Assembly: GCA_029907475.1 (NCBI GenBank)
Contig: JARYLU010000017.1
Coordinates: 1-57,880 of the forward strand
Reading direction: 5' to 3'
DNA length: 57,880 bases
Origin: Bacillota bacterium
GTDB lineage: Bacteria > Bacillota > DSM-12270 > Thermacetogeniales > Thermacetogeniaceae
Under the pieces are notes generated by a model, which worked only from the letters and a program-made list of their open reading frames with translations, ran no database searches and was not told where the DNA came from. Of the stretch, positions 1 to 57,880 are shown one piece after another (position 1 is the first letter of the stretch; each line of letters starts with the position of its first letter). The translations under genes and the position numbers were made by a program.

Positions 1-5
1 AACAT

Positions 6-377
6 TCACACAGTACCCACAGTACCACGACTTGCTACTTCTTGCCAGGGAAAGGGAGGTGAGGGGTCATAGAAGATAAATGTTACTGTAACAACATAAG
101 TAGCTAATATAAGTTTATTGGATTGCACCAATACGCTAGCTAAGATTAAACCAAGACCTGCTCCTGTGGTAAATAAAAATTGTAATAAAGGAGCAATGTG
201 TTTGTACCCCCAAGTCATCGAAACTAGCATCAAAGAAAACGCCAGCACACCAGCAGCCATGATCTTTTGAGAAAGTATATTTCTTGTTTGGATAAAAATG
301 ATACTACCGACAGACATAGTAACGGCTAACAAGCTGAGTACCCGTGCACTCCAGTAGATCCATGAAATCTCAGGCAT
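6..377 (-). CDS. Small four-helix membrane protein, unknown function
   Basis: A complete 123-residue reading frame runs to a TGA stop at the window edge. The protein is almost entirely hydrophobic, with about four predicted membrane segments (roughly residues 8-28, 38-56, 62-82 and 88-105) and a short polar tail. I recognise no family motif. It lies downstream of the ABC permease remnant on the same strand, about 150 bases away, so it may once have belonged to that export locus (inference). Base composition is AT-rich like the rest of the left arm. It could be an immunity or accessory membrane protein of a peptide locus, but nothing in the sequence proves this. Confidence 0.5.
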   Translation of the reverse strand: MPEISWIYWSARVLSLLAVTMSVGSIIFIQTRNILSQKIMAAGVLAFSLMLVSMTWGYKHIAPLLQFLFTTGAGLGLILASVLVQSNKLILATYVVTVTFIFYDPSPPFPWQEVASRGTVGTV

Positions 378-530
378 TATAAACTCCTACTCCTTCCTTA
401 AATTGTTTATAAAAATGCGGAGGCTTATCCTTAACTAGAAAAATCCCTGTCTTGTCAATGGCGTGTGCATTGCGGCAAATCAGCCACCCGTAATGGGCGG
501 CCGATTTGGGGCAGTCAACTGATATAACCT

Positions 531-1343
531 TCAGGTAATTTCTTGATGACGAAACGTAAAATATAAAAGGCCGATAAACAGCAATAAATAGCCAGCGCTA
601 ACGATCAAGCCGGTTTCCAGTGACACCATGCCGGTAAGTTTTTCGAAGTGGACCATTCCACCCGTGACTTTTTCAAAGGCTATGGGCAAAGTTGACTTCT
701 GGTTCCAAAGCGGCAAAAACACCCGAATCGGCCAAGGGTCTAGAACACTTTGTTCAAGAATGGGATAGCCGATCCCGGCGAGGGCTCCGGCCAACGAACT
801 TCGGGTCATGACCGCCACCATCGCAGCAAAGATCGACCAGAGCAATAGGCTGGTCCAGGTTACAGCCCACTGCACGCCACTTTCAACAAACCAGTCAGTC
901 CAGGATGGCGGACCAGGCAACCAGGGAATAGGATAAATTCTATAAGTCACGAGGCTGAGGAGCAAACCGATGATACAAGAGACAGCCATCGCCATCAAAA
1001 AAAACAAAGCCAAAGTCGCGATTTTACTGGCGAGTACTGCCAGGCGGGAGGGTCCTTCCGTCCAAAGGATGCGAATGGTGCGAAACTGGTATTCATCCCC
1101 AAACAATAGCGCTCCTAGAACCCCCGCAAAAAATGGCCCAATCGCATTGAGGATGCCCAGCATATAAGCAACGACCATCGAAGGACTCACAATGTTTGCT
1201 GTTGCCTTTAACCCGTTTGTTAAGGGAGCGTTAATTACATATTGCTGCACCTGCTCCGGGGTAAGTTCCATGATCGAGTGCCGGATAAAGAAATCGACCG
1301 ACTGCATATAACGGGAACCAACAGAGATATAAGAATAGATCAC
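531..1343 (-). pseudogene. ABC-2 type permease, N-terminally truncated
   Basis: The frame encodes about 270 residues with at least five hydrophobic segments and the look of an ABC-2 exporter permease. A cytoplasmic stretch containing FGDEYQFRTIRILWTEGPSR is the typical coupling-helix region of this class. The expected first membrane helix and cytoplasmic start are missing. The 5' end runs straight into the ATPase gene, whose own 3' half is missing. I therefore read it as the 3' part of a permease gene left after a deletion that joined it to the ATPase. Translation might still restart internally, but a working transporter is unlikely. Confidence 0.6.
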
Positions 1344-1806
1344 CGTTGGTCGGTTCGTCTAATAGATAAAGCCGTGCGAGTTTGGATAAAGAAATAGCAA
1401 GCCCTACCCGCTTCTGCTGGCCGTAAGACAGGATTGCGGTTCGCCGTTTCAGGATTGATGTATCCAACTCCAGTTGTTCAAGATATTGATAGGCCCGAAC
1501 CGGATAGTTCGATAACAAACGGATATTCTTTTCAACAAATAGATATGAGTAAAGGGATGGCGTTTGAAAACACACACCGATATCGGAGAGAGCTTGAGTT
1601 GGATGCAGGTTAAATGTCCTTATATTTCCGGATGTGGGGCGTACAAGACCACATATTAAAGATATTAGCGTAGTTTTTCCGGCACCGTTCGGACCGGCCA
1701 GTCCGTAGATTTCTCCCGGACAAATTGATAGGGATACATCATGGACGGCAATTTGCTGTCCAAACCGCTTTGATACTTTTTCGCAGACCAATACATGCTC
1801 TTCCAT
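1231..1806 (-). pseudogene. ABC exporter ATPase, 3' half deleted and fused out of frame
   Basis: The first ~155 residues are a normal ABC ATPase. Walker A is GPNGAGKTT near residue 40, the signature is LSYGQQKRVGLAISLSK, and Walker B is LYLLDEPTNG. Directly after DEPTNG, near base 1345, the frame enters permease DNA in the wrong frame and continues for about 36 meaningless residues. The D-loop, switch histidine and C-terminal helical part are absent, and the product is 191 residues instead of about 230-300. One deletion spanning the end of the ATPase and the start of the permease explains both defects. Without the switch His region the ATPase is probably inactive. Confidence 0.7.
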
Positions 1807-1844
1807 TATCTACCCTCTTCACAATTATGCAAAATTGAGGAGAA

Positions 1845-1873
1845 TAGCGCCGCTGTTATTATCTGTGGCGCTA
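1845..1873 (-). terminator. Hairpin between peptide gene and ABC genes
   Basis: The arms TAGCGCC and GGCGCTA form a perfect 7-bp stem, extended imperfectly by purine/pyrimidine flanks. It sits after the small peptide frame and before the ABC ATPase. No good U-tract follows, so it may stabilise or partly terminate the upstream transcript rather than stop it. Confidence 0.4.
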
Positions 1874-1940
1874 TCCCTCTCACTTCTCAGTAATCCAGCC
1901 TTCCGGCTTTCACACGTTTTAAAAGGTCACCTACTACTTA

Positions 1941-2042
1941 TTAATAGGCTTGACTGTTGCCCCATCCGTCAACCTGGGTAATAATCCAACTAACAAAAGA
2001 TGAACCGCCGACATGTCCCCAAGGTGTATAGATAACTTGCAT
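1941..2042 (-). CDS. 33-residue Gly/Trp-rich peptide, possible exported peptide precursor
   Basis: ATG at 2042 is preceded by AAAGGAGAA at ten-base spacing, a good ribosome binding site for a frame of only 33 residues ending at TAA. The peptide begins MQVIYTPWGHVGG and ends DGWGNSQAY. It holds three tryptophans and six glycines, no cysteine, and a double glycine at residues 12-13 that resembles a leader cleavage site. It is the first frame upstream of the ABC exporter remnant on the same strand, with a hairpin in between, an arrangement common for bacteriocins and signalling peptides. No family is recognised. The role is inference; chance is the main alternative. Confidence 0.45.
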   Translation of the reverse strand: MQVIYTPWGHVGGSSFVSWIITQVDGWGNSQAY

Positions 2043-2340
2043 GGTAACTGTTCTCCTTTTACGGCTATATTTTGCGACTGGTGCAGCAATCTCATATAGG
2101 ATAATCTACCCTGCGTGCTTCCCAAGTGGGAGCAACATTCTGTGGTACACCAGATTACTGAGGTCCGTCTGCTCATCGGGCTCAAAGCACCAAGTTACTT
2201 CGACCTTAGTTCGCCAGCCGCAACAGAATTATTCCACCATCAAAGGTTTTCATCCTTCTGATGGTGCCGCCATGGCGGCATGATTGTCTACTCAGGCTAC
2301 CACCTGGGACTTAATATAAGGCGACCTCTCCCAAGATCGC
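2043..2340 (-). other. Gene-free structured leader upstream of the small peptide
   Basis: About 300 bases without a convincing gene hold several self-complementary stretches: a 12-bp stem (2236-2265), a perfect 16-base palindrome TGCCGCCATGGCGGCA (2265-2280), and a hairpin around TGCTCCCA/TGGGAAGCA (2121-2140). Its base composition is richer in GC than the flanks. It could be a structured leader or small RNA on the minus strand, or the worn right end of an insertion sequence. I cannot assign it to a known RNA family. Confidence 0.35.
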
Positions 2341-3474
2341 TCACCAGTTAAGACCGTTTTTGCCTGGGAACGCCAAAGGAACATCCCCTCTTATGTTCAT
2401 TTCTTTCATATTTATTCTGGATTTAATATTCTTATTGTTGTCCATGACGAGTAACATTTGGTTCTGTCTATAGATAGCGCCGATGATTTGATTATCTTTT
2501 ATTGCACAATATAAATGTTCATAAGTCTGTCCTGTATGCACAGGCACACCGACAACCAGCACTTGATCATTATATATACCACTTATTAAAAAATATTCTG
2601 GCACTTCGCCATGACCCGTACTTTTTATAAAGTTTTTGCATTTATTGGTAATATCATCTAATTTAGCGAATGTGTTGTTATGTAAATCTAACAATCCTAT
2701 TCCATCAACTGTTGGGGCATAGAATTTTTTCCCTACATTCTCAACAGTATCTTGAAGAAAAATAGTCTGAAAATCAATAGTATCATCCGGAAGCTTAATC
2801 TCATTAACTGTTTGTTTCCCAGTTAACATGTTATATTTTACAATAAAGATTGAAAAGAGTTGCCTAACGTACACAAAATATGCGTTTTCCCCGTCATAAT
2901 ATACAAATGATAGATCTCCAATAGGGTCCAAAGGAATCTCTTTTCCGGAATCATTTTTATAGTTTATATCGAACTTTACTTCTTTAGTAATTATATCTCC
3001 GTCCTTTTTTGCTGTTATTCTATATTTTTCAAGCTCTCCAGTATCTTTCTTTATTTTTTCTACTTCTATGTTATCACCGATGAATATATCTTTCTGTTGT
3101 CCCTTAGCTTTTAATGGTATTAATTTTATCGTCTTCTTGTAGTTATCGGAAGGCCGGCAAAAATCGGGGATGATGAATTTATCCTTGCCATCCCAGTATT
3201 CTGGAATCTTATAACTATTTTTAGCATCAAAAGAAAATGCTTCATCATCCTTGCTAATATTCAATTTGCCATTTTTAATATCCCAGTTGGCTTTTATCGC
3301 AGTTATTTTTTCACCTTGCTGCTGGTATACCAGACATGGAAGCTCTATATCATTTGTTGATTCTCGTTTAATTTTGCTGGAGATGCTTTGCGTAAGACTT
3401 TTATTTGTACACGCATTAAAAAGGAAGGCAATTAACACTATACAGATTAATAAACCAGCTTTCTTTGCTCTCAA
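2341..3474 (-). CDS. Secreted lipoprotein of unknown function
   Basis: The product of about 377 residues starts with a lipoprotein signal: positive residues (RAKK), a hydrophobic stretch, then the lipobox FLFNAC near residue 22-27, so it should be tethered outside the membrane. The rest is polar and Lys/Asp-rich, with alternating strands suggesting a beta-rich fold. I recognise no enzyme motif. TTG at 3474 is preferred over GTG at 3483 because AAGGGG lies eight bases before it. The gene follows the amidase on the same strand across a strong hairpin, so the two may be co-expressed surface proteins. It is AT-rich like the rest of the accessory arm. Confidence 0.6.
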   Translation of the reverse strand: MRAKKAGLLICIVLIAFLFNACTNKSLTQSISSKIKRESTNDIELPCLVYQQQGEKITAIKANWDIKNGKLNISKDDEAFSFDAKNSYKIPEYWDGKDKFIIPDFCRPSDNYKKTIKLIPLKAKGQQKDIFIGDNIEVEKIKKDTGELEKYRITAKKDGDIITKEVKFDINYKNDSGKEIPLDPIGDLSFVYYDGENAYFVYVRQLFSIFIVKYNMLTGKQTVNEIKLPDDTIDFQTIFLQDTVENVGKKFYAPTVDGIGLLDLHNNTFAKLDDITNKCKNFIKSTGHGEVPEYFLISGIYNDQVLVVGVPVHTGQTYEHLYCAIKDNQIIGAIYRQNQMLLVMDNNKNIKSRINMKEMNIRGDVPLAFPGKNGLNW

Positions 3475-3500
3475 TGAATCCACCCCTTTTTTAAATGTAA

Positions 3501-3538
3501 TGCCTGGTATGCTGTGGCGCTGCGCAGCATACCAGGCA
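3501..3538 (-). terminator. 14-bp perfect hairpin between amidase and lipoprotein genes
   Basis: TGCCTGGTATGCTG and its exact complement flank a ten-base loop. The stem is long enough to stall polymerase, but the next bases on the minus strand are mixed T and A, not a clean U-tract. It could be a weak terminator or an RNA-processing site that lowers lipoprotein expression. Confidence 0.5.
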
Positions 3539-3552
3539 AATTTTAATTTATA

Positions 3553-4779
3553 TTACCATAAGATATAATATTCGCGATAACTTTCGTTGCTGTAATCATA
3601 CTGCTTTCGATCATATGTATGTGCGCTAAACTTCCTTGTCACTGTGTCGTTCTGAACAATCATGGCTATATGATAGTAAACTCCGTCTGCAGTTTTCCAT
3701 AGTCTAACCCCGCCGGCAGAGGCAGAGGTATAGGTTGATGGTGTCCAGTAGCCCTTCGTATCATACATATAATCTTTTAGTCCACGTACATTTTGCCACG
3801 CATATGTCCAGGATTTGTCCGCGGAAGTTCTTGTCCATACACCTGCCTCTTTTGGAATACCCCCATAATTTAATCCTTGGGACACATAATCGGCGCAGTC
3901 GTTGTGGCAGAAATTATATAGATACGCAGGGTATGTCCCTGTATTCCAGTAGGCTGTGTTTTGCTGCGCTTTGTTATGGGGACAATAGGTAGTTGCGGTT
4001 GAAGTGTATTGATTAGCATAATCTCTTGCCCTAAGTCTATCATAGCCTGGATATAATGATGTGACTGATGCGCTTAGTGTTTCACCGTTAATTACATCCT
4101 TTATTTCCTTAGCGCCATCGCTTTCAAGTTCCGTGCTCGATTTCGGTAGAATGTTCTTGGCAGGAAAATAGTTACCTATTCCATCCTCTGCGTAAAGCAC
4201 TCCAGAATCCCTGTCTATGCCATTTGAAGTTTTAGTTACTGAATATTTAAAGATAAGGCTTCCATCTTGTGGCTGACCAATATACTGCTCCAGGTCTCTT
4301 ACTTTAAACTGCAACAGTTTTGCAGCCCTTTCAATTCGTTCATCATTTAATTTTGTGTTCACAGAAGCCTTTATTTGTTTCATGGTATTTTCAGCGCTGT
4401 CCTTATCTATATCATCAAGGTTTACAGCTTTTAGCATTCCCTTTACGTAAGGAAGTTCGCTAACTTTCTTTGCCTTTAATACCTTTTTAATTTTAGCAAG
4501 TGCGTAGACATCAATTTTATTGTTGTTTTCTTCAACCTTAGTTATATCCATTTCTAAATTGAGGATATCATAATATGGGCCATAACCACTGTTAATTAAA
4601 TTGGCAATTTGATTTTTTGCCTCAGCCTTAGCTGCTGTTTTAGGATCCACACTTGCAGCGGAAACACTAACAATTGACAAAAAAGTTATTGAAATTACTA
4701 AAAACAAATGTAATGCGTTACGAGTAACCTTGATGTTTCTGATTGACAACCTCCTGTTTGACATAAACCTTAAGAACAT
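3553..4779 (-). CDS. Secreted protein with C-terminal amidase_6-type domain
   Basis: The 408-residue protein has an N-terminal signal (MSNRRLSIRN then a hydrophobic run ending VSVSAA). A charged, helical middle part follows (residues ~45-230). The C-terminal ~150 residues resemble the putative amidase domain of Gram-positive extracellular proteins: YANQY near the domain start, FCHNDCADYVSQGLNYGG carrying the probable catalytic Cys, and a late His in YYHIAMIV. Likely role: cleaving or binding cell-wall or peptide amide bonds outside the cell (inference from domain). ATG at 4779 lies 11 bases after AAGGAG; TTG at 4785 is an alternative start. The longer upstream extension lacks a ribosome site. 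Confidence 0.7.
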   Translation of the reverse strand: MFLRFMSNRRLSIRNIKVTRNALHLFLVISITFLSIVSVSAASVDPKTAAKAEAKNQIANLINSGYGPYYDILNLEMDITKVEENNNKIDVYALAKIKKVLKAKKVSELPYVKGMLKAVNLDDIDKDSAENTMKQIKASVNTKLNDERIERAAKLLQFKVRDLEQYIGQPQDGSLIFKYSVTKTSNGIDRDSGVLYAEDGIGNYFPAKNILPKSSTELESDGAKEIKDVINGETLSASVTSLYPGYDRLRARDYANQYTSTATTYCPHNKAQQNTAYWNTGTYPAYLYNFCHNDCADYVSQGLNYGGIPKEAGVWTRTSADKSWTYAWQNVRGLKDYMYDTKGYWTPSTYTSASAGGVRLWKTADGVYYHIAMIVQNDTVTRKFSAHTYDRKQYDYSNESYREYYILW

Positions 4780-4930
4780 CTCCAAATTCACTCCTTTTGA
4801 TTTTTTTAATTGAAATTTTAATATTCTAACAGTTGCCCACTTCGCTGCAATTGCTGAGAGCAACAGTGGTTACTAATCGCTCTCGTTCTTTACAAAGGCC
4901 GAGTGTCAGACTAAAATACAATTGCCTGTA

Positions 4931-5012
4931 CCTTTGCCATGCAAAGGAAGGGTACTCACCCCCGGTGAATGGTTGGTTGACGGCCTGCTGGTTCACCGGG
5001 GGCTATTTTTCT
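4931..5012 (+). terminator. Two stacked hairpins, second with T-tract; orphan terminator or small RNA end
   Basis: CCTTTGC-CAT-GCAAAGG (4931-4947) is a perfect hairpin. It is followed by an 11-bp inverted repeat CCCCCGGTGAA/TTCACCGGGGG (4959-5002) and then CTATTTTTC. Read on the plus strand this is a rho-independent terminator, yet no plus-strand gene precedes it. It may end a short untranslated RNA starting near 4860. The rest of the 4,864-5,170 gap is AT-rich and shows nothing else firm. Confidence 0.45.
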
Positions 5013-5170
5013 CCATTAAGCTGCTCAATCGTTTTTTTTCTTATCGTTCACCTCCCTATGAAGTCTAAGAAGTTCCATATATGTATATTTTTGCTGCAAT
5101 TTTATCCTAACATGATCTGTCAAGATTGTCATGTCACCTAAAAGGGTGATTTTTTAGTCATATTTCGACT

Positions 5171-5968
5171 TTATGTCCCCCTTTTAGAACATAAAGTATT
5201 CAAGTAGGGGGTTAATTCCCGGATTATATTGAAGAACTCAATTTTACTATTAATGCTCAGCTTTTTGAAGGCCCTTTTCTTGAGTGTTTTTACTGTTTCT
5301 TTGCTTATCTGCATCTCATCGGCTATCTGATTCTCAGTCCATCCTTTAATCAGTAATAATAGAACGTCTTTCTCCCTGATGCTTAATATTTTGAGCTTCA
5401 GCAATAGCTCAGGTGAAACGGGATTTATGGGTGGTGTGAGTCGCGACATCAGTTTTTCCTCATACATTTTTTCGATATACTGGACCGCCAGTTGTACTAA
5501 TGCGGGTATATTTTCGAGTCCTTTCTCGCAGTCCATGGAAACGTCGAGGAGACCGATAATATTCCCGCCAGGCGATCTTATAGGCGCCGCCACGCAACTC
5601 CAATCCTTGAACAGTTGGCAGTAATGCTGTTCTCCTCTGATCGCTACTTTCTTCTGCAAAAGCATAGACAGAGCTATAGCATTAGTGCCGCATATTTCTT
5701 CTCGAAAACATGCTCCCTGGCTTATATTCATCCGGGAACATAAATCCAAGACCTGTGGGCTGCTTAATATACCAAGGGTATAGCCCTCATGATTACAGAA
5801 GATGATTAACTGGTCTTTATCTGTCAAGTTTGGATAAAGGAGGTTTTTTATAATTGGCCAGGCTGTGGTTGACAGGTCTGCTGATTCTGCTGATATGTTT
5901 TCAATTTCCGCCTCGGTAAGAATTTGTGGCATCAAGGTCAAACCGGGGTTCACTTTTTTTCCAGGCAT
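5171..5968 (-). CDS. GAF-type sensor with C-terminal LuxR helix-turn-helix
   Basis: The 265-residue regulator has two parts. Residues ~25-165 look like the N-terminal sensor domain of AcoR/PrpR-type activators, with CGTNAIALSMLLQKKVAIRG and then CVAAPIRSPGGNIIGLLDVS. Residues ~195-255 are a LuxR/GerE helix-turn-helix (LSIREKDVLLLLIKGWTENQIADEM, then ISKETVKTLKKRAFKKL). No AAA+ sigma-54 domain lies between, so the acetoin-activator sensor appears coupled directly to a LuxR output. The ligand is unknown. No convincing ribosome site precedes ATG at 5968, and ATG at MPQILTEAEIE (residue 13) is an alternative start. The neighbours give no clear target. Confidence 0.7.
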   Translation of the reverse strand: MPGKKVNPGLTLMPQILTEAEIENISAESADLSTTAWPIIKNLLYPNLTDKDQLIIFCNHEGYTLGILSSPQVLDLCSRMNISQGACFREEICGTNAIALSMLLQKKVAIRGEQHYCQLFKDWSCVAAPIRSPGGNIIGLLDVSMDCEKGLENIPALVQLAVQYIEKMYEEKLMSRLTPPINPVSPELLLKLKILSIREKDVLLLLIKGWTENQIADEMQISKETVKTLKKRAFKKLSINSKIEFFNIIRELTPYLNTLCSKRGT

Positions 5969-6159
5969 CTTTTGTATGATGCTTCGATGACAGGTGAAGG
6001 AATTAGAAACTTGTCTGATTCTCCTTCTCCAGATTCTTTTGAACGCCGGATTTTCCTAAAAAACATCTTTACCCCTCCTTATCAGGTTGCAACGCTTTCC
6101 TTCGGCCTTTTGAGCTACGCCCTCTTTCGGAAAAGTTTCTGCAAAAGGTGTCGAAGGGT

Positions 6160-6300
6160 TTAAAGACAGGTTTTGCAGTCTCTGAACATCAGTAGTGTTT
6201 CCTTGAAATCGGTTTCCGTCTTTAGCAGCATCAGCAGGTAGTAGGTGAACAAGCGCAATGAAGATCGAAGTTTTCCACGGCCCGCTCACTGTCGCTCTAA
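6160..6300 (-). pseudogene. Possible C-terminal scrap of a transposase
   Basis: A short frame ending at TAA (6160) reads RLFTYYLLMLLKTET and then DFKETLLMF. Just upstream in another frame is RAVENFDLH, a pattern like the C-terminus of DDE transposases with a frameshift between the pieces. The match is by eye only. The rest of 5,969-6,565 contains an imperfect palindrome around ACCCTCTATAATAGGGT (~6,510) and no gene I can support. Confidence 0.3.
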
Positions 6301-6565
6301 AATATTGCTTCTTTATACCAGGGCATGTTTGATGAACGTCTGATAGTAAAGGGCCGGACGTTTATCGTTTGATGAAAATTTTTCCTGCCCCGGCCTCACC
6401 TCCCTACGACATTTTTAAGGCGTTTACTCATTAACAACATATGGAATGAACCTGAACCGCTAGAGTTTGTTTCGAAAACTTGAGACGGGCGTTCAGTTTT
6501 TTCATACCCTCTATAATAGGGTAGTTTTGGATCACGGTTTAGTAAAAAAAATTTAGATTACCATC

Positions 6566-6772
6566 TCATGCCTTTATTACCATTGATGGACTTATCTGTC
6601 CTCCCCTGACAGCGGTTATTTCCAGCAGGTTGCCTTTGATGTCGTATATGTCGTTTGCGTTTTGGTCACCAGCATTCAGGATCGGTATGTAATTGCCTAG
6701 CTGTAAGTAATACAGCCGGATATTGGGCTTCCTGCTCAACTCCCGGCTGAAATAGATCTGAATCTTGTTCAC
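6566..6772 (-). CDS. Small hypothetical protein or gene fragment
   Basis: A 68-residue frame (N-terminus MNKIQIYFSREL, later DIYDIKGNLLEITAVRGG) opens with GTG at 6772, ends at TGA and could extend a little upstream to a stop near 6800. There is no ribosome site and no recognised motif. An eight-C run just upstream (near 6812-6819) and the truncated methylase next to it suggest this stretch is decaying phage or plasmid DNA. It may be a remnant rather than a gene. Confidence 0.25.
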   Translation of the reverse strand: MNKIQIYFSRELSRKPNIRLYYLQLGNYIPILNAGDQNANDIYDIKGNLLEITAVRGGQISPSMVIKA

Positions 6773-6831
6773 ATACTGATCCGGGCGCTTTGGCCACTCC
6801 CTTACCTATTCCCCCCCCAGTAGCCTACGAC

Positions 6832-7165
6832 CTAAAACCGCCTTTGGGCAAGAGCAATGGATTCCCAGGGGGCGGTATCAGCAATAAAATTATCATCACC
6901 AGCAGATATGCCACCAGTACATTTGGTAACAAGTTCGTTTAAATTGTCCCTTACAACAAGGTAAAAGTTAATAAGTTCCGGGTTGTTGTCGATCAGTACC
7001 GCTTTCTCGGGAAGCAGGTGAAAGAAAACGGCACCACCGCCCATGAAGGGTTCGTGATAAACCCTAAACCTTTCCGGAAAAAGTGGTTCGAATTGAAAAA
7101 GCAACTGCCCTTTTCCGCCTGCCCACTTAACAGGTGGCTTTGGTTTTATACTTTCGCCGGGAAAA
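6832..7165 (-). pseudogene. DNA adenine methylase (Dam/M.DpnIIA-like), N-terminal fragment
   Basis: The frame reads KPPVKWAGGKGQLL, FPERFRVYHEPFMGGGAVFFHL and then VLIDNNPELINFY, which is the AdoMet-binding start of D12-class adenine methyltransferases (motif I FMGGG). It has no ATG start in frame. After DNLNELV it runs into unrelated residues and stops, about 90-100 residues in rather than ~280. The DPPY catalytic motif is missing, so it cannot methylate DNA. An overlapping ATG frame at 7,212 (MASKNKPTGGR) may be the shifted original N-terminus. It marks a former phage or restriction-modification region. Confidence 0.65.
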
Positions 7166-7294
7166 ATAACCGCCTTTCAGTCTGCCTCCAGTGGGCTTGT
7201 TTTTACTTGCCATAGTTTTAACCTAAATACTTGTAGTGCCCGAATTTTCTTACAGGTCTCACATGTTTAATTTAGCTTTTTTCGGGGCCTTCTG

Positions 7295-7495
7295 TTAATT
7301 AGACGGAGTGCCATCGTGATGATTGCTTCCCCTCAGGCCTTCCCTAAATTTCTCGATAATCAAAATCCCCCACCCGTAAGCAAAGATCAGTGTTCCGGCA
7401 ATTTCAAAAGGGTCGTTGATTCCGGCAGGCTGGGAAAACTTTGCTTCAAGGTAAGCACTCAGTTTGGGGGACGCTAAAAGCAAAACCCCGATCAC
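7295..7495 (-). CDS. Small membrane protein, possibly holin-like
   Basis: A GTG-started frame of 66 residues has two hydrophobic segments (MIGVLLLASPKL and GTLIFAYGWGILIIEKF) and a charged tail. It overlaps the stop of the 33-codon frame upstream as TAGTG, so the two are either translationally coupled or halves of one frameshifted gene. Size and topology resemble small holins or toxin-like membrane peptides, but no family is recognised. Confidence 0.35.
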   Translation of the reverse strand: MIGVLLLASPKLSAYLEAKFSQPAGINDPFEIAGTLIFAYGWGILIIEKFREGLRGSNHHDGTPSN

Positions 7496-7596
7496 TAACA
7501 GGTCGATAATTCTATTTTTATTTTTTGTGAAGCACGCGCTTGGCGCAAGTAGTAAACTAAACCTATTAACAAAACTAACGCAATAACATAATCCAT
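7495..7596 (-). CDS. 33-residue single-helix membrane peptide
   Basis: ATG at 7596 follows AGAGGGGGTAACCAC, a clear ribosome site. The peptide begins MDYVIALVLLIGLVYYLRQ, one membrane helix followed by a basic tail, and stops at TAG, which overlaps the GTG of the next frame. The good ribosome site and coupling suggest it is translated. It could be a short membrane regulator, a type I toxin-like peptide or half of a holin gene. Confidence 0.4.
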   Translation of the reverse strand: MDYVIALVLLIGLVYYLRQARASQKIKIELSTC

Positions 7597-7734
7597 GTGG
7601 TTACCCCCTCTTGTATTAACTATAACGAAAATAATCCATTTCCCTCCTTTTGGTTATGGTTGGAAATATTGTCTATCTTAAGGATACGACCTGGCGGGAC
7701 ATTTTTCCTCCTTAAATTTCCCGAGTTCCTGCCC

Positions 7735-7791
7735 GGGCAATTATCAAAGGGGGTCGGCTCCGCGACTCCTCCAATTGCCCTTGCTGGCAAT
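7735..7791 (+). promoter_or_regulatory. Mutually exclusive hairpins before the Uma2 gene
   Basis: GGGCAATT (7735-7742) pairs with AATTGCCC (7773-7780) around an inner GGGTCG/CGACTCC stem. The same downstream ATTGCC (7774-7779) can instead pair with GGCAAT (7786-7791), followed by ATTTTG. The two folds cannot coexist, the usual sign of transcription attenuation, but no ligand or leader peptide is evident. Confidence 0.35.
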
Positions 7792-7847
7792 ATTTTGCTA
7801 TGTTAGAATATTTCCAGAAATAACGTCCCTGTAAAGGAGGCGAGAAC

Positions 7848-8411
7848 ATGGAAATGGCAAGGATGGAGGTGGCTGCCGGCGGGCTGACCTACGAGGACTT
7901 TCTGCTCTTTCCCGACGACGGGCAGCGGCACGAACTGATTGGAGGGGAGCACTTCGTGACACCATCGCCGGGCACTGTGCATCAAAGGTTTTTAAGAAAA
8001 TTGTCAAGTATTCTCAATGATTACGTATTTGAAAAGAAATTGGGTGAGGTCTTCTTCGCCCCACTTGATGTGGTCCTGTCACCCCACGACGTGGTGGAGC
8101 CCGACCTGATCTTCATCAGCAACGGGCGGAGCGACCGCCTCACTGAAAAAAACGTGCAGGGGGCTCCCGACCTGGTGGTCGAAGTGATCTCCGAATCCTC
8201 CCGGCGCCTGGACAAAAAAACCAAGAAGGCCCTCTACGAGCGTTATGATGTCATCGAGTACTGGCTGGCAGACCCGGACCTGGGCATCTTCGAGATCTAC
8301 CGGCGCGATGAAGCAAACAAACTGGTGAAAGCCGCCGAATACGAAGATACGGGCAAAATTACTTCCCCGCTATTCCCGGAATTAACCATTGATCTTGAGA
8401 ACCTTTTTTAA
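7848..8411 (+). CDS. Uma2-family putative endonuclease (DUF820)
   Basis: The 187-residue protein starts at ATG behind AAAGGAGG. It follows the Uma2 pattern: LTYEDFLLFPDDGQRHELIGGE near residue 13, SPGTVHQRFLRKLS, VVEPDLIFIS (~82-91), DLVVEVISESSRRLDKKTKK (~105-125), YERYDVIEYWLADP and a closing PELTIDL. These carry the acidic and lysine residues of the PD-(D/E)XK nuclease fold. Such genes are common and multicopy in thermophiles and cyanobacteria, often on mobile or plastic DNA; their physiological role is not established. Here it stands alone at the border between the AT-rich arm and the molybdenum region, just before a modC fragment. Confidence 0.8.
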   Translation: MEMARMEVAAGGLTYEDFLLFPDDGQRHELIGGEHFVTPSPGTVHQRFLRKLSSILNDYVFEKKLGEVFFAPLDVVLSPHDVVEPDLIFISNGRSDRLTEKNVQGAPDLVVEVISESSRRLDKKTKKALYERYDVIEYWLADPDLGIFEIYRRDEANKLVKAAEYEDTGKITSPLFPELTIDLENLF

Positions 8412-8419
8412 TTTGAGTA

Positions 8420-8550
8420 AACCGGGAGAAGAGTCAAGACCCAGGTTAGAAGGAGTGCTAAAAATACTACAGCGGCGCTGGGGCATCCCTTTTATCCTGG
8501 TCACCCACGACCTGAAGGAGGCAGCCGCCCTGGGGGACGCAAACAGCCTC
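8420..8550 (+). pseudogene. Stray fragment of modC (molybdate ABC ATPase)
   Basis: About 90 bases closely match the end of the intact modC at 15,160-15,250. Both encode QRRWGIPFILVTHDLKEAAALGD or its near copy QQRWDIPFILVTHDLEEAAALGD (ATPase switch-His region). After GD the frame leaves the family. It has no start, Walker motifs or promoter. It is a partial duplicate or the relic of a second mod operon. The rest of 8,550-8,780 holds nothing I can identify. Confidence 0.65.
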
Positions 8551-8782
8551 CCTTTGGTTTCATTATACCAACGTTACCAGAAACTTTTTATCCCCTCTCC
8601 GCCGGTTCGGTTCTCTCTCACCTATAACACGAAAAAACAGCATCCAGCTGGAAAATAAAACCATTAAGGGCCGTTTTAAAAATTGGTCGTTTCGCACCCC
8701 CTGTTTAATCATACGTCAAAAGGCGCATTTTTCCTTACAAGGCTGAGTTTGATGTACGGGTGGAAACGTCAACTTTGTGGTA

Positions 8783-8820
8783 AATTAAAAGAAGAGAGGG
8801 GCGTATCAAGCCCCTCTTCC
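8783..8820 (-). terminator. Rho-independent terminator of formate dehydrogenase 1
   Basis: Directly after the stop codon on the minus strand, GAAGAGGGGC pairs with GCCCCTCTCTTC around a short loop and is followed by TTTTAATTT. Position, stem and T-tract all fit transcription termination. Confidence 0.8.
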
Positions 8821-8821
8821 T

Positions 8822-11056
8822 TTAATCAAACCGCTGTGTACCTGTTGCCTTTGTTTTGGTTTTTAGTGCAGCCACCGCTTTCCTTTCAATTTCAGGCTTG
8901 AATTTCCTTCTTTTTTCCTCCCGAATGGCCTGGGCTTCCTGATCCGAAATTTTTTCTACCTTCACGGCAGCCAGCTTGTACTGGGGCGTTCCGGTAATGG
9001 GGTCGCTTGCCGTTGTCGTCAACTCATTACCTGAAGCCTCCCAGAAGTGGTAGGAAATGATGACGGCCCTGCGGGGCACCCGCTCCGTAACCCAGGCCTT
9101 GGCGGCAACATAGCCACGCCTGGTGGAGAGCTTGATCATGTCTCCATCCTGGATTCCCAGTTCCACGGCATCCCCGGCGTTGATCTCGATCAGTTCGTGC
9201 GGAGCAACCACATTCAGCGGCCAGGACCTCCCGGTCATGGCCCGGGCGTTGTAGTGGTAAACCCTTCTGACGGTGATCAGGTTGAAGGGGTATTCCTGAT
9301 CCGGCAGTTCCCCCAGGGTGGCCAGAAGAGCATTGGGGAATTCCTGGAGCACTTCCTCCCGGAGCCGGGTAGCATCGAAAAACACGGGGCGGAGTATAGC
9401 CTTTCCCGAAGGGGTGGAAAATTTGGCCCCCACATGGAGGATCGGGGTGCCCGGGTGGTCTTCGGTGGAGCAGGGCCACTGGATCCCCTTCTCTTGCTCC
9501 AGCCTGGCATAGCTGATGCCGCCGAACGTTTCCGGGACAAGCCGGCGGATCTCGTCCCAGATCTCCTGGGAAGAAGAGTAATTCATCCCCTGGTACCCCA
9601 GCTTCTGGGCCAGGGCGCCGAAAATCCACCAGTTAGGCCGCGCCTCCCCGGGCGGAGCGACCAGTTTCCGGAGCAACTGGACGCGGCGTTCGGTGTTGAC
9701 CTGGGTGCCCACCTCCTCTGCCCAGCAGGCAGCGGGAAAGACCACATGGGCAAGGCGGGCGGTTTCAGTGAGGAAGAGCTCGTGGATTACAAAAAGCTCG
9801 ATGTTTTCCAGGGCGTGGATCATGTGGTTAGTATCAGGGTCCGTCAGGATGGTGTTTTCGGCCATCACTTCAAGCGCCCGGATCTCCCCGCGCAGGATGG
9901 CATCTGGAATCTTTGTCTTAACAAGCCCTGGCTTTGAGGGAAGCTTGACCTTCCACTCTTTTTCAAAGCGGGTACGGTTTGCTTCACTAGCCACCGGGAG
10001 ATACCCCGTCAGCATGTTAGGCAAGCCCCCCACGTCGCAGCCGCCCTGGACGTTGTTCTGCCCCCGGACCGGACACAGCCCCGCCCCAGGCCGGCCCAGG
10101 TTCCCCGTAATCACCGCCAAGTTGGAAAGGGTAACCACGTTCGCGGTCCCGCAGGTGAACTGGGTTACCCCCATACCCCAAAAAATTGCAGCAGCCCTGG
10201 CCCCGGCGTAAAGCCGCGCAGCCTCTACCAGTTCTTTCTGGGGAATTCCGGTCAATTGCTCCACATAGGCCGGGGTGTACTCTTCCACCGACCTGGCCAG
10301 GTCCTCAAAACCATCCACGTGATTCTGGACAAACTCCCTGTTATAAAGGTTTTCCTTAATGATCACATGGATGATTCCGTTGACCAGGGGGATGTTGTAC
10401 CCCACAGGAACCTGGAGGTAAATTTCGGCCTTATCGGCAATCTCGGTTTTACGGGGATCGACAACGATCAGTTTCGCTCCCCGCTCCCGGGCTTTGATAA
10501 TGTGGCGCCCCACCATGGGGTGGCCCTGTGTGGGGTTATAGCCAATAATAAAGAGCACATCAGAGTACTTGCTGATATCCTGCAAAGAGTTGCTCATCGC
10601 CCCTGCCCCAACCGTCATCGCCAGACCGGCGACCGAGGGGGCGTGTCAGACGCGCGCGCAAACATCCACGTTGTTGGTTCCCAACACTGCTCTGGCAAAT
10701 TTCATCCCGGCAAAGTTGTCCTCATTGGTAACACGGCCCGAGGTAGTGACATAACAGACATCAGGGCCGTGCTCCCGGATGATCTTCGTGAGGCGGGCGG
10801 CCACGTAATTAAGGGCCTCATCCCAGGAAACGGGGATAAACCTCCCCTCCTTTTTAATCAAGGGGGAGGTGAGCCGGTTCTCGTCATGAACGTGGTGGTA
10901 ACCATAGTACCCCTTGATGCAAAGCTCCCCTTCATTCACAGGATGCTCCGGGTCTGGTTCCACTCCGGTAATGCGCCCGTTTTCTACAATTACATAGAGC
11001 CCGCACCCGGCACCGCAGTAGGGACACACGGTAGGAACTCGTCTGGTCTCTTGCAT
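8822..11056 (-). CDS. fdhF: Formate dehydrogenase 1, selenocysteine catalytic subunit (short FdhF type)
   Basis: The 744-residue Mo/W-bis-MGD enzyme oxidises formate to CO2 or runs the reverse. The N-terminus has one [4Fe-4S] site, VCPYCGAGCGLYV with a later CIKG. An in-frame UGA at 10646-10648 (residue 137) lies in CARV-Sec-HAPSVAGL, the conserved active-site motif, so it is read as Sec. GMGVTQFTCGT and RGQNNVQGGCDVGGLPN are cofactor-binding motifs, and the last ~110 residues form the molydopterin dinucleotide-binding domain. It lacks the 2Fe-2S/ferredoxin N-terminus of its two paralogues, so it probably depends on a separate electron carrier. ATG at 11056 has GAGGAAGG nine bases upstream. 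It is preceded by a Moco-riboswitch-like leader and followed by a terminator, so it is monocistronic. Confidence 0.9.
10608..10648 (-). promoter_or_regulatory. SECIS element of formate dehydrogenase 1
   Basis: Sixteen bases after the UGA, TCGCC-GGTCT-GGCGA (10618-10632) forms a 5-bp stem with a GGUCU loop, the apical loop bound by SelB in the E. coli fdhF SECIS. The same loop at matching spacing occurs in both paralogues. Confidence 0.7.
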
Positions 11057-11163
11057 GGGCACCATCCTTCCTCTAATTCTTCTTCTAAAAGCTTGAAACA
11101 AATCCGGCTTCTTTCTTTCATTCGTTCTCTTTCCAAGCTCACCTCCCCTAGATCCAATGCTCC

Positions 11164-11201
11164 AAAAAAAACAAAACCGCCCCGGTGGAAAGAACCGGGG
11201 C
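11164..11201 (-). terminator. Terminator hairpin in the FDH1 leader
   Basis: GCCCCGGT and ACCGGGGC form an 8-bp stem with an eight-base loop, followed by GG, TTTTG and eight Ts. It lies between the riboswitch-like element and the FDH1 start, so it is probably the expression platform. Confidence 0.8.
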
Positions 11202-11214
11202 AGTAGTTCGCCAA

Positions 11215-11350
11215 CCGCTACGCCCTCCTTTCCACACTGGGAGGCAGGAGCGTTTCCACCCCTACCCTGCCGGCCCGGCAGCCATAGCTCTGCAGCTTTA
11301 GGCCACCGAACTCGGAGAAGCGCCATTCATATGGCTTGAAACCCGGAGTT
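11215..11350 (-). promoter_or_regulatory. Moco-type riboswitch candidate upstream of formate dehydrogenase 1
   Basis: Read on the minus strand the order is a small GCCAU-AUGA-AUGGC hairpin, CTCCGAG (11311-11317), CCTAAA...TATGG (11302 to 11282) across a short hairpin (an 11-nt tetraloop-receptor pair), AGGGGTG-GAAA-CGCTCCT (a perfect hairpin with a GNRA loop), TGCCTCCCAGTG and GGAAAGGAGG. The same order occurs before modA and FDH2. Tetraloop plus receptor, and position before molybdo-enzyme and molybdate genes, match what is known of the molybdenum-cofactor riboswitch. A terminator follows. Ligand identity (Mo- or W-cofactor) is inference. Confidence 0.7.
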
Positions 11351-11459
11351 AGTTTGTAAAATTTAATCGTCGTGTTCGCTATAAGAAAAATTTATTGCAA
11401 AAAACATGCCAAAAAAGCTAACCTGGCCTCCTGTCCGGGAGACGCCGGCACGCCCTTGA

Positions 11460-11490
11460 ATAAAGAAAAAGGCTGCCGCGGCAGACTTAT
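11460..11490 (-). terminator. Possible terminator downstream of the broken HTH-PBP regulator
   Basis: On the minus strand the palindrome CTGCCGCGGCAG is followed by CCTTTTTCTTT. The stem is short with a tight loop. The surrounding gap (11,351-11,733) otherwise holds only an 11-bp tandem duplication (GGAGACTCTGT twice, 11,670-11,692) and no supported gene. Confidence 0.35.
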
Positions 11491-11733
11491 GGATATCGTC
11501 TTAACAGATGCCACCTTCCGCGATTTCGTAACTTTTGCCGGAAATACGGAAAACCAGCCGAAAAGCAGGCATCGCTCTCTGCGAAACCCCCCTGCTTTAA
11601 TCCGGCCGCATCTTTTCTCACTGGTGGCCACCGGCCCAGAAAAGTTGGAGGCTCAGGTCTGGCGAGGGCCTGGAGACTCTGTGGAGACTCTGTTATAAAA
11701 CCCCGGACAGGTGAAATATTCCCGTTCATTCCA

Positions 11734-12118
11734 CTAGAGTTCTGCAATAAGGTCGCCCATCTGGGAAATGTCGTAAGTGCCCATCCCCGCCACCTCCCTG
11801 CGGAAATCCGGGTTGTGGAGGATGGCCAGAATCGCCCGGGCGAAGGGCTTATTCAAGTCCTCCCGGCGGATCACCAGGTCGTAGCGCTCCTTCTGCAGGG
11901 GGATAAAGTCGATCCCCTTCACCTGCCCGGCCACCGCCTCGGCACCGAGTCCTTGCCCTCCGCTTGAAGGCCTCCAGGTCGGAGGCCTCCACCCGCACCT
12001 TGCGCCCCACCCGGTAGGCCTTTAGTTCGCCACGCTTAATCAACTCGTAGACGGTGTAGCGGGAGATCTTGAGGAGTTCAGCCACCTCTCTGGGAGTATA
12101 GGAAATATCACCCGGCAT
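11734..12118 (-). pseudogene. Broken HTH-PBP regulator (molybdate/tungstate-responsive type)
   Basis: The 5' part encodes an excisionase-like helix-turn-helix (YTPREVAELLKISRYTVYEL, then GELKAYRVGRKVRVE), about 50 residues from ATG at 12118. Near 11,945 the frame is lost. In a shifted frame the last ~65 residues match the C-terminus of a periplasmic-binding-protein-like domain: GIDFIPLQKERYDLVIRRED, then ILHNPDFRREVAGMGTYD. About 130-150 middle residues are missing. One-component regulators of this layout control molybdate or tungstate genes in other bacteria. It sits divergently from modA, across the repeat-bearing promoter. It is probably inactive, though the HTH alone might still bind DNA. 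Confidence 0.7.
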
Positions 12119-12151
12119 TTTTGTTACCTCGTTGGACCGCGTATTTTATGA

Positions 12152-12180
12152 TTGATTTTTATTATATCAAATAATATAAT
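12152..12180 (+). promoter_or_regulatory. Sigma-A type promoter of modABC
   Basis: TTGATT (12152-12157) and a perfect TATAAT (12175-12180) are separated by 17 bases inside an AT-rich stretch. Transcription should start near 12,187, just before the 10-bp repeats and the riboswitch-like leader of modA. Confidence 0.7.
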
Positions 12181-12194
12181 AATATTTACTAGGG

Positions 12195-12245
12195 GTTATG
12201 TTTGGTTATGTTTGTTAATGTTTATTGATGTTTATTACTGTTGAT
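12195..12245 (+). repeat. Five 10-bp phased direct repeats downstream of the modA promoter
   Basis: Five units of the form (G/T)NNTRNTGTT repeat every ten bases (TTATG, TTATG, TAATG, TGATG, TACTG, each followed by TTT or TTG). They begin about eight bases after the predicted start site. One helical turn between units is typical of cooperative protein binding. The divergent HTH-PBP gene next door is the obvious candidate for the former regulator. Confidence 0.6.
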
Positions 12246-12350
12246 TCCCGTGAGGCACTCCGAGCCGGACCGCCTAAACCAGCGGGTATGGCGGCCGGCC
12301 GATAGGGTGCAGCTGGAAACGGCTGCGCCTCCCGTTTGGAAAGGAGTGAA
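12246..12350 (+). promoter_or_regulatory. Moco-type riboswitch candidate upstream of modABC
   Basis: CTCCGAG (12258-12264), CCTAAA (12273-12278) and TATGG (12287-12291) across a hairpin, a CAGCT-GGAAAC-GGCTG hairpin, GCCTCCC and GGAAAGGAG (12338-12346) follow the same order as the FDH1 and FDH2 leaders. The final AGGAG serves as a ribosome site for a six-codon frame (ATG at 12355, MDHAFL). Sequestration of this box would couple cofactor binding to translation or transcription of the long leader. Assignment rests on architecture and gene context. Confidence 0.7.
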
Positions 12351-12381
12351 AGTCATGGATCACGCCTTCCTCTGACCGGTT

Positions 12382-12436
12382 AGCACTGCTGCCACCTTCG
12401 GCGCCAGCCCTGGCAGTGCAACTGGTCTTTTCCTTT
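12382..12436 (+). terminator. Terminator-like hairpin in the modA leader
   Basis: GCACTGC...GCAGTGC arms, extended by CCA/TGG, are followed by AACTGGTCTTTTCCTTT. It lies between the riboswitch-like element and modA and may be the regulated terminator. The T-tract is interrupted. Confidence 0.45.
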
Positions 12437-12645
12437 CCCGGCAACCCCCGTTTTTCGAAGTGTAACAAGGTGGCACCCTCAAGTTTTGATTTCCGGCAAA
12501 TCTGCCACCTTTTGCAGGATATCCTGGACAAAGAAGAATCTGGTCCCTGACATCACCCTGGGTTTGTTAAGTACCGGAAAACAGGTGGTTGCATCAATGG
12601 AACGGCAACAGGGATCTCAATATAGAAACCAAGGGAGTGGATTAC

Positions 12646-13464
12646 GTGAAGGATAATTTCATAAGAAAACCTGTGGCAGTGGTATTGATGTTTTTGCTGG
12701 CGGTCCTGGCAGCGGCAGGCTGTGGCCGCCAGGACATTAAACAGTCCGGCCAGCCGGGACATTCGCAGCTGGAGATCACCATCTCGGCAGCCATCAGCTT
12801 GAAGGACGCCCTGGAGAAAATTAAGGATGATTACGGCAGGAAAGAGCCGGGTGTGAAGATCACTTACAACCTGGGCTCCTCTGGCAACCTGCAAAAACAG
12901 ATCGAAGAAGGCGCTCCAGCCGACCTCTTCATCTCCGCCGGCGTCAGCCAGATGGACCAGCTGGCCGAAAAGGGGCTGATCGATGACAGCAGCAGGATGA
13001 CCCTGCTCAGCAACGAACTGGTCCTGATAACACCTGAAAACGGCCCAGATATCAAGGATTTCAGCGACCTTGCCGGCAGCGCGGTAAAAAAGATCGCCCT
13101 CGGCCTGCCGGAGACGGTACCGGCCGGCAAGTATGCCAGGGAAACCCTGACCAACCTGAAACTCTGGGAAAGGCTCCAGCCTAAACTGGTCACGGCCAAT
13201 AATGTGCGCCAGGTGCTCACCTACGTGGAAACGGGGAACGTGGATGCCGGTTTTGTCTACCGCTCCGACGCCCTGATAGGCAAAAACATCCGAGTCGCCC
13301 TGGCCGTGCCGGACAACCTGCACAAGCCCATTGTTTACCCGGCGGCGGTGTTGAAGAGCGCCCAACAGAAGGATGCGGCCGGGAAGTTCTTAAACTACCT
13401 GACCTCACCGGAGGGGATGCAGGTTTTCCAAAAGTACGGCTTTAAGCCTGTCAAGCAGCAGTAA
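12646..13464 (+). CDS. modA: Molybdate ABC transporter substrate-binding lipoprotein ModA
   Basis: The 272-residue protein starts at GTG behind AAGGGAG. It carries a lipoprotein signal (hydrophobic run ending LAAAGCGRQ) and the ModA pattern: ITISAAISLKDALEKI at the oxyanion-binding N-terminus, YNLGSSGNLQKQIEEGAPAD, LGLPETVPAGKYARE, and a C-terminal YVETGNVDAGFVYRSDA. It captures molybdate or tungstate outside the membrane and delivers it to ModB. The start upstream at 12589 lacks a ribosome site and would disrupt the signal peptide. It is first in modABC, under the TTGATT/TATAAT promoter, phased repeats and riboswitch-like leader, matching demand from the formate dehydrogenases nearby. Confidence 0.92.
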   Translation: MKDNFIRKPVAVVLMFLLAVLAAAGCGRQDIKQSGQPGHSQLEITISAAISLKDALEKIKDDYGRKEPGVKITYNLGSSGNLQKQIEEGAPADLFISAGVSQMDQLAEKGLIDDSSRMTLLSNELVLITPENGPDIKDFSDLAGSAVKKIALGLPETVPAGKYARETLTNLKLWERLQPKLVTANNVRQVLTYVETGNVDAGFVYRSDALIGKNIRVALAVPDNLHKPIVYPAAVLKSAQQKDAAGKFLNYLTSPEGMQVFQKYGFKPVKQQ

Positions 13465-13659
13465 CCGGTATCCTCTAAAGGTAAACCCGGGGTGGCCGGG
13501 AAACCTGGCATCGCTGCATACTGTTTACAGGAAAGGTACAGGGGGGAGGGAAGGGAAGCCAGGCCGGTCCCCCGGTAGCACCCGGGTAAACAATAAGAAG
13601 ATAAATTCCTCAAGGTAAATTCAAGGAGTTCAAGGTATCCGGTAGCAGGAGGGTAGAAC

Positions 13660-14364
13660 ATGCCTGATGAACAAATCGTGATCCCTGTCATCTTATCCCT
13701 CAGGGTAGCCGTACTGGCGGTGGCAATCGCCTTTATCACCGGGGTCCCCGTGGCCAGGTTGATGGCCGGCCGGGACTTTCCCGGCAAGGAGGTGGTGGAG
13801 GCCGTCCTCACCCTCCCACTGGTGCTCCCCCCCACAGTGGTGGGGTTCGGCATCCTCTTCCTCTTCGGCAAGCATGGTCCCCTAGGCCGGCTGCTGGAAC
13901 ATTTCTGGGGTGTATCGGTGGTCTTCAACTGGTGGGGGGCGGTGGTGGCATCCACGGTGGTGGCCTTCCCCCTCCTCTACCAGACGGTCAGGGCGTCCTT
14001 TCAGTCTGTGGACCGGAACCTGGAAAACGCCGCCCGGACCCTGGGGGCCGGGGAATGGCGGGTTTTCTGGACCATCAGCCTCCCCCTGGCCTGGCCGGGG
14101 CTGGTGGCGGGCACGGTAATGGCCTTTGCCCGCGCCCTGGGGGAATTCGGGGCGACCCTGATGATCGCCGGCAACATCCCCGGCCGCACCCAGACGGTGC
14201 CCCTGGCCATTTACGCCGCCACCGAAACTGGAGAAAACCGCACCGCCCTGGTCCTGGTGGGGATCATGACCCTCCTCAGCTTCGCCTTTATCCTGGGGAT
14301 CAACCTGTGGAGCAGGCGCCGGTTGAAACGCTGGACCATGGAGGGGGAACCGCCCCAGAGCTGA
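13660..14364 (+). CDS. modB: Molybdate ABC transporter permease ModB
   Basis: The 234-residue membrane protein has about five helices and the family hallmarks: LTLPLVLPPTVVGFGILFLFG near residues 47-67 and the ATPase-coupling EAA-like loop LENAARTLGAGEWRVFWTIS followed by LPLAWPGLVAGTVMAFARAL. It forms the molybdate channel with ModC. ATG follows CAGGAGGGT. It stands 195 bases after modA, a wide but gene-free gap, and 281 bases before modC, which is unusual because modB and modC generally touch. The intervening DNA carries a repeat. Confidence 0.92.
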   Translation: MPDEQIVIPVILSLRVAVLAVAIAFITGVPVARLMAGRDFPGKEVVEAVLTLPLVLPPTVVGFGILFLFGKHGPLGRLLEHFWGVSVVFNWWGAVVASTVVAFPLLYQTVRASFQSVDRNLENAARTLGAGEWRVFWTISLPLAWPGLVAGTVMAFARALGEFGATLMIAGNIPGRTQTVPLAIYAATETGENRTALVLVGIMTLLSFAFILGINLWSRRRLKRWTMEGEPPQS

Positions 14365-14365
14365 G

Positions 14366-14430
14366 CAAAGACAGACAAAAGACAAGGGAAGACAAGGGGA
14401 AAGACAAGGGGACGGTTCTTTTGTCTGTGT
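14366..14430. repeat. Inverted and direct repeat inserted between modB and modC
   Basis: CAGACAAAAGA and its exact complement TCTTTTGTCTG flank three direct copies of AAGACAAGG(G)GA, ending GGGGACGGTTCTTTTGTC. Similar GGGGACGGT...TTTTGTC palindromes are dispersed in some clostridial genomes (from memory). The rest of the 14,365-14,645 gap shows no gene. Confidence 0.5.
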
Positions 14431-14645
14431 GTTATTTCAGACCACCCTACAGAAACCGACCCTTTTTGGACCGGATACCACGACGCCCGAGGTAGCTTTA
14501 TGGGTCTACCGCTCGCTCCCGATTCCAGGCCGGACAGAACGACGGCTCGCATCAGTACCCGGCCTTAAATAAAGGCTCGTCCAAATCCGTCAGAGGCATT
14601 TAATGTTTTACTGGTTATATTCCCCAATGAACCGGGTGACCGCTA

Positions 14646-15362
14646 GTGGAAAGTCTTCTTAACGTAAACATTGAAAAACAACTCCCCTCCTTCCGGCTCC
14701 GGGTGGATCTCCGGGTCCTGAACGAGTTCCTGGTGGTGGTAGGGCCCTCTGGAGCAGGGAAGACTACCCTCCTGCAATGCCTGTCCGGGCTGCAGCAGCC
14801 AGAAGAGGGGGAGATCGTGCTGAACAGCCGGGTGCTCTTTTCCAGCGCCGGCAGGATCAATCTCCCTCCCCAGCTCCGGCGGGTGGGGTACGTCTTCCAG
14901 GAGTACGCCCTTTTCCCCCACCTGACGGTGGAGCAGAACGCCGCTTACGGGATGAAAAACCGGCGGAACAGCCTGGAGGTACAGGAGATGCTGGAAATGC
15001 TGCAGATCAGCCTTCTGGCCAGGCGCTACCCGGGGCAGATCTCAGGCGGGGAACGGCAGCGCACCGCCCTGGCACGGGCGCTCCTGGCAGGCCCGGAACT
15101 CCTGCTCCTGGATGAGCCCCTCTCCGCCCTGGATTACGAGACCAGGTTGAAGTTACGAGGAGAATTAAAGACCCTACAGCAGCGCTGGGACATCCCCTTC
15201 ATCCTGGTCACCCACGACCTGGAGGAGGCAGCCGCCCTGGGGGACCGGGTGGTGCGCCTGGACATGGGACAGGTAGTTACGGTGGAGGCGAGAGAGGATG
15301 AAAGGAACCGGCCGGCCAGTTATTACCCGGCATCAGGTTCCCAGGTACTGGCGAAACCATAA
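14646..15362 (+). CDS. modC: Molybdate ABC transporter ATPase ModC
   Basis: The 238-residue protein from GTG has a complete ABC ATPase: Walker A GPSGAGKTT (~37-45), Q-loop YVFQEYALFP, signature ISGGERQRTALARALL, Walker B LLLLDEPLSALD and switch His in FILVTHDLEEAAALGD. It lacks the C-terminal TOBE/Mop regulatory domain (typical ModC is ~350 residues), so it is the short form and intracellular molybdate feedback through ModC is unlikely. The final 40 bases overlap the convergent radical SAM gene. A decayed partial copy occurs at 8,420-8,550. Confidence 0.9.
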   Translation: MESLLNVNIEKQLPSFRLRVDLRVLNEFLVVVGPSGAGKTTLLQCLSGLQQPEEGEIVLNSRVLFSSAGRINLPPQLRRVGYVFQEYALFPHLTVEQNAAYGMKNRRNSLEVQEMLEMLQISLLARRYPGQISGGERQRTALARALLAGPELLLLDEPLSALDYETRLKLRGELKTLQQRWDIPFILVTHDLEEAAALGDRVVRLDMGQVVTVEAREDERNRPASYYPASGSQVLAKP

Positions 15363-16144
15363 AGAAACCAGAGTTCGCGCGCGAGGCTGGAAAGGTGTGC
15401 CCGGTAGCCGGCCTGATCTTCGCAGGCCGCCTGGAAAAAGGGAAAAAGCCGGGGCCAGCGCTTGCGGAAAAGGGATTTTAAGTTCGCAACGGAGGTGGGG
15501 TAGAAGTTCAGGGGATCGTAATCCACCTCCCGCGCCCCGGCGCGTCTGGCTTTTTCAAGAATGGCGGACAGGTTTGCCTCGGTATCCCCCAGGCCGGGTA
15601 CGACCGGGGCAATAAAAACCCAGGTTCTGATTCCCGCATCGGCAAGGCGCGCCAGCGCCGCAAACCGGCGTTCTGGGGAGGGGGCGCCGGGCTCCAGAAA
15701 CCGCGCGATGTCCCGGTCTGCCGTAGTGATGGTAAAACCCACCTCAACATCCGGGATTTTTTTTAGCAAGTTCAGATCCTGCAGCACCAGGTCAGATTTT
15801 GTTAAAATAGAGACCCGGAAATTCTCCTCTGCCAGCAATCCCAGACAGGAACGGGTCAAACGGTAATGCCGTTCCAGGGGCTGGTAGGGATCGGTGACAC
15901 TGGAAAGCATCACCCGGCCCGGCCTGCAACGTTGTAACTGGACTGCAAGCCGGGCCGGAAAGTTGCTCTTCACCTGGACGAAGGAACCCCACTTATCCTC
16001 AATGCCGCAAAAACGCTTCATGAAGCTGGCGTAGCAGTAAACACAACCGTGCTCACAGCCGGTGTAGGGATTGAGGCAGTAATCCACCCCCGGGATACCG
16101 GAGCGGTTCAGAGCGCTCCGGCACTCCTTTTCTGAAATTTTCAC
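15323..16144 (-). CDS. SplB-like radical SAM protein (COG1533 type)
   Basis: The 273-residue protein has the radical SAM cluster motif CEHGCVYCYA (CX3CX2C) at ~29-38 after NPYTGC. It also has VMLSSVTDPYQPLE and a barrel continuing through VEVGFTITTADRDIARFLEP to WVFIAPVVPGLGDTEANL. This is the spore-photoproduct-lyase-related family used for varied, mostly unknown reactions. True SplB motifs are not all present, so DNA repair is not implied. It overlaps modC tail-to-tail by 40 bases and lies upstream on its own strand of nothing related. Function unknown; possibly maturation of a redox protein (speculative). Confidence 0.75.
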   Translation of the reverse strand: MKISEKECRSALNRSGIPGVDYCLNPYTGCEHGCVYCYASFMKRFCGIEDKWGSFVQVKSNFPARLAVQLQRCRPGRVMLSSVTDPYQPLERHYRLTRSCLGLLAEENFRVSILTKSDLVLQDLNLLKKIPDVEVGFTITTADRDIARFLEPGAPSPERRFAALARLADAGIRTWVFIAPVVPGLGDTEANLSAILEKARRAGAREVDYDPLNFYPTSVANLKSLFRKRWPRLFPFFQAACEDQAGYRAHLSSLARELWFLYGFASTWEPDAG

Positions 16145-16179
16145 CTGTCTCTGGCTCTCCCATCCTCAGGAATCACTAG

Positions 16180-16614
16180 CTAGCTTCTTACATCAAAAAT
16201 ATCATCGGCTCGCGCTAAAATGAAATTGTAGAGATCCCGTCGCTTGCGCAAGATTGATACCCACGCTTGAAAGAACCCTTTGCCTTCAGCGGTGATCTCG
16301 TAGAGACGGCGCGCCGGTCCGGCATCCTGGGTTTCCCAGCGGGAGGTTACAAACCCTTGTTCTTCAAAGCGCCTGAGATAGCGGTAAACAGTGGTGGGAT
16401 CAACGGTGAAGTCAAACCCGAAACCGGTCAGTCTTTCATGCAGCTCATAGCCGTGGGCGCTCTTTTCGCAAAGCAGAAGAAGTAAAACCGGCTGGAACAG
16501 TTTTTCGTAGCGCCCTCCTGCCACTTCGCCCGGTGACCTGGGGCAGCTGCACTCCTCGTGCCCGTGCCCGGGGTATCCGTTTCCGTGCCCGTGATGGGGT
16601 TTTTGCATACACAT
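16180..16614 (-). CDS. PadR-family regulator with His/Cys-rich metal-binding N-terminus
   Basis: The 144-residue protein has a PadR winged helix: LLLLCEKSAHGYELHERL, DPTTVYRYLRRFEEQGFV, and RRLYEITAEGKGFFQAW with a C-terminal dimerisation helix. Residues 1-30 are exceptional: seven His plus Cys in a Gly/Pro context (HHGHGNG, GHGHEECSC). This could bind a metal ion or Fe-S species and make repression metal-dependent (inference). It lies between modC and the MoeA-like genes, which suggests a metal or molybdenum signal. The preceding ~220 bases are AT-rich and probably hold its promoter. Confidence 0.8.
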   Translation of the reverse strand: MCMQKPHHGHGNGYPGHGHEECSCPRSPGEVAGGRYEKLFQPVLLLLLCEKSAHGYELHERLTGFGFDFTVDPTTVYRYLRRFEEQGFVTSRWETQDAGPARRLYEITAEGKGFFQAWVSILRKRRDLYNFILARADDIFDVRS

Positions 16615-16837
16615 TTTAAGTTCCCTCCCTATTTGCTGTCTGCATGTAATTGCACTTTAATCATAGATCAACTTCTCGATTAAAGTCAAGCATTTTCTGG
16701 AGGGCTTCAGGAAAAAATTAATTAACCCAGACTGAATTTCATCATGGTATGGAGAGAAAAATCAACAGAAATTAGAACAAAAAGTGTCGAAATTGCTGCT
16801 ACGCCGGAGATAAAAAGGAGGCCGCCAATTCAGGCAG

Positions 16838-18067
16838 TTACACCCGGTCAAGCAGGATAATGGAAACCTGCGAGCCGGGCTCCAGGGGTGGGTGCCCTGC
16901 CGGGAGGTCGATCAGGGCATTGCACCCGATGAGAGAGCGCATCATGCTGGATTTCTGGCCGGACAAAACGGCTACACGCCACCCATCCAGATCGCAGACC
17001 GCATAGCCCCGGAGAAAGCGGCGCGGCCCCCCCTCTCTTGAAAAAGCACTGACGCAAAGGGCCGTCAGGCGCCGGGGGTAAGGTCTGAGCCCCTGGAGGG
17101 CGCGCACAACAGGGGCGGCAAGGAGTTCGTAGCCCACGGCGCAGGCCGCGGGGTTGCCGGAAAGAGAAAGAACCGGCCTTGCGTTCCAGACGGCAGCACC
17201 GCTGTGGCTGCCGGGCTTGATCCGGACCCCCCAGAAGAGGGGGCGCGCCCCTATTTCCCGCAGGAGGAAAAGCGCCCGGTCCCCTGCCTCCGAGGCCGTT
17301 CCGCCGATGGTCAGGACGAGGTCAACTTCGTCGAGGAGCCTTTTAAGGCAGGAAATGGCTGCTGCAGGCTGCTCGTCACTCGCAGCCTCCACTCCCGCTA
17401 CCTCTCCCCCATCCCGGCTCACCAGGGCCGCAAGGAGCGGGCCGTTGCTGTCCCGCACCTGGCCCGGACCGGGTTCTGCGGCCCAGGAAACAATCTCCCG
17501 GCCCAAACTCAAGATTCCCACCCTGGGGGAACGGAAGACCGGAACCCCCTTTTGACCGGATGCTGCCAGTACGGCGATCAGTCCCGGGCCCAGGCGGGTG
17601 CCGCGCCGGGCCACCAGCTCCCCGGCCCGGAAATCCTCCCCCGGCAGCCTGATGTTGCTGCCGGCCGGGATTTCTCCTGCCTCATAAATTACCAGATCTC
17701 CCTTAACCTGGACCCTCTCATGGGGAAGCACCGCTCCGGTCCCTTCGGGCAACGGCCCCCCGGTGACCACGCCCACCGCTTCCCCCGGCCTCACAGGAAA
17801 ACAGGGGAAATCTCCTGCCTTGAGGAACCCCCGCAGTGCAAGGCGCAAGCCACTCTTTCGCAGGTCCTCCTGATTCACGGCAAAACCGTCCACGGCCGCC
17901 TGGGGATAAGGGGGAACGTCCCGGGGGAGCAAAAGATCCCGGGCAAGGATACGCCCGCAAGCCCGGGTTAGAGGAAGCACCTCTTCCGGCAAAGGGGCAA
18001 CAAGGCCCACGAGGCGCTCCTGGGCCTCTTCCAGATTCACACCCAAATCCAGCTGCAACCGGCTCAC
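16838..18067 (-). CDS. moeA: MoeA-family molybdopterin molybdenumtransferase, divergent
   Basis: The 409-residue protein follows the MoeA order: N-terminal PLTRACGRILARDLLLPRDV and PYPQAAVDGFAV (~53-64), VVTGGPLPEGTGAVLPHE, VGILSLGREIV at the MoCF domain start, and a C-terminal beta domain. MoeA inserts molybdate into adenylated molybdopterin. The usual GGxSxGxxD reads IGGTASEAGDRA, and KPGKP reads KPGSHSG, so the active site has diverged. It may prefer tungsten or act with the second MoCF protein directly upstream (inference). It follows that gene after ten bases in one operon. Confidence 0.8.
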   Translation of the reverse strand: MSRLQLDLGVNLEEAQERLVGLVAPLPEEVLPLTRACGRILARDLLLPRDVPPYPQAAVDGFAVNQEDLRKSGLRLALRGFLKAGDFPCFPVRPGEAVGVVTGGPLPEGTGAVLPHERVQVKGDLVIYEAGEIPAGSNIRLPGEDFRAGELVARRGTRLGPGLIAVLAASGQKGVPVFRSPRVGILSLGREIVSWAAEPGPGQVRDSNGPLLAALVSRDGGEVAGVEAASDEQPAAAISCLKRLLDEVDLVLTIGGTASEAGDRALFLLREIGARPLFWGVRIKPGSHSGAAVWNARPVLSLSGNPAACAVGYELLAAPVVRALQGLRPYPRRLTALCVSAFSREGGPRRFLRGYAVCDLDGWRVAVLSGQKSSMMRSLIGCNALIDLPAGHPPLEPGSQVSIILLDRV

Positions 18068-18076
18068 CCTTCCCTG

Positions 18077-19102
18077 TTAATCGGTGGCTTTTCCAAAAGC
18101 GCAGGCCGGAAAACGGCAGTCGGGGCACTCTTCACAAAGCCCCCCGTGCAGGGCCAGCACCTCCTCCCGGCTGATGCGCTCCCCGGCAAAGAGACGGGGA
18201 AGCAGGAGATCGAAAATTGTCGTGCGGTTAAACATCACGCACCCGGGCAGGCCGCAGATCGGGACGTGCCCCAGGTAGGCCAGCATGAACATGGAACCCG
18301 GAAGGACCGGCGCCCCGTAAAAGACCACATCGGCTCCGGTGGCCCTGATTCCCAGCGGTGTCACATCATCGGGATCAACGGACATTCCCCCGGTCACCAG
18401 GACAAGCTCCGCCCCTTCCCCGATCATCCGCCGGATTTCCTGTGCGATGCAGTCCGGATCGTCGGGGACGATCACCTGGCCGAGGAGCCTTGCCCCAAAA
18501 GGAGCAGTTTTCCGGCGGATCACGCTGCAGAACCCGTCCTTTACCCGGCCCTCGTAAACCTCGCTTCCGGTAGTGACCACTCCTACCCAAAGGGGCTGGA
18601 AGGTTTTCACGGCGAGGAGGGGGGCAGGCTCCCGGCAGAAACGCCCGGCTTCTTCGAGAATCCCGCGGGAAATGGCAAGGGGAACAACGCGCGTTCCGGC
18701 CACAACCTGGCCCCTGGCCACAACGCGGTTATTATGTAAAGTTGCGAAAACAATGCCGTCGAGGGTGTTAAGCCTCTGCAGCCGGTCCAACTGCACCTTG
18801 AAGAGGCCGTCGCGCTCGGCCCGCAGGTTGACACGCCCCTGATCGGGCCGGCCCCAGCTCAGCCCGGGGCCGGCCGCCTCCCGGGCGAGGCGCAGGGCCG
18901 CCTCGTTCTCATGAACCAGGTCCGGCCCTGGTTCCCAGACGTAGACGTGCCTTTTTCCCAGGTCCTGGAGTTTCGGAACGTCCTCGGGTCTGATCGCGTG
19001 GCCCTTTTTAAAGGCACGGCCCTTTCTGGAGCCGGGTATAATTTCTGTAATATCGTGGCAGAGAACCAGGCCCACTGCCTCGGTTACCGGTACCTTCCGC
19101 AT
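18077..19102 (-). CDS. Molybdopterin-binding (MoCF domain) protein with C-terminal Cys cluster
   Basis: The 341-residue protein starts RKVPVTEAVGLVLCHDITEI, a MoeA-like opening. The MoCF/MogA domain lies at ~165-300 (VGVVTTGSEVYEGRVKD, LVLVTGGMSVDPDD, then PVLPGSMFM and ICGLPGCVMFN). The C-terminus ends with CEECPDCRFPACAFG, four or five Cys suited to a metal or Fe-S site. Such proteins usually accompany formate dehydrogenase or other molybdo-enzyme genes in clostridia and probably handle molybdopterin. It lies twelve bases downstream of FDH2 and ten upstream of moeA, so FDH2, this gene and moeA form one operon behind the Moco-type leader. Confidence 0.8.
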   Translation of the reverse strand: MRKVPVTEAVGLVLCHDITEIIPGSRKGRAFKKGHAIRPEDVPKLQDLGKRHVYVWEPGPDLVHENEAALRLAREAAGPGLSWGRPDQGRVNLRAERDGLFKVQLDRLQRLNTLDGIVFATLHNNRVVARGQVVAGTRVVPLAISRGILEEAGRFCREPAPLLAVKTFQPLWVGVVTTGSEVYEGRVKDGFCSVIRRKTAPFGARLLGQVIVPDDPDCIAQEIRRMIGEGAELVLVTGGMSVDPDDVTPLGIRATGADVVFYGAPVLPGSMFMLAYLGHVPICGLPGCVMFNRTTIFDLLLPRLFAGERISREEVLALHGGLCEECPDCRFPACAFGKATD

Positions 19103-19113
19103 TAAGAAGCCTC

Positions 19114-21795
19114 CTAACCTGCCAGTTTTTCCAACTTAACGGCGCATACCTTGTACTCCCCGGTTTTCGTAACCGGATCCAGGGCCGGACTGGTCAGAAC
19201 GTTGGTCGGGGTCTCGGAATAGTGGAAGGACATCCAAACCACGCCTGGAGGAACGCGATCCGTGACCCGGACCCTGGTGATCACTTCTCCCCGCCGGGAA
19301 GCCACTTTAACCTGGTCGCCGGTTTCCACGCCGATCCGGGCAGCATCGTCCGGGTTGATTTCGGCGTACTCCCGGGGCCACATGCTCTGGATTCCGGCGG
19401 AGTAGGGAGTCGTCACATTATAGTGGTACAGCATTCTTCCCGTTGAAAGCAAAAAGGGATACTCCTGATCCGGCAGCTCCGCCGGGGGAGTGTGATCAAT
19501 CCCCTGGAACAACCCCTTGCCCCGGGTGAAGGACTTGGCGTGAAGATAAGGAGTTCCCGGGTGCTCGCACGTGGGGCACGGCCACTGGAGCCCCCTCTCC
19601 TCAAGCCTAGCGTAGCTCATTCCCGCGTAGGCAGGATTCAGGGAAGCCATTTCCGCAAAGATCTCCTCCGGGGTCCGGTAGGTCATGGGGTACCCCATCC
19701 TCGTACTCATAGCCATGATCGTCTCCCAGTTGGCCTTGCCGGGGAGGGGTTCAATGGCCTTCCGCACCCGCTGGACGCGGCGCTCCGTGTTGGTAAAGGT
19801 TCCATCCGTCTCCGCAAAACTGGCGGCAGGAAGGATAACATCGGCATAGGCCGCAGTTTCTGTCAGGAATAGCTCATGAACCACCAGGAAGTCCAGCTTC
19901 TCCAGACCGGATCTGATGTGATTGCTGTTGGGGTCCGTGAGCACCGGGTTTTCCCCCAGGATGTACATGGCCCTGACCTCTCCGGCGTTGGCTTTGTCGA
20001 ACATTTCAGGGATCATTACGCCAACTTCGCCCGGCAGGGAGACGCCCCAGGCCTGCTCGAACTTGGCCCGGACTGCGGGGTCGATAACCTTCTGGTAGCC
20101 GGGGAGGACGTTGGGCAGCGCCCCCATGTCGCAGGCCCCCTGCACGTTGTTCTGACCGCGCAAGGGGTTGACTCCGGTGCTGGGACGGCCGATGTGACCG
20201 GTCAACATGGCGAGATTGGCAATGCTCATCACATTGGCGGTCCCGCAGATGTGTTCCGTAATCCCCAGGGTGTAGAAGATCATTGCCTTATCTGTTGTGG
20301 CATAGAGCCGGGCAGCCGTGTAGAGATCCTCCTCCGGCACCCCGGTGATGCGGGATACGTAATCGGGTGTGTATTTAGCCACGGTCTCTTTGAGAGCCTC
20401 GAAGTTCTCGGTCCGCTCCGCAATAAAATCTTTATCGTAAAGGCCTTCTTTGATGATAATGTGCATCAAGCCGTTGAGCAGCGGAATGTCGGTGCCCGGC
20501 CGGATGCGCAGCCAGCAGTCCGCCTCCTCGGCCAGCTCGATGCGCCGCGGATCGACCACAATGAGCTTCGCCCCCCGGCGCACCGCCTGCTTCATCTTGT
20601 ACCCGATCACCGGGTGGGCCTCGGTGGTGTTCGTTCCGATCAGGAAAAGCAACTCCGCACCGTTAATCTCGGAAATGGAGTTGGTCATCGCACCGCTTCC
20701 AAAAGAAGTGGCCAGACCGGCCACGGTGGGCGCGTGTCAGGTACGGGCGCAGTGGTCCACGTTGTTGGTGCCCATCACCGCCCGGACGAACTTCTGGACC
20801 AGGTAGTTCTCTTCGTTGGTGCACCTGGCGGAGCTCAGGGCGGCAAAAGAATCTGGTCCGTACTTGTCCCTGATTTCCTTGAAGCGAGCGGCAATCGTGT
20901 CCAGGGCCTCGTCCCAGGAAACAGGAACGAATTCCCCGTTTCGTTTGATAAGAGGGGTTGTGAGACGCTTTGCGCTGGAGATAAAGTCCCATCCGAAGCG
21001 CCCCTTAATGCAGAGGGCGTTCCCGTTGACCGGACTGCTGGGGTTGGAGGTTACTCCTATAACCCCGCCGTCCCTGACGCAGAGATCAAAGTTGCAGCCC
21101 GTCCCGCAAAAAGGGCAGGTAGTCCTGACCCGCTGCAATTCCCAGCGGCGCCCCTTCCCCTGCATCTGTTTCTCGGTCAAAGCCCCTGTCGGGCAGGCTG
21201 CCACACAGTTGCCGCAAAAAACGCAGTCAGACTCGGCATAAGTAGTATCCCCGAAGGGTGCCACCTTTGTGTTGAAACCGCGGTTTACGAAGTCCAGGTT
21301 ATCCTTGCAGGTGATTTCGGCACAGGCGCGTACACACCTGCCGCACAAAATACACTTGTTGAGGTCACGGACAATGAAGGGGTTGTTATCTTCTAGATCA
21401 TAGGCATGTCTTTCTCCTGTAAAGGAGGGGGAAAGAACACGATACTCGTAGCAGTACCGCTGAAGCAGGCACTCGCCGCTTTTTTCGCAAGTAAGGCAAT
21501 CCAGCGGGTGGTTGGCAATTAAAAGTTCCAGGATGGTGCGCCTGGCCTCCCGGACGACAGGGGTGTCGGTACGCACCACCATCCCCGGGGCGACCGTGGT
21601 AACGCAGGAGGCCGGCAGATTGCGCATTCCCTCGATTTCAACCACACATAAGCGGCATGCACCCACAGAACTCAGATCTGGGTCGTAGCAGAGCCGGGGA
21701 ATGTGGATTCCCGCATGCTCCGCCGCTTCGAGAACCGAGAGCCCTGCGGGAACAGAAATTTCTTTCCCATCAATTGTAAGCGTAACCAGTTCCAC
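19114..21795 (-). CDS. fdhA: Formate dehydrogenase 2, selenocysteine NAD-linked type catalytic subunit
   Basis: The 893-residue protein combines a 2Fe-2S ferredoxin domain (SSVGACRLCVVEIEG, residues ~40-60), the NuoG-like His/Cys 4Fe-4S site (HPLDCLTCEKSGECLLQ), two 4Fe-4S motifs (CILCGRCVRAC and CVFCGNCVAACP), the catalytic 4Fe-4S (TCPFCGTGCNF) and the full Mo/W-bis-MGD fold. UGA at 20737-20739 encodes Sec353 in CART-Sec-HAPTVAGL. It is the electron-wired form that passes electrons to NADH-dehydrogenase-like subunits. No such partner follows it here, so it may share those of FDH3. It heads an operon with two molybdopterin proteins. Its ~390-base leader has a Moco-type element and terminator. 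Confidence 0.93.
20700..20739 (-). promoter_or_regulatory. SECIS element of formate dehydrogenase 2
   Basis: GTGGCC-GGTCT-GGCCAC (20708-20724), starting shortly after the UGA, is a perfect 6-bp stem with the GGUCU loop seen in E. coli fdhF. It is the clearest of the three in this window. Confidence 0.75.
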
Positions 21796-21989
21796 CTAAG
21801 TCACTCCTTCCAAAATTGTCAAAAAAGTGAAACTTTTCCAACGAGATGGAGCCTCCCTTCAGTCTTTTAAAAGAACGTGTTTAGGGTAGGGCTACCCCTC
21901 CCCATCCCCGAAAGGGGCAGCCCTTGTGAGAGAAAAGGTGAGAGAAAGTGGCAACTTGATCCTGGAGCAATAAGAATTTCAGCCAGCTC

Positions 21990-22035
21990 AACAAAACGCA
22001 AGGCCAGGTTCCCGGGCTGATCAGGAAACCTGGCC
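21990..22035 (-). terminator. Terminator hairpin in the FDH2 leader
   Basis: GGCCAGGTTTCC pairs with GGGAACCTGGCC across an 8-10 base loop and is followed by TTGCGTTTTG. It lies after the riboswitch-like element and about 195 bases before the FDH2 start. The gap to 21,796 shows only a ribosome site (GGAAGGAG) before ATG. Confidence 0.7.
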
Positions 22036-22054
22036 TTTCTCAGGGCAGGTAAGA

Positions 22055-22160
22055 AGCTCCTTTCCAACCACGGGAGGCAAATCCGTTTCCAGCTTTACCC
22101 TAACGGCCTCCTGCCATAGCGAATTAACGCCTTAGGCAGAGAGGCTCGGAGCAAGGATAT
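22055..22160 (-). promoter_or_regulatory. Moco-type riboswitch candidate upstream of formate dehydrogenase 2
   Basis: On the minus strand: GCTCCGAGCCTC (22152-22141), canonical tetraloop receptor CCTAAG...TATGG (22136 to 22114) closing a GGCG/TCGC hairpin, AGCTGGAAACGG, TGCCTCCCGTGG and GGAAAGGAG (22065-22057). Order and spacing match the FDH1 and modA leaders. The element starts within ~20 bases of the FDH3 stop codon, so it may act on readthrough from the FDH3 operon as well as on a local promoter. Confidence 0.7.
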
Positions 22161-22180
22161 TCAAATTTTTTTTAAAGTGC

Positions 22181-24865
22181 TCAGGCGATTTTTTCTACTT
22201 TCACGGCGCAGACTTTTAGTTCCGGTATTTTCGCGATGGCATCAAACTTCGGGTTGGTCAGCCTGTTGGCCGGCGTCTCGGCAAAGTGGAAGGAGGTGAA
22301 GACAACACCTGGTGGCACGATATCAGTCACTTTTGCCGTGATTTCAATGGCGCCACGCCTGGAGGCTACCCTGACCTTCTCCCCGTCACTGATACCGAGG
22401 CGCTCCGCATCTCCGGAGTTGATTTCCAGGTAATCCTCGGGGAAGAATTCTTCGAGCGATCCCTTGCGCGTCATGGTACCGGTATGGTAGTGGTAAAGTC
22501 GGCGACCTGTACTGAGAATAAATGGATAAGCAGCGTCGGGCAGTTCATCAGGCGGCACGTGCTCAACCGGATGGAACTTCCCGAGCCCGCGACTGAACTT
22601 CTCAGCGTGCAGGAAAGGAGTTCCGGGGTGGTCCGGAGTTGGACACGGCCACTGAATACCTTTTTCCTCGAGACGGGCAAAGGAGATACCTCCGTAAGAC
22701 GGGGTAAGCCGGGCAATTTCGTCCATAATCTCAGACGGAGAGGCGTAGTTCATCGGGTAACCCATTAAGGTCGCAAGGCGGCAGATGATCTCCCAGTCCG
22801 CCAGGGCCTGTCCGGGCGGCTCGACGGCCTTCCGCACCCGCTGAACGCGCCGTTCAGTATTGGAGAAGGTGCCGTCTTTCTCCGCAAAGCAGGCGGCAGG
22901 AAGAACCACGTCGGCGTGACGGGCTGTTTCGGTCAGGAAAATGTCCTGAACTACAAGGAAATCGAGTTTCTCCAGGCCCTCCTCCACATGACCGGTATCC
23001 GGGTCGCTCAGCACCGGGTTTTCCCCCATAACGAACATCGCCTTGAGATCTCCATGTACAGCCGCAGTCATCATTTCCCCAACAGTGAGTCCGGGTTTCT
23101 CGGGGATTACACAACTCCAAGCCTGGCCGAATTTATCCCGGACACCTGAATCAGCCACACTCTGGTACCCGGTCAAAACGTTAGGCAGGGCCCCCATGTC
23201 GCAGGCTCCCTGCACGTTGTTCTGACCGCGCAGGGGGTTCACGCCGGTAGATTCCCGGCCGATCTGGCCGCAGAGCATGGCGAGGTTTGCCACTGCAAAA
23301 ACATTGTGCGTGCCACATGTATGCTGCGTTACTCCCATCGTGTAGAGAATGGTTCCTCGTTCTGCACTGGCGTAAGCACGTGCCACTTCTTTAATTTTAT
23401 CGGCAGGAATCCCTGTAAGCTCCGCGACGTACTCGGGAGTATACCTGGTTACCGCCTCCTTCAGGGCTTCGAAGCCTTCCGTCCGGGACTCGACGAATTC
23501 CTTGTTCCAGAGCCCTTCATTAATGATCACATTTGCCAGCCCGTTGAATAAGGCAATATCCGTCCCCGGTTTCAGTTGGAGATGCTCGTTAGCCATTTTC
23601 GCGAGATCGGTTTCCCGCGGGTCGATGACAACCAGTTGGGCGTCCTTGCGAAGGGCCTGGTTTACCTTGTAGCCGATGACAGGATGGCACTCTACGGTAT
23701 TGGTCCCGCATGCCAGGATGAAATCCGCCCCGCTGATTTCGCCAATGGAGTTGGTCATGGCGCCGCTTCCGAATGCTGCCGCTAGACCAGCGACAGTAGG
23801 AGCGTGTCAGAGGCGGGCGCAGTGGTCGATATTGTTCGTACCGAGCACCGCGCGCGTAAACTTGCTCAACAGGTAGTTTTCCTCATTGTTACAACGGGCG
23901 GAGCTGAGCACTCCAATGGCGTCAGACCCGAACTTCTCCTTGACTTCTTTGAGCTTTCCTGCCACCAGATTCAAGGCCTCGTCCCAGGTGGCCTCCTGGA
24001 ACTCTCCGTCCTTTTTAATAAGCGGGGTTTTCAAGCGGTCCTCGCTGTGGATGAACTGGTAGCCGAAACGCCCTTTAACACAGAGGAAACGACCGTTGAC
24101 ATCTCCGTCCGGATTTCCGGTAACACCGATTACCTTTCCATCCTTGACGTTGAGATCAATGGTACAACCCGTACCGCAGTAGGGACATACCGTTTTTACC
24201 TTTGTTACTTCCCACGTGCGGCCCTTCCCAATCATGTCCTTCTCAACCAGCGCTCCGACCGGACAAACAGCAACGCAACTCCCGCAGTAAACGCACTCCG
24301 ATTCCCCAATGGGGGTATTCATAAAGGGTCCCACCTTGGTACGAAAACCCCGGTAGGAAAAATCGAGAATGCTCCGGCCTACAACTTCCTCGCAGGCACG
24401 AATACAGCGCCCGCATACGATGCACTTATTCATATCCCTGATGTAGAAAGGGCTGCTGTCATCAATGGCGTAATCGTGCTTTTCGCCCTCGTAGGAGGCG
24501 CCACTTATTCCGTATTCGTAACAATACTGCTGGAGGAGGCAGGCACCGCTCTTTTCGCAGGTTAAACAATCGAGGGGATGGTTTGCAATCAGTAGTTCAA
24601 GAATGGTACGCCGGGCCTCCATCAGGGCCGGTGTACTGGTACGGATTACCATTCCCTCGGTGCAGGTCGTAACACAGGAAGCGGGGAGGTTGCGCATTCC
24701 GTCTATTTCTACAACACAAAGACGGCACGCCCCGACAGGGGTCAGGTCCGGGTCATGGCACAGGGCGGGAATTTTTATCCCAATGGACCGGGCTGCGTCC
24801 AGGACCGAGGTACCTGCCGGAACCTGCACCGTCTGGCCATCAATGGTGACGGTTACAAGAGCCAC
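22181..24865 (-). CDS. fdhA: Formate dehydrogenase 3, selenocysteine catalytic subunit of a NuoEF-linked complex
   Basis: The 894-residue protein has the same layout as FDH2: 2Fe-2S ferredoxin domain (TPVGACRLCVVEIDG), HPLDCLTCEKSGACLLQ, CIVCGRCIRAC, CVYCGSCVAVCP, VCPYCGTGCTI, then the catalytic domains. UGA at 23807-23809 is Sec353 in CARL-Sec-HAPTVAGL. GTG at 24865 is used, with AGGAG ten bases upstream; the longer frame to 25009 overlaps the previous gene. It ends the operon NuoE / 2Fe-2S protein / NuoF / FdhA, so it should exchange electrons between formate and NAD(H), perhaps with ferredoxin as in bifurcating Hyd/Hyl complexes (inference). The same Sec position in FDH2 shows a recent duplication. 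Confidence 0.93.
23770..23809 (-). promoter_or_regulatory. SECIS element of formate dehydrogenase 3
   Basis: CGCT-GGTCT-AGCG (23780-23792) follows the UGA with the same spacing and loop as the other two copies. The stem is the shortest, about 4 bp plus a possible G-U extension. Confidence 0.65.
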
Positions 24866-24896
24866 TTTTCTCTCACTCCTTTTCCCAGAAGATACC

Positions 24897-26690
24897 TTAC
24901 AAGCGCAAAATCGCATCCTGGCGGCACTTTTCGAAACATGTCCCGCACTTGATGCATTTTTCAGGATCAATCTTATGTGGTTCTTTCTTCTCTCCGGAAA
25001 TTGCTCCAACAGGACATGCCTTCAAGCAGCGTCCGCATCCGATACATTTTTCTTCATCAATGGTATAGACCAGCAGCGCGGAACAAGCGTGAGCCGGACA
25101 CCGTTTATCCAAAATGTGGGCTTCGTATTCATGCCGGAAATAACGAAGTGTAGAAAGAACAGGGTTTGGAGCCGTATTCCCTAAGCCACAGAGAGCAGTT
25201 CCTTTAATCACGCGTCCCAAACGTTCCAGGGTATCAATGTCTTCCGGCACACCCTTGCCTTCGCAAATCCTGGTTAAAATCTCCAGCATCCGCTTCGTCC
25301 CTTCCCGGCAAGGAGTGCATTTCCCACACGACTCAGCCTGTGTAAAATTCAGGAAAAATCGCGCCAGGTCTACCATACAAGTGGTTTCGTCCATTACGAC
25401 CAAACCACCTGAACCCATCATTGCCCCCGCCGCAATGAGGGATTCGTAATCAATCGGAGTATCAATAAGTTCGTTAGGTATACAACCGCCTGAAGGACCT
25501 CCGATCTGAACACCCTTAAATTGTTTGCCCCCCACTATGCCGCCGCCAATTTCATAAATGACCTCCCGTAAAGTAATACCCATCGGTACTTCCACTAAGC
25601 CCGTGTTGTTAACCTTCCCTGTAAGAGCGAAAACTTTCGTTCCTTTGCTCTTTTCCGTACCCATACTGGCGAACCAGTCGGCTCCCCGCATGATAATCAC
25701 CGGTACGTTGGCAAAGGTTTCGACGTTGTTAATGTTGGATGGCTTATCCCAAAGACCCCGCTGGGCCGGGAAAGGTGGCCTTACCCGGGGCATCCCGCGC
25801 CGGCCTTCAATTGAAGCCATTAAAGCGGTTTCCTCCCCGCAGACAAAGGCCCCTGCTCCTTCTTTAATATGGAGGTCGAAACTGAAACCTGAACCGAGAA
25901 TGTTCTCGCCGAGCAGGCCCAGTTCCTCTGCCTGCGCAATGGCGATTTTCAGGCGTTTAATTGCCAGAGGGTACTCGGCCCGGACATATATATAACCTTC
26001 GCGGCAGCCAATGGCATAAGCGCCAATCGCCATCCCCTCAATGAGGGTGTGAGGATCGCCCTCGAGTACGCTCCGGTCCATGAAAGCACCGGGGTCGCCC
26101 TCGTCAGCATTACAGATGAGGTACTTTAAGTCGCCAGGTGAACGCCGGCAAAACTCCCACTTCATTCCTGTCGGGAAACCACCGCCACCACGGCCGCGCA
26201 GGCCCGAACGCTTGATTTCATCAATTACCTGCTCCGGGGTCATTTCAAAAAGGACCTTTTCCAGACCTTCGTACCCCCCCCGGGCAATATATTCCTGGAT
26301 ATTTTCCGGGTTGATAGAGCCGCAGTTCCGCAGGGCAACCCGTAACTGCTTCTTGTAGAATGTAATTTCTTTGTAGGCCGGAATTTGCTCCTCGGTAGCC
26401 GGCGCCTTGTAAAGTAAACGATTGACAATTCGCCCCTTAAGCAAATGTTCTTCCACAATCTCTGGGACATCTTCAGGGGTTACTCTCACGTAAAAGGTCC
26501 CTTCCGGATAAACAATCACAAGAGGACCCATCTCGCAGAAACCGTGGCAACCAGTTTCTACAATCTTTATTTCCTGCTCCAGTTTGTGTTTCTCCAGTTC
26601 CTTGGTCAGAAACTCTTGAACCTGTTTGGAACCCGAGGAGGTACATCCGGTACCACCACAAACCAGAACATGGGCTCTGACTAACTGCAA
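24897..26690 (-). CDS. hydB: NuoF/HydB-type NAD(P)-binding Fe-S flavoprotein subunit
   Basis: The 597-residue protein has four parts. A thioredoxin-like 2Fe-2S domain comes first (GGTGCTSSG and TGCHGFCEMGP). Then comes the NuoF core with the NADH site GRGGGGFPTGMKW (~175-187) and the FMN motif CNADEGDPGAFMDR, and next the 4Fe-4S ligands ESCGKCTPCREG with a later C in TALCGLGN. Two C-terminal ferredoxin clusters finish it (CIGCGRCLKACPVGA and CIKCGTCFEKC). It moves electrons between NAD(P)H and Fe-S clusters. This is the HydB/HylB form with extra clusters of [FeFe]-hydrogenase and formate dehydrogenase complexes. TTG at 26690 is chosen because GGAGG lies seven bases before it. Confidence 0.92.
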   Translation of the reverse strand: MQLVRAHVLVCGGTGCTSSGSKQVQEFLTKELEKHKLEQEIKIVETGCHGFCEMGPLVIVYPEGTFYVRVTPEDVPEIVEEHLLKGRIVNRLLYKAPATEEQIPAYKEITFYKKQLRVALRNCGSINPENIQEYIARGGYEGLEKVLFEMTPEQVIDEIKRSGLRGRGGGGFPTGMKWEFCRRSPGDLKYLICNADEGDPGAFMDRSVLEGDPHTLIEGMAIGAYAIGCREGYIYVRAEYPLAIKRLKIAIAQAEELGLLGENILGSGFSFDLHIKEGAGAFVCGEETALMASIEGRRGMPRVRPPFPAQRGLWDKPSNINNVETFANVPVIIMRGADWFASMGTEKSKGTKVFALTGKVNNTGLVEVPMGITLREVIYEIGGGIVGGKQFKGVQIGGPSGGCIPNELIDTPIDYESLIAAGAMMGSGGLVVMDETTCMVDLARFFLNFTQAESCGKCTPCREGTKRMLEILTRICEGKGVPEDIDTLERLGRVIKGTALCGLGNTAPNPVLSTLRYFRHEYEAHILDKRCPAHACSALLVYTIDEEKCIGCGRCLKACPVGAISGEKKEPHKIDPEKCIKCGTCFEKCRQDAILRL

Positions 26691-26719
26691 CGTAATCCCT
26701 CCTTCCATTTCAAACTTTT

Positions 26720-27091
26720 CTAAATTTCTTCAAAGCGGGCAATTACCAGATCTTCGACAATATTCCCGTGCAGGACATGACCGGTAACGATTCGCGGCAC
26801 GTCAGCCGGTTTGACGTTTCCGTAAGTAATCCGTTTTTCTCCGGGGCGTTGCACATCCACGAGAGGCTCTTTTTCGCACATCCCAATGCATCCGGTCTGG
26901 GTTACCGTTGCCTGGATGTTGCGTTTGTTAAGCTCTTCCAGGATGGCAGCCATCACTTCCCGGGCGCCGGCTGCAATTCCGCAGGTTCCCATACCGACAA
27001 TGATTTTCGTCCCCTCGGCCCCGCGCGCTGCAACCAGTCCTTTTGCTTCTTCTCGGAGTCGCCTGAGATCCTCCCTGCTTTTCAGCGTCAC
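26720..27091 (-). CDS. Thioredoxin-like 2Fe-2S ferredoxin subunit
   Basis: About 123 residues with the thioredoxin-like ferredoxin pattern: IIVGMGTCGIAAG near residue 30, then TQTGCIGMCEKEPLVDVQ (~70-87), giving four Cys for one 2Fe-2S cluster. The C-terminus (GNVKPADVPRIVTGHVLHG) matches the N-terminal domain of the NuoF partner. In multi-subunit bifurcating hydrogenases and formate dehydrogenases it sits between NuoE and NuoF, as here. GTG at 27091 is the likeliest start; 27124 is possible. Same operon, 30 bases before hydB. Confidence 0.85.
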   Translation of the reverse strand: MTLKSREDLRRLREEAKGLVAARGAEGTKIIVGMGTCGIAAGAREVMAAILEELNKRNIQATVTQTGCIGMCEKEPLVDVQRPGEKRITYGNVKPADVPRIVTGHVLHGNIVEDLVIARFEEI

Positions 27092-27249
27092 ATCATCCAC
27101 CAGGGTTTTCGTTCTCCAGAACAACTAAAGTGTCCGGGTGACCAGACGTGAAGCCTGTCCTTTTCTTCTTACTGCAAACCCTGGTGTCTTCACCTCCTTT
27201 CCCTCGTCATGGGAAACATGCATCTCATGAAAATACCACCCGGAAATCA

Positions 27250-27741
27250 CTACTGGTAATTTGCCAGAATATCCTTTAACTTGTCTGGTGCAAGACGGCC
27301 GTGGGTATCATCATTAACCATGATCACAGGAGATAAACCACAGCAGCCCAGGCACGCAACGGTTTCTAGGGTAAAGTTGAGGTCAGGTGTTGTTTCGTTG
27401 TTTCCTACACCCAATTCTTGCTGCAACCGCTCAAAAATTCGCGCGCCTCCCCGTACATGACAGGCCGTGCCAAGACAAACCCTGACGATGTTTCGTCCCC
27501 TTGGTTTCAAGTGAAACTGGGCATAGAAAGTTGCCGCCCCGAAAACCCGGCTTGGCGGGAGTTTCAGTTCCCGGGCGATCCATATCAGAATCTCCCTGGG
27601 GAGGTAACCATAAATTGCCTGCGCTCCCTGCAAAATCGGGATTAAAGCTCCTTTGACGCCACGCCATTTTTCAAAGAGATCCTTTAGCTCCTTTTCCTTC
27701 TGAGCATCCCCGGCAGGCTGTGTACAGCCGCATTCACACAT
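27250..27741 (-). CDS. hydC: NuoE/HydC-type 2Fe-2S subunit
   Basis: The 163-residue protein matches NuoE: LIPILQGAQAIYGYLPREIL, FGAATFYAQFHLKPRG, and the 2Fe-2S ligands VCLGTACHVRGGA and then ACLGCCGLSPV. The first residues CECGCTQ add three Cys not needed for the NuoE cluster. It opens the four-gene operon ending in FDH3 and passes electrons within the NuoEF unit. ATG at 27741 follows AGGAGGGGAAACAG, a strong ribosome site; the upstream extension is not needed. Confidence 0.9.
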   Translation of the reverse strand: MCECGCTQPAGDAQKEKELKDLFEKWRGVKGALIPILQGAQAIYGYLPREILIWIARELKLPPSRVFGAATFYAQFHLKPRGRNIVRVCLGTACHVRGGARIFERLQQELGVGNNETTPDLNFTLETVACLGCCGLSPVIMVNDDTHGRLAPDKLKDILANYQ

Positions 27742-27808
27742 CTGTTTCCCCTCCTTTCTGGACAATTCACATAACAACCTGTTTCCCGGAACCAATGGAC
27801 CCGGTTAA

Positions 27809-27890
27809 CAGGAGGTTTCTGCGCTTAATCAAGCGCTTGAGCAAAAATTCACCTTATATCTATTCGACAACAAATCAAAAAAACCTCCTG
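27809..27890 (-). promoter_or_regulatory. Long inverted repeat in the leader of the hydC-fdhA operon
   Basis: CAGGAGGTTT (27809-27818) and its exact complement (27881-27890) lie 62 bases apart and enclose alternative small hairpins around GCGCTTAATCAAGCGC. On the transcript the upstream arm is itself a ribosome-site-like CAGGAGG followed by a nine-codon TTG frame. It resembles an attenuator but no ligand can be named. Confidence 0.35.
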
Positions 27891-28017
27891 AAATCATGAA
27901 AAAACTAACAAGGAATTCCCCCAGCTTGCTTTCCCTTAAATTACCTGTTGATCAATTATGTAAACCATGACATAATTACCATTGCGAAAAATTATTGCCG
28001 AATCCGTACTCTTCTGC

Positions 28018-28240
28018 CCAAAAAAGGTACGGTACGGGGGAACCATTCATCACCGCCCGCGCTTGCTCGGAGCGGTGAAGGGGTGAATCCCCGCACTCAA
28101 GCTTTACGTAAGCTCGATGTACCCCGTGAAAAGCAGCCCGAACCATAAACAAAAGGGCTTGCCGGATGAAACGGAGTTAAGGCTTGAGTGCGGGGTAGGT
28201 TCTTATCCTTTCAACCGAACCCATCAGCTTACCCCGGAGG
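28018..28240 (+). promoter_or_regulatory. c-di-AMP riboswitch (ydaO-yuaA motif)
   Basis: GGTACGGGGGAACC, GGGGTGAATCC, a long CCCCGCACTCAAGC/GCTTGAGTGCGGGG stem (28089-28102 with 28182-28195), AACCGAACCCATCAGCTTACCCCGG and a closing GGAGGC are the conserved blocks of the ydaO-yuaA RNA. This RNA binds cyclic di-AMP and typically precedes cell-wall hydrolase and ion or osmolyte genes. It directly precedes a LysM cell-wall hydrolase here. The rest of the 27,742-28,264 gap is the promoter region. Confidence 0.9.
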
Positions 28241-28264
28241 CAGCGAAAGGAGGAAACAAAAAAA

Positions 28265-29029
28265 TTGCGAAGGATCGGACTTGGAGTTTTATGGCTTATC
28301 TTGTTTTTCCTGGTAATGAGAGGGACAAGCTATGCTGCGGAATACTACACAGTTCAACCGGGGGATTCTCTTTACCTCATTTCCCGGGCCTACGGTCTTA
28401 CTCCCGAAACATTGATCAAAGCCAACGGCCTTGCAGGTACTATCATCTGGCCAGGTCAAATTTTAACCATCCCCATCCCCAGCCGCTACACAGTGAGACC
28501 CGGTGATACCCTTTACCGGATTGCACTGGCATACGGGACAACTGCCGAAAACCTGATATCATTAAATTCCCTTACCTCAACGACAATTTACCCGGGACAA
28601 ATTCTGCTTGTTCCCGACAGCGTCCCGGCAACTTCCCCAACTGCTTCACGTGCCGGGATTTCCACCCGCGACATCTACCTCCTTGCCCAACTCATCCACG
28701 CCGAAGCAAATGGTGAACCCTTTGAAGGACAGGTCGCCGTTGGTGCAGTCGTTCTCAACCGGCTCCTTGATCCGCGGTTTCCGAAAACAATTCCGGATAT
28801 TATTTTTGAATACGGGGATGGAACATACCAGTTCGAACCGGTTCTTAACGGACAAATCTACCTTCCCCCCGGCCAATCGGCGCTCCGGGCCGCTTACGCC
28901 GCTCTTTCGGGTTGGGACCCGACCGGAGGGGCTCTCTTTTTCTACAATCCCGCGAAGTCAAAAAGCACTTTTTTTGAAAGATTTCTCACCTTTTTGTGCC
29001 GGATCGGTAACCACGTTTTTTACCGGTAA
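28265..29029 (+). CDS. Secreted cell-wall hydrolase: two LysM domains and SleB/CwlJ-type domain
   Basis: The 254-residue protein starts at TTG behind AAAGGAGG. A signal sequence (LGVLWLILFFLVMRGTSYAA) is followed by LysM 1 (YYTVQPGDSLYLISRAYG, ~27-70) and LysM 2 (YTVRPGDTLYRIALAYG, ~74-118). The SleB-type Hydrolase_2 domain follows (~130-254: LAQLIHAEANGEPFEGQVAV, GAVVLNRLLDP, then GALFFYNPAKS). It binds peptidoglycan and cleaves it, with lytic transglycosylase or amidase roles in growth, spore cortex lysis or germination. The riboswitch upstream should lower expression when c-di-AMP is high. A strong terminator follows, so it is monocistronic. Confidence 0.9.
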   Translation: MRRIGLGVLWLILFFLVMRGTSYAAEYYTVQPGDSLYLISRAYGLTPETLIKANGLAGTIIWPGQILTIPIPSRYTVRPGDTLYRIALAYGTTAENLISLNSLTSTTIYPGQILLVPDSVPATSPTASRAGISTRDIYLLAQLIHAEANGEPFEGQVAVGAVVLNRLLDPRFPKTIPDIIFEYGDGTYQFEPVLNGQIYLPPGQSALRAAYAALSGWDPTGGALFFYNPAKSKSTFFERFLTFLCRIGNHVFYR

Positions 29030-29059
29030 ACTTTTTAAACAAACTCAGCGTTATTTTAG

Positions 29060-29096
29060 GCTAAAAAGCCCTCGTGGAGGGCTTTTTAGCTTTTCT
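29060..29096 (+). terminator. Rho-independent terminator of the cell-wall hydrolase gene
   Basis: GCTAAAAAGCCCTC and GAGGGCTTTTTAGC form a perfect 14-bp stem with a three-base loop, followed by TTTTC. Confidence 0.9.
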
Positions 29097-29137
29097 ATCA
29101 AACTGTTGGAGTGTTATTTTCCCTAAAGAATTAAGAG

Positions 29138-30565
29138 TCAGACCAGTTTTACGATGCCCTTTGTGTAATATTTCAAGCAGGAGTAGTGCCTCCCTAAAAG
29201 GTCTCTCCCCCGGAAATCAAAAGCCCGCGCCGGCAGTAAGACCAGATCGAAGTCGTGTCCGGCAACGAAAATTGCCGCCTTCAACCCTCTCTGAAAATCA
29301 AAAGTCGTCAGGAGTCCGGCGGATGCAATCGAACCACCGTAAAAGCGGTTGGGAACCGCGGACAAATGAACTTCGGCACCCGTTTTTTTCCACTCGGGCA
29401 GCACCTTCTCAAGCCAGGGAAAACCCCAAACCGAGGTCAGGACCAGTACCCGGCGTGTCCGGTGAAACTGGATAACCCGCGCTACCTGTTTAACGACTTC
29501 CCAATCCAAATCCCAGGCCATCACGATTCCCGCACCCGTATCCTTCCTTTTCCGGAAAGAAAGGACCGCCGGTTTGCTTTCTTGGGGGAACCGCCCCCTT
29601 TTTATTTCCAGTACAGGATGGCGGGCGGCTTGAATTGACCGGAAGGCATCTACGCGCGAGCGAACCGGCCTCCCGTGGACAGTTGTAACGATGTCCCCCT
29701 TGGCCAGGCCCGCCCGCGCCGCAGGGGAACCGGGAACCACCCCCGCTACCCCGGCCTGAAAACTTACCTCCGGAACGGCCACAGAAGAAGGCTCGAAGAG
29801 AAGAGGAGCGCGAAAAGACCCTGCCTGTTCTTCGTAAAAAAGTCTCAACTCCCGGTACATCACCTCTGGAGAAAAACGGAGTGCGGCAGGAGCCAGCTTC
29901 GTATAACCGGGAAGGAAAAGACGTATCGTCGCTGCCCCGGAAGCTTCCAGAAACTTGCAACTGGTGAGAAGGTCCTGCCAGCCCACCAGGTGAGGCACAG
30001 CGACAATACTTCCGTGGAAAGTCAGGCCGGCACGCGCCAGGAGGTCGGCGGCGGCCGGTAATGCGTGCCCCCCGCAGTCCCCCATTAAAAGCCACCTCCC
30101 CGCCGGGGTAGCGCTGTTGAGGGAGAGGTTGACTTCAAGAGGCAAAAAAGCTTTCAGCCTTATGACTGCTTCGGGGCTCAAAAGGGTTCCGTTGGTGGTA
30201 ATCTGGAGGGGTGTATCCGGGTACAGGTTTCTAATCATTTCTAAGATTTGCCAGAAATCCGGATGTGTCAGGGGTTCCCCTTCCGTAATGCGGGATGCAG
30301 CCTCCCCTATAATAATTTTCCGCCGCGGATTTAAAAAAGGGAGGAGCGTCTCGACATAAGATAAAGGTAAAGGAGGGATGGAGAATACCTTGACGCTCTT
30401 GGGATTTTGGGCATTGCTGCAAAAAATACACCTGAGATTGCACGTAGAAGTCAAAGGAAGAACATTTTCTGATTTTACCACTTTTTGCAAGATAAATCCC
30501 CGCAAAGTCTTGCTCCCCTCCCAGGAAAACCAATTGTCCTTCTGATGGTACCGCACGAGCGGCAT
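29138..30565 (-). CDS. Radical SAM protein with internal PDZ and DUF512-like C-terminus
   Basis: The 475-residue protein carries CNLRCIFCS (CX3CX2C, ~43-51), TEGEPLTHPDFW and LQITTNGTLLSPE of the radical SAM barrel. A PDZ-like stretch follows (AGVVPGSPAARAGLAKGDIV, ~275-295, then GRPVRSRVDAF). The last ~150 residues resemble DUF512-type C-termini (VLVLTSVWGF, VHLSAVPNRFYGGSIASAGLLT). The known PDZ/radical SAM/DUF512 family places the PDZ first; here it follows the SAM domain. The substrate is unknown. It stands alone between convergent terminators. Confidence 0.75.
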   Translation of the reverse strand: MPLVRYHQKDNWFSWEGSKTLRGFILQKVVKSENVLPLTSTCNLRCIFCSNAQNPKSVKVFSIPPLPLSYVETLLPFLNPRRKIIIGEAASRITEGEPLTHPDFWQILEMIRNLYPDTPLQITTNGTLLSPEAVIRLKAFLPLEVNLSLNSATPAGRWLLMGDCGGHALPAAADLLARAGLTFHGSIVAVPHLVGWQDLLTSCKFLEASGAATIRLFLPGYTKLAPAALRFSPEVMYRELRLFYEEQAGSFRAPLLFEPSSVAVPEVSFQAGVAGVVPGSPAARAGLAKGDIVTTVHGRPVRSRVDAFRSIQAARHPVLEIKRGRFPQESKPAVLSFRKRKDTGAGIVMAWDLDWEVVKQVARVIQFHRTRRVLVLTSVWGFPWLEKVLPEWKKTGAEVHLSAVPNRFYGGSIASAGLLTTFDFQRGLKAAIFVAGHDFDLVLLPARAFDFRGRDLLGRHYSCLKYYTKGIVKLV

Positions 30566-30599
30566 GAAGGTCTAAAGATCAACATAACCGGTGTTGCAA

Positions 30600-31376
30600 T
30601 TATTTCCCGTCAATGCTTAAACTTGGGGAAACAGATGTCCCGGGACGGCGGGCCAGATAAAAATAGAGCAAGCCTCCTGCTGCTGCCAGGATCAAAGCAG
30701 CCAGCGCAGCGATTCCGGCACCACCCGGGAGTTGTGCGTTTTCCCGGAAGAGCTCGATCAAGGCGCGAGATAACCCATAAAGAATTAAAAGCAAGCTGAA
30801 AATCTGCCCCCGGAACCGGGCGCGGGGGATGAAAAATTCTAAAATCATAAAAATCGACAGTCCGGCCAGCAAAGAATAGAGCTGGGTCGGATGTCGGGGC
30901 AAATCGTCTACCGCAGTAAACACTACTCCCCAAGGGAGTTCGGTAGGTTTTCCGTAGCAGCACCCGTTTAAGAAGCAGCCGATCCGGGCAATGGCGTAAC
31001 CAAGCGCGAGCGCGGGTGATGCGAGATCGAAAAAAGATAAAACAGAAAGGCGGGCGATTCGCAGGTAAAAAAACGCCGTTGCAAGACCGAAAACAAGGGC
31101 GCCGTAAAAGGCCAACCCTCCCTCTTGCAGCATGAAAATATGCCAGGGATGACTGAGATAGAAACCAGGGTCGTAAAGGAGAATAAAAGCCAGGCGGGCA
31201 CCGATAACTCCTGCGATCAGGACGAGAAGCGCGAGATCGATCACAATCTGGGGAGATCTCCCCTCCTTCGCGACCTTTTTAGCAAGCCACCAAACAGCAG
31301 CAAGCAGGCCGAGCGCAACAAAAAAACCGTAACTATAAACCCGCAAACCCCCCAGTTGAAACAGGACAGGATGCAT
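30600..31376 (-). CDS. lgt: Prolipoprotein diacylglyceryl transferase
   Basis: The 258-residue membrane protein transfers diacylglyceryl from phosphatidylglycerol to the lipobox Cys of prolipoproteins. Seven or so hydrophobic segments, IGARLAFILLYDP, QEGGLAFYGAL, IARIGCFLNGCCYGKPT (~135-151) and HPTQLY carry the signature residues. ATG at 31376 follows GGGGGTG; the extra twelve upstream residues are unnecessary. It serves the lipoproteins seen in this window (ModA, the 2341 and 54666 genes). The upstream region holds DnaA-box-like sites. Confidence 0.93.
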   Translation of the reverse strand: MHPVLFQLGGLRVYSYGFFVALGLLAAVWWLAKKVAKEGRSPQIVIDLALLVLIAGVIGARLAFILLYDPGFYLSHPWHIFMLQEGGLAFYGALVFGLATAFFYLRIARLSVLSFFDLASPALALGYAIARIGCFLNGCCYGKPTELPWGVVFTAVDDLPRHPTQLYSLLAGLSIFMILEFFIPRARFRGQIFSLLLILYGLSRALIELFRENAQLPGGAGIAALAALILAAAGGLLYFYLARRPGTSVSPSLSIDGK

Positions 31377-31402
31377 GATTTCACCCCCCTTGATTTTTAA
31401 GC

Positions 31403-31560
31403 AATCCACATATCCACAGGCTTATCCCCAGTTATTTTCTCGATGCTACCGGGCTTCTCCTATTTTATCCCCAGAATTAACATATCCCGAGTCTAGGCAT
31501 AAATAGTAAACTTCTCATAATCTCTTTCCTTTTTTCTTAATATACACAGAATTATCCACA
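31403..31560 (+). other. Cluster of DnaA-box-like 9-mers
   Basis: The intergenic DNA holds one perfect box TTATCCACA (31552-31560) and near matches ATATCCACA (31410-31418), TTATCCCCA (31422-31430 and 31465-31473), ATATCCCGA (31482-31490), ATATACACA (31540-31548) and AATCCACA (31403-31410). All lie on one strand in AT-rich DNA. It could titrate DnaA, or regulate lgt or tsaD. It is not oriC because dnaA, dnaN and similar genes are absent. Confidence 0.5.
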
Positions 31561-31588
31561 AAATTCACAAAATTCTATAATGCACATC

Positions 31589-32692
31589 CTAAATTTTGCG
31601 AATTAATGGGTAGCGCGCGAAGGCCTCCTGGTTTAAAGGGGCAAATCGACCCGAAAGATAATGGTAATAACCGGCACATGCGACCATCGCCGCATTGTCA
31701 GTGCAAAGGTCCCTGGGAGGAAAGTAAAACTGAATTCCTTCCTCCTGAGCCCTGGTCTGGAACAAAGCACGTAAAGCCAGATTCGCGGCGACACCACCCG
31801 CTAAAGCCACCCGAATCACCCCTGACGCCCGGGCTGCCCGGAGGGTTTTTTCGACGAGAACCTCGATCGCCGCTTCCTGAAAACTCGCCGCGACATCTTT
31901 TGGCGAAATGTCTTCTCCCCTTTCCTTCATCTGCCTGAGGTAGTTGATGACCGCGGTTTTCAGGCCGCTAAAACTGAAATCAAGGCTTTCTTCCCCCAGC
32001 CAAGCACGCGGAAAAGAAACGGCGCGGGGATTGCCTTCCCGGGCCAATTCTTCCACAGCAGGACCCCCGGGATAGGGAAGGCCCAGGACGCGCGCGATTT
32101 TGTCGAAAGCTTCACCTGCGGCGTCGTCTCTCGTTGAACCCAGCAATTCGTAACAAAGATGTTCACGCACCAGCACCAGGCTCGTGTGCCCCCCTGAGAC
32201 CACCAAACAAGCAAAAGGGGGCTCCAGAGAAGGGTGTGCTAGAAAGTTAGCATAAATATGGGCTTCTATGTGATTGACAACGAGTAAAGGAATTTGTCGG
32301 GCAAAGGCATAGGCTTTCGCGGCAGCAACTCCCACAAGCAAAGGCCCGATGAGACCGGGCCCTACAGTAACGGCAATCCCGCTGAGATCGGTGAAGCCAA
32401 CCCCCGCTTTCTGTAAGGCAGCATTTACAACACCTGTGATGTTCTCCAAATGTTTCCGGGAGGCAACCTCGGGAACCACCCCTCCGTACTGGCGGTGGAT
32501 ATTAATTTGGGAGGCAATTACATTTGAAAGTACTGAATTCCCGTCCCGTACAACCGCGGCCGCGGTTTCATCGCAACTCGTCTCGATTCCTAAAATATTA
32601 ATACCTACAGGTGTTACACCATTGAGACGTTCTCTCCGGGATAATAAAAACCTTCTCAGTTCCCCCAAAGGCACCACCCTTTTAGCTTGCAA
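31589..32692 (-). CDS. tsaD: tRNA N6-threonylcarbamoyladenosine transferase TsaD
   Basis: The 367-residue protein has the TsaD/Kae1 core: ILGIETSCDETAAAVV (~29-44), VNHIEAHIYANFL with the metal-binding His pair, CLVVSGGHTSLVLV, FSGLKTAVINY, VALAGGVAANLALR and CTDNAAMVACAGYY. It transfers threonylcarbamoyl to A37 of ANN-decoding tRNAs with TsaB and TsaE, both in this operon. The start is uncertain: TTG at 32692 gives an N-terminal extension of ~26 residues over the usual length, and no ATG lies near the conserved start. Confidence 0.93.
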   Translation of the reverse strand: MQAKRVVPLGELRRFLLSRRERLNGVTPVGINILGIETSCDETAAAVVRDGNSVLSNVIASQINIHRQYGGVVPEVASRKHLENITGVVNAALQKAGVGFTDLSGIAVTVGPGLIGPLLVGVAAAKAYAFARQIPLLVVNHIEAHIYANFLAHPSLEPPFACLVVSGGHTSLVLVREHLCYELLGSTRDDAAGEAFDKIARVLGLPYPGGPAVEELAREGNPRAVSFPRAWLGEESLDFSFSGLKTAVINYLRQMKERGEDISPKDVAASFQEAAIEVLVEKTLRAARASGVIRVALAGGVAANLALRALFQTRAQEEGIQFYFPPRDLCTDNAAMVACAGYYHYLSGRFAPLNQEAFARYPLIRKI

Positions 32693-32694
32693 GC

Positions 32695-32910
32695 CTATAA
32701 GTCTTGGGATTCAGGCACAAACTCAAGGTCGTCCGGGTTTTTTCCGGTTTGCTCGGCCCAATCGCCTCCAACCGGCCTCTTCTTCCCCTCTTTTTGGTCA
32801 GCCAACGAATCTAGCTTTTTTTCTTCCGGCACCACCTGGTTCCCCCTTTCATGGTAATTTCCATCTTGATCCTTAGTATACGCGGGAAACCAGGTTTCTA
32901 TTGGTCGCAT
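32695..32910 (-). CDS. Small charged hypothetical protein
   Basis: The 71-residue frame is very hydrophilic (Glu, Asp, Lys, Gln) and probably disordered. It starts at ATG with no clear ribosome site. It fills the 230 bases between the DUF3006 gene and tsaD on the operon strand, ending two bases before the TTG proposed for tsaD. It could be a true small protein or an untranslated gap; no motif is recognised. Confidence 0.35.
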   Translation of the reverse strand: MRPIETWFPAYTKDQDGNYHERGNQVVPEEKKLDSLADQKEGKKRPVGGDWAEQTGKNPDDLEFVPESQDL

Positions 32911-32919
32911 TAACGCGAA

Positions 32920-33135
32920 TTACCGCTGCCATGTTAAACGTTCAAGCAGGCTTTTCGGAGACATTTTCCGTACTTCAGAAGCCGGAAGCTCCAGGTTTAC
33001 ATCAAAGCAAAGGAGATCGCTCTCCTGAACGTCGGGAAGGAGAAGGCGCGGCCAGTGTAAAACAAGCCCTTCATCCCCCAGCAAAACAACGACATATTCA
33101 CCCTCGATCCGGTCGACAACTCCTCTAATCCTCAC
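32920..33135 (-). CDS. DUF3006 family small protein
   Basis: The 71-residue protein begins RIRGVVDRIEGEYVVVLLGD, the DUF3006 beta-barrel-like pattern (RGxVDRxEGxxAVL), then LVLHWPRLLLP and DVNLE. Family function is unknown. The frame overlaps the end of rimI by four bases (33132-33135), so the two are translationally coupled. Confidence 0.75.
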   Translation of the reverse strand: MRIRGVVDRIEGEYVVVLLGDEGLVLHWPRLLLPDVQESDLLCFDVNLELPASEVRKMSPKSLLERLTWQR

Positions 33136-33611
33136 TGCTCCTCATTCCTTTGCTTAAGAAATGTTTCTTGCTGGAGATTTCGTAACATCACCAGGGCATC
33201 CTCCCCCGTTTCGATGTAATAATTCTTCCGCCACCCGATCTGGCGAAAGCCCAAACTCTTGTAAAGATTAAGAGCTGCAAGATTTGAGGGCCGCACCTCT
33301 AAAACCATCGTTTCGGCACCTTGAACCCTGGCGTATTCCATCAGGGTATTCATCAGCAACCTTCCTAAACCCCTGCCCCGAAAACCTGGATCAACCGCAA
33401 CTGTTGTGACATGAGCCTCACCCGAAAAAAGCCACATACCGGCATAACCAACGACTTGATGGTTTAAAACGGCCACAAAATAGACCGCAAATTTGTTTTT
33501 TAACTCGCTCAAAAATGCCCGGTAGGACCACGGGGAAGGAAAGGAACAGTTTTCAATCGTAAGTATTTGGGTAATATCACTCAACTTCATGGGGCGAACT
33601 GTAACCTCCAC
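33132..33611 (-). CDS. rimI: Ribosomal protein S18-alanine N-acetyltransferase RimI (GNAT family)
   Basis: The 159-residue GNAT acetyltransferase has the acetyl-CoA motif VDPGFRGRGLGRLLMNTLM (~75-93) and the RimI pattern IENCSFPSPWSYRAFLSEL, VGYAGMWLFSGEAHVTTVAV and LEVRPSNLAALNLYKSLGF. It modifies protein N-termini, classically of S18. GTG at 33611 with GGGG upstream is chosen; ATG six codons later is possible. It lies between tsaB and the DUF3006 gene in the widely conserved tsaE-tsaB-rimI-tsaD order. Confidence 0.88.
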   Translation of the reverse strand: MEVTVRPMKLSDITQILTIENCSFPSPWSYRAFLSELKNKFAVYFVAVLNHQVVGYAGMWLFSGEAHVTTVAVDPGFRGRGLGRLLMNTLMEYARVQGAETMVLEVRPSNLAALNLYKSLGFRQIGWRKNYYIETGEDALVMLRNLQQETFLKQRNEEQ

Positions 33612-33624
33612 GAAATCCCCTGCC

Positions 33625-34311
33625 TTAATCGCGCCGAATAGCCGGCGGCCGAACATAAAGGGGTTCTACAGCCCTGGGAACCTTTTCTTCCCCGGCAAGG
33701 AGAGTGGACATCCCCAGGGCGGCGACGAAACCGGCCCGCGGCCAGTTTTGGGACGGCTCGGCTAGAGCCGCGCGTTCCCCCAACGTTTTTTGAAACAAAG
33801 CCCAGTATTGCTGCGCCCCTTCGCCTGTAAAGGTGATCCGGGCGCGTAATTCCTCTTGTAAGCAAGTACATAGTTCAACGGGGTTTAAGACTAAATAGCT
33901 GCTAAGACGTTTCACCTCATTTTCTGTGCTTACGTAAAAAGCCGCATAGACTTCCTGGAAGCGCGCGGATAAAACCGGGCAAATCAAGTGCGGTACACCT
34001 TTCAGTGCCCAGGCCAGGGCATCAAGGGTCGGCACTCCGATTAAAGGTTTCCCGAGGGCGTGAGCAAAGGCTTGCCCCGTTGCTAAACCAACCCGTAAAG
34101 ATGTAAAAGAGCCAGGCCCCACGGCAACCGCAAATCCGTCTAAATCTTCCAATCTCAGTTCTAAACCGTTGAGCAGATAATCAATTAAAGGAAGCAGGCG
34201 CTCCATGTGTGCCTGTTTTGTAGAAAAAGTAACCTCGCCCAAGAGGCGGTTTTCTTCTACTACGGCAACAGAAATTACCGGTGTCGAGGTTTCTATCCCA
34301 AGCACCCGCAC
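33625..34311 (-). CDS. tsaB: tRNA threonylcarbamoyladenosine biosynthesis protein TsaB
   Basis: The 228-residue ASKHA-fold protein starts RVLGIETSTPVISVAVVEEN and has HMERLLPLIDYLL and AVAVGPGSFTSLRVGLATGQ (~62-81). It forms the core with TsaD and TsaE for t6A modification at tRNA position 37. It overlaps the end of tsaE by 19 bases. Confidence 0.93.
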   Translation of the reverse strand: MRVLGIETSTPVISVAVVEENRLLGEVTFSTKQAHMERLLPLIDYLLNGLELRLEDLDGFAVAVGPGSFTSLRVGLATGQAFAHALGKPLIGVPTLDALAWALKGVPHLICPVLSARFQEVYAAFYVSTENEVKRLSSYLVLNPVELCTCLQEELRARITFTGEGAQQYWALFQKTLGERAALAEPSQNWPRAGFVAALGMSTLLAGEEKVPRAVEPLYVRPPAIRRD

Positions 34312-34775
34312 GCATCTCTCAACTCCTTGACCTTAGCTTCGTAAACACTACCCCTCGGATAAAAACTGATCAATCGTGCGGATTCTGAATTACCGTGACA
34401 GGCAATCGCGATCTCTAAATACTCTTGGGGCAAGGCTTCGGGGATCCGGTTTCCCCACTCGATCAAAATGATCCCTTTACGTTGGCGGTACTCGTCCCAT
34501 CCGATTTCTTCCAGTTCCTGGTACGATTCTAAACGGAAAAAATCACAGTGAAAAACGGGGTATTTTCCCTCGTACTCTTGAATTAAAATAAAACTGGGGC
34601 TCGAAACGGAGGAAGTGACACCTAATCCCCGGGCAACTCCATGCACAAAAACCGTTTTTCCTGCCCCCAACTCCCCAACCAGGGAAACGACGTCACCCGG
34701 GGTCAGAAGCCTTCCCAGCTTCTCCCCGACCAGTTCTGTAACCCGGGGGCTGGGGGAAATTAATTGCCACAACAA
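34293..34775 (-). CDS. tsaE: tRNA threonylcarbamoyladenosine biosynthesis ATPase TsaE
   Basis: The 160-residue P-loop ATPase has GELGAGKTVFVHGVARGLG (~34-52, Walker A), SSPSFILIQEYEG, and HCDFFRLESYQELEEIGWDE, with IILIEWG as the Walker B-like strand. It drives the TsaB-TsaD cycle. It is first in the operon; the region 34,776-34,917 probably holds its promoter. Confidence 0.93.
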   Translation of the reverse strand: MLWQLISPSPRVTELVGEKLGRLLTPGDVVSLVGELGAGKTVFVHGVARGLGVTSSVSSPSFILIQEYEGKYPVFHCDFFRLESYQELEEIGWDEYRQRKGIILIEWGNRIPEALPQEYLEIAIACHGNSESARLISFYPRGSVYEAKVKELRDACGCLG

Positions 34776-34917
34776 AGCTCACCACCTGCTTGCCCACTTT
34801 CTTTATTATATCCTTCTTTATTTTAGCTCACAAGGAGAAAACAGGAACATTGCAATTGCGGTAAAGTGGGGTGGTCCGGCCCGGCAAGGTTAAACCAAAA
34901 AAAGGGGGGGGAAAAAA

Positions 34918-34945
34918 TTGACAGGAAGGAAAAAGAGCCTTATCT
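34918..34945 (+). promoter_or_regulatory. Sigma-A type promoter for the hydrogenase-sensor operon
   Basis: TTGACA (34918-34923) and TTATCT (34940-34945) are separated by 16 bases. The first gene's ATG (34992) follows with AGGGGGAGAGG as ribosome site. An eight-G run lies just before the -35 box. Confidence 0.65.
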
Positions 34946-34991
34946 GGCGAATAAAGACCAAGATTAGAAAGAGGGGGAGAGGTTTAATTTA

Positions 34992-35342
34992 ATGACACTG
35001 GCGGAAGTAAGAGCACTTCTATCCGCGGAAGTTATCTGCGGACAAGACAAACTCAACCTCCCAGTCGAATCAGCCTGCGCAGGAGACCTCTTGAGCGACC
35101 TGCTGGCTTTCAGCCACAATAAGACACTGCTCCTTACGGGTCTCAACAATTCCCAGGTGATTCGAACGGCTGAGATTATCGATCTCGCGGCAATCATTTT
35201 TGTGCGCGGGAAACGACCCCATGGTGAGATGATCCAATTGGCAGAAGAAAAGGGGATTCCGCTTCTGGTTACCCGAATGCCTCTTTATGAAAGTTGCGGT
35301 ATCCTGTATAGTGCCGGTCTCCGGGAGGAAAAAATCTCTTAG
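34992..35342 (+). CDS. DRTGG domain protein 1
   Basis: The 116-residue protein follows the DRTGG pattern: MTLAEVRALLSAEVICGQD, CAGDLLSDLLAF, TGLNNSQVIRTAEIIDLAAI, FVRGKRP and EKGIPLLVTRMP. The domain recurs in phosphotransacetylase N-termini and CBS/HPr-kinase-like proteins and probably binds a small ligand or mediates interaction. It opens a six-gene, same-strand cluster (34,992-38,993) whose members are a pair of DRTGG proteins, two GHKL ATPases, a PHP protein and a [FeFe]-hydrogenase-like protein. Confidence 0.85.
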   Translation: MTLAEVRALLSAEVICGQDKLNLPVESACAGDLLSDLLAFSHNKTLLLTGLNNSQVIRTAEIIDLAAIIFVRGKRPHGEMIQLAEEKGIPLLVTRMPLYESCGILYSAGLREEKIS

Positions 35343-35386
35343 GCTCGTTTCAAGTTCAAAACTTTAAACGAAAGGGGTTCCCCTAA

Positions 35387-35905
35387 TTGCTTCGGGTACC
35401 AGAGAAGGGTTCTGGTCGCAGGAATTGTGAAAATAAGAACAAAAATAGTGACGAAAGTTTCAGCGAACATAAAATTTCCCTGGAATTTACGGTAGAAGGG
35501 AAGAATTTCCTCGCAGCAGGGGAGGCTTCAAGCCGGCTTAAACATACCCTTCAGCATATCGGCTTTCCTGCTCCCTTAATTCGAAGGGTCGCAGTCGCAG
35601 CATACGAAGCCGAAATGAACATGATTATTCATGCCGACCGGGGCGCCTTAAAAGCAGAAATCACTCCGAAAACGGTGACGATCTGGGCCGAAGATGAAGG
35701 ACCCGGAATTCCCAACATCGAACTGGCAATGCAGGAAGGTTATTCAACCGCTCCTGATTATATCCGAGAAATGGGGTTTGGGGCCGGAATGGGCCTTCCC
35801 AATATTAAAAAGTGTACTGACATCTTTGAAATAAATACAACAATCGGAGTAGGAACAAAGTTAAAAATGGTCATCTTTAATAAACAGGACCCTGGATCGC
35901 TTTAA
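35387..35905 (+). CDS. RsbW/SpoIIAB-like GHKL ATPase (anti-sigma factor type)
   Basis: The ~172-residue frame has the GHKL ATPase features: VAVAAYEAEMNMIIHAD (N-box, EAxxN at ~76-93), IWAEDEGPGIP (G1, ~103-113), MGFGAGMGLPNIKKCTD (G2, ~131-147) and a final GVGTKLKM. It resembles small serine-kinase anti-sigma factors rather than histidine kinases: no dimerisation helix or phospho-His. TTG at 35387 gives an ~30-residue polar leader; the domain starts at about KISLEFTVEG. It probably phosphorylates or sequesters a partner in response to the hydrogenase-like sensor next door (inference). Confidence 0.8.
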   Translation: MLRVPEKGSGRRNCENKNKNSDESFSEHKISLEFTVEGKNFLAAGEASSRLKHTLQHIGFPAPLIRRVAVAAYEAEMNMIIHADRGALKAEITPKTVTIWAEDEGPGIPNIELAMQEGYSTAPDYIREMGFGAGMGLPNIKKCTDIFEINTTIGVGTKLKMVIFNKQDPGSL

Positions 35906-35921
35906 ATATGGGTCCGGAAAG

Positions 35922-37346
35922 ATGGTGGCTATGGAAAAGGGCGTTTATTCAATTTTCCTCGACGAAGAGCGGTGCACAGGGTGCACAAATTGCATTAAGC
36001 GGTGCCCAACCGAGGCAATCCGGGTCCGGGACGGGAAGGCAAAAATTTTCGCGGACCGCTGCATCGACTGCGGCGAGTGCGTCAGGATCTGCCCGAACCA
36101 CGCTCCAATTCCTCAGTCCGATGCCAGGGAAAAGACAGGGCAATTCCGGCACACAATTGCCCTGCCCGATCCCGCCCTCTTTGGCCAGTTTAAAACAAAA
36201 CCTTCGCCCCGCCAGATTCTCGCCGCAGTTGCCGCCCTCGGTTTTGACAGCGTCTACGAAGTAGCCTGGGCAGCCGATGCGGTAAGCATTGCGATCCGGG
36301 AATTTATTCAAGAGCACAAAGGTGAAGGGCCGTGGATTTCTTCGTCCTGTCCTGTAGCAATCCGGCTGGTTCAGGTGCGCTTTCCCAGCCTGACAGAACA
36401 AATCCTTCCGCTCCTTTCTCCGGTGGAGGTGGCCGCAAAGCTGGCAAAGGAGGAGTTCAGCCGCCAACTGGGGATTCCGCCACAAGAGTTCGGATGTTTT
36501 TACCTGACCCCCTGCCCTGCCCAGGTCACCGCGATCCGTTCTCCTTACCACCTGGAGCATTCTTATGTAGACGGCGCCCTCGCCATTTCGGGCCTTTACT
36601 GCGAGCTCCGGGAAAAAATCTCCAGGACTCCGGAACAAAACGAACCGGTCAAGGCAACCGCCCCCGGTTTGACCTGGGGGCGGGTAGGAGGCCAGACAAG
36701 AGCCGTCCAATCGGAAAACTACCTGGCCATCGACGGAATCAACAATCTCCTCCAGGTATTCGAAGAAATCGAGCTGGGCAAATTCAACACCAACATTGAT
36801 TTCCTGGAGTGCCAGTGCTGTCAGGGTGGCTGCGTGGGAGGCACATTCACGGTAGAAAACCCCTTTGTGGCACGGGTAACCCTGCGGCGGATGGCAAGCC
36901 AGTTGCGGCCCAAATTAGAGCTTGAGGAAGAGCAGGAGGTTCTAGAATACTACCGCAAGGGCTATTACCGGGCCGAAAAGGATGTGGAACCATATTCTAT
37001 CATGTGCCTGGATAAAGATATTGCCAAGGCCATCTACATGGTCGAGCAGTCGGAAAAAATCTTAAAGCAGTTGCCGGGGCTGGACTGCGGTTCCTGCGGC
37101 TGTCCTACCTGCCGCACCCTCGCGGAAGACATCGTCTGCGGGATCGCGACAGAGACAGATTGCGTTTTCAAGCTGCGCGAACGGGTTCAGTCCCTGGCAG
37201 AGCAGATGCTGGCGCTCGCCTTGAAGGTTCCCCCTGTTACGGTGGTGCAACGCCAGATCATGAAAACCCAACGGGAAGTCTTGGAGCTCGCGAAAAGACT
37301 CCCTCCCGTACTCGCAAAACCCAATCAGGAAAAGGAGGGGAAGTGA
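35922..37346 (+). CDS. [FeFe]-hydrogenase-like iron-sulfur protein, probably sensory
   Basis: The 474-residue protein has two N-terminal 4Fe-4S motifs (CTGCTNCIKRCP and CIDCGECVRICP). A hydrogenase-like domain follows. L1 reads SSSCP (Cys143), L2 reads LTPCPAQ (Cys198) and L3 reads CCQGGCVGG (Cys300, Cys304). The four cluster ligands are kept, but the proton-relay Cys of TSCCP is Ser and the L2 Lys is absent. The C-terminus adds DCGSCGCPTCRTLAEDI (~388-404), a Fe-S-cluster domain known from redox regulators. It probably senses H2 or redox state and signals through the flanking GHKL proteins rather than catalysing fast H2 turnover. It overlaps nothing and follows the ATPase after 16 bases. Confidence 0.88.
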   Translation: MVAMEKGVYSIFLDEERCTGCTNCIKRCPTEAIRVRDGKAKIFADRCIDCGECVRICPNHAPIPQSDAREKTGQFRHTIALPDPALFGQFKTKPSPRQILAAVAALGFDSVYEVAWAADAVSIAIREFIQEHKGEGPWISSSCPVAIRLVQVRFPSLTEQILPLLSPVEVAAKLAKEEFSRQLGIPPQEFGCFYLTPCPAQVTAIRSPYHLEHSYVDGALAISGLYCELREKISRTPEQNEPVKATAPGLTWGRVGGQTRAVQSENYLAIDGINNLLQVFEEIELGKFNTNIDFLECQCCQGGCVGGTFTVENPFVARVTLRRMASQLRPKLELEEEQEVLEYYRKGYYRAEKDVEPYSIMCLDKDIAKAIYMVEQSEKILKQLPGLDCGSCGCPTCRTLAEDIVCGIATETDCVFKLRERVQSLAEQMLALALKVPPVTVVQRQIMKTQREVLELAKRLPPVLAKPNQEKEGK

Positions 37347-37347
37347 A

Positions 37348-37689
37348 GTGACAGTCGAAGAGGTGGTTGAAGTCCTGGGCCTGACGGTGAGAAGCGGGGC
37401 TGCGAAGCTCGACAAGCAAGTTAGCGGAGTCTACGTTTCTGACCTTCTCAGCGATGTCATGGCGAATGCCCGGGAAGGAAACATCTGGATTACATTACAG
37501 ATTCATCCCAATGTGATTGCAGTTGCAACACTCCTGAATCTTTCGACCGTAATCATCAGCCGGGGCGCAGAGCCGGAAGCTGCAACTCTAGCCAAGGCGG
37601 AAGCGGAGGGGATCCCTGTTCTGACAACATCAGAACCCACTTTTGAAGTAGCAGGACGTCTCTACCAGCTTCTTAACCCCGCGCCGTAA
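37348..37689 (+). CDS. DRTGG domain protein 2
   Basis: The 113-residue protein starts at GTG: VEEVVEVLGLTVRSGAAKLD, VYVSDLLSDVMANAREGNIW, TLQIHPNVIAVATLLNLSTV, IISRGAEPE and GIPVLTTSEPTFE. It is a divergent paralogue of the first DRTGG protein of the cluster. The two flank the hydrogenase-like gene and may form a pair. It starts two bases after the hydrogenase-like stop. Confidence 0.85.
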   Translation: MTVEEVVEVLGLTVRSGAAKLDKQVSGVYVSDLLSDVMANAREGNIWITLQIHPNVIAVATLLNLSTVIISRGAEPEAATLAKAEAEGIPVLTTSEPTFEVAGRLYQLLNPAP

Positions 37690-37703
37690 AGTGAGGTACC
37701 GGG

Positions 37704-38444
37704 ATGCAAAAGTTCGCCGTTGACCTGCACATCCACACAGCCCTTTCGCCCTGCGCTGAGGAGGAAATGACCCCCCCTGCCGTTCTCGCCCGAGCCGCTG
37801 CAAACGGCCTCCGGATCATTGCAATCACAGATCACAATTCTGCATGTAATACTCCTGCCTTTGTTGAAGCCGCAGCTGGAGGACCCGTAACCGTGATCCC
37901 GGGCATGGAGGTGCAAACGCGCGAGGAGGTGCACCTCGTCTGTCTCTTCGCGGAGCCGGAGGAGGCGCTCGCGTGGCAGGAAGTGGTTTATGCCCACCTG
38001 CCACCTTTAAAAAATAACGAGAGGGTTTTCGGGACCCAGCAGTTGCTTAATGCTGCAGGTGAAGTGACAGGGATTGAAGAAAGGCTGCTTCTTGCTTCAA
38101 CCGACTTCTCCGTCGAAGAAGTTGTTGCAGGAGTACACGCCCGCCACGGGATCTGTTACCCTGCCCATGTGGACCGCCCCGCTTTCAGCATTATCGGAAG
38201 TCTCGGTTTCATCCCACCAGATCTCCAAATTCCCGTTGTAGAAATTTCCCGGAATATCAACCGGAAACGCGCCTTAGAAAAATTTCCCTTTCTGGAACGC
38301 TATCACCTCTTGGGCAGTTCCGATGCCCACCGCCTTGACGAAATCAGCCAGGTCAGGACACGGATCGGTTTGAAAGAACCTGCCTTCGAGGCCCTGGCAG
38401 AGGCCCTCTGGGACCGGAGCCAAAACAGGATCGAGGTGGACTGA
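37704..38444 (+). CDS. PHP-domain metal-dependent phosphoesterase
   Basis: The 246-residue protein has the PHP metal-binding motifs FAVDLHIHTALSPCAEEEM (~3-21), IAITDHNSACN, MEVQTREEVHLVCLF, CYPAHVDRPAFS and LLGSSDAHRLDE. These supply the His/Asp/Glu set for a trinuclear metal site. Related proteins hydrolyse phosphoesters or nucleotides. It is between the sensor and the second GHKL ATPase and could reset a phospho-signal (inference). Stop and next start are adjacent (38444/38445). Confidence 0.85.
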   Translation: MQKFAVDLHIHTALSPCAEEEMTPPAVLARAAANGLRIIAITDHNSACNTPAFVEAAAGGPVTVIPGMEVQTREEVHLVCLFAEPEEALAWQEVVYAHLPPLKNNERVFGTQQLLNAAGEVTGIEERLLLASTDFSVEEVVAGVHARHGICYPAHVDRPAFSIIGSLGFIPPDLQIPVVEISRNINRKRALEKFPFLERYHLLGSSDAHRLDEISQVRTRIGLKEPAFEALAEALWDRSQNRIEVD

Positions 38445-38993
38445 ATGCGCGAGCTTTCTCTTCACATTTTAGATGCCTTTGAAAACTCGAGGGTAGCGGA
38501 AGCCACTTTGATTCAACTCGAAATTACAGAGGACATGGAAAAGGACCGCCTGGAGATCGCCATTACCGACAACGGGCGCGGGATGACGCCGGACTTTGCA
38601 GCACGGGTATTTGACCCTTTTGTAACAAGCCGGACCTGCCGGAAAGTAGGTCTGGGGCTCCCCCTTCTCAAAGCCGCAGCTCAGCGGTGCAATGGTGATG
38701 CCGAAATAAGCTCCGCACCTGGGAAAGGGACCACCCTCCACGCCTTTTTCCAGCACAGCCACATCGACAGGGCACCCCTCGGTAATCTGGTCGAGAGCCT
38801 GGTTATTTTCCTCGCGGCCAATCCGGAAATGGATTTGATTTACACGCACCGGGTAAACGAGAAGGCCTTTACCCTGGATACCCGCGAACTCCGGGTCGAA
38901 CTCGAAGATGTCCCCTTAAACAGCCCCCCCGTTCTCGACTGGATCCGGAAATACCTACGAGAGGAACTGCAAGAAATCAACTCTACCGCTTAG
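38445..38993 (+). CDS. GHKL ATPase (histidine-kinase-like catalytic domain alone)
   Basis: The 182-residue protein has an N-box-like start (LSLHILDAFENSRVAEATLI), ITDNGRGMTPD (G1, ~44-54), VFDPFVTSRTCRKVGLGLPL (F and G2 boxes, ~60-79) and APGKGTTLHAFF. No phospho-acceptor His domain precedes it, so it is a stand-alone kinase-like domain. The last ~70 residues are not GHKL. It ends the cluster and overlaps the 3' end of thiM by four bases. In other clostridia such a gene often precedes nuoE/nuoF hydrogenase operons (known context). Confidence 0.82.
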   Translation: MRELSLHILDAFENSRVAEATLIQLEITEDMEKDRLEIAITDNGRGMTPDFAARVFDPFVTSRTCRKVGLGLPLLKAAAQRCNGDAEISSAPGKGTTLHAFFQHSHIDRAPLGNLVESLVIFLAANPEMDLIYTHRVNEKAFTLDTRELRVELEDVPLNSPPVLDWIRKYLREELQEINSTA

Positions 38994-39796
38994 AGAACCT
39001 TAATCCTGGCACCTGCCTCGAGATCGGCCCCGGTCAGGTGATAAAGGGCGTCAAAAAGAGCCGCCTGAAAACTACCCGGGCCTCTGCTTTCCTGCCCCGC
39101 TTTCTCCGCCGCAAGGCCAAAGGCCGCCAAGCCCGCTGCCGCAGCGAGCAGATAATCACCGGAAACGGCTGCAAAGGCGCCGATCACAGCGGTAACCATG
39201 CAACCGGTGCCGGTTACGGAGCTTAACAAGGGGTGACCGTTATCTACCGCGATCAGGCACTCTCCGTCGGAAATGTAGTCCCGGGGACCTGTAAGGGCAA
39301 CAACCGCGTTGAACTGGCGGGCAGCCAGGCGGGCTATTTCACCCCGTTCGCCCCCACTGGCAACAGCCTCTACACCTTTAACTTCGCCCCCAAACCCCGC
39401 CAAAACCGAAATTTCCGCGCTGTTTCCTCTGAGTATATTGACAGCGAGCTCCCGTAAAAGAAAATGGGAGCTTTCTGTACGAAGGTTGGTAGCGCCGGCC
39501 CCTACCGGATCAAAGATGACGGGAATCCCCAGTTCGTTGGCGCGCTTGCCGGCAAGGAGCATGGCATCGACAAGCTGCGGGGTAAGGGTCCCGATATTTA
39601 AAACCAGGGCCCCCGCGGCCTCCACCATTTCTTCCACCTCTTCCCGCGCGTGTGCCATGACGGGCAACGCTCCGATTTGCAAGAGAGCATTTGCGGTCAC
39701 ATTCGTTACCACCCAGTTGGTAATGTTATGGACGAGGGGCTTTTCATCCCGCAGTTTAGTTAAGAGAGCGCCTGCCCGCTTCTCCAAGTTTTCCAT
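38990..39796 (-). CDS. thiM: Hydroxyethylthiazole kinase
   Basis: The 268-residue protein phosphorylates the thiazole alcohol for salvage. Motifs: PLVHNITNWVVTNVTANALL (~20-39), APPVMAHA-like LPVMAHAREEVEEM, IFDPVGAGATNLRT and VTGTGCMVTAVIGAF. ATG at 39796 has AGGAGG upstream; the longer frame to 39868 overlaps thiC. Last gene of the thiamine operon. Confidence 0.93.
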   Translation of the reverse strand: MENLEKRAGALLTKLRDEKPLVHNITNWVVTNVTANALLQIGALPVMAHAREEVEEMVEAAGALVLNIGTLTPQLVDAMLLAGKRANELGIPVIFDPVGAGATNLRTESSHFLLRELAVNILRGNSAEISVLAGFGGEVKGVEAVASGGERGEIARLAARQFNAVVALTGPRDYISDGECLIAVDNGHPLLSSVTGTGCMVTAVIGAFAAVSGDYLLAAAAGLAAFGLAAEKAGQESRGPGSFQAALFDALYHLTGADLEAGARIKVL

Positions 39797-39824
39797 TTTC
39801 GTTCCCTCCTTAATTTCCTTAATT

Positions 39825-41120
39825 TCAGCGGGGGTTCCCGGTCCCAAGATAGCGGTTGACCAGATCAATGGCGCAAAACTCCCCGCACATTGAGCAAGCC
39901 TCCTGAGGAACGGGGTTGCGTGTAAAGCGGAGCCTGTGCGCCTCCTCCGGATCGAGGGCCAGCTCCAGCTGTCTTTCCCAGTCCAAATTTTTACGTGCCC
40001 CTGCCATCGCCCGGTCCCACGCCCGTGCCTGCGGAATCCCCTTCACGAGGTCCGCCGCGTGGGCCGCGATCCGCGCTGCCATCACTCCCTCACGCACATC
40101 CCCCGGCGTGGGTAAACCAAGGTGTTCCGCAGGAGTAACGTAGCACAGAAAGTCCGCTCCGGCAGCCGCAGCCAGCGCTCCGCCGATGGCTGCGGCAATG
40201 TGGTCATAACCGGGTGCAACATCTGTGACGAGGGGCCCTAAAACATAAAAGGGGGCGCCAGAACAAATTCTTTTTTGGAGCTTGACGTTTGCTTCGATTT
40301 GGTCGAGGGGAACGTGACCCGGGCCCTCTACCATCACCTGAACCCCCGCAGCACGGGCGCGCTCCACCAGTTCTCCTAACACCATTAATTCTTCAAGCTG
40401 GGCGTGGTCGGTGGCATCCTCCAGGCAGCCGGGCCTCAGACCATCCCCTAAACTCAAGGTAACGTCGTACTCCCGGGCAATTTCCAGAAGCTCTCCGAAC
40501 CTTTCATACAAAGGATTTTCCTCTTCCCGGTGGAGCATCCAACCTGCGAGGAGTGCGCCTCCCCGGCTGACGATCCCCAACACTCGGGGTTGTGTTTTGA
40601 GCCTCTCTACAATCCGGCGCGTGACACCGCAGTGTACCGTAAGAAAATCCACTCCTTCTGCGGCATGTTCGGCGATGACCTGAAAAATTTCATCACCTTT
40701 CATTTCTACAACGGCCCCGTATTTCGACCGGGCGCGGACGGCCGCTTCGTAGACAGGAACCGTTCCCACCGGTACCGGAGACCTGGTAAGAATCTCCCGA
40801 CGGCAGGTCCCGATGTCGCCGCCCGTGCTTAAATCCATCACCGTATCGCTTCCCGCCGCAAGGGCCACTTCCAGTTTTTCTATTTCATCTTCCCAATCCG
40901 GAAAAACCGGTGAAGTGCCCAGGTTTGCATTTACCTTGGTCCGCAAACCCTTTCCGATGCCGCAAGGTTTCAGCCCCCTGTGTTGGTGATTACAAGGAAT
41001 GACCACCAGGCCCCGGGCAACCAGATCCCGGATGGTTTCCGGAGCAAGTCCTTCTGCGGCGGCGACCTCCTTCATTTGAGGGGTAATTTCTCCACACCGC
41101 GCTCTTTCTATTTGTGTCAT
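39825..41120 (-). CDS. thiC: Phosphomethylpyrimidine synthase
   Basis: The 431-residue radical SAM enzyme makes the HMP-P pyrimidine from aminoimidazole ribotide. It starts [20 protein letters not shown] and has [63 protein letters not shown] and the C-terminal cluster [12 protein letters not shown] (~416). The last two Cys are three residues apart here, against four in the E. coli type. It is the short clostridial/archaeal form without the long N-terminus. Confidence 0.93.
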
Positions 41121-41159
41121 TTTCTTCCCCTCCCAATTTCAAAGTCCATTTTTGAAAAA

Positions 41160-42689
41160 TCACTTTCGAGACTTAAAAGCGTGAAATACGTCAAGAAAGG
41201 CCCGTACCGCCTTCCGGGGGTCGGGCGCACCCAGAAAGGAGGAAATTACGGCAACCCCAGCAGCCCCGGCCCGGAGGAGGGGGAGGGTGTTTTCAGGAGT
41301 AACCCCACCGATGGCAAAAACAGGAAGCCCACCCCTTCTTGCAACTTCCCCCACCAGATCGGGGCCGCAGGGGGGAACACCGCAGTCTTTGCTTACGGTG
41401 GGGTAAACCGGCCCCAGCCCCAGGTAATCAGAACCCGCGGCCACCGCGGCTTCGGCTTGAGATAAGTTATCTACAGAGACGCCAATGATTTTTCCCGGCC
41501 CCAAAATGGCTCGCGCTGCTTGAGGCGAAAGGTCCTCCTGGCCGAGGTGGACCCCATCGGCGCCGGCTGCGGCAGCCACATCAACACGGTCGTTAACGAT
41601 GAAGAGGGCGCCGTGGCTCTGGCAGACCTCCAGCATCTCCCGCGCAATTTCTACCAGTTGCCCGGTTTCTCCCTCCTTCTCCCGCAATTGCACCAGCCGC
41701 GCCCCTTCCTGAACGGCAGCCCGCGCGAGATCGGCGTAACTTCTTTGACCACGCAAGGGCCCGCCGATGATTACATAAAGGGCAGGAAAAGGTCCCAGGT
41801 CTGGCCTGGCCCCCCAGTTGCAAAAGATGGCTTCGCGTATTTCCAGGATTGACGGGTCGCTCCAGGCAGCAGGAAAAAATGCTGCCAGGTGGTTCAAGGG
41901 GCCGCTTCCCTGACCTACCGGATAGGCATAGCGAAGCCCTGCGGTGACATATGTCTTGGCCAGGGTGAGGGCCTGCCGGGGTGAAGCACCCCGCGCTAAA
42001 AAGGCAGTGAGGGCTGCGGAAAAAGTGCACCCCGTACCGTGGGTATTGGGGGTTTCAAAAAAGGGGCCCGCGACTTCCTGAAAGTCCTTTCCGTCGAAAT
42101 AGAGATCAAGGGAGTGTTTTTCGCGCCGAATCCCAGTAATGACGACATGCTCCGGCCCCAGTTCGTGGAGGGCGCGTGCCGCGTTATAAAGATCCATCTC
42201 CTCCCGGATGGGATACCCCCAGAGCGTAGAGGCCTCAGCCACATTGGGGGTAATGAAGGTCGCCAGAGGGAGCAGCTCTTCCCGGATTGCCTTTTCGCCG
42301 GCAGGGGTAAGGAGCCTGTCCCCGCTCGTGGCGACCATAACCGGGTCGACGACGAGGTAAGGAACACGGGATTGTTTCAGCCTTCCGGCAACTGCTTTAA
42401 TAATCTCCGCGTCATAGAGCATCCCCGTTTTTACGGCATCGGCTCTGATGTCACCGAGAACACTTTCCAACTGCTGCAACACGAAATCGGGAGAGAGCCC
42501 CGAAATCCCCTGCACCCCCAATGTGTTCTGAGCTGTAATGGCGGTAAGCACGCTGCTTCCGTAGACGCCGAGTGCCGCAAAGGTTTTCAAATCGGCCTGG
42601 ATCCCCGCGCCCCCTCCGGAGTCGGACCCCGCTATGGTTAACGCTTTTTTGATCCGGCCGGGGCCTTCCTGCTTCCTTTCTTTCTGCAC
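41160..42689 (-). CDS. thiDE: Fused HMP kinase / thiamine-phosphate synthase (ThiD-ThiE)
   Basis: The 509-residue protein joins two enzymes. Residues ~14-265 are ThiD ([50 protein letters not shown]). Residues ~305-505 are ThiE ([72 protein letters not shown]). It phosphorylates HMP-P and couples it to the thiazole phosphate to give thiamine phosphate. The fusion keeps intermediates together. It follows the Thi4 gene in the operon. Confidence 0.92.
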
Positions 42690-42739
42690 TTGACCGGTCG
42701 CCTCCTCAAAATTTTAGTGCCGCCCTGGGCCCTAACCCG

Positions 42740-43534
42740 TCAATTTTCCGTATTCACTTTCAGGGCCCTGATGATCTGTTCTGCCACCTTTTTCCCAGAT
42801 AAGAGCATCCCTCCAAAAATCGGGCCCATCCGGGGACCTCCCCAGACAGCGCTAACGGCCATTCCGGCTACATAAAGCCCTGGTGCCACTTCGCCGGTAT
42901 TTTCCACGATCAGCTTCTCCCCCACTTCTGCCCACATCGAGCCCTCCCCCTGCATTTTACCGTCAGGGGTCTTAAGTGCTAATTTTGATTTCTGGTGGGC
43001 CACCCTGACGACAGAGGCGTCATGACCGGTAGCGTCAACAACGGCACGGGCTCCCACCGTAATGGGATCTACGTGAAGGCCGGCCCGCACGTTCGCAGTC
43101 CAGTTGACCACGACCCCGCAGACGCGCCCTTCCCGGTACATGACATCCTCCACCGTAAAACCGTTCAAAATCACGGTACCTACCTCGCAGGCTTTGACCG
43201 CTAAGCGCGCCACGGTTTCCACCGAATCGGCGGTCAAGTAGCTTTCGCCCTCCCGGTAGCGGCAACCCAGATCATCCAGAACAGGCCGCGCGGTAGGCTG
43301 GAAGACGAGGCGGTTAAACATGATCCCGCCTCCCCACATGCCGCCTCCGATGCTCAGGCGGCCTTCGAAAACTACGGTCTTGCAACCGGCCCGTGCCAGG
43401 TAGAAGGCCGCCGTCAACCCGGCAGGCCCTCCTCCCACAACGGCCACGTCTAACCTGAGCGAATCCTTTAACCTTTCCGCGTACTCCTCGACGATCAGGC
43501 GGGAGATGAGGATGTCGTCGATTTGGGAACTCAT
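42740..43534 (-). CDS. thi4: Sulfide-dependent thiazole synthase (Thi4/ribulose-1,5-bisphosphate-type)
   Basis: The 264-residue flavin-fold enzyme builds the thiazole of thiamine from NAD and glycine. It has the GGGPAGLTAAFYLARAG nucleotide-binding start, GGGMWGGGIMFNRLVFQ and NWTANVRAGLHVDPITV. In yeast Thi4 the residue before MDP/VDP is the suicide Cys; here it is His (LHVDP), as in archaeal Thi4 that uses free sulfide catalytically. That fits a strict anaerobe. First gene of the operon, directly after the TPP riboswitch. Confidence 0.92.
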   Translation of the reverse strand: MSSQIDDILISRLIVEEYAERLKDSLRLDVAVVGGGPAGLTAAFYLARAGCKTVVFEGRLSIGGGMWGGGIMFNRLVFQPTARPVLDDLGCRYREGESYLTADSVETVARLAVKACEVGTVILNGFTVEDVMYREGRVCGVVVNWTANVRAGLHVDPITVGARAVVDATGHDASVVRVAHQKSKLALKTPDGKMQGEGSMWAEVGEKLIVENTGEVAPGLYVAGMAVSAVWGGPRMGPIFGGMLLSGKKVAEQIIRALKVNTEN

Positions 43535-43552
43535 TTTTACCCCTCCGGATAT

Positions 43553-43584
43553 ACAAAATTAAAGCACTCCGCCAAAGGGAGTGC
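43553..43584 (-). terminator. Terminator of the TPP riboswitch
   Basis: GCACTCC and GGAGTGC pair around a seven-base loop and are followed on the minus strand by TTTAATTTTG. It stands between the aptamer and thi4. Confidence 0.75.
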
Positions 43585-43607
43585 AGAAAAAATACTTTCT
43601 CTTTTTC

Positions 43608-43700
43608 CCACTTCCCTCCGCTGGCATTACCCAGATCAGGTTCTAAGGGTCGGCACTCTACGTTGCCTCTCAGCCTTCTCCGGCACCCCTAGTGGGACCT
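43608..43700 (-). promoter_or_regulatory. TPP (THI-box) riboswitch
   Basis: On the minus strand GGGGTGCC, GGCTGAGAGG, GACCCTTAGAACCTGATCTG and GGGTAATGCCAGCGGAGGGA are the conserved TPP aptamer blocks. It controls the thi4-thiDE-thiC-thiM operon by terminator formation when TPP is plentiful. Confidence 0.97.
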
Positions 43701-43767
43701 ACCTGCCTGTTATTAATTTAATCATACCACTTTTAACAACCCCTGTAAAGCAGCAAAGTCCCCGGGA

Positions 43768-44472
43768 TTACTTCGAAGCTGCTTGAACAAAGGCCCGAAA
43801 AAGAGTGGCTGCCGCCGGATCGGTTTCCAAAGCCTCGGGATGCCACTGGACACCTACCAGGAAAGGGTGTTCACACCCTTCTACCGCCTCAATCACACCG
43901 TCTTCCGCACAGGCCACGGCCTGCAGTCCCGGAGCCACATCCTTAACGGCCTGGTGGTGCAGACTGTTCACGCGGAAGTCAATTGCGCCCAGAATACGGG
44001 CAAGGCGGCTCTCCTCGCGCACCCTGATCCTGTGGGTGGGATGCCCGCGGGGGGCCTCTTGCTGGTGCTGGAGGGAATGGGGTAACTGGCTTTGCAAATC
44101 CTGGTAAAGGGTGCCTCCCAGCGCAGCATTAAGAACCTGAACGCCCCGGCAAATTCCTAACACCGGTTTGCCTGTAAAGAGAATCTCCCGGACTAAATTG
44201 ACCTCGAAGCGATCCCTTTCCGGAGAGACCTCCCCCAGCTTCCAGTGGGGCTCTTCCCCAAAATAATGAGGATGGATGTCGCCCCCTCCGGACAAGAGGA
44301 GACCGCCAATCAGGTCCGCGTAAGCTTTAAGCAAAGCGTTATCGTTTACAGGGGGGAGTAGAAGCGGAATACCGCCCCCTTTTTCAATCGCCTCGATGTA
44401 CATCTTGCGGCAAAAAAAATAATCCTCTTCCAGATGATGGGCAGTCGTAATACCGATCACGGGCTTTACCAA
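43768..44472 (-). CDS. Class I glutamine-amidotransferase-like hydrolase (PuuD/peptidase C26 type)
   Basis: The 234-residue protein has the C26 pattern: IGGLLLSGGGDIHPHYFGEE (~55-74), VLGICRGVQVLNAALGG with catalytic Cys (~106-122), NSLHHQAV, and GVQWHPE with the catalytic His. Relatives hydrolyse gamma-glutamyl amides such as gamma-glutamyl-GABA. No putrescine-pathway neighbours are present, so the substrate is open. It lies four bases after the BTAD regulator on the same strand. Confidence 0.85.
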   Translation of the reverse strand: MVKPVIGITTAHHLEEDYFFCRKMYIEAIEKGGGIPLLLPPVNDNALLKAYADLIGGLLLSGGGDIHPHYFGEEPHWKLGEVSPERDRFEVNLVREILFTGKPVLGICRGVQVLNAALGGTLYQDLQSQLPHSLQHQQEAPRGHPTHRIRVREESRLARILGAIDFRVNSLHHQAVKDVAPGLQAVACAEDGVIEAVEGCEHPFLVGVQWHPEALETDPAAATLFRAFVQAASK

Positions 44473-44475
44473 AAT

Positions 44476-45300
44476 TTATTCATCCTCTCTTTCCCCACCC
44501 TGGAGAATCCTTCGATAAAGATCCCGGGTTTCCTGAAGAGGAACCAGGCCGTAGTTCTTTTTTAAGAGATCGTGGCAAATCTCGTACTGCTGAATCGCTG
44601 CAGTTCTTTTTCCCAGGCGCAGGTAAGCGCGCATCAGCCACTGGTATGCCTCTTCCCTGCAGGAGTCATGCGCCAGCGCTTTGCGGGCATACCAAACAGC
44701 AGTATTGTAGTCCTGCCGCCGGTAAGCCTCGGCACAAAGCCATAAAACCATTTCCACATAGATTTCACGGAGGCGCTTGCGTTCCTCCTCGATCCATCCT
44801 ACGTTTTGCACTTCAGAAAGATACCCGGTCTTATAAAGCTGCTCAACCACCGTGAAAACTTCCCAGGCCTGAGACCGTTCACCCTGACGGACAAGAGCGT
44901 TTCCTCTTTCCCAGCCCCGGGTGAAGACATCCACATCGTACCAGAAATGGGGCGGGGAATGAAACTGATAAATATGATACTGATTCGAGAGATAAAAGGA
45001 TTTCCGTCCTTTTTCTAACTCCGGTTCGAGAATGCGCCTGATGTTATAAATCGCCACAGAAAGGTTATGGCGCGCCCCCCTGCTATCTTTATCCGGCCAG
45101 AAAAGTTTTAACAAGTGCTCCTGGGAAACCGGCCGGTCGCGGTTCATGAGAAGATACAGAAAGAGAAGAAGGGACTTCCGGTTCCTCCACACCGAACGCG
45201 GAATTAAACACCCTTCCCGGTACAACTCAAAACTGCTTAAACAAGAAATTTTTAAAGATTTCTCCTTTGCCGGCCCGTTTATGAACTGGCGCTCGATCAA
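44476..45300 (-). CDS. BTAD-domain (SARP-like) transcriptional regulator
   Basis: The 274-residue protein starts with a winged helix (ISCLSSFELYREGCLIPRSV, LYLLMNRDRPVSQEHLLKLF, LSVAIYNIRRILEPEL). A tetratricopeptide-like BTAD follows (~140-265; EVQNVGWIEEERKRLREIYV and then EEAYQWLMRAYLRLGKRTAA). Such proteins activate nearby genes. It probably co-operates with the downstream amidotransferase gene. The 260-base upstream gap is AT-rich and contains its promoter and that of nagA. Confidence 0.82.
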   Translation of the reverse strand: MIERQFINGPAKEKSLKISCLSSFELYREGCLIPRSVWRNRKSLLLFLYLLMNRDRPVSQEHLLKLFWPDKDSRGARHNLSVAIYNIRRILEPELEKGRKSFYLSNQYHIYQFHSPPHFWYDVDVFTRGWERGNALVRQGERSQAWEVFTVVEQLYKTGYLSEVQNVGWIEEERKRLREIYVEMVLWLCAEAYRRQDYNTAVWYARKALAHDSCREEAYQWLMRAYLRLGKRTAAIQQYEICHDLLKKNYGLVPLQETRDLYRRILQGGEREDE

Positions 45301-45561
45301 TTTTCTTCACCTTTATCCAGAGGATTTCTGGGGGCTTCCTGTAAATGCATAAAATGCTGAAATCCATCCAATTTCAGTTTCAAGCCCCCGAATAAGCTTC
45401 ATTACAAAATTGTAGTAATATTTCAACAATAACTCTCATTTTCCTTTTTTAACAACTATAAATTTACAAAATGTTATACTACATTTAGAAAAAAACCTGG
45501 GCAGGTTATCGTGAATCAGGAACGTATTTTAATATCATAAGGCCTGGGGTGGGGTAAATTC

Positions 45562-46740
45562 ATGAAGCTTGTCTTGACAGGCGCAGACCTGTACACCCCG
45601 GAAGAGTATTTCCCCGGGGGCACAGTCGTAATTGAAGATGGAAAAATAACCGCGGTGGGACCAGGGGAGCTGCCAGGGGGGTCCGCCTTTTGCGTTTTAA
45701 AGCTAAATCGTGAATTAATCATTAGTCCCGGTTTCCTGGACCTTCATACCCATGGCTTCGGAGGCTACGCCGTGAGCGCAGACCCAATGCAGCTTGCCGG
45801 CCTCAGCAAAACTCTGGCGGCTCAGGGCATCACCGGTTTCCTTGCGACAACCTTCTCGTCCCCTTTGGAAGAACTGGCTCGAATTATTATGACAGCAGGA
45901 AAAATTCAAAAAGAAGGCCTTCCGGGTGCGTCCCTCTTAGGAGTCCACCTGGAAGGCCCTTTTCTCAACCCGGATTACGCGGGCGCCTACGAACGCGATT
46001 TTATCCGCCAACCGGCGAGCGAAGAACTCCGATTTTTGCTTGAAAAGGGACCAGTTTCCCTCCTCACCCTGGCCCCGGAACTCCCCGGTGCCCTGGAAGT
46101 AATTAACGAAGCGGCGACTCTGGGGATCACCGTTGCCGCCGGGCACTCAGGAGCTACCTACGAAGAAACCGTCGCCGCAGTTTCAGCTGGGCTTTCCTAT
46201 GCTACCCATGTCTTTAACCGGATGGCCCCGCTGCACCACCGGGCTCCCGGCCTGCCCGGTGCGGTCCTCACTCATCCCCAAATCACTGTAGAAGCAATTG
46301 CCGACGGTATTCACCTTCACCCCGCCACCCTGAAAATCCTCACCAGTATAAAAAGAGAGAAGCTGGTCGTTGCCAGCGACACCGTGGCGTGTGCCGGGCT
46401 TTCCCCCGGCACCTATCAACTTGGAAGCCAAACTGTAACCGTCACGGAAAAGGAGGTACGCAGTTCTCGCGGGTGCCTTGCGGGTTCCGCGCGCCCGCTT
46501 TCCTTTGCGGTTTTTTACTTGAAGCGGGTGACCGGCCTTACTTTTACCCAGGTGCTCCCCTTTGCTACAACTCACCCGGCCCGGGTCCTCGGCCTGGACT
46601 ACAAGATCGGACGCCTCGCCCCGGGATACGATGCAGACCTCGCCGTTTTCACCCAAGCAGGGGTTCCCCTCCTCACCCTGAAGCAGGGAAGGGCGGTCTT
46701 CCGGTCTCCCCGGCTTGAGCTTCCCGATCTCCCTCCATAG
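45562..46740 (+). CDS. nagA: N-acetylglucosamine-6-phosphate deacetylase
   Basis: The 392-residue amidohydrolase removes the acetyl group from GlcNAc-6-P in cell-wall recycling. Motifs: [18 protein letters not shown] (~57-74), [14 protein letters not shown] (~132-145), [40 protein letters not shown] and [14 protein letters not shown] with the catalytic Asp. It overlaps the alr gene tail-to-tail by 68 bases. nagB is not visible nearby. Confidence 0.92.
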
Positions 46741-47902
46741 ACTCCTCTTGCGGCCTGTCCGGCTCCTCCTCTTGTGTTGCCGTTCCCCGGTAAACCCGGG
46801 GGACCCTTTCGCTGACCATGCAAACAATTTCGTAATTGATGGTGCCCAGGTGGGCAGCCAGTTCATCTGCCGTGATTTCCTCTTCCCCCTGACGGCCGAG
46901 GAGCACAACCTCGTCCCCCTGAACGACCCCGGGAATGTGGCCTACATCCACGATCAACTGGTCCATGCAGACCCGCCCGATAACCGGAGCGCGCCTGCCC
47001 CTGATCAGTACTTCACCTTTATTTGATAAAAGGCGGGAGTACCCGTCGGCATAACCGAGCGGAACCGTCGCAACCCGGGTGCGTTCTGAAGTCGTATATG
47101 TCCGGCCGTAGCTGATACTTGTTCCCGGGGGGACCTCCTTGACAAAAGCGACCCGCGCCTTCAAACTCATGACAGGGCACAATTTTACAAGGTCGCGGCG
47201 CACCGCAGGCGAAGGAAAGAGGCCGTAAAGTGTGATCCCGGGGCGGACTAAGTCCAAGTGGGTATAAGGCAAATCCAAAATTGCGGCAGAATTTGCAGAA
47301 TGCCGCCAGCGAATGAATATCCCCCGTGCAACCAGTTGTTTCAATAACCACTGGAACTTGATGAACTGCTCCTCCGTATACCCTTTGTCAGGTTCGTCGG
47401 CCGTTGCAAAGTGGGTATAGATTCCCTCGATTTCAAGCCCCGGCAGGCGGGCAAGGCGGCAGATAATTTCCACCGTCTCCTTCCCGATAAGAAAACCAAT
47501 CCGCCCCATCCCTGTATCAACCTTGATATGGACCCTCGCTTTTTTCCCGACCCGCTGAGCGGCAGCCGCCAGTGCAAGCCCCCCCTCCCAGGTAAAGATC
47601 GTCTGACCGATCTCCCGCGCCACAACCTCCTCCGCATCCTGCTCCGGGGTATAGCCCAAAACCACGATAGGGGCCCGAATCCCTTTTTCCCGAAGAAAAA
47701 GAGCCTCCTGGAACAGCGCAACCCCGAGCCAGGTGGCGCCGCTTTTAAGCACGGCCCTGCTCACAGGTTCCAAACCATGCCCGTATCCATTAGCCTTGAC
47801 AACAGCCATGACCTGGGCACGGGGATTCGTAACCCGGCGGATCTCCCGTACATTATCCATCAGCGCGTCTAGATCGATTTCCGCCCAGGCAGGACGCTTC
47901 AT
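46673..47902 (-). CDS. alr: Alanine racemase
   Basis: The 409-residue PLP enzyme converts L- to D-alanine for peptidoglycan. The PLP lysine is in [13 protein letters not shown] (~33-45). [40 protein letters not shown] with YADGYSR (catalytic Tyr) and [10 protein letters not shown] are present. The last ~35 residues (after VYRG) are a polar, Glu-rich extension not in the family core. It follows nnr after three bases in an acpS-nnr-alr operon. Confidence 0.93.
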
Positions 47903-47905
47903 GTA

Positions 47906-49495
47906 CTATTCCCTCCGTTCTGCGACGTCATAAAGATCCTTTAAAACCAGGGGAATCTCATCCAGTAAATCACCGGCAATCATCCCCGCCATCCCTTTTT
48001 GAGCCGCAAGCCTATCAGCAGCCCAGCCCTGAATAAAAACACCGGCCTGTGCTGCCTGAACTGGTGTCATACCCTGAGCGATCAACCCCGCGATCAAACC
48101 TGTCAAAACGTCTCCCGTCCCCCCTGTAGCAAGACCGGGGTTGCCCGTTGAATTAATGTAAACACTCCCTTCGGGAACTCCGATTACCGTGCGCGTCCCT
48201 TTCAAAACCACGATAGTCCCCCACTCCCGGACTGCCCAGACAGTATTTCCAATCCGGTCCGCCTGGACCGCAGAAACGCTTAAATTGAGGAGCCGGGCCA
48301 TCTCCCCAGGGTGAGGGGTAAACACCCACCGCTCCCGTTGCTCCTGGAGCACGGGGTCTTTCAGGAACTCCCTGTCCCGCGCCAGTAAATTTAAAGCATC
48401 GGCATCGAGGACCGCCGGGAGTCTCACCTTTTTTAGTAATTCCCGCAAAAATACTCCCGTATCGGGGTTCTGCCCGAGACCGGGCCCAATTGCCAGCACT
48501 GTGACGCGGCCCAGCAGTTCTTCCAGGGGTACGAGGGCTGAACGGGCAAAACCTGCCCCCCCTGCTGCTTCAGGGGCAGGACGCGCCATGGCCTCGGTCA
48601 GCTTTGCAGCCAGAACCGGGTAAAGAGGAGCGGGAACTACCGCCGTTACCAGCCCTGCCCCGCCCCGGAGGGCAGCGTTGCTCGCAAGCGCTACAGCGCC
48701 GGTATAACCCCGCGAGCCTCCTATTACCACAACGTGACCGTAATCCCCCTTGTGGTGTTGGGGCAGGCGGGGAGGCAGGGAGTTTGCTACCATCGTTTGA
48801 TCTATTAAAAAGAAGCTCCCCTCATCCTCGCCCCGCAACTCGGGAGGAAAAGAAATGTCGCCGATCACAATCTCTCCCGCATAACTGGCTCCCGGTTCCA
48901 GATAAAGCCCGAGCTTTGGAAGACCCAGGGTCACGGTAAGCCGCGCCCGGATGCACTCCCCCCCAACGCGCCCGGTATCGGCCTCCAATCCGGAGGGGAG
49001 GTCAACGCTCAGTACCGGTTTTCTCGATTCGTTGATCGTTCTGATTAATGTCGCGATCGGCTCTTGAGGGACCCCCCGAAATCCGGTTCCGAACAGGGCA
49101 TCGATGACTAAATCGGAACGCGCCAGGGCATCCTTTAATTCAGCTGCCTTTTCCCCGGTGAAAACCTGATACGGGATTCTCATTTCAGTCACAATCTTCA
49201 AATTGGTGGCCGCATCCCCCCGGTAAGCTTCCGGCGGGGCCGTAAGCAAGATTTCAACCCGCGCCCCCCGGTTGAACAGGTGCCGTCCTACTACTAAACC
49301 ATCCCCTCCGTTATTCCCAGGGCCTGCGACAATCAGCGCCGTCCTCCCCCGGGGCCCCTCTTCCCAGAACCGGGAAAGCACGGCTGCGACAACATTGAGG
49401 CCTGCATTCTCCATCAAGATCAAGCTGGGAATCCCGTAACGCCGCGTCGCCTCTTGATCGAGCTCCCGCATTTCTGCAGCTTTGACCAACCTCAT
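47906..49495 (-). CDS. nnr: Bifunctional NAD(P)H-hydrate epimerase/dehydratase
   Basis: The 529-residue repair protein has an N-terminal epimerase (AEMRELDQEATRRYGIPSLI, LIVAGPGNNGGDGLVVGRHL) and a C-terminal dehydratase (GDYGHVVVIGGSRGYTGAVA, GPGLGQNPDTG, LDADALNLLARD, TPHPGEMARLL, NPGLATGGTGDVLTGLIAGL). It repairs damaged NADH/NADPH hydrates. Its start overlaps the acpS stop by one base, an operon often conserved in Firmicutes. Confidence 0.93.
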   Translation of the reverse strand: MRLVKAAEMRELDQEATRRYGIPSLILMENAGLNVVAAVLSRFWEEGPRGRTALIVAGPGNNGGDGLVVGRHLFNRGARVEILLTAPPEAYRGDAATNLKIVTEMRIPYQVFTGEKAAELKDALARSDLVIDALFGTGFRGVPQEPIATLIRTINESRKPVLSVDLPSGLEADTGRVGGECIRARLTVTLGLPKLGLYLEPGASYAGEIVIGDISFPPELRGEDEGSFFLIDQTMVANSLPPRLPQHHKGDYGHVVVIGGSRGYTGAVALASNAALRGGAGLVTAVVPAPLYPVLAAKLTEAMARPAPEAAGGAGFARSALVPLEELLGRVTVLAIGPGLGQNPDTGVFLRELLKKVRLPAVLDADALNLLARDREFLKDPVLQEQRERWVFTPHPGEMARLLNLSVSAVQADRIGNTVWAVREWGTIVVLKGTRTVIGVPEGSVYINSTGNPGLATGGTGDVLTGLIAGLIAQGMTPVQAAQAGVFIQGWAADRLAAQKGMAGMIAGDLLDEIPLVLKDLYDVAERRE

Positions 49496-49911
49496 TAAAA
49501 TCCCTCCTTCGCAGTTAAACCCTCAGGAGAGTCTTGCGGGCCCCCTAAGGCAAGAACAACAGCACATGCGTAATCCCTGCTGTGGGTAAGACTCACAAGC
49601 AGATTTTTAACCCCTTGCCTGGATGCAAGCCGGGCCGCTTTTTGCGCAAGGTGAATGCAAGGGGAGCCTCCCTCAAGGATGATTTCAATTTCCCGCCAGT
49701 GCATTACCTCGCCCTCCCCTGTCCCGCAAGCCTTGCGAACTGCCTCTTTAGCAGCAAAACGCGCCGCAAATGAAGCCGCAGGGTGACTTTTTCCCAGACA
49801 GTACATGATTTCCCGGGGGCTGAAGAGCCGCTCCCGCAAGCGGGGCTGCCGCGCAAGCGCTTTTTCCATCCGGTCAATTTCGATCACATCGATCCCGATT
49901 CCTTTAACCAT
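49495..49911 (-). CDS. acpS: Holo-[acyl-carrier-protein] synthase
   Basis: The 138-residue trimeric enzyme attaches phosphopantetheine to acyl carrier protein. GIGIDVIEIDRMEKAL at the start and ASFAARFAAKEAVRKACGTG (~45-64) carry the Mg-binding Asp and Glu, with a closing VSLTHSRDYACAVVLA. It heads the acpS-nnr-alr operon. The frame to 49911 matches the usual length of ~120-140. Confidence 0.93.
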   Translation of the reverse strand: MVKGIGIDVIEIDRMEKALARQPRLRERLFSPREIMYCLGKSHPAASFAARFAAKEAVRKACGTGEGEVMHWREIEIILEGGSPCIHLAQKAARLASRQGVKNLLVSLTHSRDYACAVVLALGGPQDSPEGLTAKEGF

Positions 49912-50058
49912 GATCCTCCTAAAGTGTTATCCTCCCGTGAACTTTAAAAAATTCCCAAGCAACCTGGAGTTATTATATCATAAAAAACCATGCCCGTATT
50001 TCGGTTCAATTGGGGGCAATTGGGGGTCAGGCTTGAAATATTCTCTTATTCGGCAGGC

Positions 50059-50098
50059 AAAAAAATCCCCGTTCAAGCCCAGCGGCCCAAACGGGATC
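50059..50098 (-). terminator. Terminator of the cheW-like gene
   Basis: On the minus strand ATCCCGTTTGGGCC pairs with GGGCTTGAACGGGGAT around a short loop and is followed by seven Ts. The rest of the 49,912-50,141 gap has only a small direct repeat of AATTGGGGG. Confidence 0.8.
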
Positions 50099-50141
50099 TC
50101 TTCACTCTAAAACGCAGGGTAACTCGCTCTCCTTCAAGCTT

Positions 50142-50624
50142 TCAGCCTGCAAGAGCTTCTGCAGTTTCCCCTAACTGGTTCTGCTCCGACTCTGTCAAGA
50201 TTTTGTTCAAATCAAGCAAAATCAACAGTCTGTCATCAAGCTTTCCTACACCCCGCAAGTAGTCTGCCGTAATCCCGGCAATCACAGCCGGTGGCGGCTC
50301 AATGCTGCTCAAGGGAAGCCGGAGTACTTCAGAAACCACGTCCACAATGACACCAACCGTGTGACCGGCAATTTCTACGACAACAATCCGGGCCTCATCT
50401 GTGTAAACCGTTCCTTCCAACCCAAACCTCTTTTTCAAGTCAATTACCGGAAGGACCTTGCCCCGCAGATTAATGACACCCTCGACAAAAGCCGGGGCTT
50501 TAGGAATCTTGGTGGGGGTAGTGAGGCGGTTAATCTCCTGAACTTGGGTAATCGGTACCCCATATTCCTCGGCACCTAAACGAAAAATAACCAATTGAAT
50601 TTCCCCATTTTCTTTCTCTTCCAT
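50142..50624 (-). CDS. cheW: CheW-domain protein, chemotaxis scaffold
   Basis: The ~160-residue protein is a single CheW domain: IQLVIFRLGAEEYGVPITQV, VQEINRLTTPTKIPKAPAFV and GVINLRGKVLPVIDLKKRFG. It bridges receptors and the CheA kinase. ATG at 50624 follows AGGGG; a longer start at 50684 adds twenty unneeded residues. It stands alone here with no cheA or receptor nearby, so it may work with a remote operon. Confidence 0.88.
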   Translation of the reverse strand: MEEKENGEIQLVIFRLGAEEYGVPITQVQEINRLTTPTKIPKAPAFVEGVINLRGKVLPVIDLKKRFGLEGTVYTDEARIVVVEIAGHTVGVIVDVVSEVLRLPLSSIEPPPAVIAGITADYLRGVGKLDDRLLILLDLNKILTESEQNQLGETAEALAG

Positions 50625-50745
50625 GTTGACCCCTGTCCCAGGGCTCACCTCCCTCTTAAGCATTCTTTTACCAATTCTTCGCAAGCCAGGGTAATTCCTG
50701 CATGCCGGCTTAAATTGCGGAAATTATTTAAAATTAAAATAGTTC

Positions 50746-51615
50746 TTATCCCGTTTCCCAGATCTTCAGGGTAATACTCGGGCCGGCACTTTGGAATTCG
50801 AGCCTGACAGGAAAAAGGCCGTTGTTGCGGAAGCGGTAGTCAAGGGAACCGTAATATACAGTGGCATCTTTACCGGGAGGTACATAGGTAACAGGCTGGC
50901 TGTGGCGGTGCCTTTCTACGACTTCCAGACCCGCTGCCATAACAGCATTGTGAAGCAGGGTCGCCGTGCGGCAGACACCCCCGCCGGTTTCCGGTACTTT
51001 AGTGCTTCCTACAAAAATGATACCAGGAATAAACCCTCTCGTCTTAATGCGGGGACCCACGGCAGCATTAAACGAAAAGATCTCACCTGCCGCGATCACT
51101 TTACCGTTTAAATATTGACCGGCCCGGCAGGCATTAAAAAAGCTCGGACTTTTAGCCTCCAGGGCATTAAAGGTAATGGTGTAGCTCCCAAGCACAAAAG
51201 AATATTTCACTCTGACCGGCGGTCCCACCGGTGGGTAAACATTGATGCTGCTTCCGCACCACTCTACCGTCGCCCCCAGGGCTTCCGCCAGTTGCCTTAA
51301 AGGTGCGTAGGTAGTACCGTCCTTGATGTAAGGGCGGGGTTCCAGGGGCACGTCCTTTAATACCCCCTCTCGAAGCTTGAGCAGGAGGGGCTCTTGACCG
51401 TAATATTCAATCCCAACTACTTGCGTTGTTTCCTCCCAGGTAACCCTCCCGCCCAGAAAAGTAATAAACTCTCTGACAGCAATCATGGCCCTCTGGCTGT
51501 TCGGCTCTTCAAAGGCCACCAGATCGAAATTCTGTGCTACTCCCGGCACCGGCCAGGAAAAAAAGAAAACTACAAGTGCTGCCAGCCAGGATAAGGTTCG
51601 GAACAAAGTTCCCAT
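50746..51615 (-). CDS. Secreted VanW-like protein with copper-amine-oxidase N-like domain
   Basis: The 289-residue protein has a signal sequence (LSWLAALVVFFFSWPVPGVAQ). A copper amine oxidase N-terminal-like stalk follows (~35-130; MIAVREFITFLGGRVTWEET and then RPYIKDGTTYAPLRQLAEAL). A VanW region completes it (~155-289; LNGKVIAAGEIFSFNAAVGP, IIFVGSTKVPETGGGVCRTA, TLLHNAVMAAGLEVVERHRH). VanW family function is unknown; it is common on clostridial cell surfaces. No G5 domain follows, unlike longer relatives. It is monocistronic. Confidence 0.85.
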   Translation of the reverse strand: MGTLFRTLSWLAALVVFFFSWPVPGVAQNFDLVAFEEPNSQRAMIAVREFITFLGGRVTWEETTQVVGIEYYGQEPLLLKLREGVLKDVPLEPRPYIKDGTTYAPLRQLAEALGATVEWCGSSINVYPPVGPPVRVKYSFVLGSYTITFNALEAKSPSFFNACRAGQYLNGKVIAAGEIFSFNAAVGPRIKTRGFIPGIIFVGSTKVPETGGGVCRTATLLHNAVMAAGLEVVERHRHSQPVTYVPPGKDATVYYGSLDYRFRNNGLFPVRLEFQSAGPSITLKIWETG

Positions 51616-51787
51616 CCCCCCTCACATATTTGACCCAACTGTTCTCATTATATGACCGGCCGGCAGCAATTGTGACCGAGCGTCTTTATTCCTGCTGGTC
51701 AAATAAGTGAAGGTTTCGCCTTGCAGCGCATTCTCTGCTGCCACCCGGAAATACTAAAAAAACGAAGCATGAAAGGATGAGAACTAT

Positions 51788-52306
51788 ATGGTTCATAAAA
51801 ATACTGGTACTGACGATGAATTGCGGCAGCACATCCGGTCGCTGCTGAAACAGGATAAAGACCTGCGGGGTTACGGACTGAATGCTGGTGTAGTAGAAGG
51901 CGAAGTCCAGCTTCAGGGGATTGTGGAGACGTTAAGCGAAAAAAAGCGGGCGGAGGAGCTTGTGCGGCAAGTTCCCGGGGTAAAAGGAGTGGTCAACGCC
52001 TTGACCATCAGCACCGATGGTGCTATCAGCGGCCGGGATGTAACCATGGAGGTCCAGGAAGAGTTGGAGTTGGAGCCAAACGTTGATTTGCGCCATATCG
52101 GTGCCGAAAGCGTTGGCGGCCACGGAGCGGTTGTCCTTAAAGGACGGACAGAGAATCCTGCTGAATTAGATGCCGCCCGCGAGGCCGCGTCCAAAGCGCG
52201 GGGCGTGACTAAAGTAATCAACCAGGTTAAGCTCGGGCCCCGCAAGAAGGAACTAACCCTGGAAGATCTTTTTCACAGCCAGGTTAACAACGATAGAGAA
52301 GAATAA
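51788..52306 (+). CDS. BON-domain protein
   Basis: The 172-residue protein from ATG at 51788 (after GGATGAG) holds two BON-like repeats of alpha/beta type: GVVEGEVQLQGIVETLSEKK with VPGVKGVVNALTIS (~35-75), and ESVGGHGAVVLKGRTENPAE with ARGVTKVINQVKLG (~105-155). It has no signal peptide, so it probably acts inside. BON domains bind membranes or protein partners, often under stress. It is monocistronic between two minus-strand blocks. Confidence 0.85.
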   Translation: MVHKNTGTDDELRQHIRSLLKQDKDLRGYGLNAGVVEGEVQLQGIVETLSEKKRAEELVRQVPGVKGVVNALTISTDGAISGRDVTMEVQEELELEPNVDLRHIGAESVGGHGAVVLKGRTENPAELDAAREAASKARGVTKVINQVKLGPRKKELTLEDLFHSQVNNDREE

Positions 52307-52348
52307 ATAGAAACAGCTTGAATTCGAGCTACGGCGAGGCACACTATT

Positions 52349-53137
52349 TCACGCTATGGACCGGTGGAACTGCCTGATGGCAACGGCCGTTGAAACAGCC
52401 GCCAGAAGTGTCAGGGCAACCAGCCCCACCCAGAGATCCTGCCAGATCCATCCCTTCATAGCAACGGTACGCATCGGGGCCACCGCGTATGACAACGGGT
52501 TTACATCGGCGATGCGCCGCAGCCACACCGGCATTGCCTGGGTCGGGAACATGGCGTTGCTGGTAAACATGAGGGGCAAGGTCAGGAAGTTCATGATGGC
52601 ATGCAGGGCCTCGATGGACTTGAGCATAGAGGCAAGGGAGAGGGAAATACCCCCCATGATCACTCCGAACAGGCTCGCAAGGAGAAGCATGAACAGCACA
52701 CCGGGCAGCCCCGTGACGATGTGCACCCCCAGGATCAGGGCAATCACCACGATAATGATCACCTGGGACCAGCTCTGCACCATCAACGACAGCAATTTTC
52801 CGAGAGGGATGGCCGCCCGGTAGATGGGCGCCGTCAGCATCTTGTTCAGAAAACCCAGCCGCCGGTCCCAGAGCACCGAAGTTCCGCCGAATACCCCGCC
52901 GAACAGGGCGGTCATGATCATCACGCCGGGAACCATGAAATCCAGGTAGTTTCCTGTGCCAAGCATGCGTGCGGCAACGGGGTTGCGGGTCAGACCGGAC
53001 ATGGCGTTCCCCATCAGCACCAGCCAGACCACCGGCTGTACCACGGCCATGACCAGGCGCGACCTCTGCAGGAAGAACCGCTTCATTTCCCGCCAGAACA
53101 CCCAGTAAACATCGGAAAGCAACCTGCCCGTGTTCAT
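52349..53137 (-). CDS. ABC-2 type permease (DrrB-like)
   Basis: The 262-residue membrane protein has about six helices. FLQRSRLVMAVVQPVVWLVL, VPGVMIMTALFGGVFGGTSV, LNKMLTAPIYRAAIPLGKLL and LMFTSNAMFPTQAMPVWLRR are the DrrB/NodJ pattern. It forms a drug or lipid exporter with the overlapping ATPase gene (4-base overlap, coupled). The substrate is unknown. Confidence 0.88.
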   Translation of the reverse strand: MNTGRLLSDVYWVFWREMKRFFLQRSRLVMAVVQPVVWLVLMGNAMSGLTRNPVAARMLGTGNYLDFMVPGVMIMTALFGGVFGGTSVLWDRRLGFLNKMLTAPIYRAAIPLGKLLSLMVQSWSQVIIIVVIALILGVHIVTGLPGVLFMLLLASLFGVIMGGISLSLASMLKSIEALHAIMNFLTLPLMFTSNAMFPTQAMPVWLRRIADVNPLSYAVAPMRTVAMKGWIWQDLWVGLVALTLLAAVSTAVAIRQFHRSIA

Positions 53138-54150
53138 CCGCGCGCCCTCCTCATAATCATCCGGGACCGCATGGCCTCGTCCCGGCTCCCGCCGTTCTCC
53201 CGCATCTCCCGCCCGGTGTAATGCAGGAAGACGTCATCCAGGGAGGGCCGCTTGTGGGTAATCGCACCGATGTGGGCGGGCATGCCTGCTATCGCCTCGA
53301 AAATGCGCGGCACCGCGGTTTCCCCGTTGGTCACCACCGCCACGTAACCTCTCTCCCCCGCTTCCCTGACCCCGGTGACAAAATCCTGCCGGCGGATGGT
53401 CTCAACCGCGGCCGCTATCTCCTCTTCCGTGCCGGTGGTAAAGCGGAATTCTACGAGCTCGTCCCCGAGGGCGCTCTTCAGCCTGGAGGGGGCATCCATG
53501 ACCTTGATCCGGCCGTAGTCGATAATGGCGATGCGATCGCACAGGGCGTCCGCCTCATCCATGTAGTGGGTGGTGAGGAAGATGGTCATTTTGATGTCCT
53601 CCCTCAGGTGGTTGATGTACTGCCAGATCTCCCGCCTCGTCTGGATGTCCAGTCCGAGGGTCGGTTCGTCCAGGAAGAGCAGGCGCGGCCGGTGAATGAG
53701 GCCGCATGCGATGTCAAGCCGTTTGCGCATTCCTCCGGAGTAAGTCTCCACCAGGTCCTTCGCCCTGCCGGACAGTTCAACCATCTCAAGCACCTCTGCG
53801 ATCCGCCGTTCCGCCTCCGCCCGGGGAATGTGGTAAAAACCCGCCTGCAGCCTCAGGTTTTCGTACCCCGTGAGGTTGTCGTCAACCGCCAGGTCCTGGG
53901 ATACGTAACCAATCGCCAGGCGTACTTGGTAGGCCTGTCGGGTGATGCTCATCCCCGCCACTCTGGCACTGCCGCTGGTGGGTTTCATCAGCGTCGTCAG
54001 CATGGCAATGGTGGTAGACTTGCCCGCTCCATTGGGTCCAAGGAAACCGAAGATCTCCCCCTCTTCGACTGTAAAGGTCACACCGTCTACGGCGGTCACC
54101 CCGCCAGGAAAGGTCTTGGTAAGCCCCTCTGCTTCAATCATCGCACTCAT
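53134..54150 (-). CDS. ABC exporter ATPase (DrrA-like)
   Basis: The 338-residue ATPase has GFLGPNGAGKSTTIAMLTTL (Walker A, ~34-53), TYSGGMRKRLDIACGLIHRP (signature), LLFLDEPTLGLDIQTRREIW (Walker B) and FLTTHYMDEADALCDRI (switch His). The ~100-residue C-terminus with GKRPSLDDVFLHYTGREMRE is the drug-exporter type. ATG at 54150 follows AGGGGG. The two-gene operon has no regulator directly beside it. Unlike the broken exporter at 531-1806 it is intact. Confidence 0.92.
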   Translation of the reverse strand: MSAMIEAEGLTKTFPGGVTAVDGVTFTVEEGEIFGFLGPNGAGKSTTIAMLTTLMKPTSGSARVAGMSITRQAYQVRLAIGYVSQDLAVDDNLTGYENLRLQAGFYHIPRAEAERRIAEVLEMVELSGRAKDLVETYSGGMRKRLDIACGLIHRPRLLFLDEPTLGLDIQTRREIWQYINHLREDIKMTIFLTTHYMDEADALCDRIAIIDYGRIKVMDAPSRLKSALGDELVEFRFTTGTEEEIAAAVETIRRQDFVTGVREAGERGYVAVVTNGETAVPRIFEAIAGMPAHIGAITHKRPSLDDVFLHYTGREMRENGGSRDEAMRSRMIMRRARG

Positions 54151-54237
54151 AGTGTTCCCCCTGCAACTTAAACAAGATCATTTTTAATTCTGACCAATAT
54201 AACATAACATCCCGGACGCAAAACTTCAATTGGCCAC

Positions 54238-54284
54238 TACACTTATTTTACAGCTATCTACACTTATTTACAGCTACCTACCTC
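54238..54284. repeat. Two tandem ~20-bp repeats
   Basis: CTACACTTATTTTACAGCTAT is followed by CTACACTTATTTACAGCTAC and a third CTAC. They lie between the exporter and the holin-like gene, 3' of the latter. Function not evident. Confidence 0.5.
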
Positions 54285-54286
54285 AT

Positions 54287-54613
54287 TTAGAAAAAGACCA
54301 TGTTCAGAATTGATATGAAAATAGATACGGCAAAGGCCAGCCAGAACCCGGGGATCTGCAGGCCTTTGAGCAGGGCTCCGGTCAGCATCACCATCCAGGT
54401 GTTAATTACCAGGGTAAAGAGGCCGAAGGTCAGGATATTGAGGGGCAGGGTTAGCAGCATGATCAGCGGACGGATCAACAGGTTCACGATACCGAGCACA
54501 ACCCCGGCCCAGAGAACGGTTGCCGGGGTGTCGAACTTTATTGCGGGGAAAAAGAGAGCAGCAGCATAAAACCCCACCATGTTCATAATAAATTTCAACA
54601 GCATCATTCGCAT
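54287..54613 (-). CDS. Phage-holin-superfamily IV small membrane protein
   Basis: The 108-residue protein has four hydrophobic segments and the family pattern: LLKFIMNMVGFYAAALFFPA, ATVLWAGVVLGIVNLLIRPL, LTLPLNILTFGLFTLVINTW and LTGALLKGLQIPGFW. Despite the name, these chromosomal proteins are not phage-encoded; their role is not established. ATG at 54613 or 54607. It follows the lipoprotein on the same strand after 52 bases. Confidence 0.85.
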   Translation of the reverse strand: MRMMLLKFIMNMVGFYAAALFFPAIKFDTPATVLWAGVVLGIVNLLIRPLIMLLTLPLNILTFGLFTLVINTWMVMLTGALLKGLQIPGFWLAFAVSIFISILNMVFF

Positions 54614-54665
54614 CGGAATACCTCCTGAAACGCCCCGCGCCTAAATGCGGCGTATTTTTTGCAGT

Positions 54666-55316
54666 TTACGGCTGCTTGACCTCATACTTTTCCAGTGCGG
54701 ACGTCACCCGCGTATCACCTGATACAAACTCCCTTTTAACCAATCCCACCCCATTCTTGAAGTATTCAAATATAACATCATACTTGCCGGTTGTTTTCAC
54801 CTTGATGCAGTCAGTAAAGATCCCGGCAGGGGTGGCTACGACCGCGTCAACGTCAATTATTTCACTTTCTCTATGAGGCAGACTCCACGTCGTGCCCTCC
54901 TTTAGAGGGGCTTTCAGGATTACAGCACGCTCCTCCTGCTCGTTGTCCAGCATATTCACGGGTTCGTAAGATTCTTCCCGGTTAATGATGCGCACTACGG
55001 CATCATCCGTTGTTTCAAAAACTACGGCAGAAACTGTCCCGCCGTTGCTCTCTCTGATCTGGGCGCGATTACCTTCCGCAAAAAGCACCTCCCTGGTAAA
55101 GGAAGCGTACTCGTTGCCGGTACCAGCATATTCCCAGGTGCTTCCCGTGGTCAAGGGAAAGTAGTCACCCGGTTTTGGGGCTGGCGCTTGCCTCGCGCCG
55201 GTTGTTCCGTTTGAATGTCTTTCAGGTGCGGTTTTTTCCTGCTGAACCAAAGTGCATCCTGCGATCAGTACGGACAGCAGAATTACAAAGATCACAAATA
55301 AAGGGGTTCTGTTCAT
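54666..55316 (-). CDS. Secreted lipoprotein of unknown function
   Basis: The 216-residue protein has a lipoprotein signal (FVIFVILLSVLIAGCTLVQQ, Cys near 21). A Pro/Ala linker and a beta-rich body follow: YFPLTTGSTWEYAGTGNEYA at ~52, then PLKEGTTWSLPHRESEIIDV, KVKTTGKYDVIFEYFKNGVG and LVKREFVSGDTRVTSALEKY. This resembles the wall- or spore-associated DUF with a repeated TGSTWEY/GVGLVK pattern, in proteins of unknown role. ATG at 55316 follows GGAGGAAC. Confidence 0.75.
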   Translation of the reverse strand: MNRTPLFVIFVILLSVLIAGCTLVQQEKTAPERHSNGTTGARQAPAPKPGDYFPLTTGSTWEYAGTGNEYASFTREVLFAEGNRAQIRESNGGTVSAVVFETTDDAVVRIINREESYEPVNMLDNEQEERAVILKAPLKEGTTWSLPHRESEIIDVDAVVATPAGIFTDCIKVKTTGKYDVIFEYFKNGVGLVKREFVSGDTRVTSALEKYEVKQP

Positions 55317-55389
55317 CGTTGGTTCCTCCTCAATTATCCAGGTTATGATTTTTAAAAATGTTTCAAACTAATAGCAGGAGGTGATCTCT

Positions 55390-55524
55390 TTGTTCAGGGA
55401 AGGTACATTCGAAGTCGCTCTTAAGAGTTCGATATTCGAACCAACAGAATTCGACATTGCCGACAAGGAAGTGGTGGAAGAGGCATCCCAGGACTACCTG
55501 CGGCTCCCGGAAGTTAACCGGTAA
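55390..55524 (+). CDS. Small acidic hypothetical protein (44 residues)
   Basis: TTG at 55390 lies seven bases after AGGAGG. The frame (FREGTFEVALKSSIFEP to DYLRLPEVNR) ends at TAA, and 22 bases later a strong terminator follows, so it is probably transcribed as its own gene. It is rich in Glu and Asp. No family is recognised; it could also be the tail of a lost gene. Confidence 0.4.
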   Translation: MFREGTFEVALKSSIFEPTEFDIADKEVVEEASQDYLRLPEVNR

Positions 55525-55546
55525 GGAAAATGGGAACCACCGGCGC

Positions 55547-55582
55547 AAGCCCACGGCGGTTAAAGCTGATGGGCTTTTTTAT
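55547..55582 (+). terminator. Rho-independent terminator after the small plus-strand gene
   Basis: AAGCCCA and TGGGCTT pair around a 16-base loop with an extra CGGC/GCTG pairing, followed by TTTTTT. The remaining bases to 55,844 show no gene; only the ribosome site AGGAGGGA precedes the next gene. Confidence 0.75.
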
Positions 55583-55844
55583 CATACGAGAAAATCCTCA
55601 AGAGGGAGACCTATTCAATACTAACATACATTCTACCAGAAGCCCCTGTATCCCTCCACCAACGGAGTATAAAATGATCCAGCCTTCGAAAAAAAAGATG
55701 GCGAAAAACAGGATTTCTGCCCGGGAGCAGAAAAATATACTGATGCTCGGAGATATTATGCAGGGGTCAAGGCCATCATCCCGATACACGATGCCTGTAC
55801 CTGAAACTATACGGAATGTGTCAAGTAAGGAGGGAAGATTACTT

Positions 55845-56564
55845 ATGAAGAGGTTCGCCTTCATCGCGGACATTCACGGAAACCACCTGGCCCTGCAGGC
55901 GGTCCTTGACGATATCAAGACACAAGCGGTCGACAAGGTTTTCTGCCTGGGGGACCTGGTGGGGTATGCTCCTTTTCCCAACGAGGTTATCGAGATGATC
56001 CGCAGGGAAAGGATTCCAACCGTAATGGGAAACTACGACGACGGGGTTGGATTTGACCGTTTGGCATGCGGCTGCGATTTTCCGGACGAAGAGGCCCGCC
56101 GGGCCGGAGAGCAATCTCTTGCCTGGACGAAAGCGCACACAAGTGAAGACAACAAGGCCTTTTTGCGTGGCTTGCCGAAAGAGATTTGGATCGAGGTCGG
56201 CGATAAAAAAATACAAATGGTGCACGGCAGTCCCCGGGCCCTGAACGAATATCTCTACGAGAACGCGCCCGAGGCCCTGTTAAGCGAGATCTTTAACTGC
56301 ACTCAGGCGGACGTCCTGGTTGTTGGCCACACCCATAAGCCTTTCCACCGCATCCTCGAGGGGCGCCACCTGATCAATGCCGGCAGCGTCGGGAGGCCGA
56401 AGCACGGGGACCCCAAAGCAACTTACTGTATTTTAACCATCGACAGTGAAATCGGGGTGGAGTTCCCGAAAGTCCCATACGATTCGGATACACTGGTAGA
56501 AGCGATCCTGGCTGCGGGTCTACCGGAGGAATTCGCCAGGCTGGTGATGACCGGGAAAGAATAG
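55845..56564 (+). CDS. Metallophosphoesterase (YfcE/MJ0936-like)
   Basis: The 239-residue protein has all metal-binding motifs: FIADIHGNHLALQAVLDDI (~5-23), VFCLGDLVGYAPFPNEVIEM (GDxxG), VMGNYDDGV (GNH-like), MVHGSPR, VVGHTHKPF and INAGSVGRPKHGDPKATYCI. It is a calcineurin-like phosphodiesterase or phosphatase of two-metal type; the substrate is unknown. ATG at 55845 follows AGGAGGG; the in-frame extension back to 55530 has no ribosome site and crosses the terminator. Confidence 0.9.
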   Translation: MKRFAFIADIHGNHLALQAVLDDIKTQAVDKVFCLGDLVGYAPFPNEVIEMIRRERIPTVMGNYDDGVGFDRLACGCDFPDEEARRAGEQSLAWTKAHTSEDNKAFLRGLPKEIWIEVGDKKIQMVHGSPRALNEYLYENAPEALLSEIFNCTQADVLVVGHTHKPFHRILEGRHLINAGSVGRPKHGDPKATYCILTIDSEIGVEFPKVPYDSDTLVEAILAAGLPEEFARLVMTGKE

Positions 56565-56579
56565 GTTTCTTTCCCTCGC

Positions 56580-56897
56580 TCACCTTGTCGCCTTGATAAA
56601 GGCGCTGGCGAAGGCCCCGTCAACCAGATCCAAGTCAGCAGGATTGACTTTTGTTTTGCCCCCGAACATTGACTCAACTACGCTTTTAGTGTATACGTGC
56701 TCAGGGCGTACCTCAACGTCGCGGAAACCTACCTTCGAAAGAAGCCGCCTGTAAACATCGATGTCCAATGCCCCTGCAATACAGCCAACCCACATCTCCG
56801 CCATCCGTCTGATGGTTTCGGGAACTTCCTTGAGGGAAACGATGTCGGCAATGGCCACCCTACCACCCGGCTTGAGAACCTGCCTCCTTAACAGCAT
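56580..56897 (-). pseudogene. Methyltransferase C-terminal fragment (arsenite-methyltransferase-like)
   Basis: The 105-residue frame reads RQVLKPGGRVAIADIVSLKE, VPETIRRMAEMWVGCIAGAL, DIDVYRRLLSKVGFRDVEVR and then AFASAFIKA, which matches the second half of class I methyltransferases of the ArsM type. The AdoMet-binding N-terminal half (~150-200 residues, with the GxGxG loop and Cys residues) is absent. The frame overlaps the end of the MarR gene by ten bases, so the 5' part was lost where marR now stands. Confidence 0.7.
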
Positions 56898-57325
56898 TTA
56901 TCTGTCATCGCCCTCAATAATATTCCCAGGCTTTCAAGCACTTGTGCCCGCTTGGTCTCGGGGATGTTATTATAGACGCCTTGGAAGTAGTCCGACATCC
57001 TCGATTCAATGCTGGAAAAAACTTTTCTTCCTGCTTCGGTTAACTCAATTCTCACGTACCTCCTGTCTTCGGGTTCAAGCTCCCGCGTAACAAAACCCTG
57101 TTCCACCAGATTGTTCACCGTCCTGCTCATGGTGCTCTTGTCAAGACCCAGCAGGTCTGCCAGTTCGTTGACGGAAACAGAACCCGCCCTCCCTATTTCA
57201 ACCAGCGCATGGCACTGGCTGAAAGTAACCCCGCAGCACGACGCCTCAACTTTGTCCAAAAAGCCGAGTTTTCTGGTCAACAGCCGGATGCTTTCCCGGA
57301 GACGCTCTATATCTGTTCGGTCCAA
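56888..57325 (-). CDS. MarR-family transcriptional regulator
   Basis: The 145-residue winged-helix protein reads CCGVTFSQCHALVEIGRAGS, VSVNELADLLGLDKSTMSRT, VNNLVEQGFVTRELEPEDRR and YVRIELTEAGRKVFSSIESR. The DxR wing motif is EPEDRRYV. It ends with KCC, and an early pair of Cys in ASCCGV could make it redox- or metal-sensitive. It is followed by the methyltransferase fragment. A perfect palindrome in its promoter is probably its own operator. Confidence 0.88.
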   Translation of the reverse strand: MDRTDIERLRESIRLLTRKLGFLDKVEASCCGVTFSQCHALVEIGRAGSVSVNELADLLGLDKSTMSRTVNNLVEQGFVTRELEPEDRRYVRIELTEAGRKVFSSIESRMSDYFQGVYNNIPETKRAQVLESLGILLRAMTDKCC

Positions 57326-57358
57326 TATTTGATCACCACCTCTGATTTATATTGTACA

Positions 57359-57373
57359 ATACAACAGTTGTAT
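57359..57373. promoter_or_regulatory. MarR operator candidate
   Basis: ATACAAC-A-GTTGTAT is a perfect 7-1-7 palindrome upstream of the marR start, overlapping the spacer between TTGTAA and TACAAT promoter-like boxes on the minus strand. Its position suits auto-repression. Confidence 0.6.
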
Positions 57374-57499
57374 TTTACAACTATAATAAAATATATGCCC
57401 CTACCCTTCTTGCATAGAGCTTTTGCGCAGAAACACTCCAGTAAGCGGATATAAATATCTTGTGCCCCAGAGATTAGATACAAAAACCAAAGGTAATAA

Positions 57500-57765
57500 G
57501 ATAGAATTAGATCATGAACAGGATAGGTACACCGCAGAGTTCAAGTCCAGGGTAGTCCTGGAATTATTGAGGGAAGAAAAGACCCTCAGCCAGATCTCTG
57601 TAGAAAGAAGAGCAGATCTGGATCAGCATGAACGGCAAGGGCAGTTTCACTGATAACGCTATCACCGACGGTTTATCCGATCCTTGCCTCATCAAAGCCT
57701 GGGTTACAAGACTCCGTCGAGTGTGTACTGTGCCCCCTGGCAGTCCAGGGAGGTAATATAATCAA
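57500..57765 (+). pseudogene. Degenerate IS3-family transposase pieces
   Basis: Three scraps appear in order: YTAEFKSRVVLELLREEKTL (OrfA helix-turn-helix start), then in another frame ISMNGKGSFTDNAIT (OrfB catalytic-core region), then HQSLGYKTPSSVY (OrfB C-terminus) ending at TAA near 57,763. Most of the element is deleted. The final ~115 bases of the window show no gene. Confidence 0.75.
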
Positions 57766-57880
57766 GGAGCCTGGTAAAGGCGGCCTGATACTGGGTACTC
57801 TTGAAAAAAACAAAAATAAAACTAATGGATGCACCAAGGGGTAAGTATGCCCTTTTTGTAGAGCTATTGTTAAATATTGG

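Follow-up and report, generated by a model that had tools for sequence, protein, structure and literature searches.

The locus analysed here raises the question of what a [FeFe]-hydrogenase-like protein senses when it is embedded among predicted kinases and a predicted phosphoesterase: hydrogen, or something else. In the window (the whole stretch of 57,880 nucleotides from a Bacillota bacterium), six genes spanning positions 34992–38993 lie on the plus strand in the order DRTGG, RsbW/SpoIIAB-like ATPase, [FeFe]-hydrogenase-like, DRTGG, PHP, and GHKL ATPase, with intergenic gaps of 44, 16, 1, 14, and 0 nt (table 1). A preliminary description of this DNA had read them as a phospho-relay gated by H2 or redox state and distinct from standard two-component systems; its open reading frames are where it had placed them, Pfam agrees with every domain that it named, and neither ATPase of the cluster has a Pfam match to a HisKA/DHp domain, the HATPase domain of the GHKL protein starting at residue 10. 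In NCBIfam, the second gene matches SpoIIAB best (1.5e-12, under the equivalog cut-off); its TTG start is assumed, and the real start may lie further downstream. The closest PDB sequence to the PHP protein is 2yb1 (4.1e-05).

Table 1. Positions of the six-gene cluster and of the nearby formate dehydrogenase genes in the window.
Feature	Position	Strand	Domain or model match
D1, DRTGG-domain protein, 116 aa	34992..35342	+	Pfam PF07085, 4.4e-06
HATPase like RsbW/SpoIIAB, putative Ser/Thr protein kinase or switch, 172 aa if started at TTG	35387..35905	+	PF13581 (HATPase_c_2), 1.3e-08
Group D (M2e)-clade [FeFe]-hydrogenase-like protein, 474 aa	35922..37346	+	Pfam Fe_hyd_lg_C, 2.1e-27; Fer4 pair; FeS PF04060
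D2, second DRTGG-domain protein, 113 aa	37348..37689	+	PF07085, 3.4e-08
PHP-domain metallo-phosphoesterase (predicted), 246 aa	37704..38444	+	PF02811, 6.9e-11
GHKL ATPase without phospho-acceptor His domain, 182 aa	38445..38993	+	PF02518 (HATPase_c), 3.9e-16
NuoE-like [2Fe-2S] subunit	27250..27795	-	PF01257, 1.5e-49
Short thioredoxin-like [2Fe-2S] protein (TrxL)	26720..27124	-	PF01257, 4.8e-05
NuoF-like FMN/NADH subunit	24897..26708	-	PF01512, 7.3e-48
FdhA copy 1, NuoG-type N-terminus and molybdopterin domain, in-frame TGA (Sec) at 23807-23809	22181..25009 (ORF limits)	-	
Moco (Mo/W) riboswitch, located between fdhA copies 1 and 2	22041..22163	-	RF01055, 82.2 bits
FdhA copy 2, in-frame TGA (Sec) at residue 353	19114..21795	-	

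By clade, the hydrogenase-like protein is a member of group D (M2e), the family of TamHydS from Thermoanaerobacter mathranii (PMC8163306; PMC10407848; PMC13104023): it nests in a tree of 121 group D-type proteins, a quick build with SH-aLRT support, no bootstrap, and no outgroup, in which the smallest sets holding it count 4 rows (SH-aLRT 100) and 8 rows (95). Its layout comprises two N-terminal [4Fe-4S] motifs, an H domain with SSSCP (L1), PCPAQ (L2), and CQGGC, and a C-terminal Cx2Cx4Cx16C motif (C389/C392/C397/C414), which is the extra Cys domain that had been noticed earlier and corresponds to the C-terminal cluster of the group D family. All Fe-S Cys are retained, among them the four that ligate the cubane at the H-cluster site (C143, C198, C300, and C304), as initially claimed. 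The protein, 45% identical to a Thermoanaerobacter-like group D member (L080), shares with TamHydS the three elements of this layout, the absence of PAS and C299 (the equivalent is S142), Ser/Thr at M353 (here T196), and the equivalents of E289 and D265. The group C (M2f) TmHydS (PMC10055695) likewise has a C-terminal four-Cys cluster, no C299, and a proposed sensing role, but it carries a PAS domain, of which Pfam finds none in the window protein.

TamHydS numbering was anchored on the group D protein of one relative (L064), which has E252, E289, C379, and SGGEAFGTFT exactly as in TamHydS; at one locus (L075), the protein taken as anchor was a canonical HydA, because the group D gene there is split by a TAG, and it was excluded from the residue counts. 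The Ser at the proton-relay Cys of L1, pointed out in the preliminary description, is seen in SSSCP, but as a special trait of the window protein it was dropped: the position is Ala in 73 and Ser in 42 of the 121 group D members (115 together). The missing L2 Lys is confirmed, this residue being present in 116 of 121 members and absent only from the window's clade and one long-branch sequence, and the position of E252 is Glu in 115 of 121. Both of these near-invariant H-cluster positions are Gln throughout the window clade, the L2 Lys being replaced by Gln201 in the window protein. The L2 Lys contacts cyanide and contributes to cluster retention. Along the proton path E252-E289-S249-D265, E296 (for E289) and D271 (for D265) are kept in the window protein, while Gln258 stands for E252 and Val255 for S249, and because these two are replaced we place the protein in the group D clade without calling it a hydrogenase that converts or senses H2. 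In TamHydS, the E252V/D variants retain less than 0.01% of H2 oxidation and hardly respond to H2 (PMC10407848). The window protein also differs from TamHydS by about 35 more C-terminal residues, which are common to its clade. Structures predicted from three-sequence alignments were poor for the hydrogenase-like protein (mean pLDDT 34.9) and for D2 (52.9).

Across a survey of 121 group D loci in relatives, the RsbW-like gene adjoins the hydrogenase-like gene in 106 of the 113 loci with flank, and PHP and GHKL genes are found near it in 92 and 94, respectively, of 110 loci with flank, a gene order far above chance, so that the lack of conserved order named earlier as a possible refutation is not what relatives show. 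Fusions join D1 to RsbW (11), the hydrogenase-like protein to D2 (2), RsbW to the hydrogenase-like protein (1), and PHP to GHKL (4), and the L064 locus used for TamHydS numbering has the same DRTGG/RsbW/DRTGG/PHP/GHKL neighbours as the window. Usually the module lies upstream of the bifurcating HydABC (among the 102 loci whose flank is long enough, 70 have HydA). Relatives therefore bear out the suspected co-occurrence with nuoEF-hydrogenase operons, many operons having NuoE inserted between PHP and GHKL. A group D gene beside a HK-like gene upstream of a bifurcating hydrogenase had been noted previously (PMC3608648). We found no description of the six-gene combination in the open-licence literature; the family itself is known, TamHydS having been purified (PMC8163306; PMC10407848; PMC13104023). 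Judging by sequence, the six genes make up an intact signalling module of a kind conserved among anaerobes, with a group D hydrogenase-like protein at its centre.

A NuoEF-type selenocysteine formate dehydrogenase takes the place of HydABC as the module's partner in several lineages, and in G119, G222, G258, G236, and G073 the module heads a single operon with NuoE-TrxL-NuoF-FdhA(Sec). The automatic label "Fdh" given to locus L098 was discounted, the HydA reading frame being broken there and its N-terminus matching that of FdhA. In the window, the co-occurrence of NuoE, NuoF, and a Fer2/Fer4-molybdopterin Sec-FdhA identifies the nearby operon, by gene content, as a NADH-linked bifurcating-type formate dehydrogenase; its short thioredoxin-like protein is the ~120-aa gene of the relatives' operons, where it has orthologues. 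SECIS_3-like elements, both under the gathering score, occur at 23754–23812 in FdhA copy 1 (45.9 bits) and at 20684–20742 in FdhA copy 2 (42.8 bits); the real start of copy 1 is probably near 24870. NuoE-TrxL-NuoF-FdhA(Sec) lies on the strand opposite to the module in all four genomes of the window clade (the window genome and three relatives, 91–99.65% complete), and in the window the two are 7 kb apart, a link of proximity and not of co-transcription. The same four genes are directly divergent from the module in a sister clade, which is also Fdh-linked yet retains the Lys and the Glu, a point against the redox reading preferred below. A scan for Rex-like sites gave no excess over chance (10 found vs. 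6.4 expected), and promoter and terminator scans were uninformative.

Exactly one PF02906 (Fe_hyd_lg_C) protein is encoded in each of the four clade genomes, among which we found no catalytic [FeFe] hydrogenase (HydA) and, at model cut-offs, no HydE, HydF, or HydG; the same search found HydG and HydE in family members G003 and G011. The window genome thus differs from the TamHydS setting in lacking HydEFG and HydABC and in having a formate dehydrogenase, not a hydrogenase, nearby. Missing HydEFG models alone do not prove the loss of the H-cluster, since several relatives without recognisable HydE/F/G keep a canonical HydA (TSCCP, MPCxAKK, and CPGGC). HydG by itself was also dropped as a sign that a genome can make the H-cluster: group D and HydG co-occur overall (both in 116 genomes, group D only in 43, HydG only in 106, and neither in 133), but many of the group D-only genomes hold a canonical HydA. 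The losses of the Lys and Glu and of HydA/HydEFG all fall in one clade and amount to a single evolutionary event, so that their counts carry no statistical weight.

Between the window genes and those of L034, dN/dS is 0.06–0.15 over the six genes (0.062 for the hydrogenase-like gene), and the other five proteins have only two clade-specific changes at sites more than 85% conserved, both conservative; by these measures, their catalytic motifs persist under purifying selection. ExxxN, DxGPGI, and GFGAGMGLPN are intact in the RsbW-like protein, the kinase Glu/Asn and nucleotide boxes being conserved (E46, N50, D75xG77xG79, and GFGAGMGLPN, domain numbering), as are the metal-ligand-type His/Asp/Glu of the PHP protein and the N box, DNGxG, and GLGLP of the GHKL protein. 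With RsbW/SpoIIAB partner-switching kinases, the RsbW-like protein shares the HATPase_c_2 fold and the ExxxN, DxGxG, and glycine-rich lid motifs, but two DRTGG proteins occupy the expected place of a STAS protein. Indeed, neither a STAS anti-anti-sigma partner nor a sigma factor is present in the six-gene cluster, and the only STAS protein of the genome is SpoIIAA, within its own SpoIIAA-SpoIIAB-sigma sporulation operon. Ser35 and Thr49 are invariant in 92 orthologues of D1, and Asp32, Ser35, Thr49, and Asn55 in 94 orthologues of D2, the Ser35 common to both being a lead toward a candidate kinase target.

Taken together, the anatomy of the cluster, its conservation, the fusions, the change of partner, the loss of H2-specific residues and maturases, and purifying selection incline us, at slightly better than even confidence, to the reading that the module is no longer tied to H2 and acts as a Fe-S redox sensor for the NADH-linked bifurcating-type formate dehydrogenase, the hydrogenase-like protein probably sensing the cellular redox state, not hydrogen. 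Of the initial proposal, what stands is a conserved signalling module that combines hydrogenase-like, kinase-like, and phosphoesterase proteins; given the missing maturases and catalytic [FeFe] hydrogenase, the two Gln, and the formate dehydrogenase partner, its H2 gating is not supported for this organism, and we prefer its redox half. The protein could nevertheless still be a H2 sensor, its diiron cluster supplied by unrecognised maturases and its two Gln merely detuning a low-turnover device that informs the formate dehydrogenase or the [NiFe] hydrogenases. The window genome does encode [NiFe] hydrogenases and H2 therefore still matters to the cell, the canonical HydA of relatives without HydE/F/G matches means that unrecognised maturation may exist, the four cubane-ligand Cys and the E289 and D265 equivalents are kept, and two group D members (L146 and L151) from genomes with HydG also carry Gln in place of E252. 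We nonetheless consider this unlikely, as the genome has no further [FeFe] hydrogenase that would justify a maturation pathway, the L2 Lys is otherwise near-invariant, and substitutions of E252 nearly abolish the H2 response of TamHydS (PMC10407848).

It is also conceivable, albeit quite unlikely in our estimation, that the protein is a Nar1-like Fe-S assembly or electron-delivery factor for a NuoEF-type enzyme, in which case the ATPases, DRTGG, and PHP proteins would be assembly or nucleotide-dependent chaperone factors and not a relay. The module does accompany a Fe-S-rich enzyme, be it hydrogenase or formate dehydrogenase, many operons have NuoE separating PHP from GHKL, as expected for enzyme-associated factors, and Nar1/IOP1 is a precedent for a hydrogenase fold reported without a catalytic H-cluster (PMC12991071). 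However, the RsbW-type kinase motifs are fully conserved, and Nar1 is a eukaryotic CIA factor, whereas the window protein has signalling neighbours and, at its C-terminus, the group D cluster and a conserved tail that differ from those of Nar1. That the six genes are instead a decaying, functionless leftover of a lost HydABC operon, as the disappearance of HydA and maturases from the clade genomes and the two changed active-site residues might suggest, is highly improbable, with six intact ORFs in four genomes and with catalytic motifs and gene order kept; pseudogene decay was rejected on the dN/dS values.

Under the preferred redox-sensing reading, all clusters of the hydrogenase-like protein are most likely of the [4Fe-4S] type (a pair at the N-terminus, the cubane of the H domain, and one at the C-terminus), with no diiron subsite, and the protein probably reads reduced ferredoxin. 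The redox state of these clusters would alter its conformation, which would in turn control the RsbW-like kinase; the partner of the latter may be one or both DRTGG proteins, given the lack of a free STAS partner. The PHP protein could then reverse or end the signal, and the target of the GHKL ATPase could be the NuoEF enzyme or transcription. A fuller version, which we advance only tentatively and hold to be rather doubtful, is that H2 chemistry was swapped for pure Fe-S redox sensing with the whole relay kept (RsbW-like kinase acting on DRTGG instead of STAS, PHP reset), and that the module serves bifurcating NuoEF enzymes generally, hydrogenase or formate dehydrogenase.

Research on group D hydrogenases treats them as H2 sensors, and finding their signalling partners was described as critical in a TamHydS paper of 2026 (PMC13104023). 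In this regard, D1, RsbW, D2, PHP, and GHKL are concrete candidate partners, because they are conserved neighbours and because of the D1-RsbW, RsbW-HYD, HYD-D2, and PHP-GHKL fusions. The window clade may further be seen as a natural experiment, in which the module is kept by selection, H2 chemistry is apparently lost, and the partner is a formate dehydrogenase, which suggests that the input of the module may be the redox state of the ferredoxin/NADH pool and not H2 as such.

The preliminary description had read six genes on one strand here, and all six ORFs were recovered, in order D1, RsbW, HYD, D2, PHP, and GHKL, with intergenic gaps of 44, 16, 1, 14, and 0 nt and with each proposed domain borne out by Pfam and NCBIfam (in gene order: DRTGG; HATPase_c_2; a Fer4 pair, Fe_hyd_lg_C, and FeS [PF04060]; DRTGG; PHP; HATPase_c). 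For the RsbW-like protein, the nearest NCBIfam equivalog is SpoIIAB, at a score below that model's cut-off. HYD, the [FeFe]-hydrogenase-like protein, does retain all four cubane-ligating cysteines at its H-cluster site (C143, C198, C300, C304), with SSSCP (Ser) in L1, PCPAQ (Lys absent) in L2, and an extra C-terminal Cx2Cx4Cx16C motif (C389, C392, C397, C414). The L1 Ser and this Cys domain, which had seemed odd, are instead family traits, since HYD matches the group D (M2e) type by domain plan and residues (no PAS, no C299, Ser/Thr at M353, the same C-terminal motif; PMC8163306) and nests within the tree of fetched HYD proteins (quick method, no outgroup or bootstrap); the C299 position is Ala in 73 and Ser in 42 of 121 group D-type proteins.

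Strong HYD relatives (E below about 1e-90) were found in 159 of 398 genomes of the same phylum, and genes were mapped at 121 fetched loci besides the window (L002, L003, and L034–L153 minus L053). The 435-aa HYD of L064 was taken as the equivalent of TamHydS, the Thermoanaerobacter mathranii type member, because E252, E289, and C379 fall at precisely the TamHydS numbers and SGGEAFGTFT, a stretch implied by the mutagenesis primers, is present (PMC10407848). The usual order is D1–RsbW–HYD–D2–PHP–NuoE–GHKL–120-aa 2Fe-2S protein–NuoF–HydA, the last belonging to the bifurcating hydrogenase. Counting only loci with enough flank, HYD neighbors include RsbW (106/113), D1 (90/113), D2 (86/110), PHP (92/110), GHKL (94/110), NuoF (83/102), HydA (70/102), and formate dehydrogenase (9/102). 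Gene fusions link the module parts (D1+RsbW at 11 loci, HYD+D2 at 2, RsbW+HYD at 1, PHP+GHKL at 4). A gene for Rex, an NADH-sensing repressor, often adjoins the module in relatives. Searches of open-licence literature turned up no account of the full module; in Thermoanaerobacter, the placement of a group D hydrogenase and a histidine kinase-like gene ahead of the bifurcating hydrogenase had already been noted (PMC3608648, PMC8163306). At L103, L104, and L125, a second, longer hydrogenase-like protein (a 646-aa ORF in L103) directly follows the group D gene, possibly a tandem group C sensor.

In group A enzymes, the L2 Lys touches one of the diiron-site cyanides. In the clade formed by the window's genome, G001, G004, and G015, changes at >85% conserved HYD positions include K201Q (elsewhere 99% Lys) and E258Q (elsewhere 98% Glu; TamHydS E252), which both take away charge beside the diiron subsite, every Fe-S cysteine being kept. 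TamHydS E252V and E252D retain <0.01% of H2 oxidation and 10–20% of H2 evolution, and scarcely respond to H2 (PMC10407848). Each of the four genomes encodes one Fe_hyd_lg_C protein, and none has HydG, HydE, or HydF, the diiron maturases, over curated cut-offs; G003 and G011, of the same family, have HydG and HydE. The clade's best HydF-model matches are partial (model 10–170) and were taken for ordinary GTPases, and HydG-model matches of about 203 bits in G004 and G015 (model 35–383) for ThiH-like proteins.

The absence of HydEFG is not decisive, because G236, G258, and others (G139, G030, G035, G079, G039, G272) keep HydA with canonical L2 (MPCxAKK) and have no HydE/F/G over cut-off; TSCCP and CPGGC are recognizable in most of these eight proteins by a loose motif scan. 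All eight are high-completeness genomes, as are G112, G191, G285, and G379, which likewise combine canonical group A-like HydA with no HydG, HydE, or HydF over cut-off (loci L166–L174; L2 MPCxAKK where read); G236 is a one-contig genome, and HydG and HydE are present in G073 and G110 of its family. Divergent maturases, another maturation route, or H-cluster-free use may account for this. Gln also occupies the E252 position in L146 and L151, though their genomes are HydG-positive, and the window's genome still encodes [NiFe] hydrogenases. The case for the loss of H2 features, which is one evolutionary event, rests on a conjunction in the window's clade: no other HydA, no maturases, and both residues changed. 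We consider it likely that the window HYD is devoid of a functional diiron site. The module is still under selection: dN/dS between the window and G001 (simple NG86 estimate) is 0.06–0.15 over the six genes, with its minimum (0.062) in the HYD gene, no motif of the RsbW-like kinase, PHP, or GHKL is disrupted, and the clade's only changes at highly conserved sites of the other module proteins are I→V in RsbW and T→S in GHKL.

In several lineages, formate dehydrogenase takes the place of HydA as partner. In G119, G222, G258, G236, and G073, the last enzyme encoded by the module's operon is a formate dehydrogenase of the Fer2/Fer4-molybdopterin type that reads as two ORFs, and in the window's sister clade (L057, L058, L065, L092) the module and NuoE–TrxL–NuoF–FdhA are divergently oriented, TrxL being a short thioredoxin-like [2Fe-2S] protein. 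In the window, a NuoE–NuoF–FdhA operon with tandem selenocysteine fdhA genes lies 7 kb from D1, at a distance similar to that in G001, G004, and G015; a single TGA interrupts each fdhA in frame, and a SECIS_3-like element sits right at that codon (both elements below the family gathering score of 63). HydG is missing from 7/9 genomes of Fdh-only loci versus 9/70 of HydA-only loci, given without p-value since related loci are not independent. A functional tie between module and formate dehydrogenase is judged probable. Module and NuoEF are also retained where HydA is in pieces (L098, G334) or missing (L121, G160); these loci may be assembly errors or may capture the window clade's loss at an early stage.

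Beyond anatomy, conservation, fusions, partner swap, and residue loss, which are established at the sequence level, the HYD Fe-S clusters would sense how reduced the ferredoxin pool is and thereby set the RsbW-like kinase, whose partner would be a DRTGG protein, PHP reversing the signal. A DRTGG partner is proposed because the sole STAS protein of the window's genome is SpoIIAA and all sequences of the two DRTGG families (92 and 94) share Ser35; this predicted kinase step remains tentative. H2 leaves the C-terminal cluster of TamHydS unreduced (PMC13104023), in keeping with a signal other than H2 alone. We lean slightly toward the compound reading (diiron-free HYD, formate dehydrogenase tie, kinase–DRTGG relay), as its core is diiron absence and the formate dehydrogenase tie.

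Of the three Moco riboswitches in the 58-kb window, one separates the two fdhA genes and two lie elsewhere. Between the fdh operon and the module, a LysM-type ORF is preceded by a c-di-AMP (ydaO/yuaA) riboswitch, and a TPP riboswitch precedes a − strand thiamine gene cluster immediately downstream of the module.

Coordinates of the module and surrounding features in the window
Feature	Position	Strand	Score
Six-gene module	34992–38993	+	
NuoE	27250–27795	−	
Short 2Fe-2S protein	26720–27124	−	
NuoF	24897–26708	−	
FdhA, selenocysteine	22181–25009	−	
FdhA, selenocysteine	19114–21795	−	
SECIS_3-like element	23754–23812	−	45.9 bits, E 8e-08
SECIS_3-like element	20684–20742	−	42.8 bits, E 7e-07
Moco riboswitch	11209–11329	−	
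Moco riboswitch	12246–12363	+	
c-di-AMP riboswitch	27986–28257	+	
LysM-type ORF	28265–29029		
TPP riboswitch	43596–43700	−
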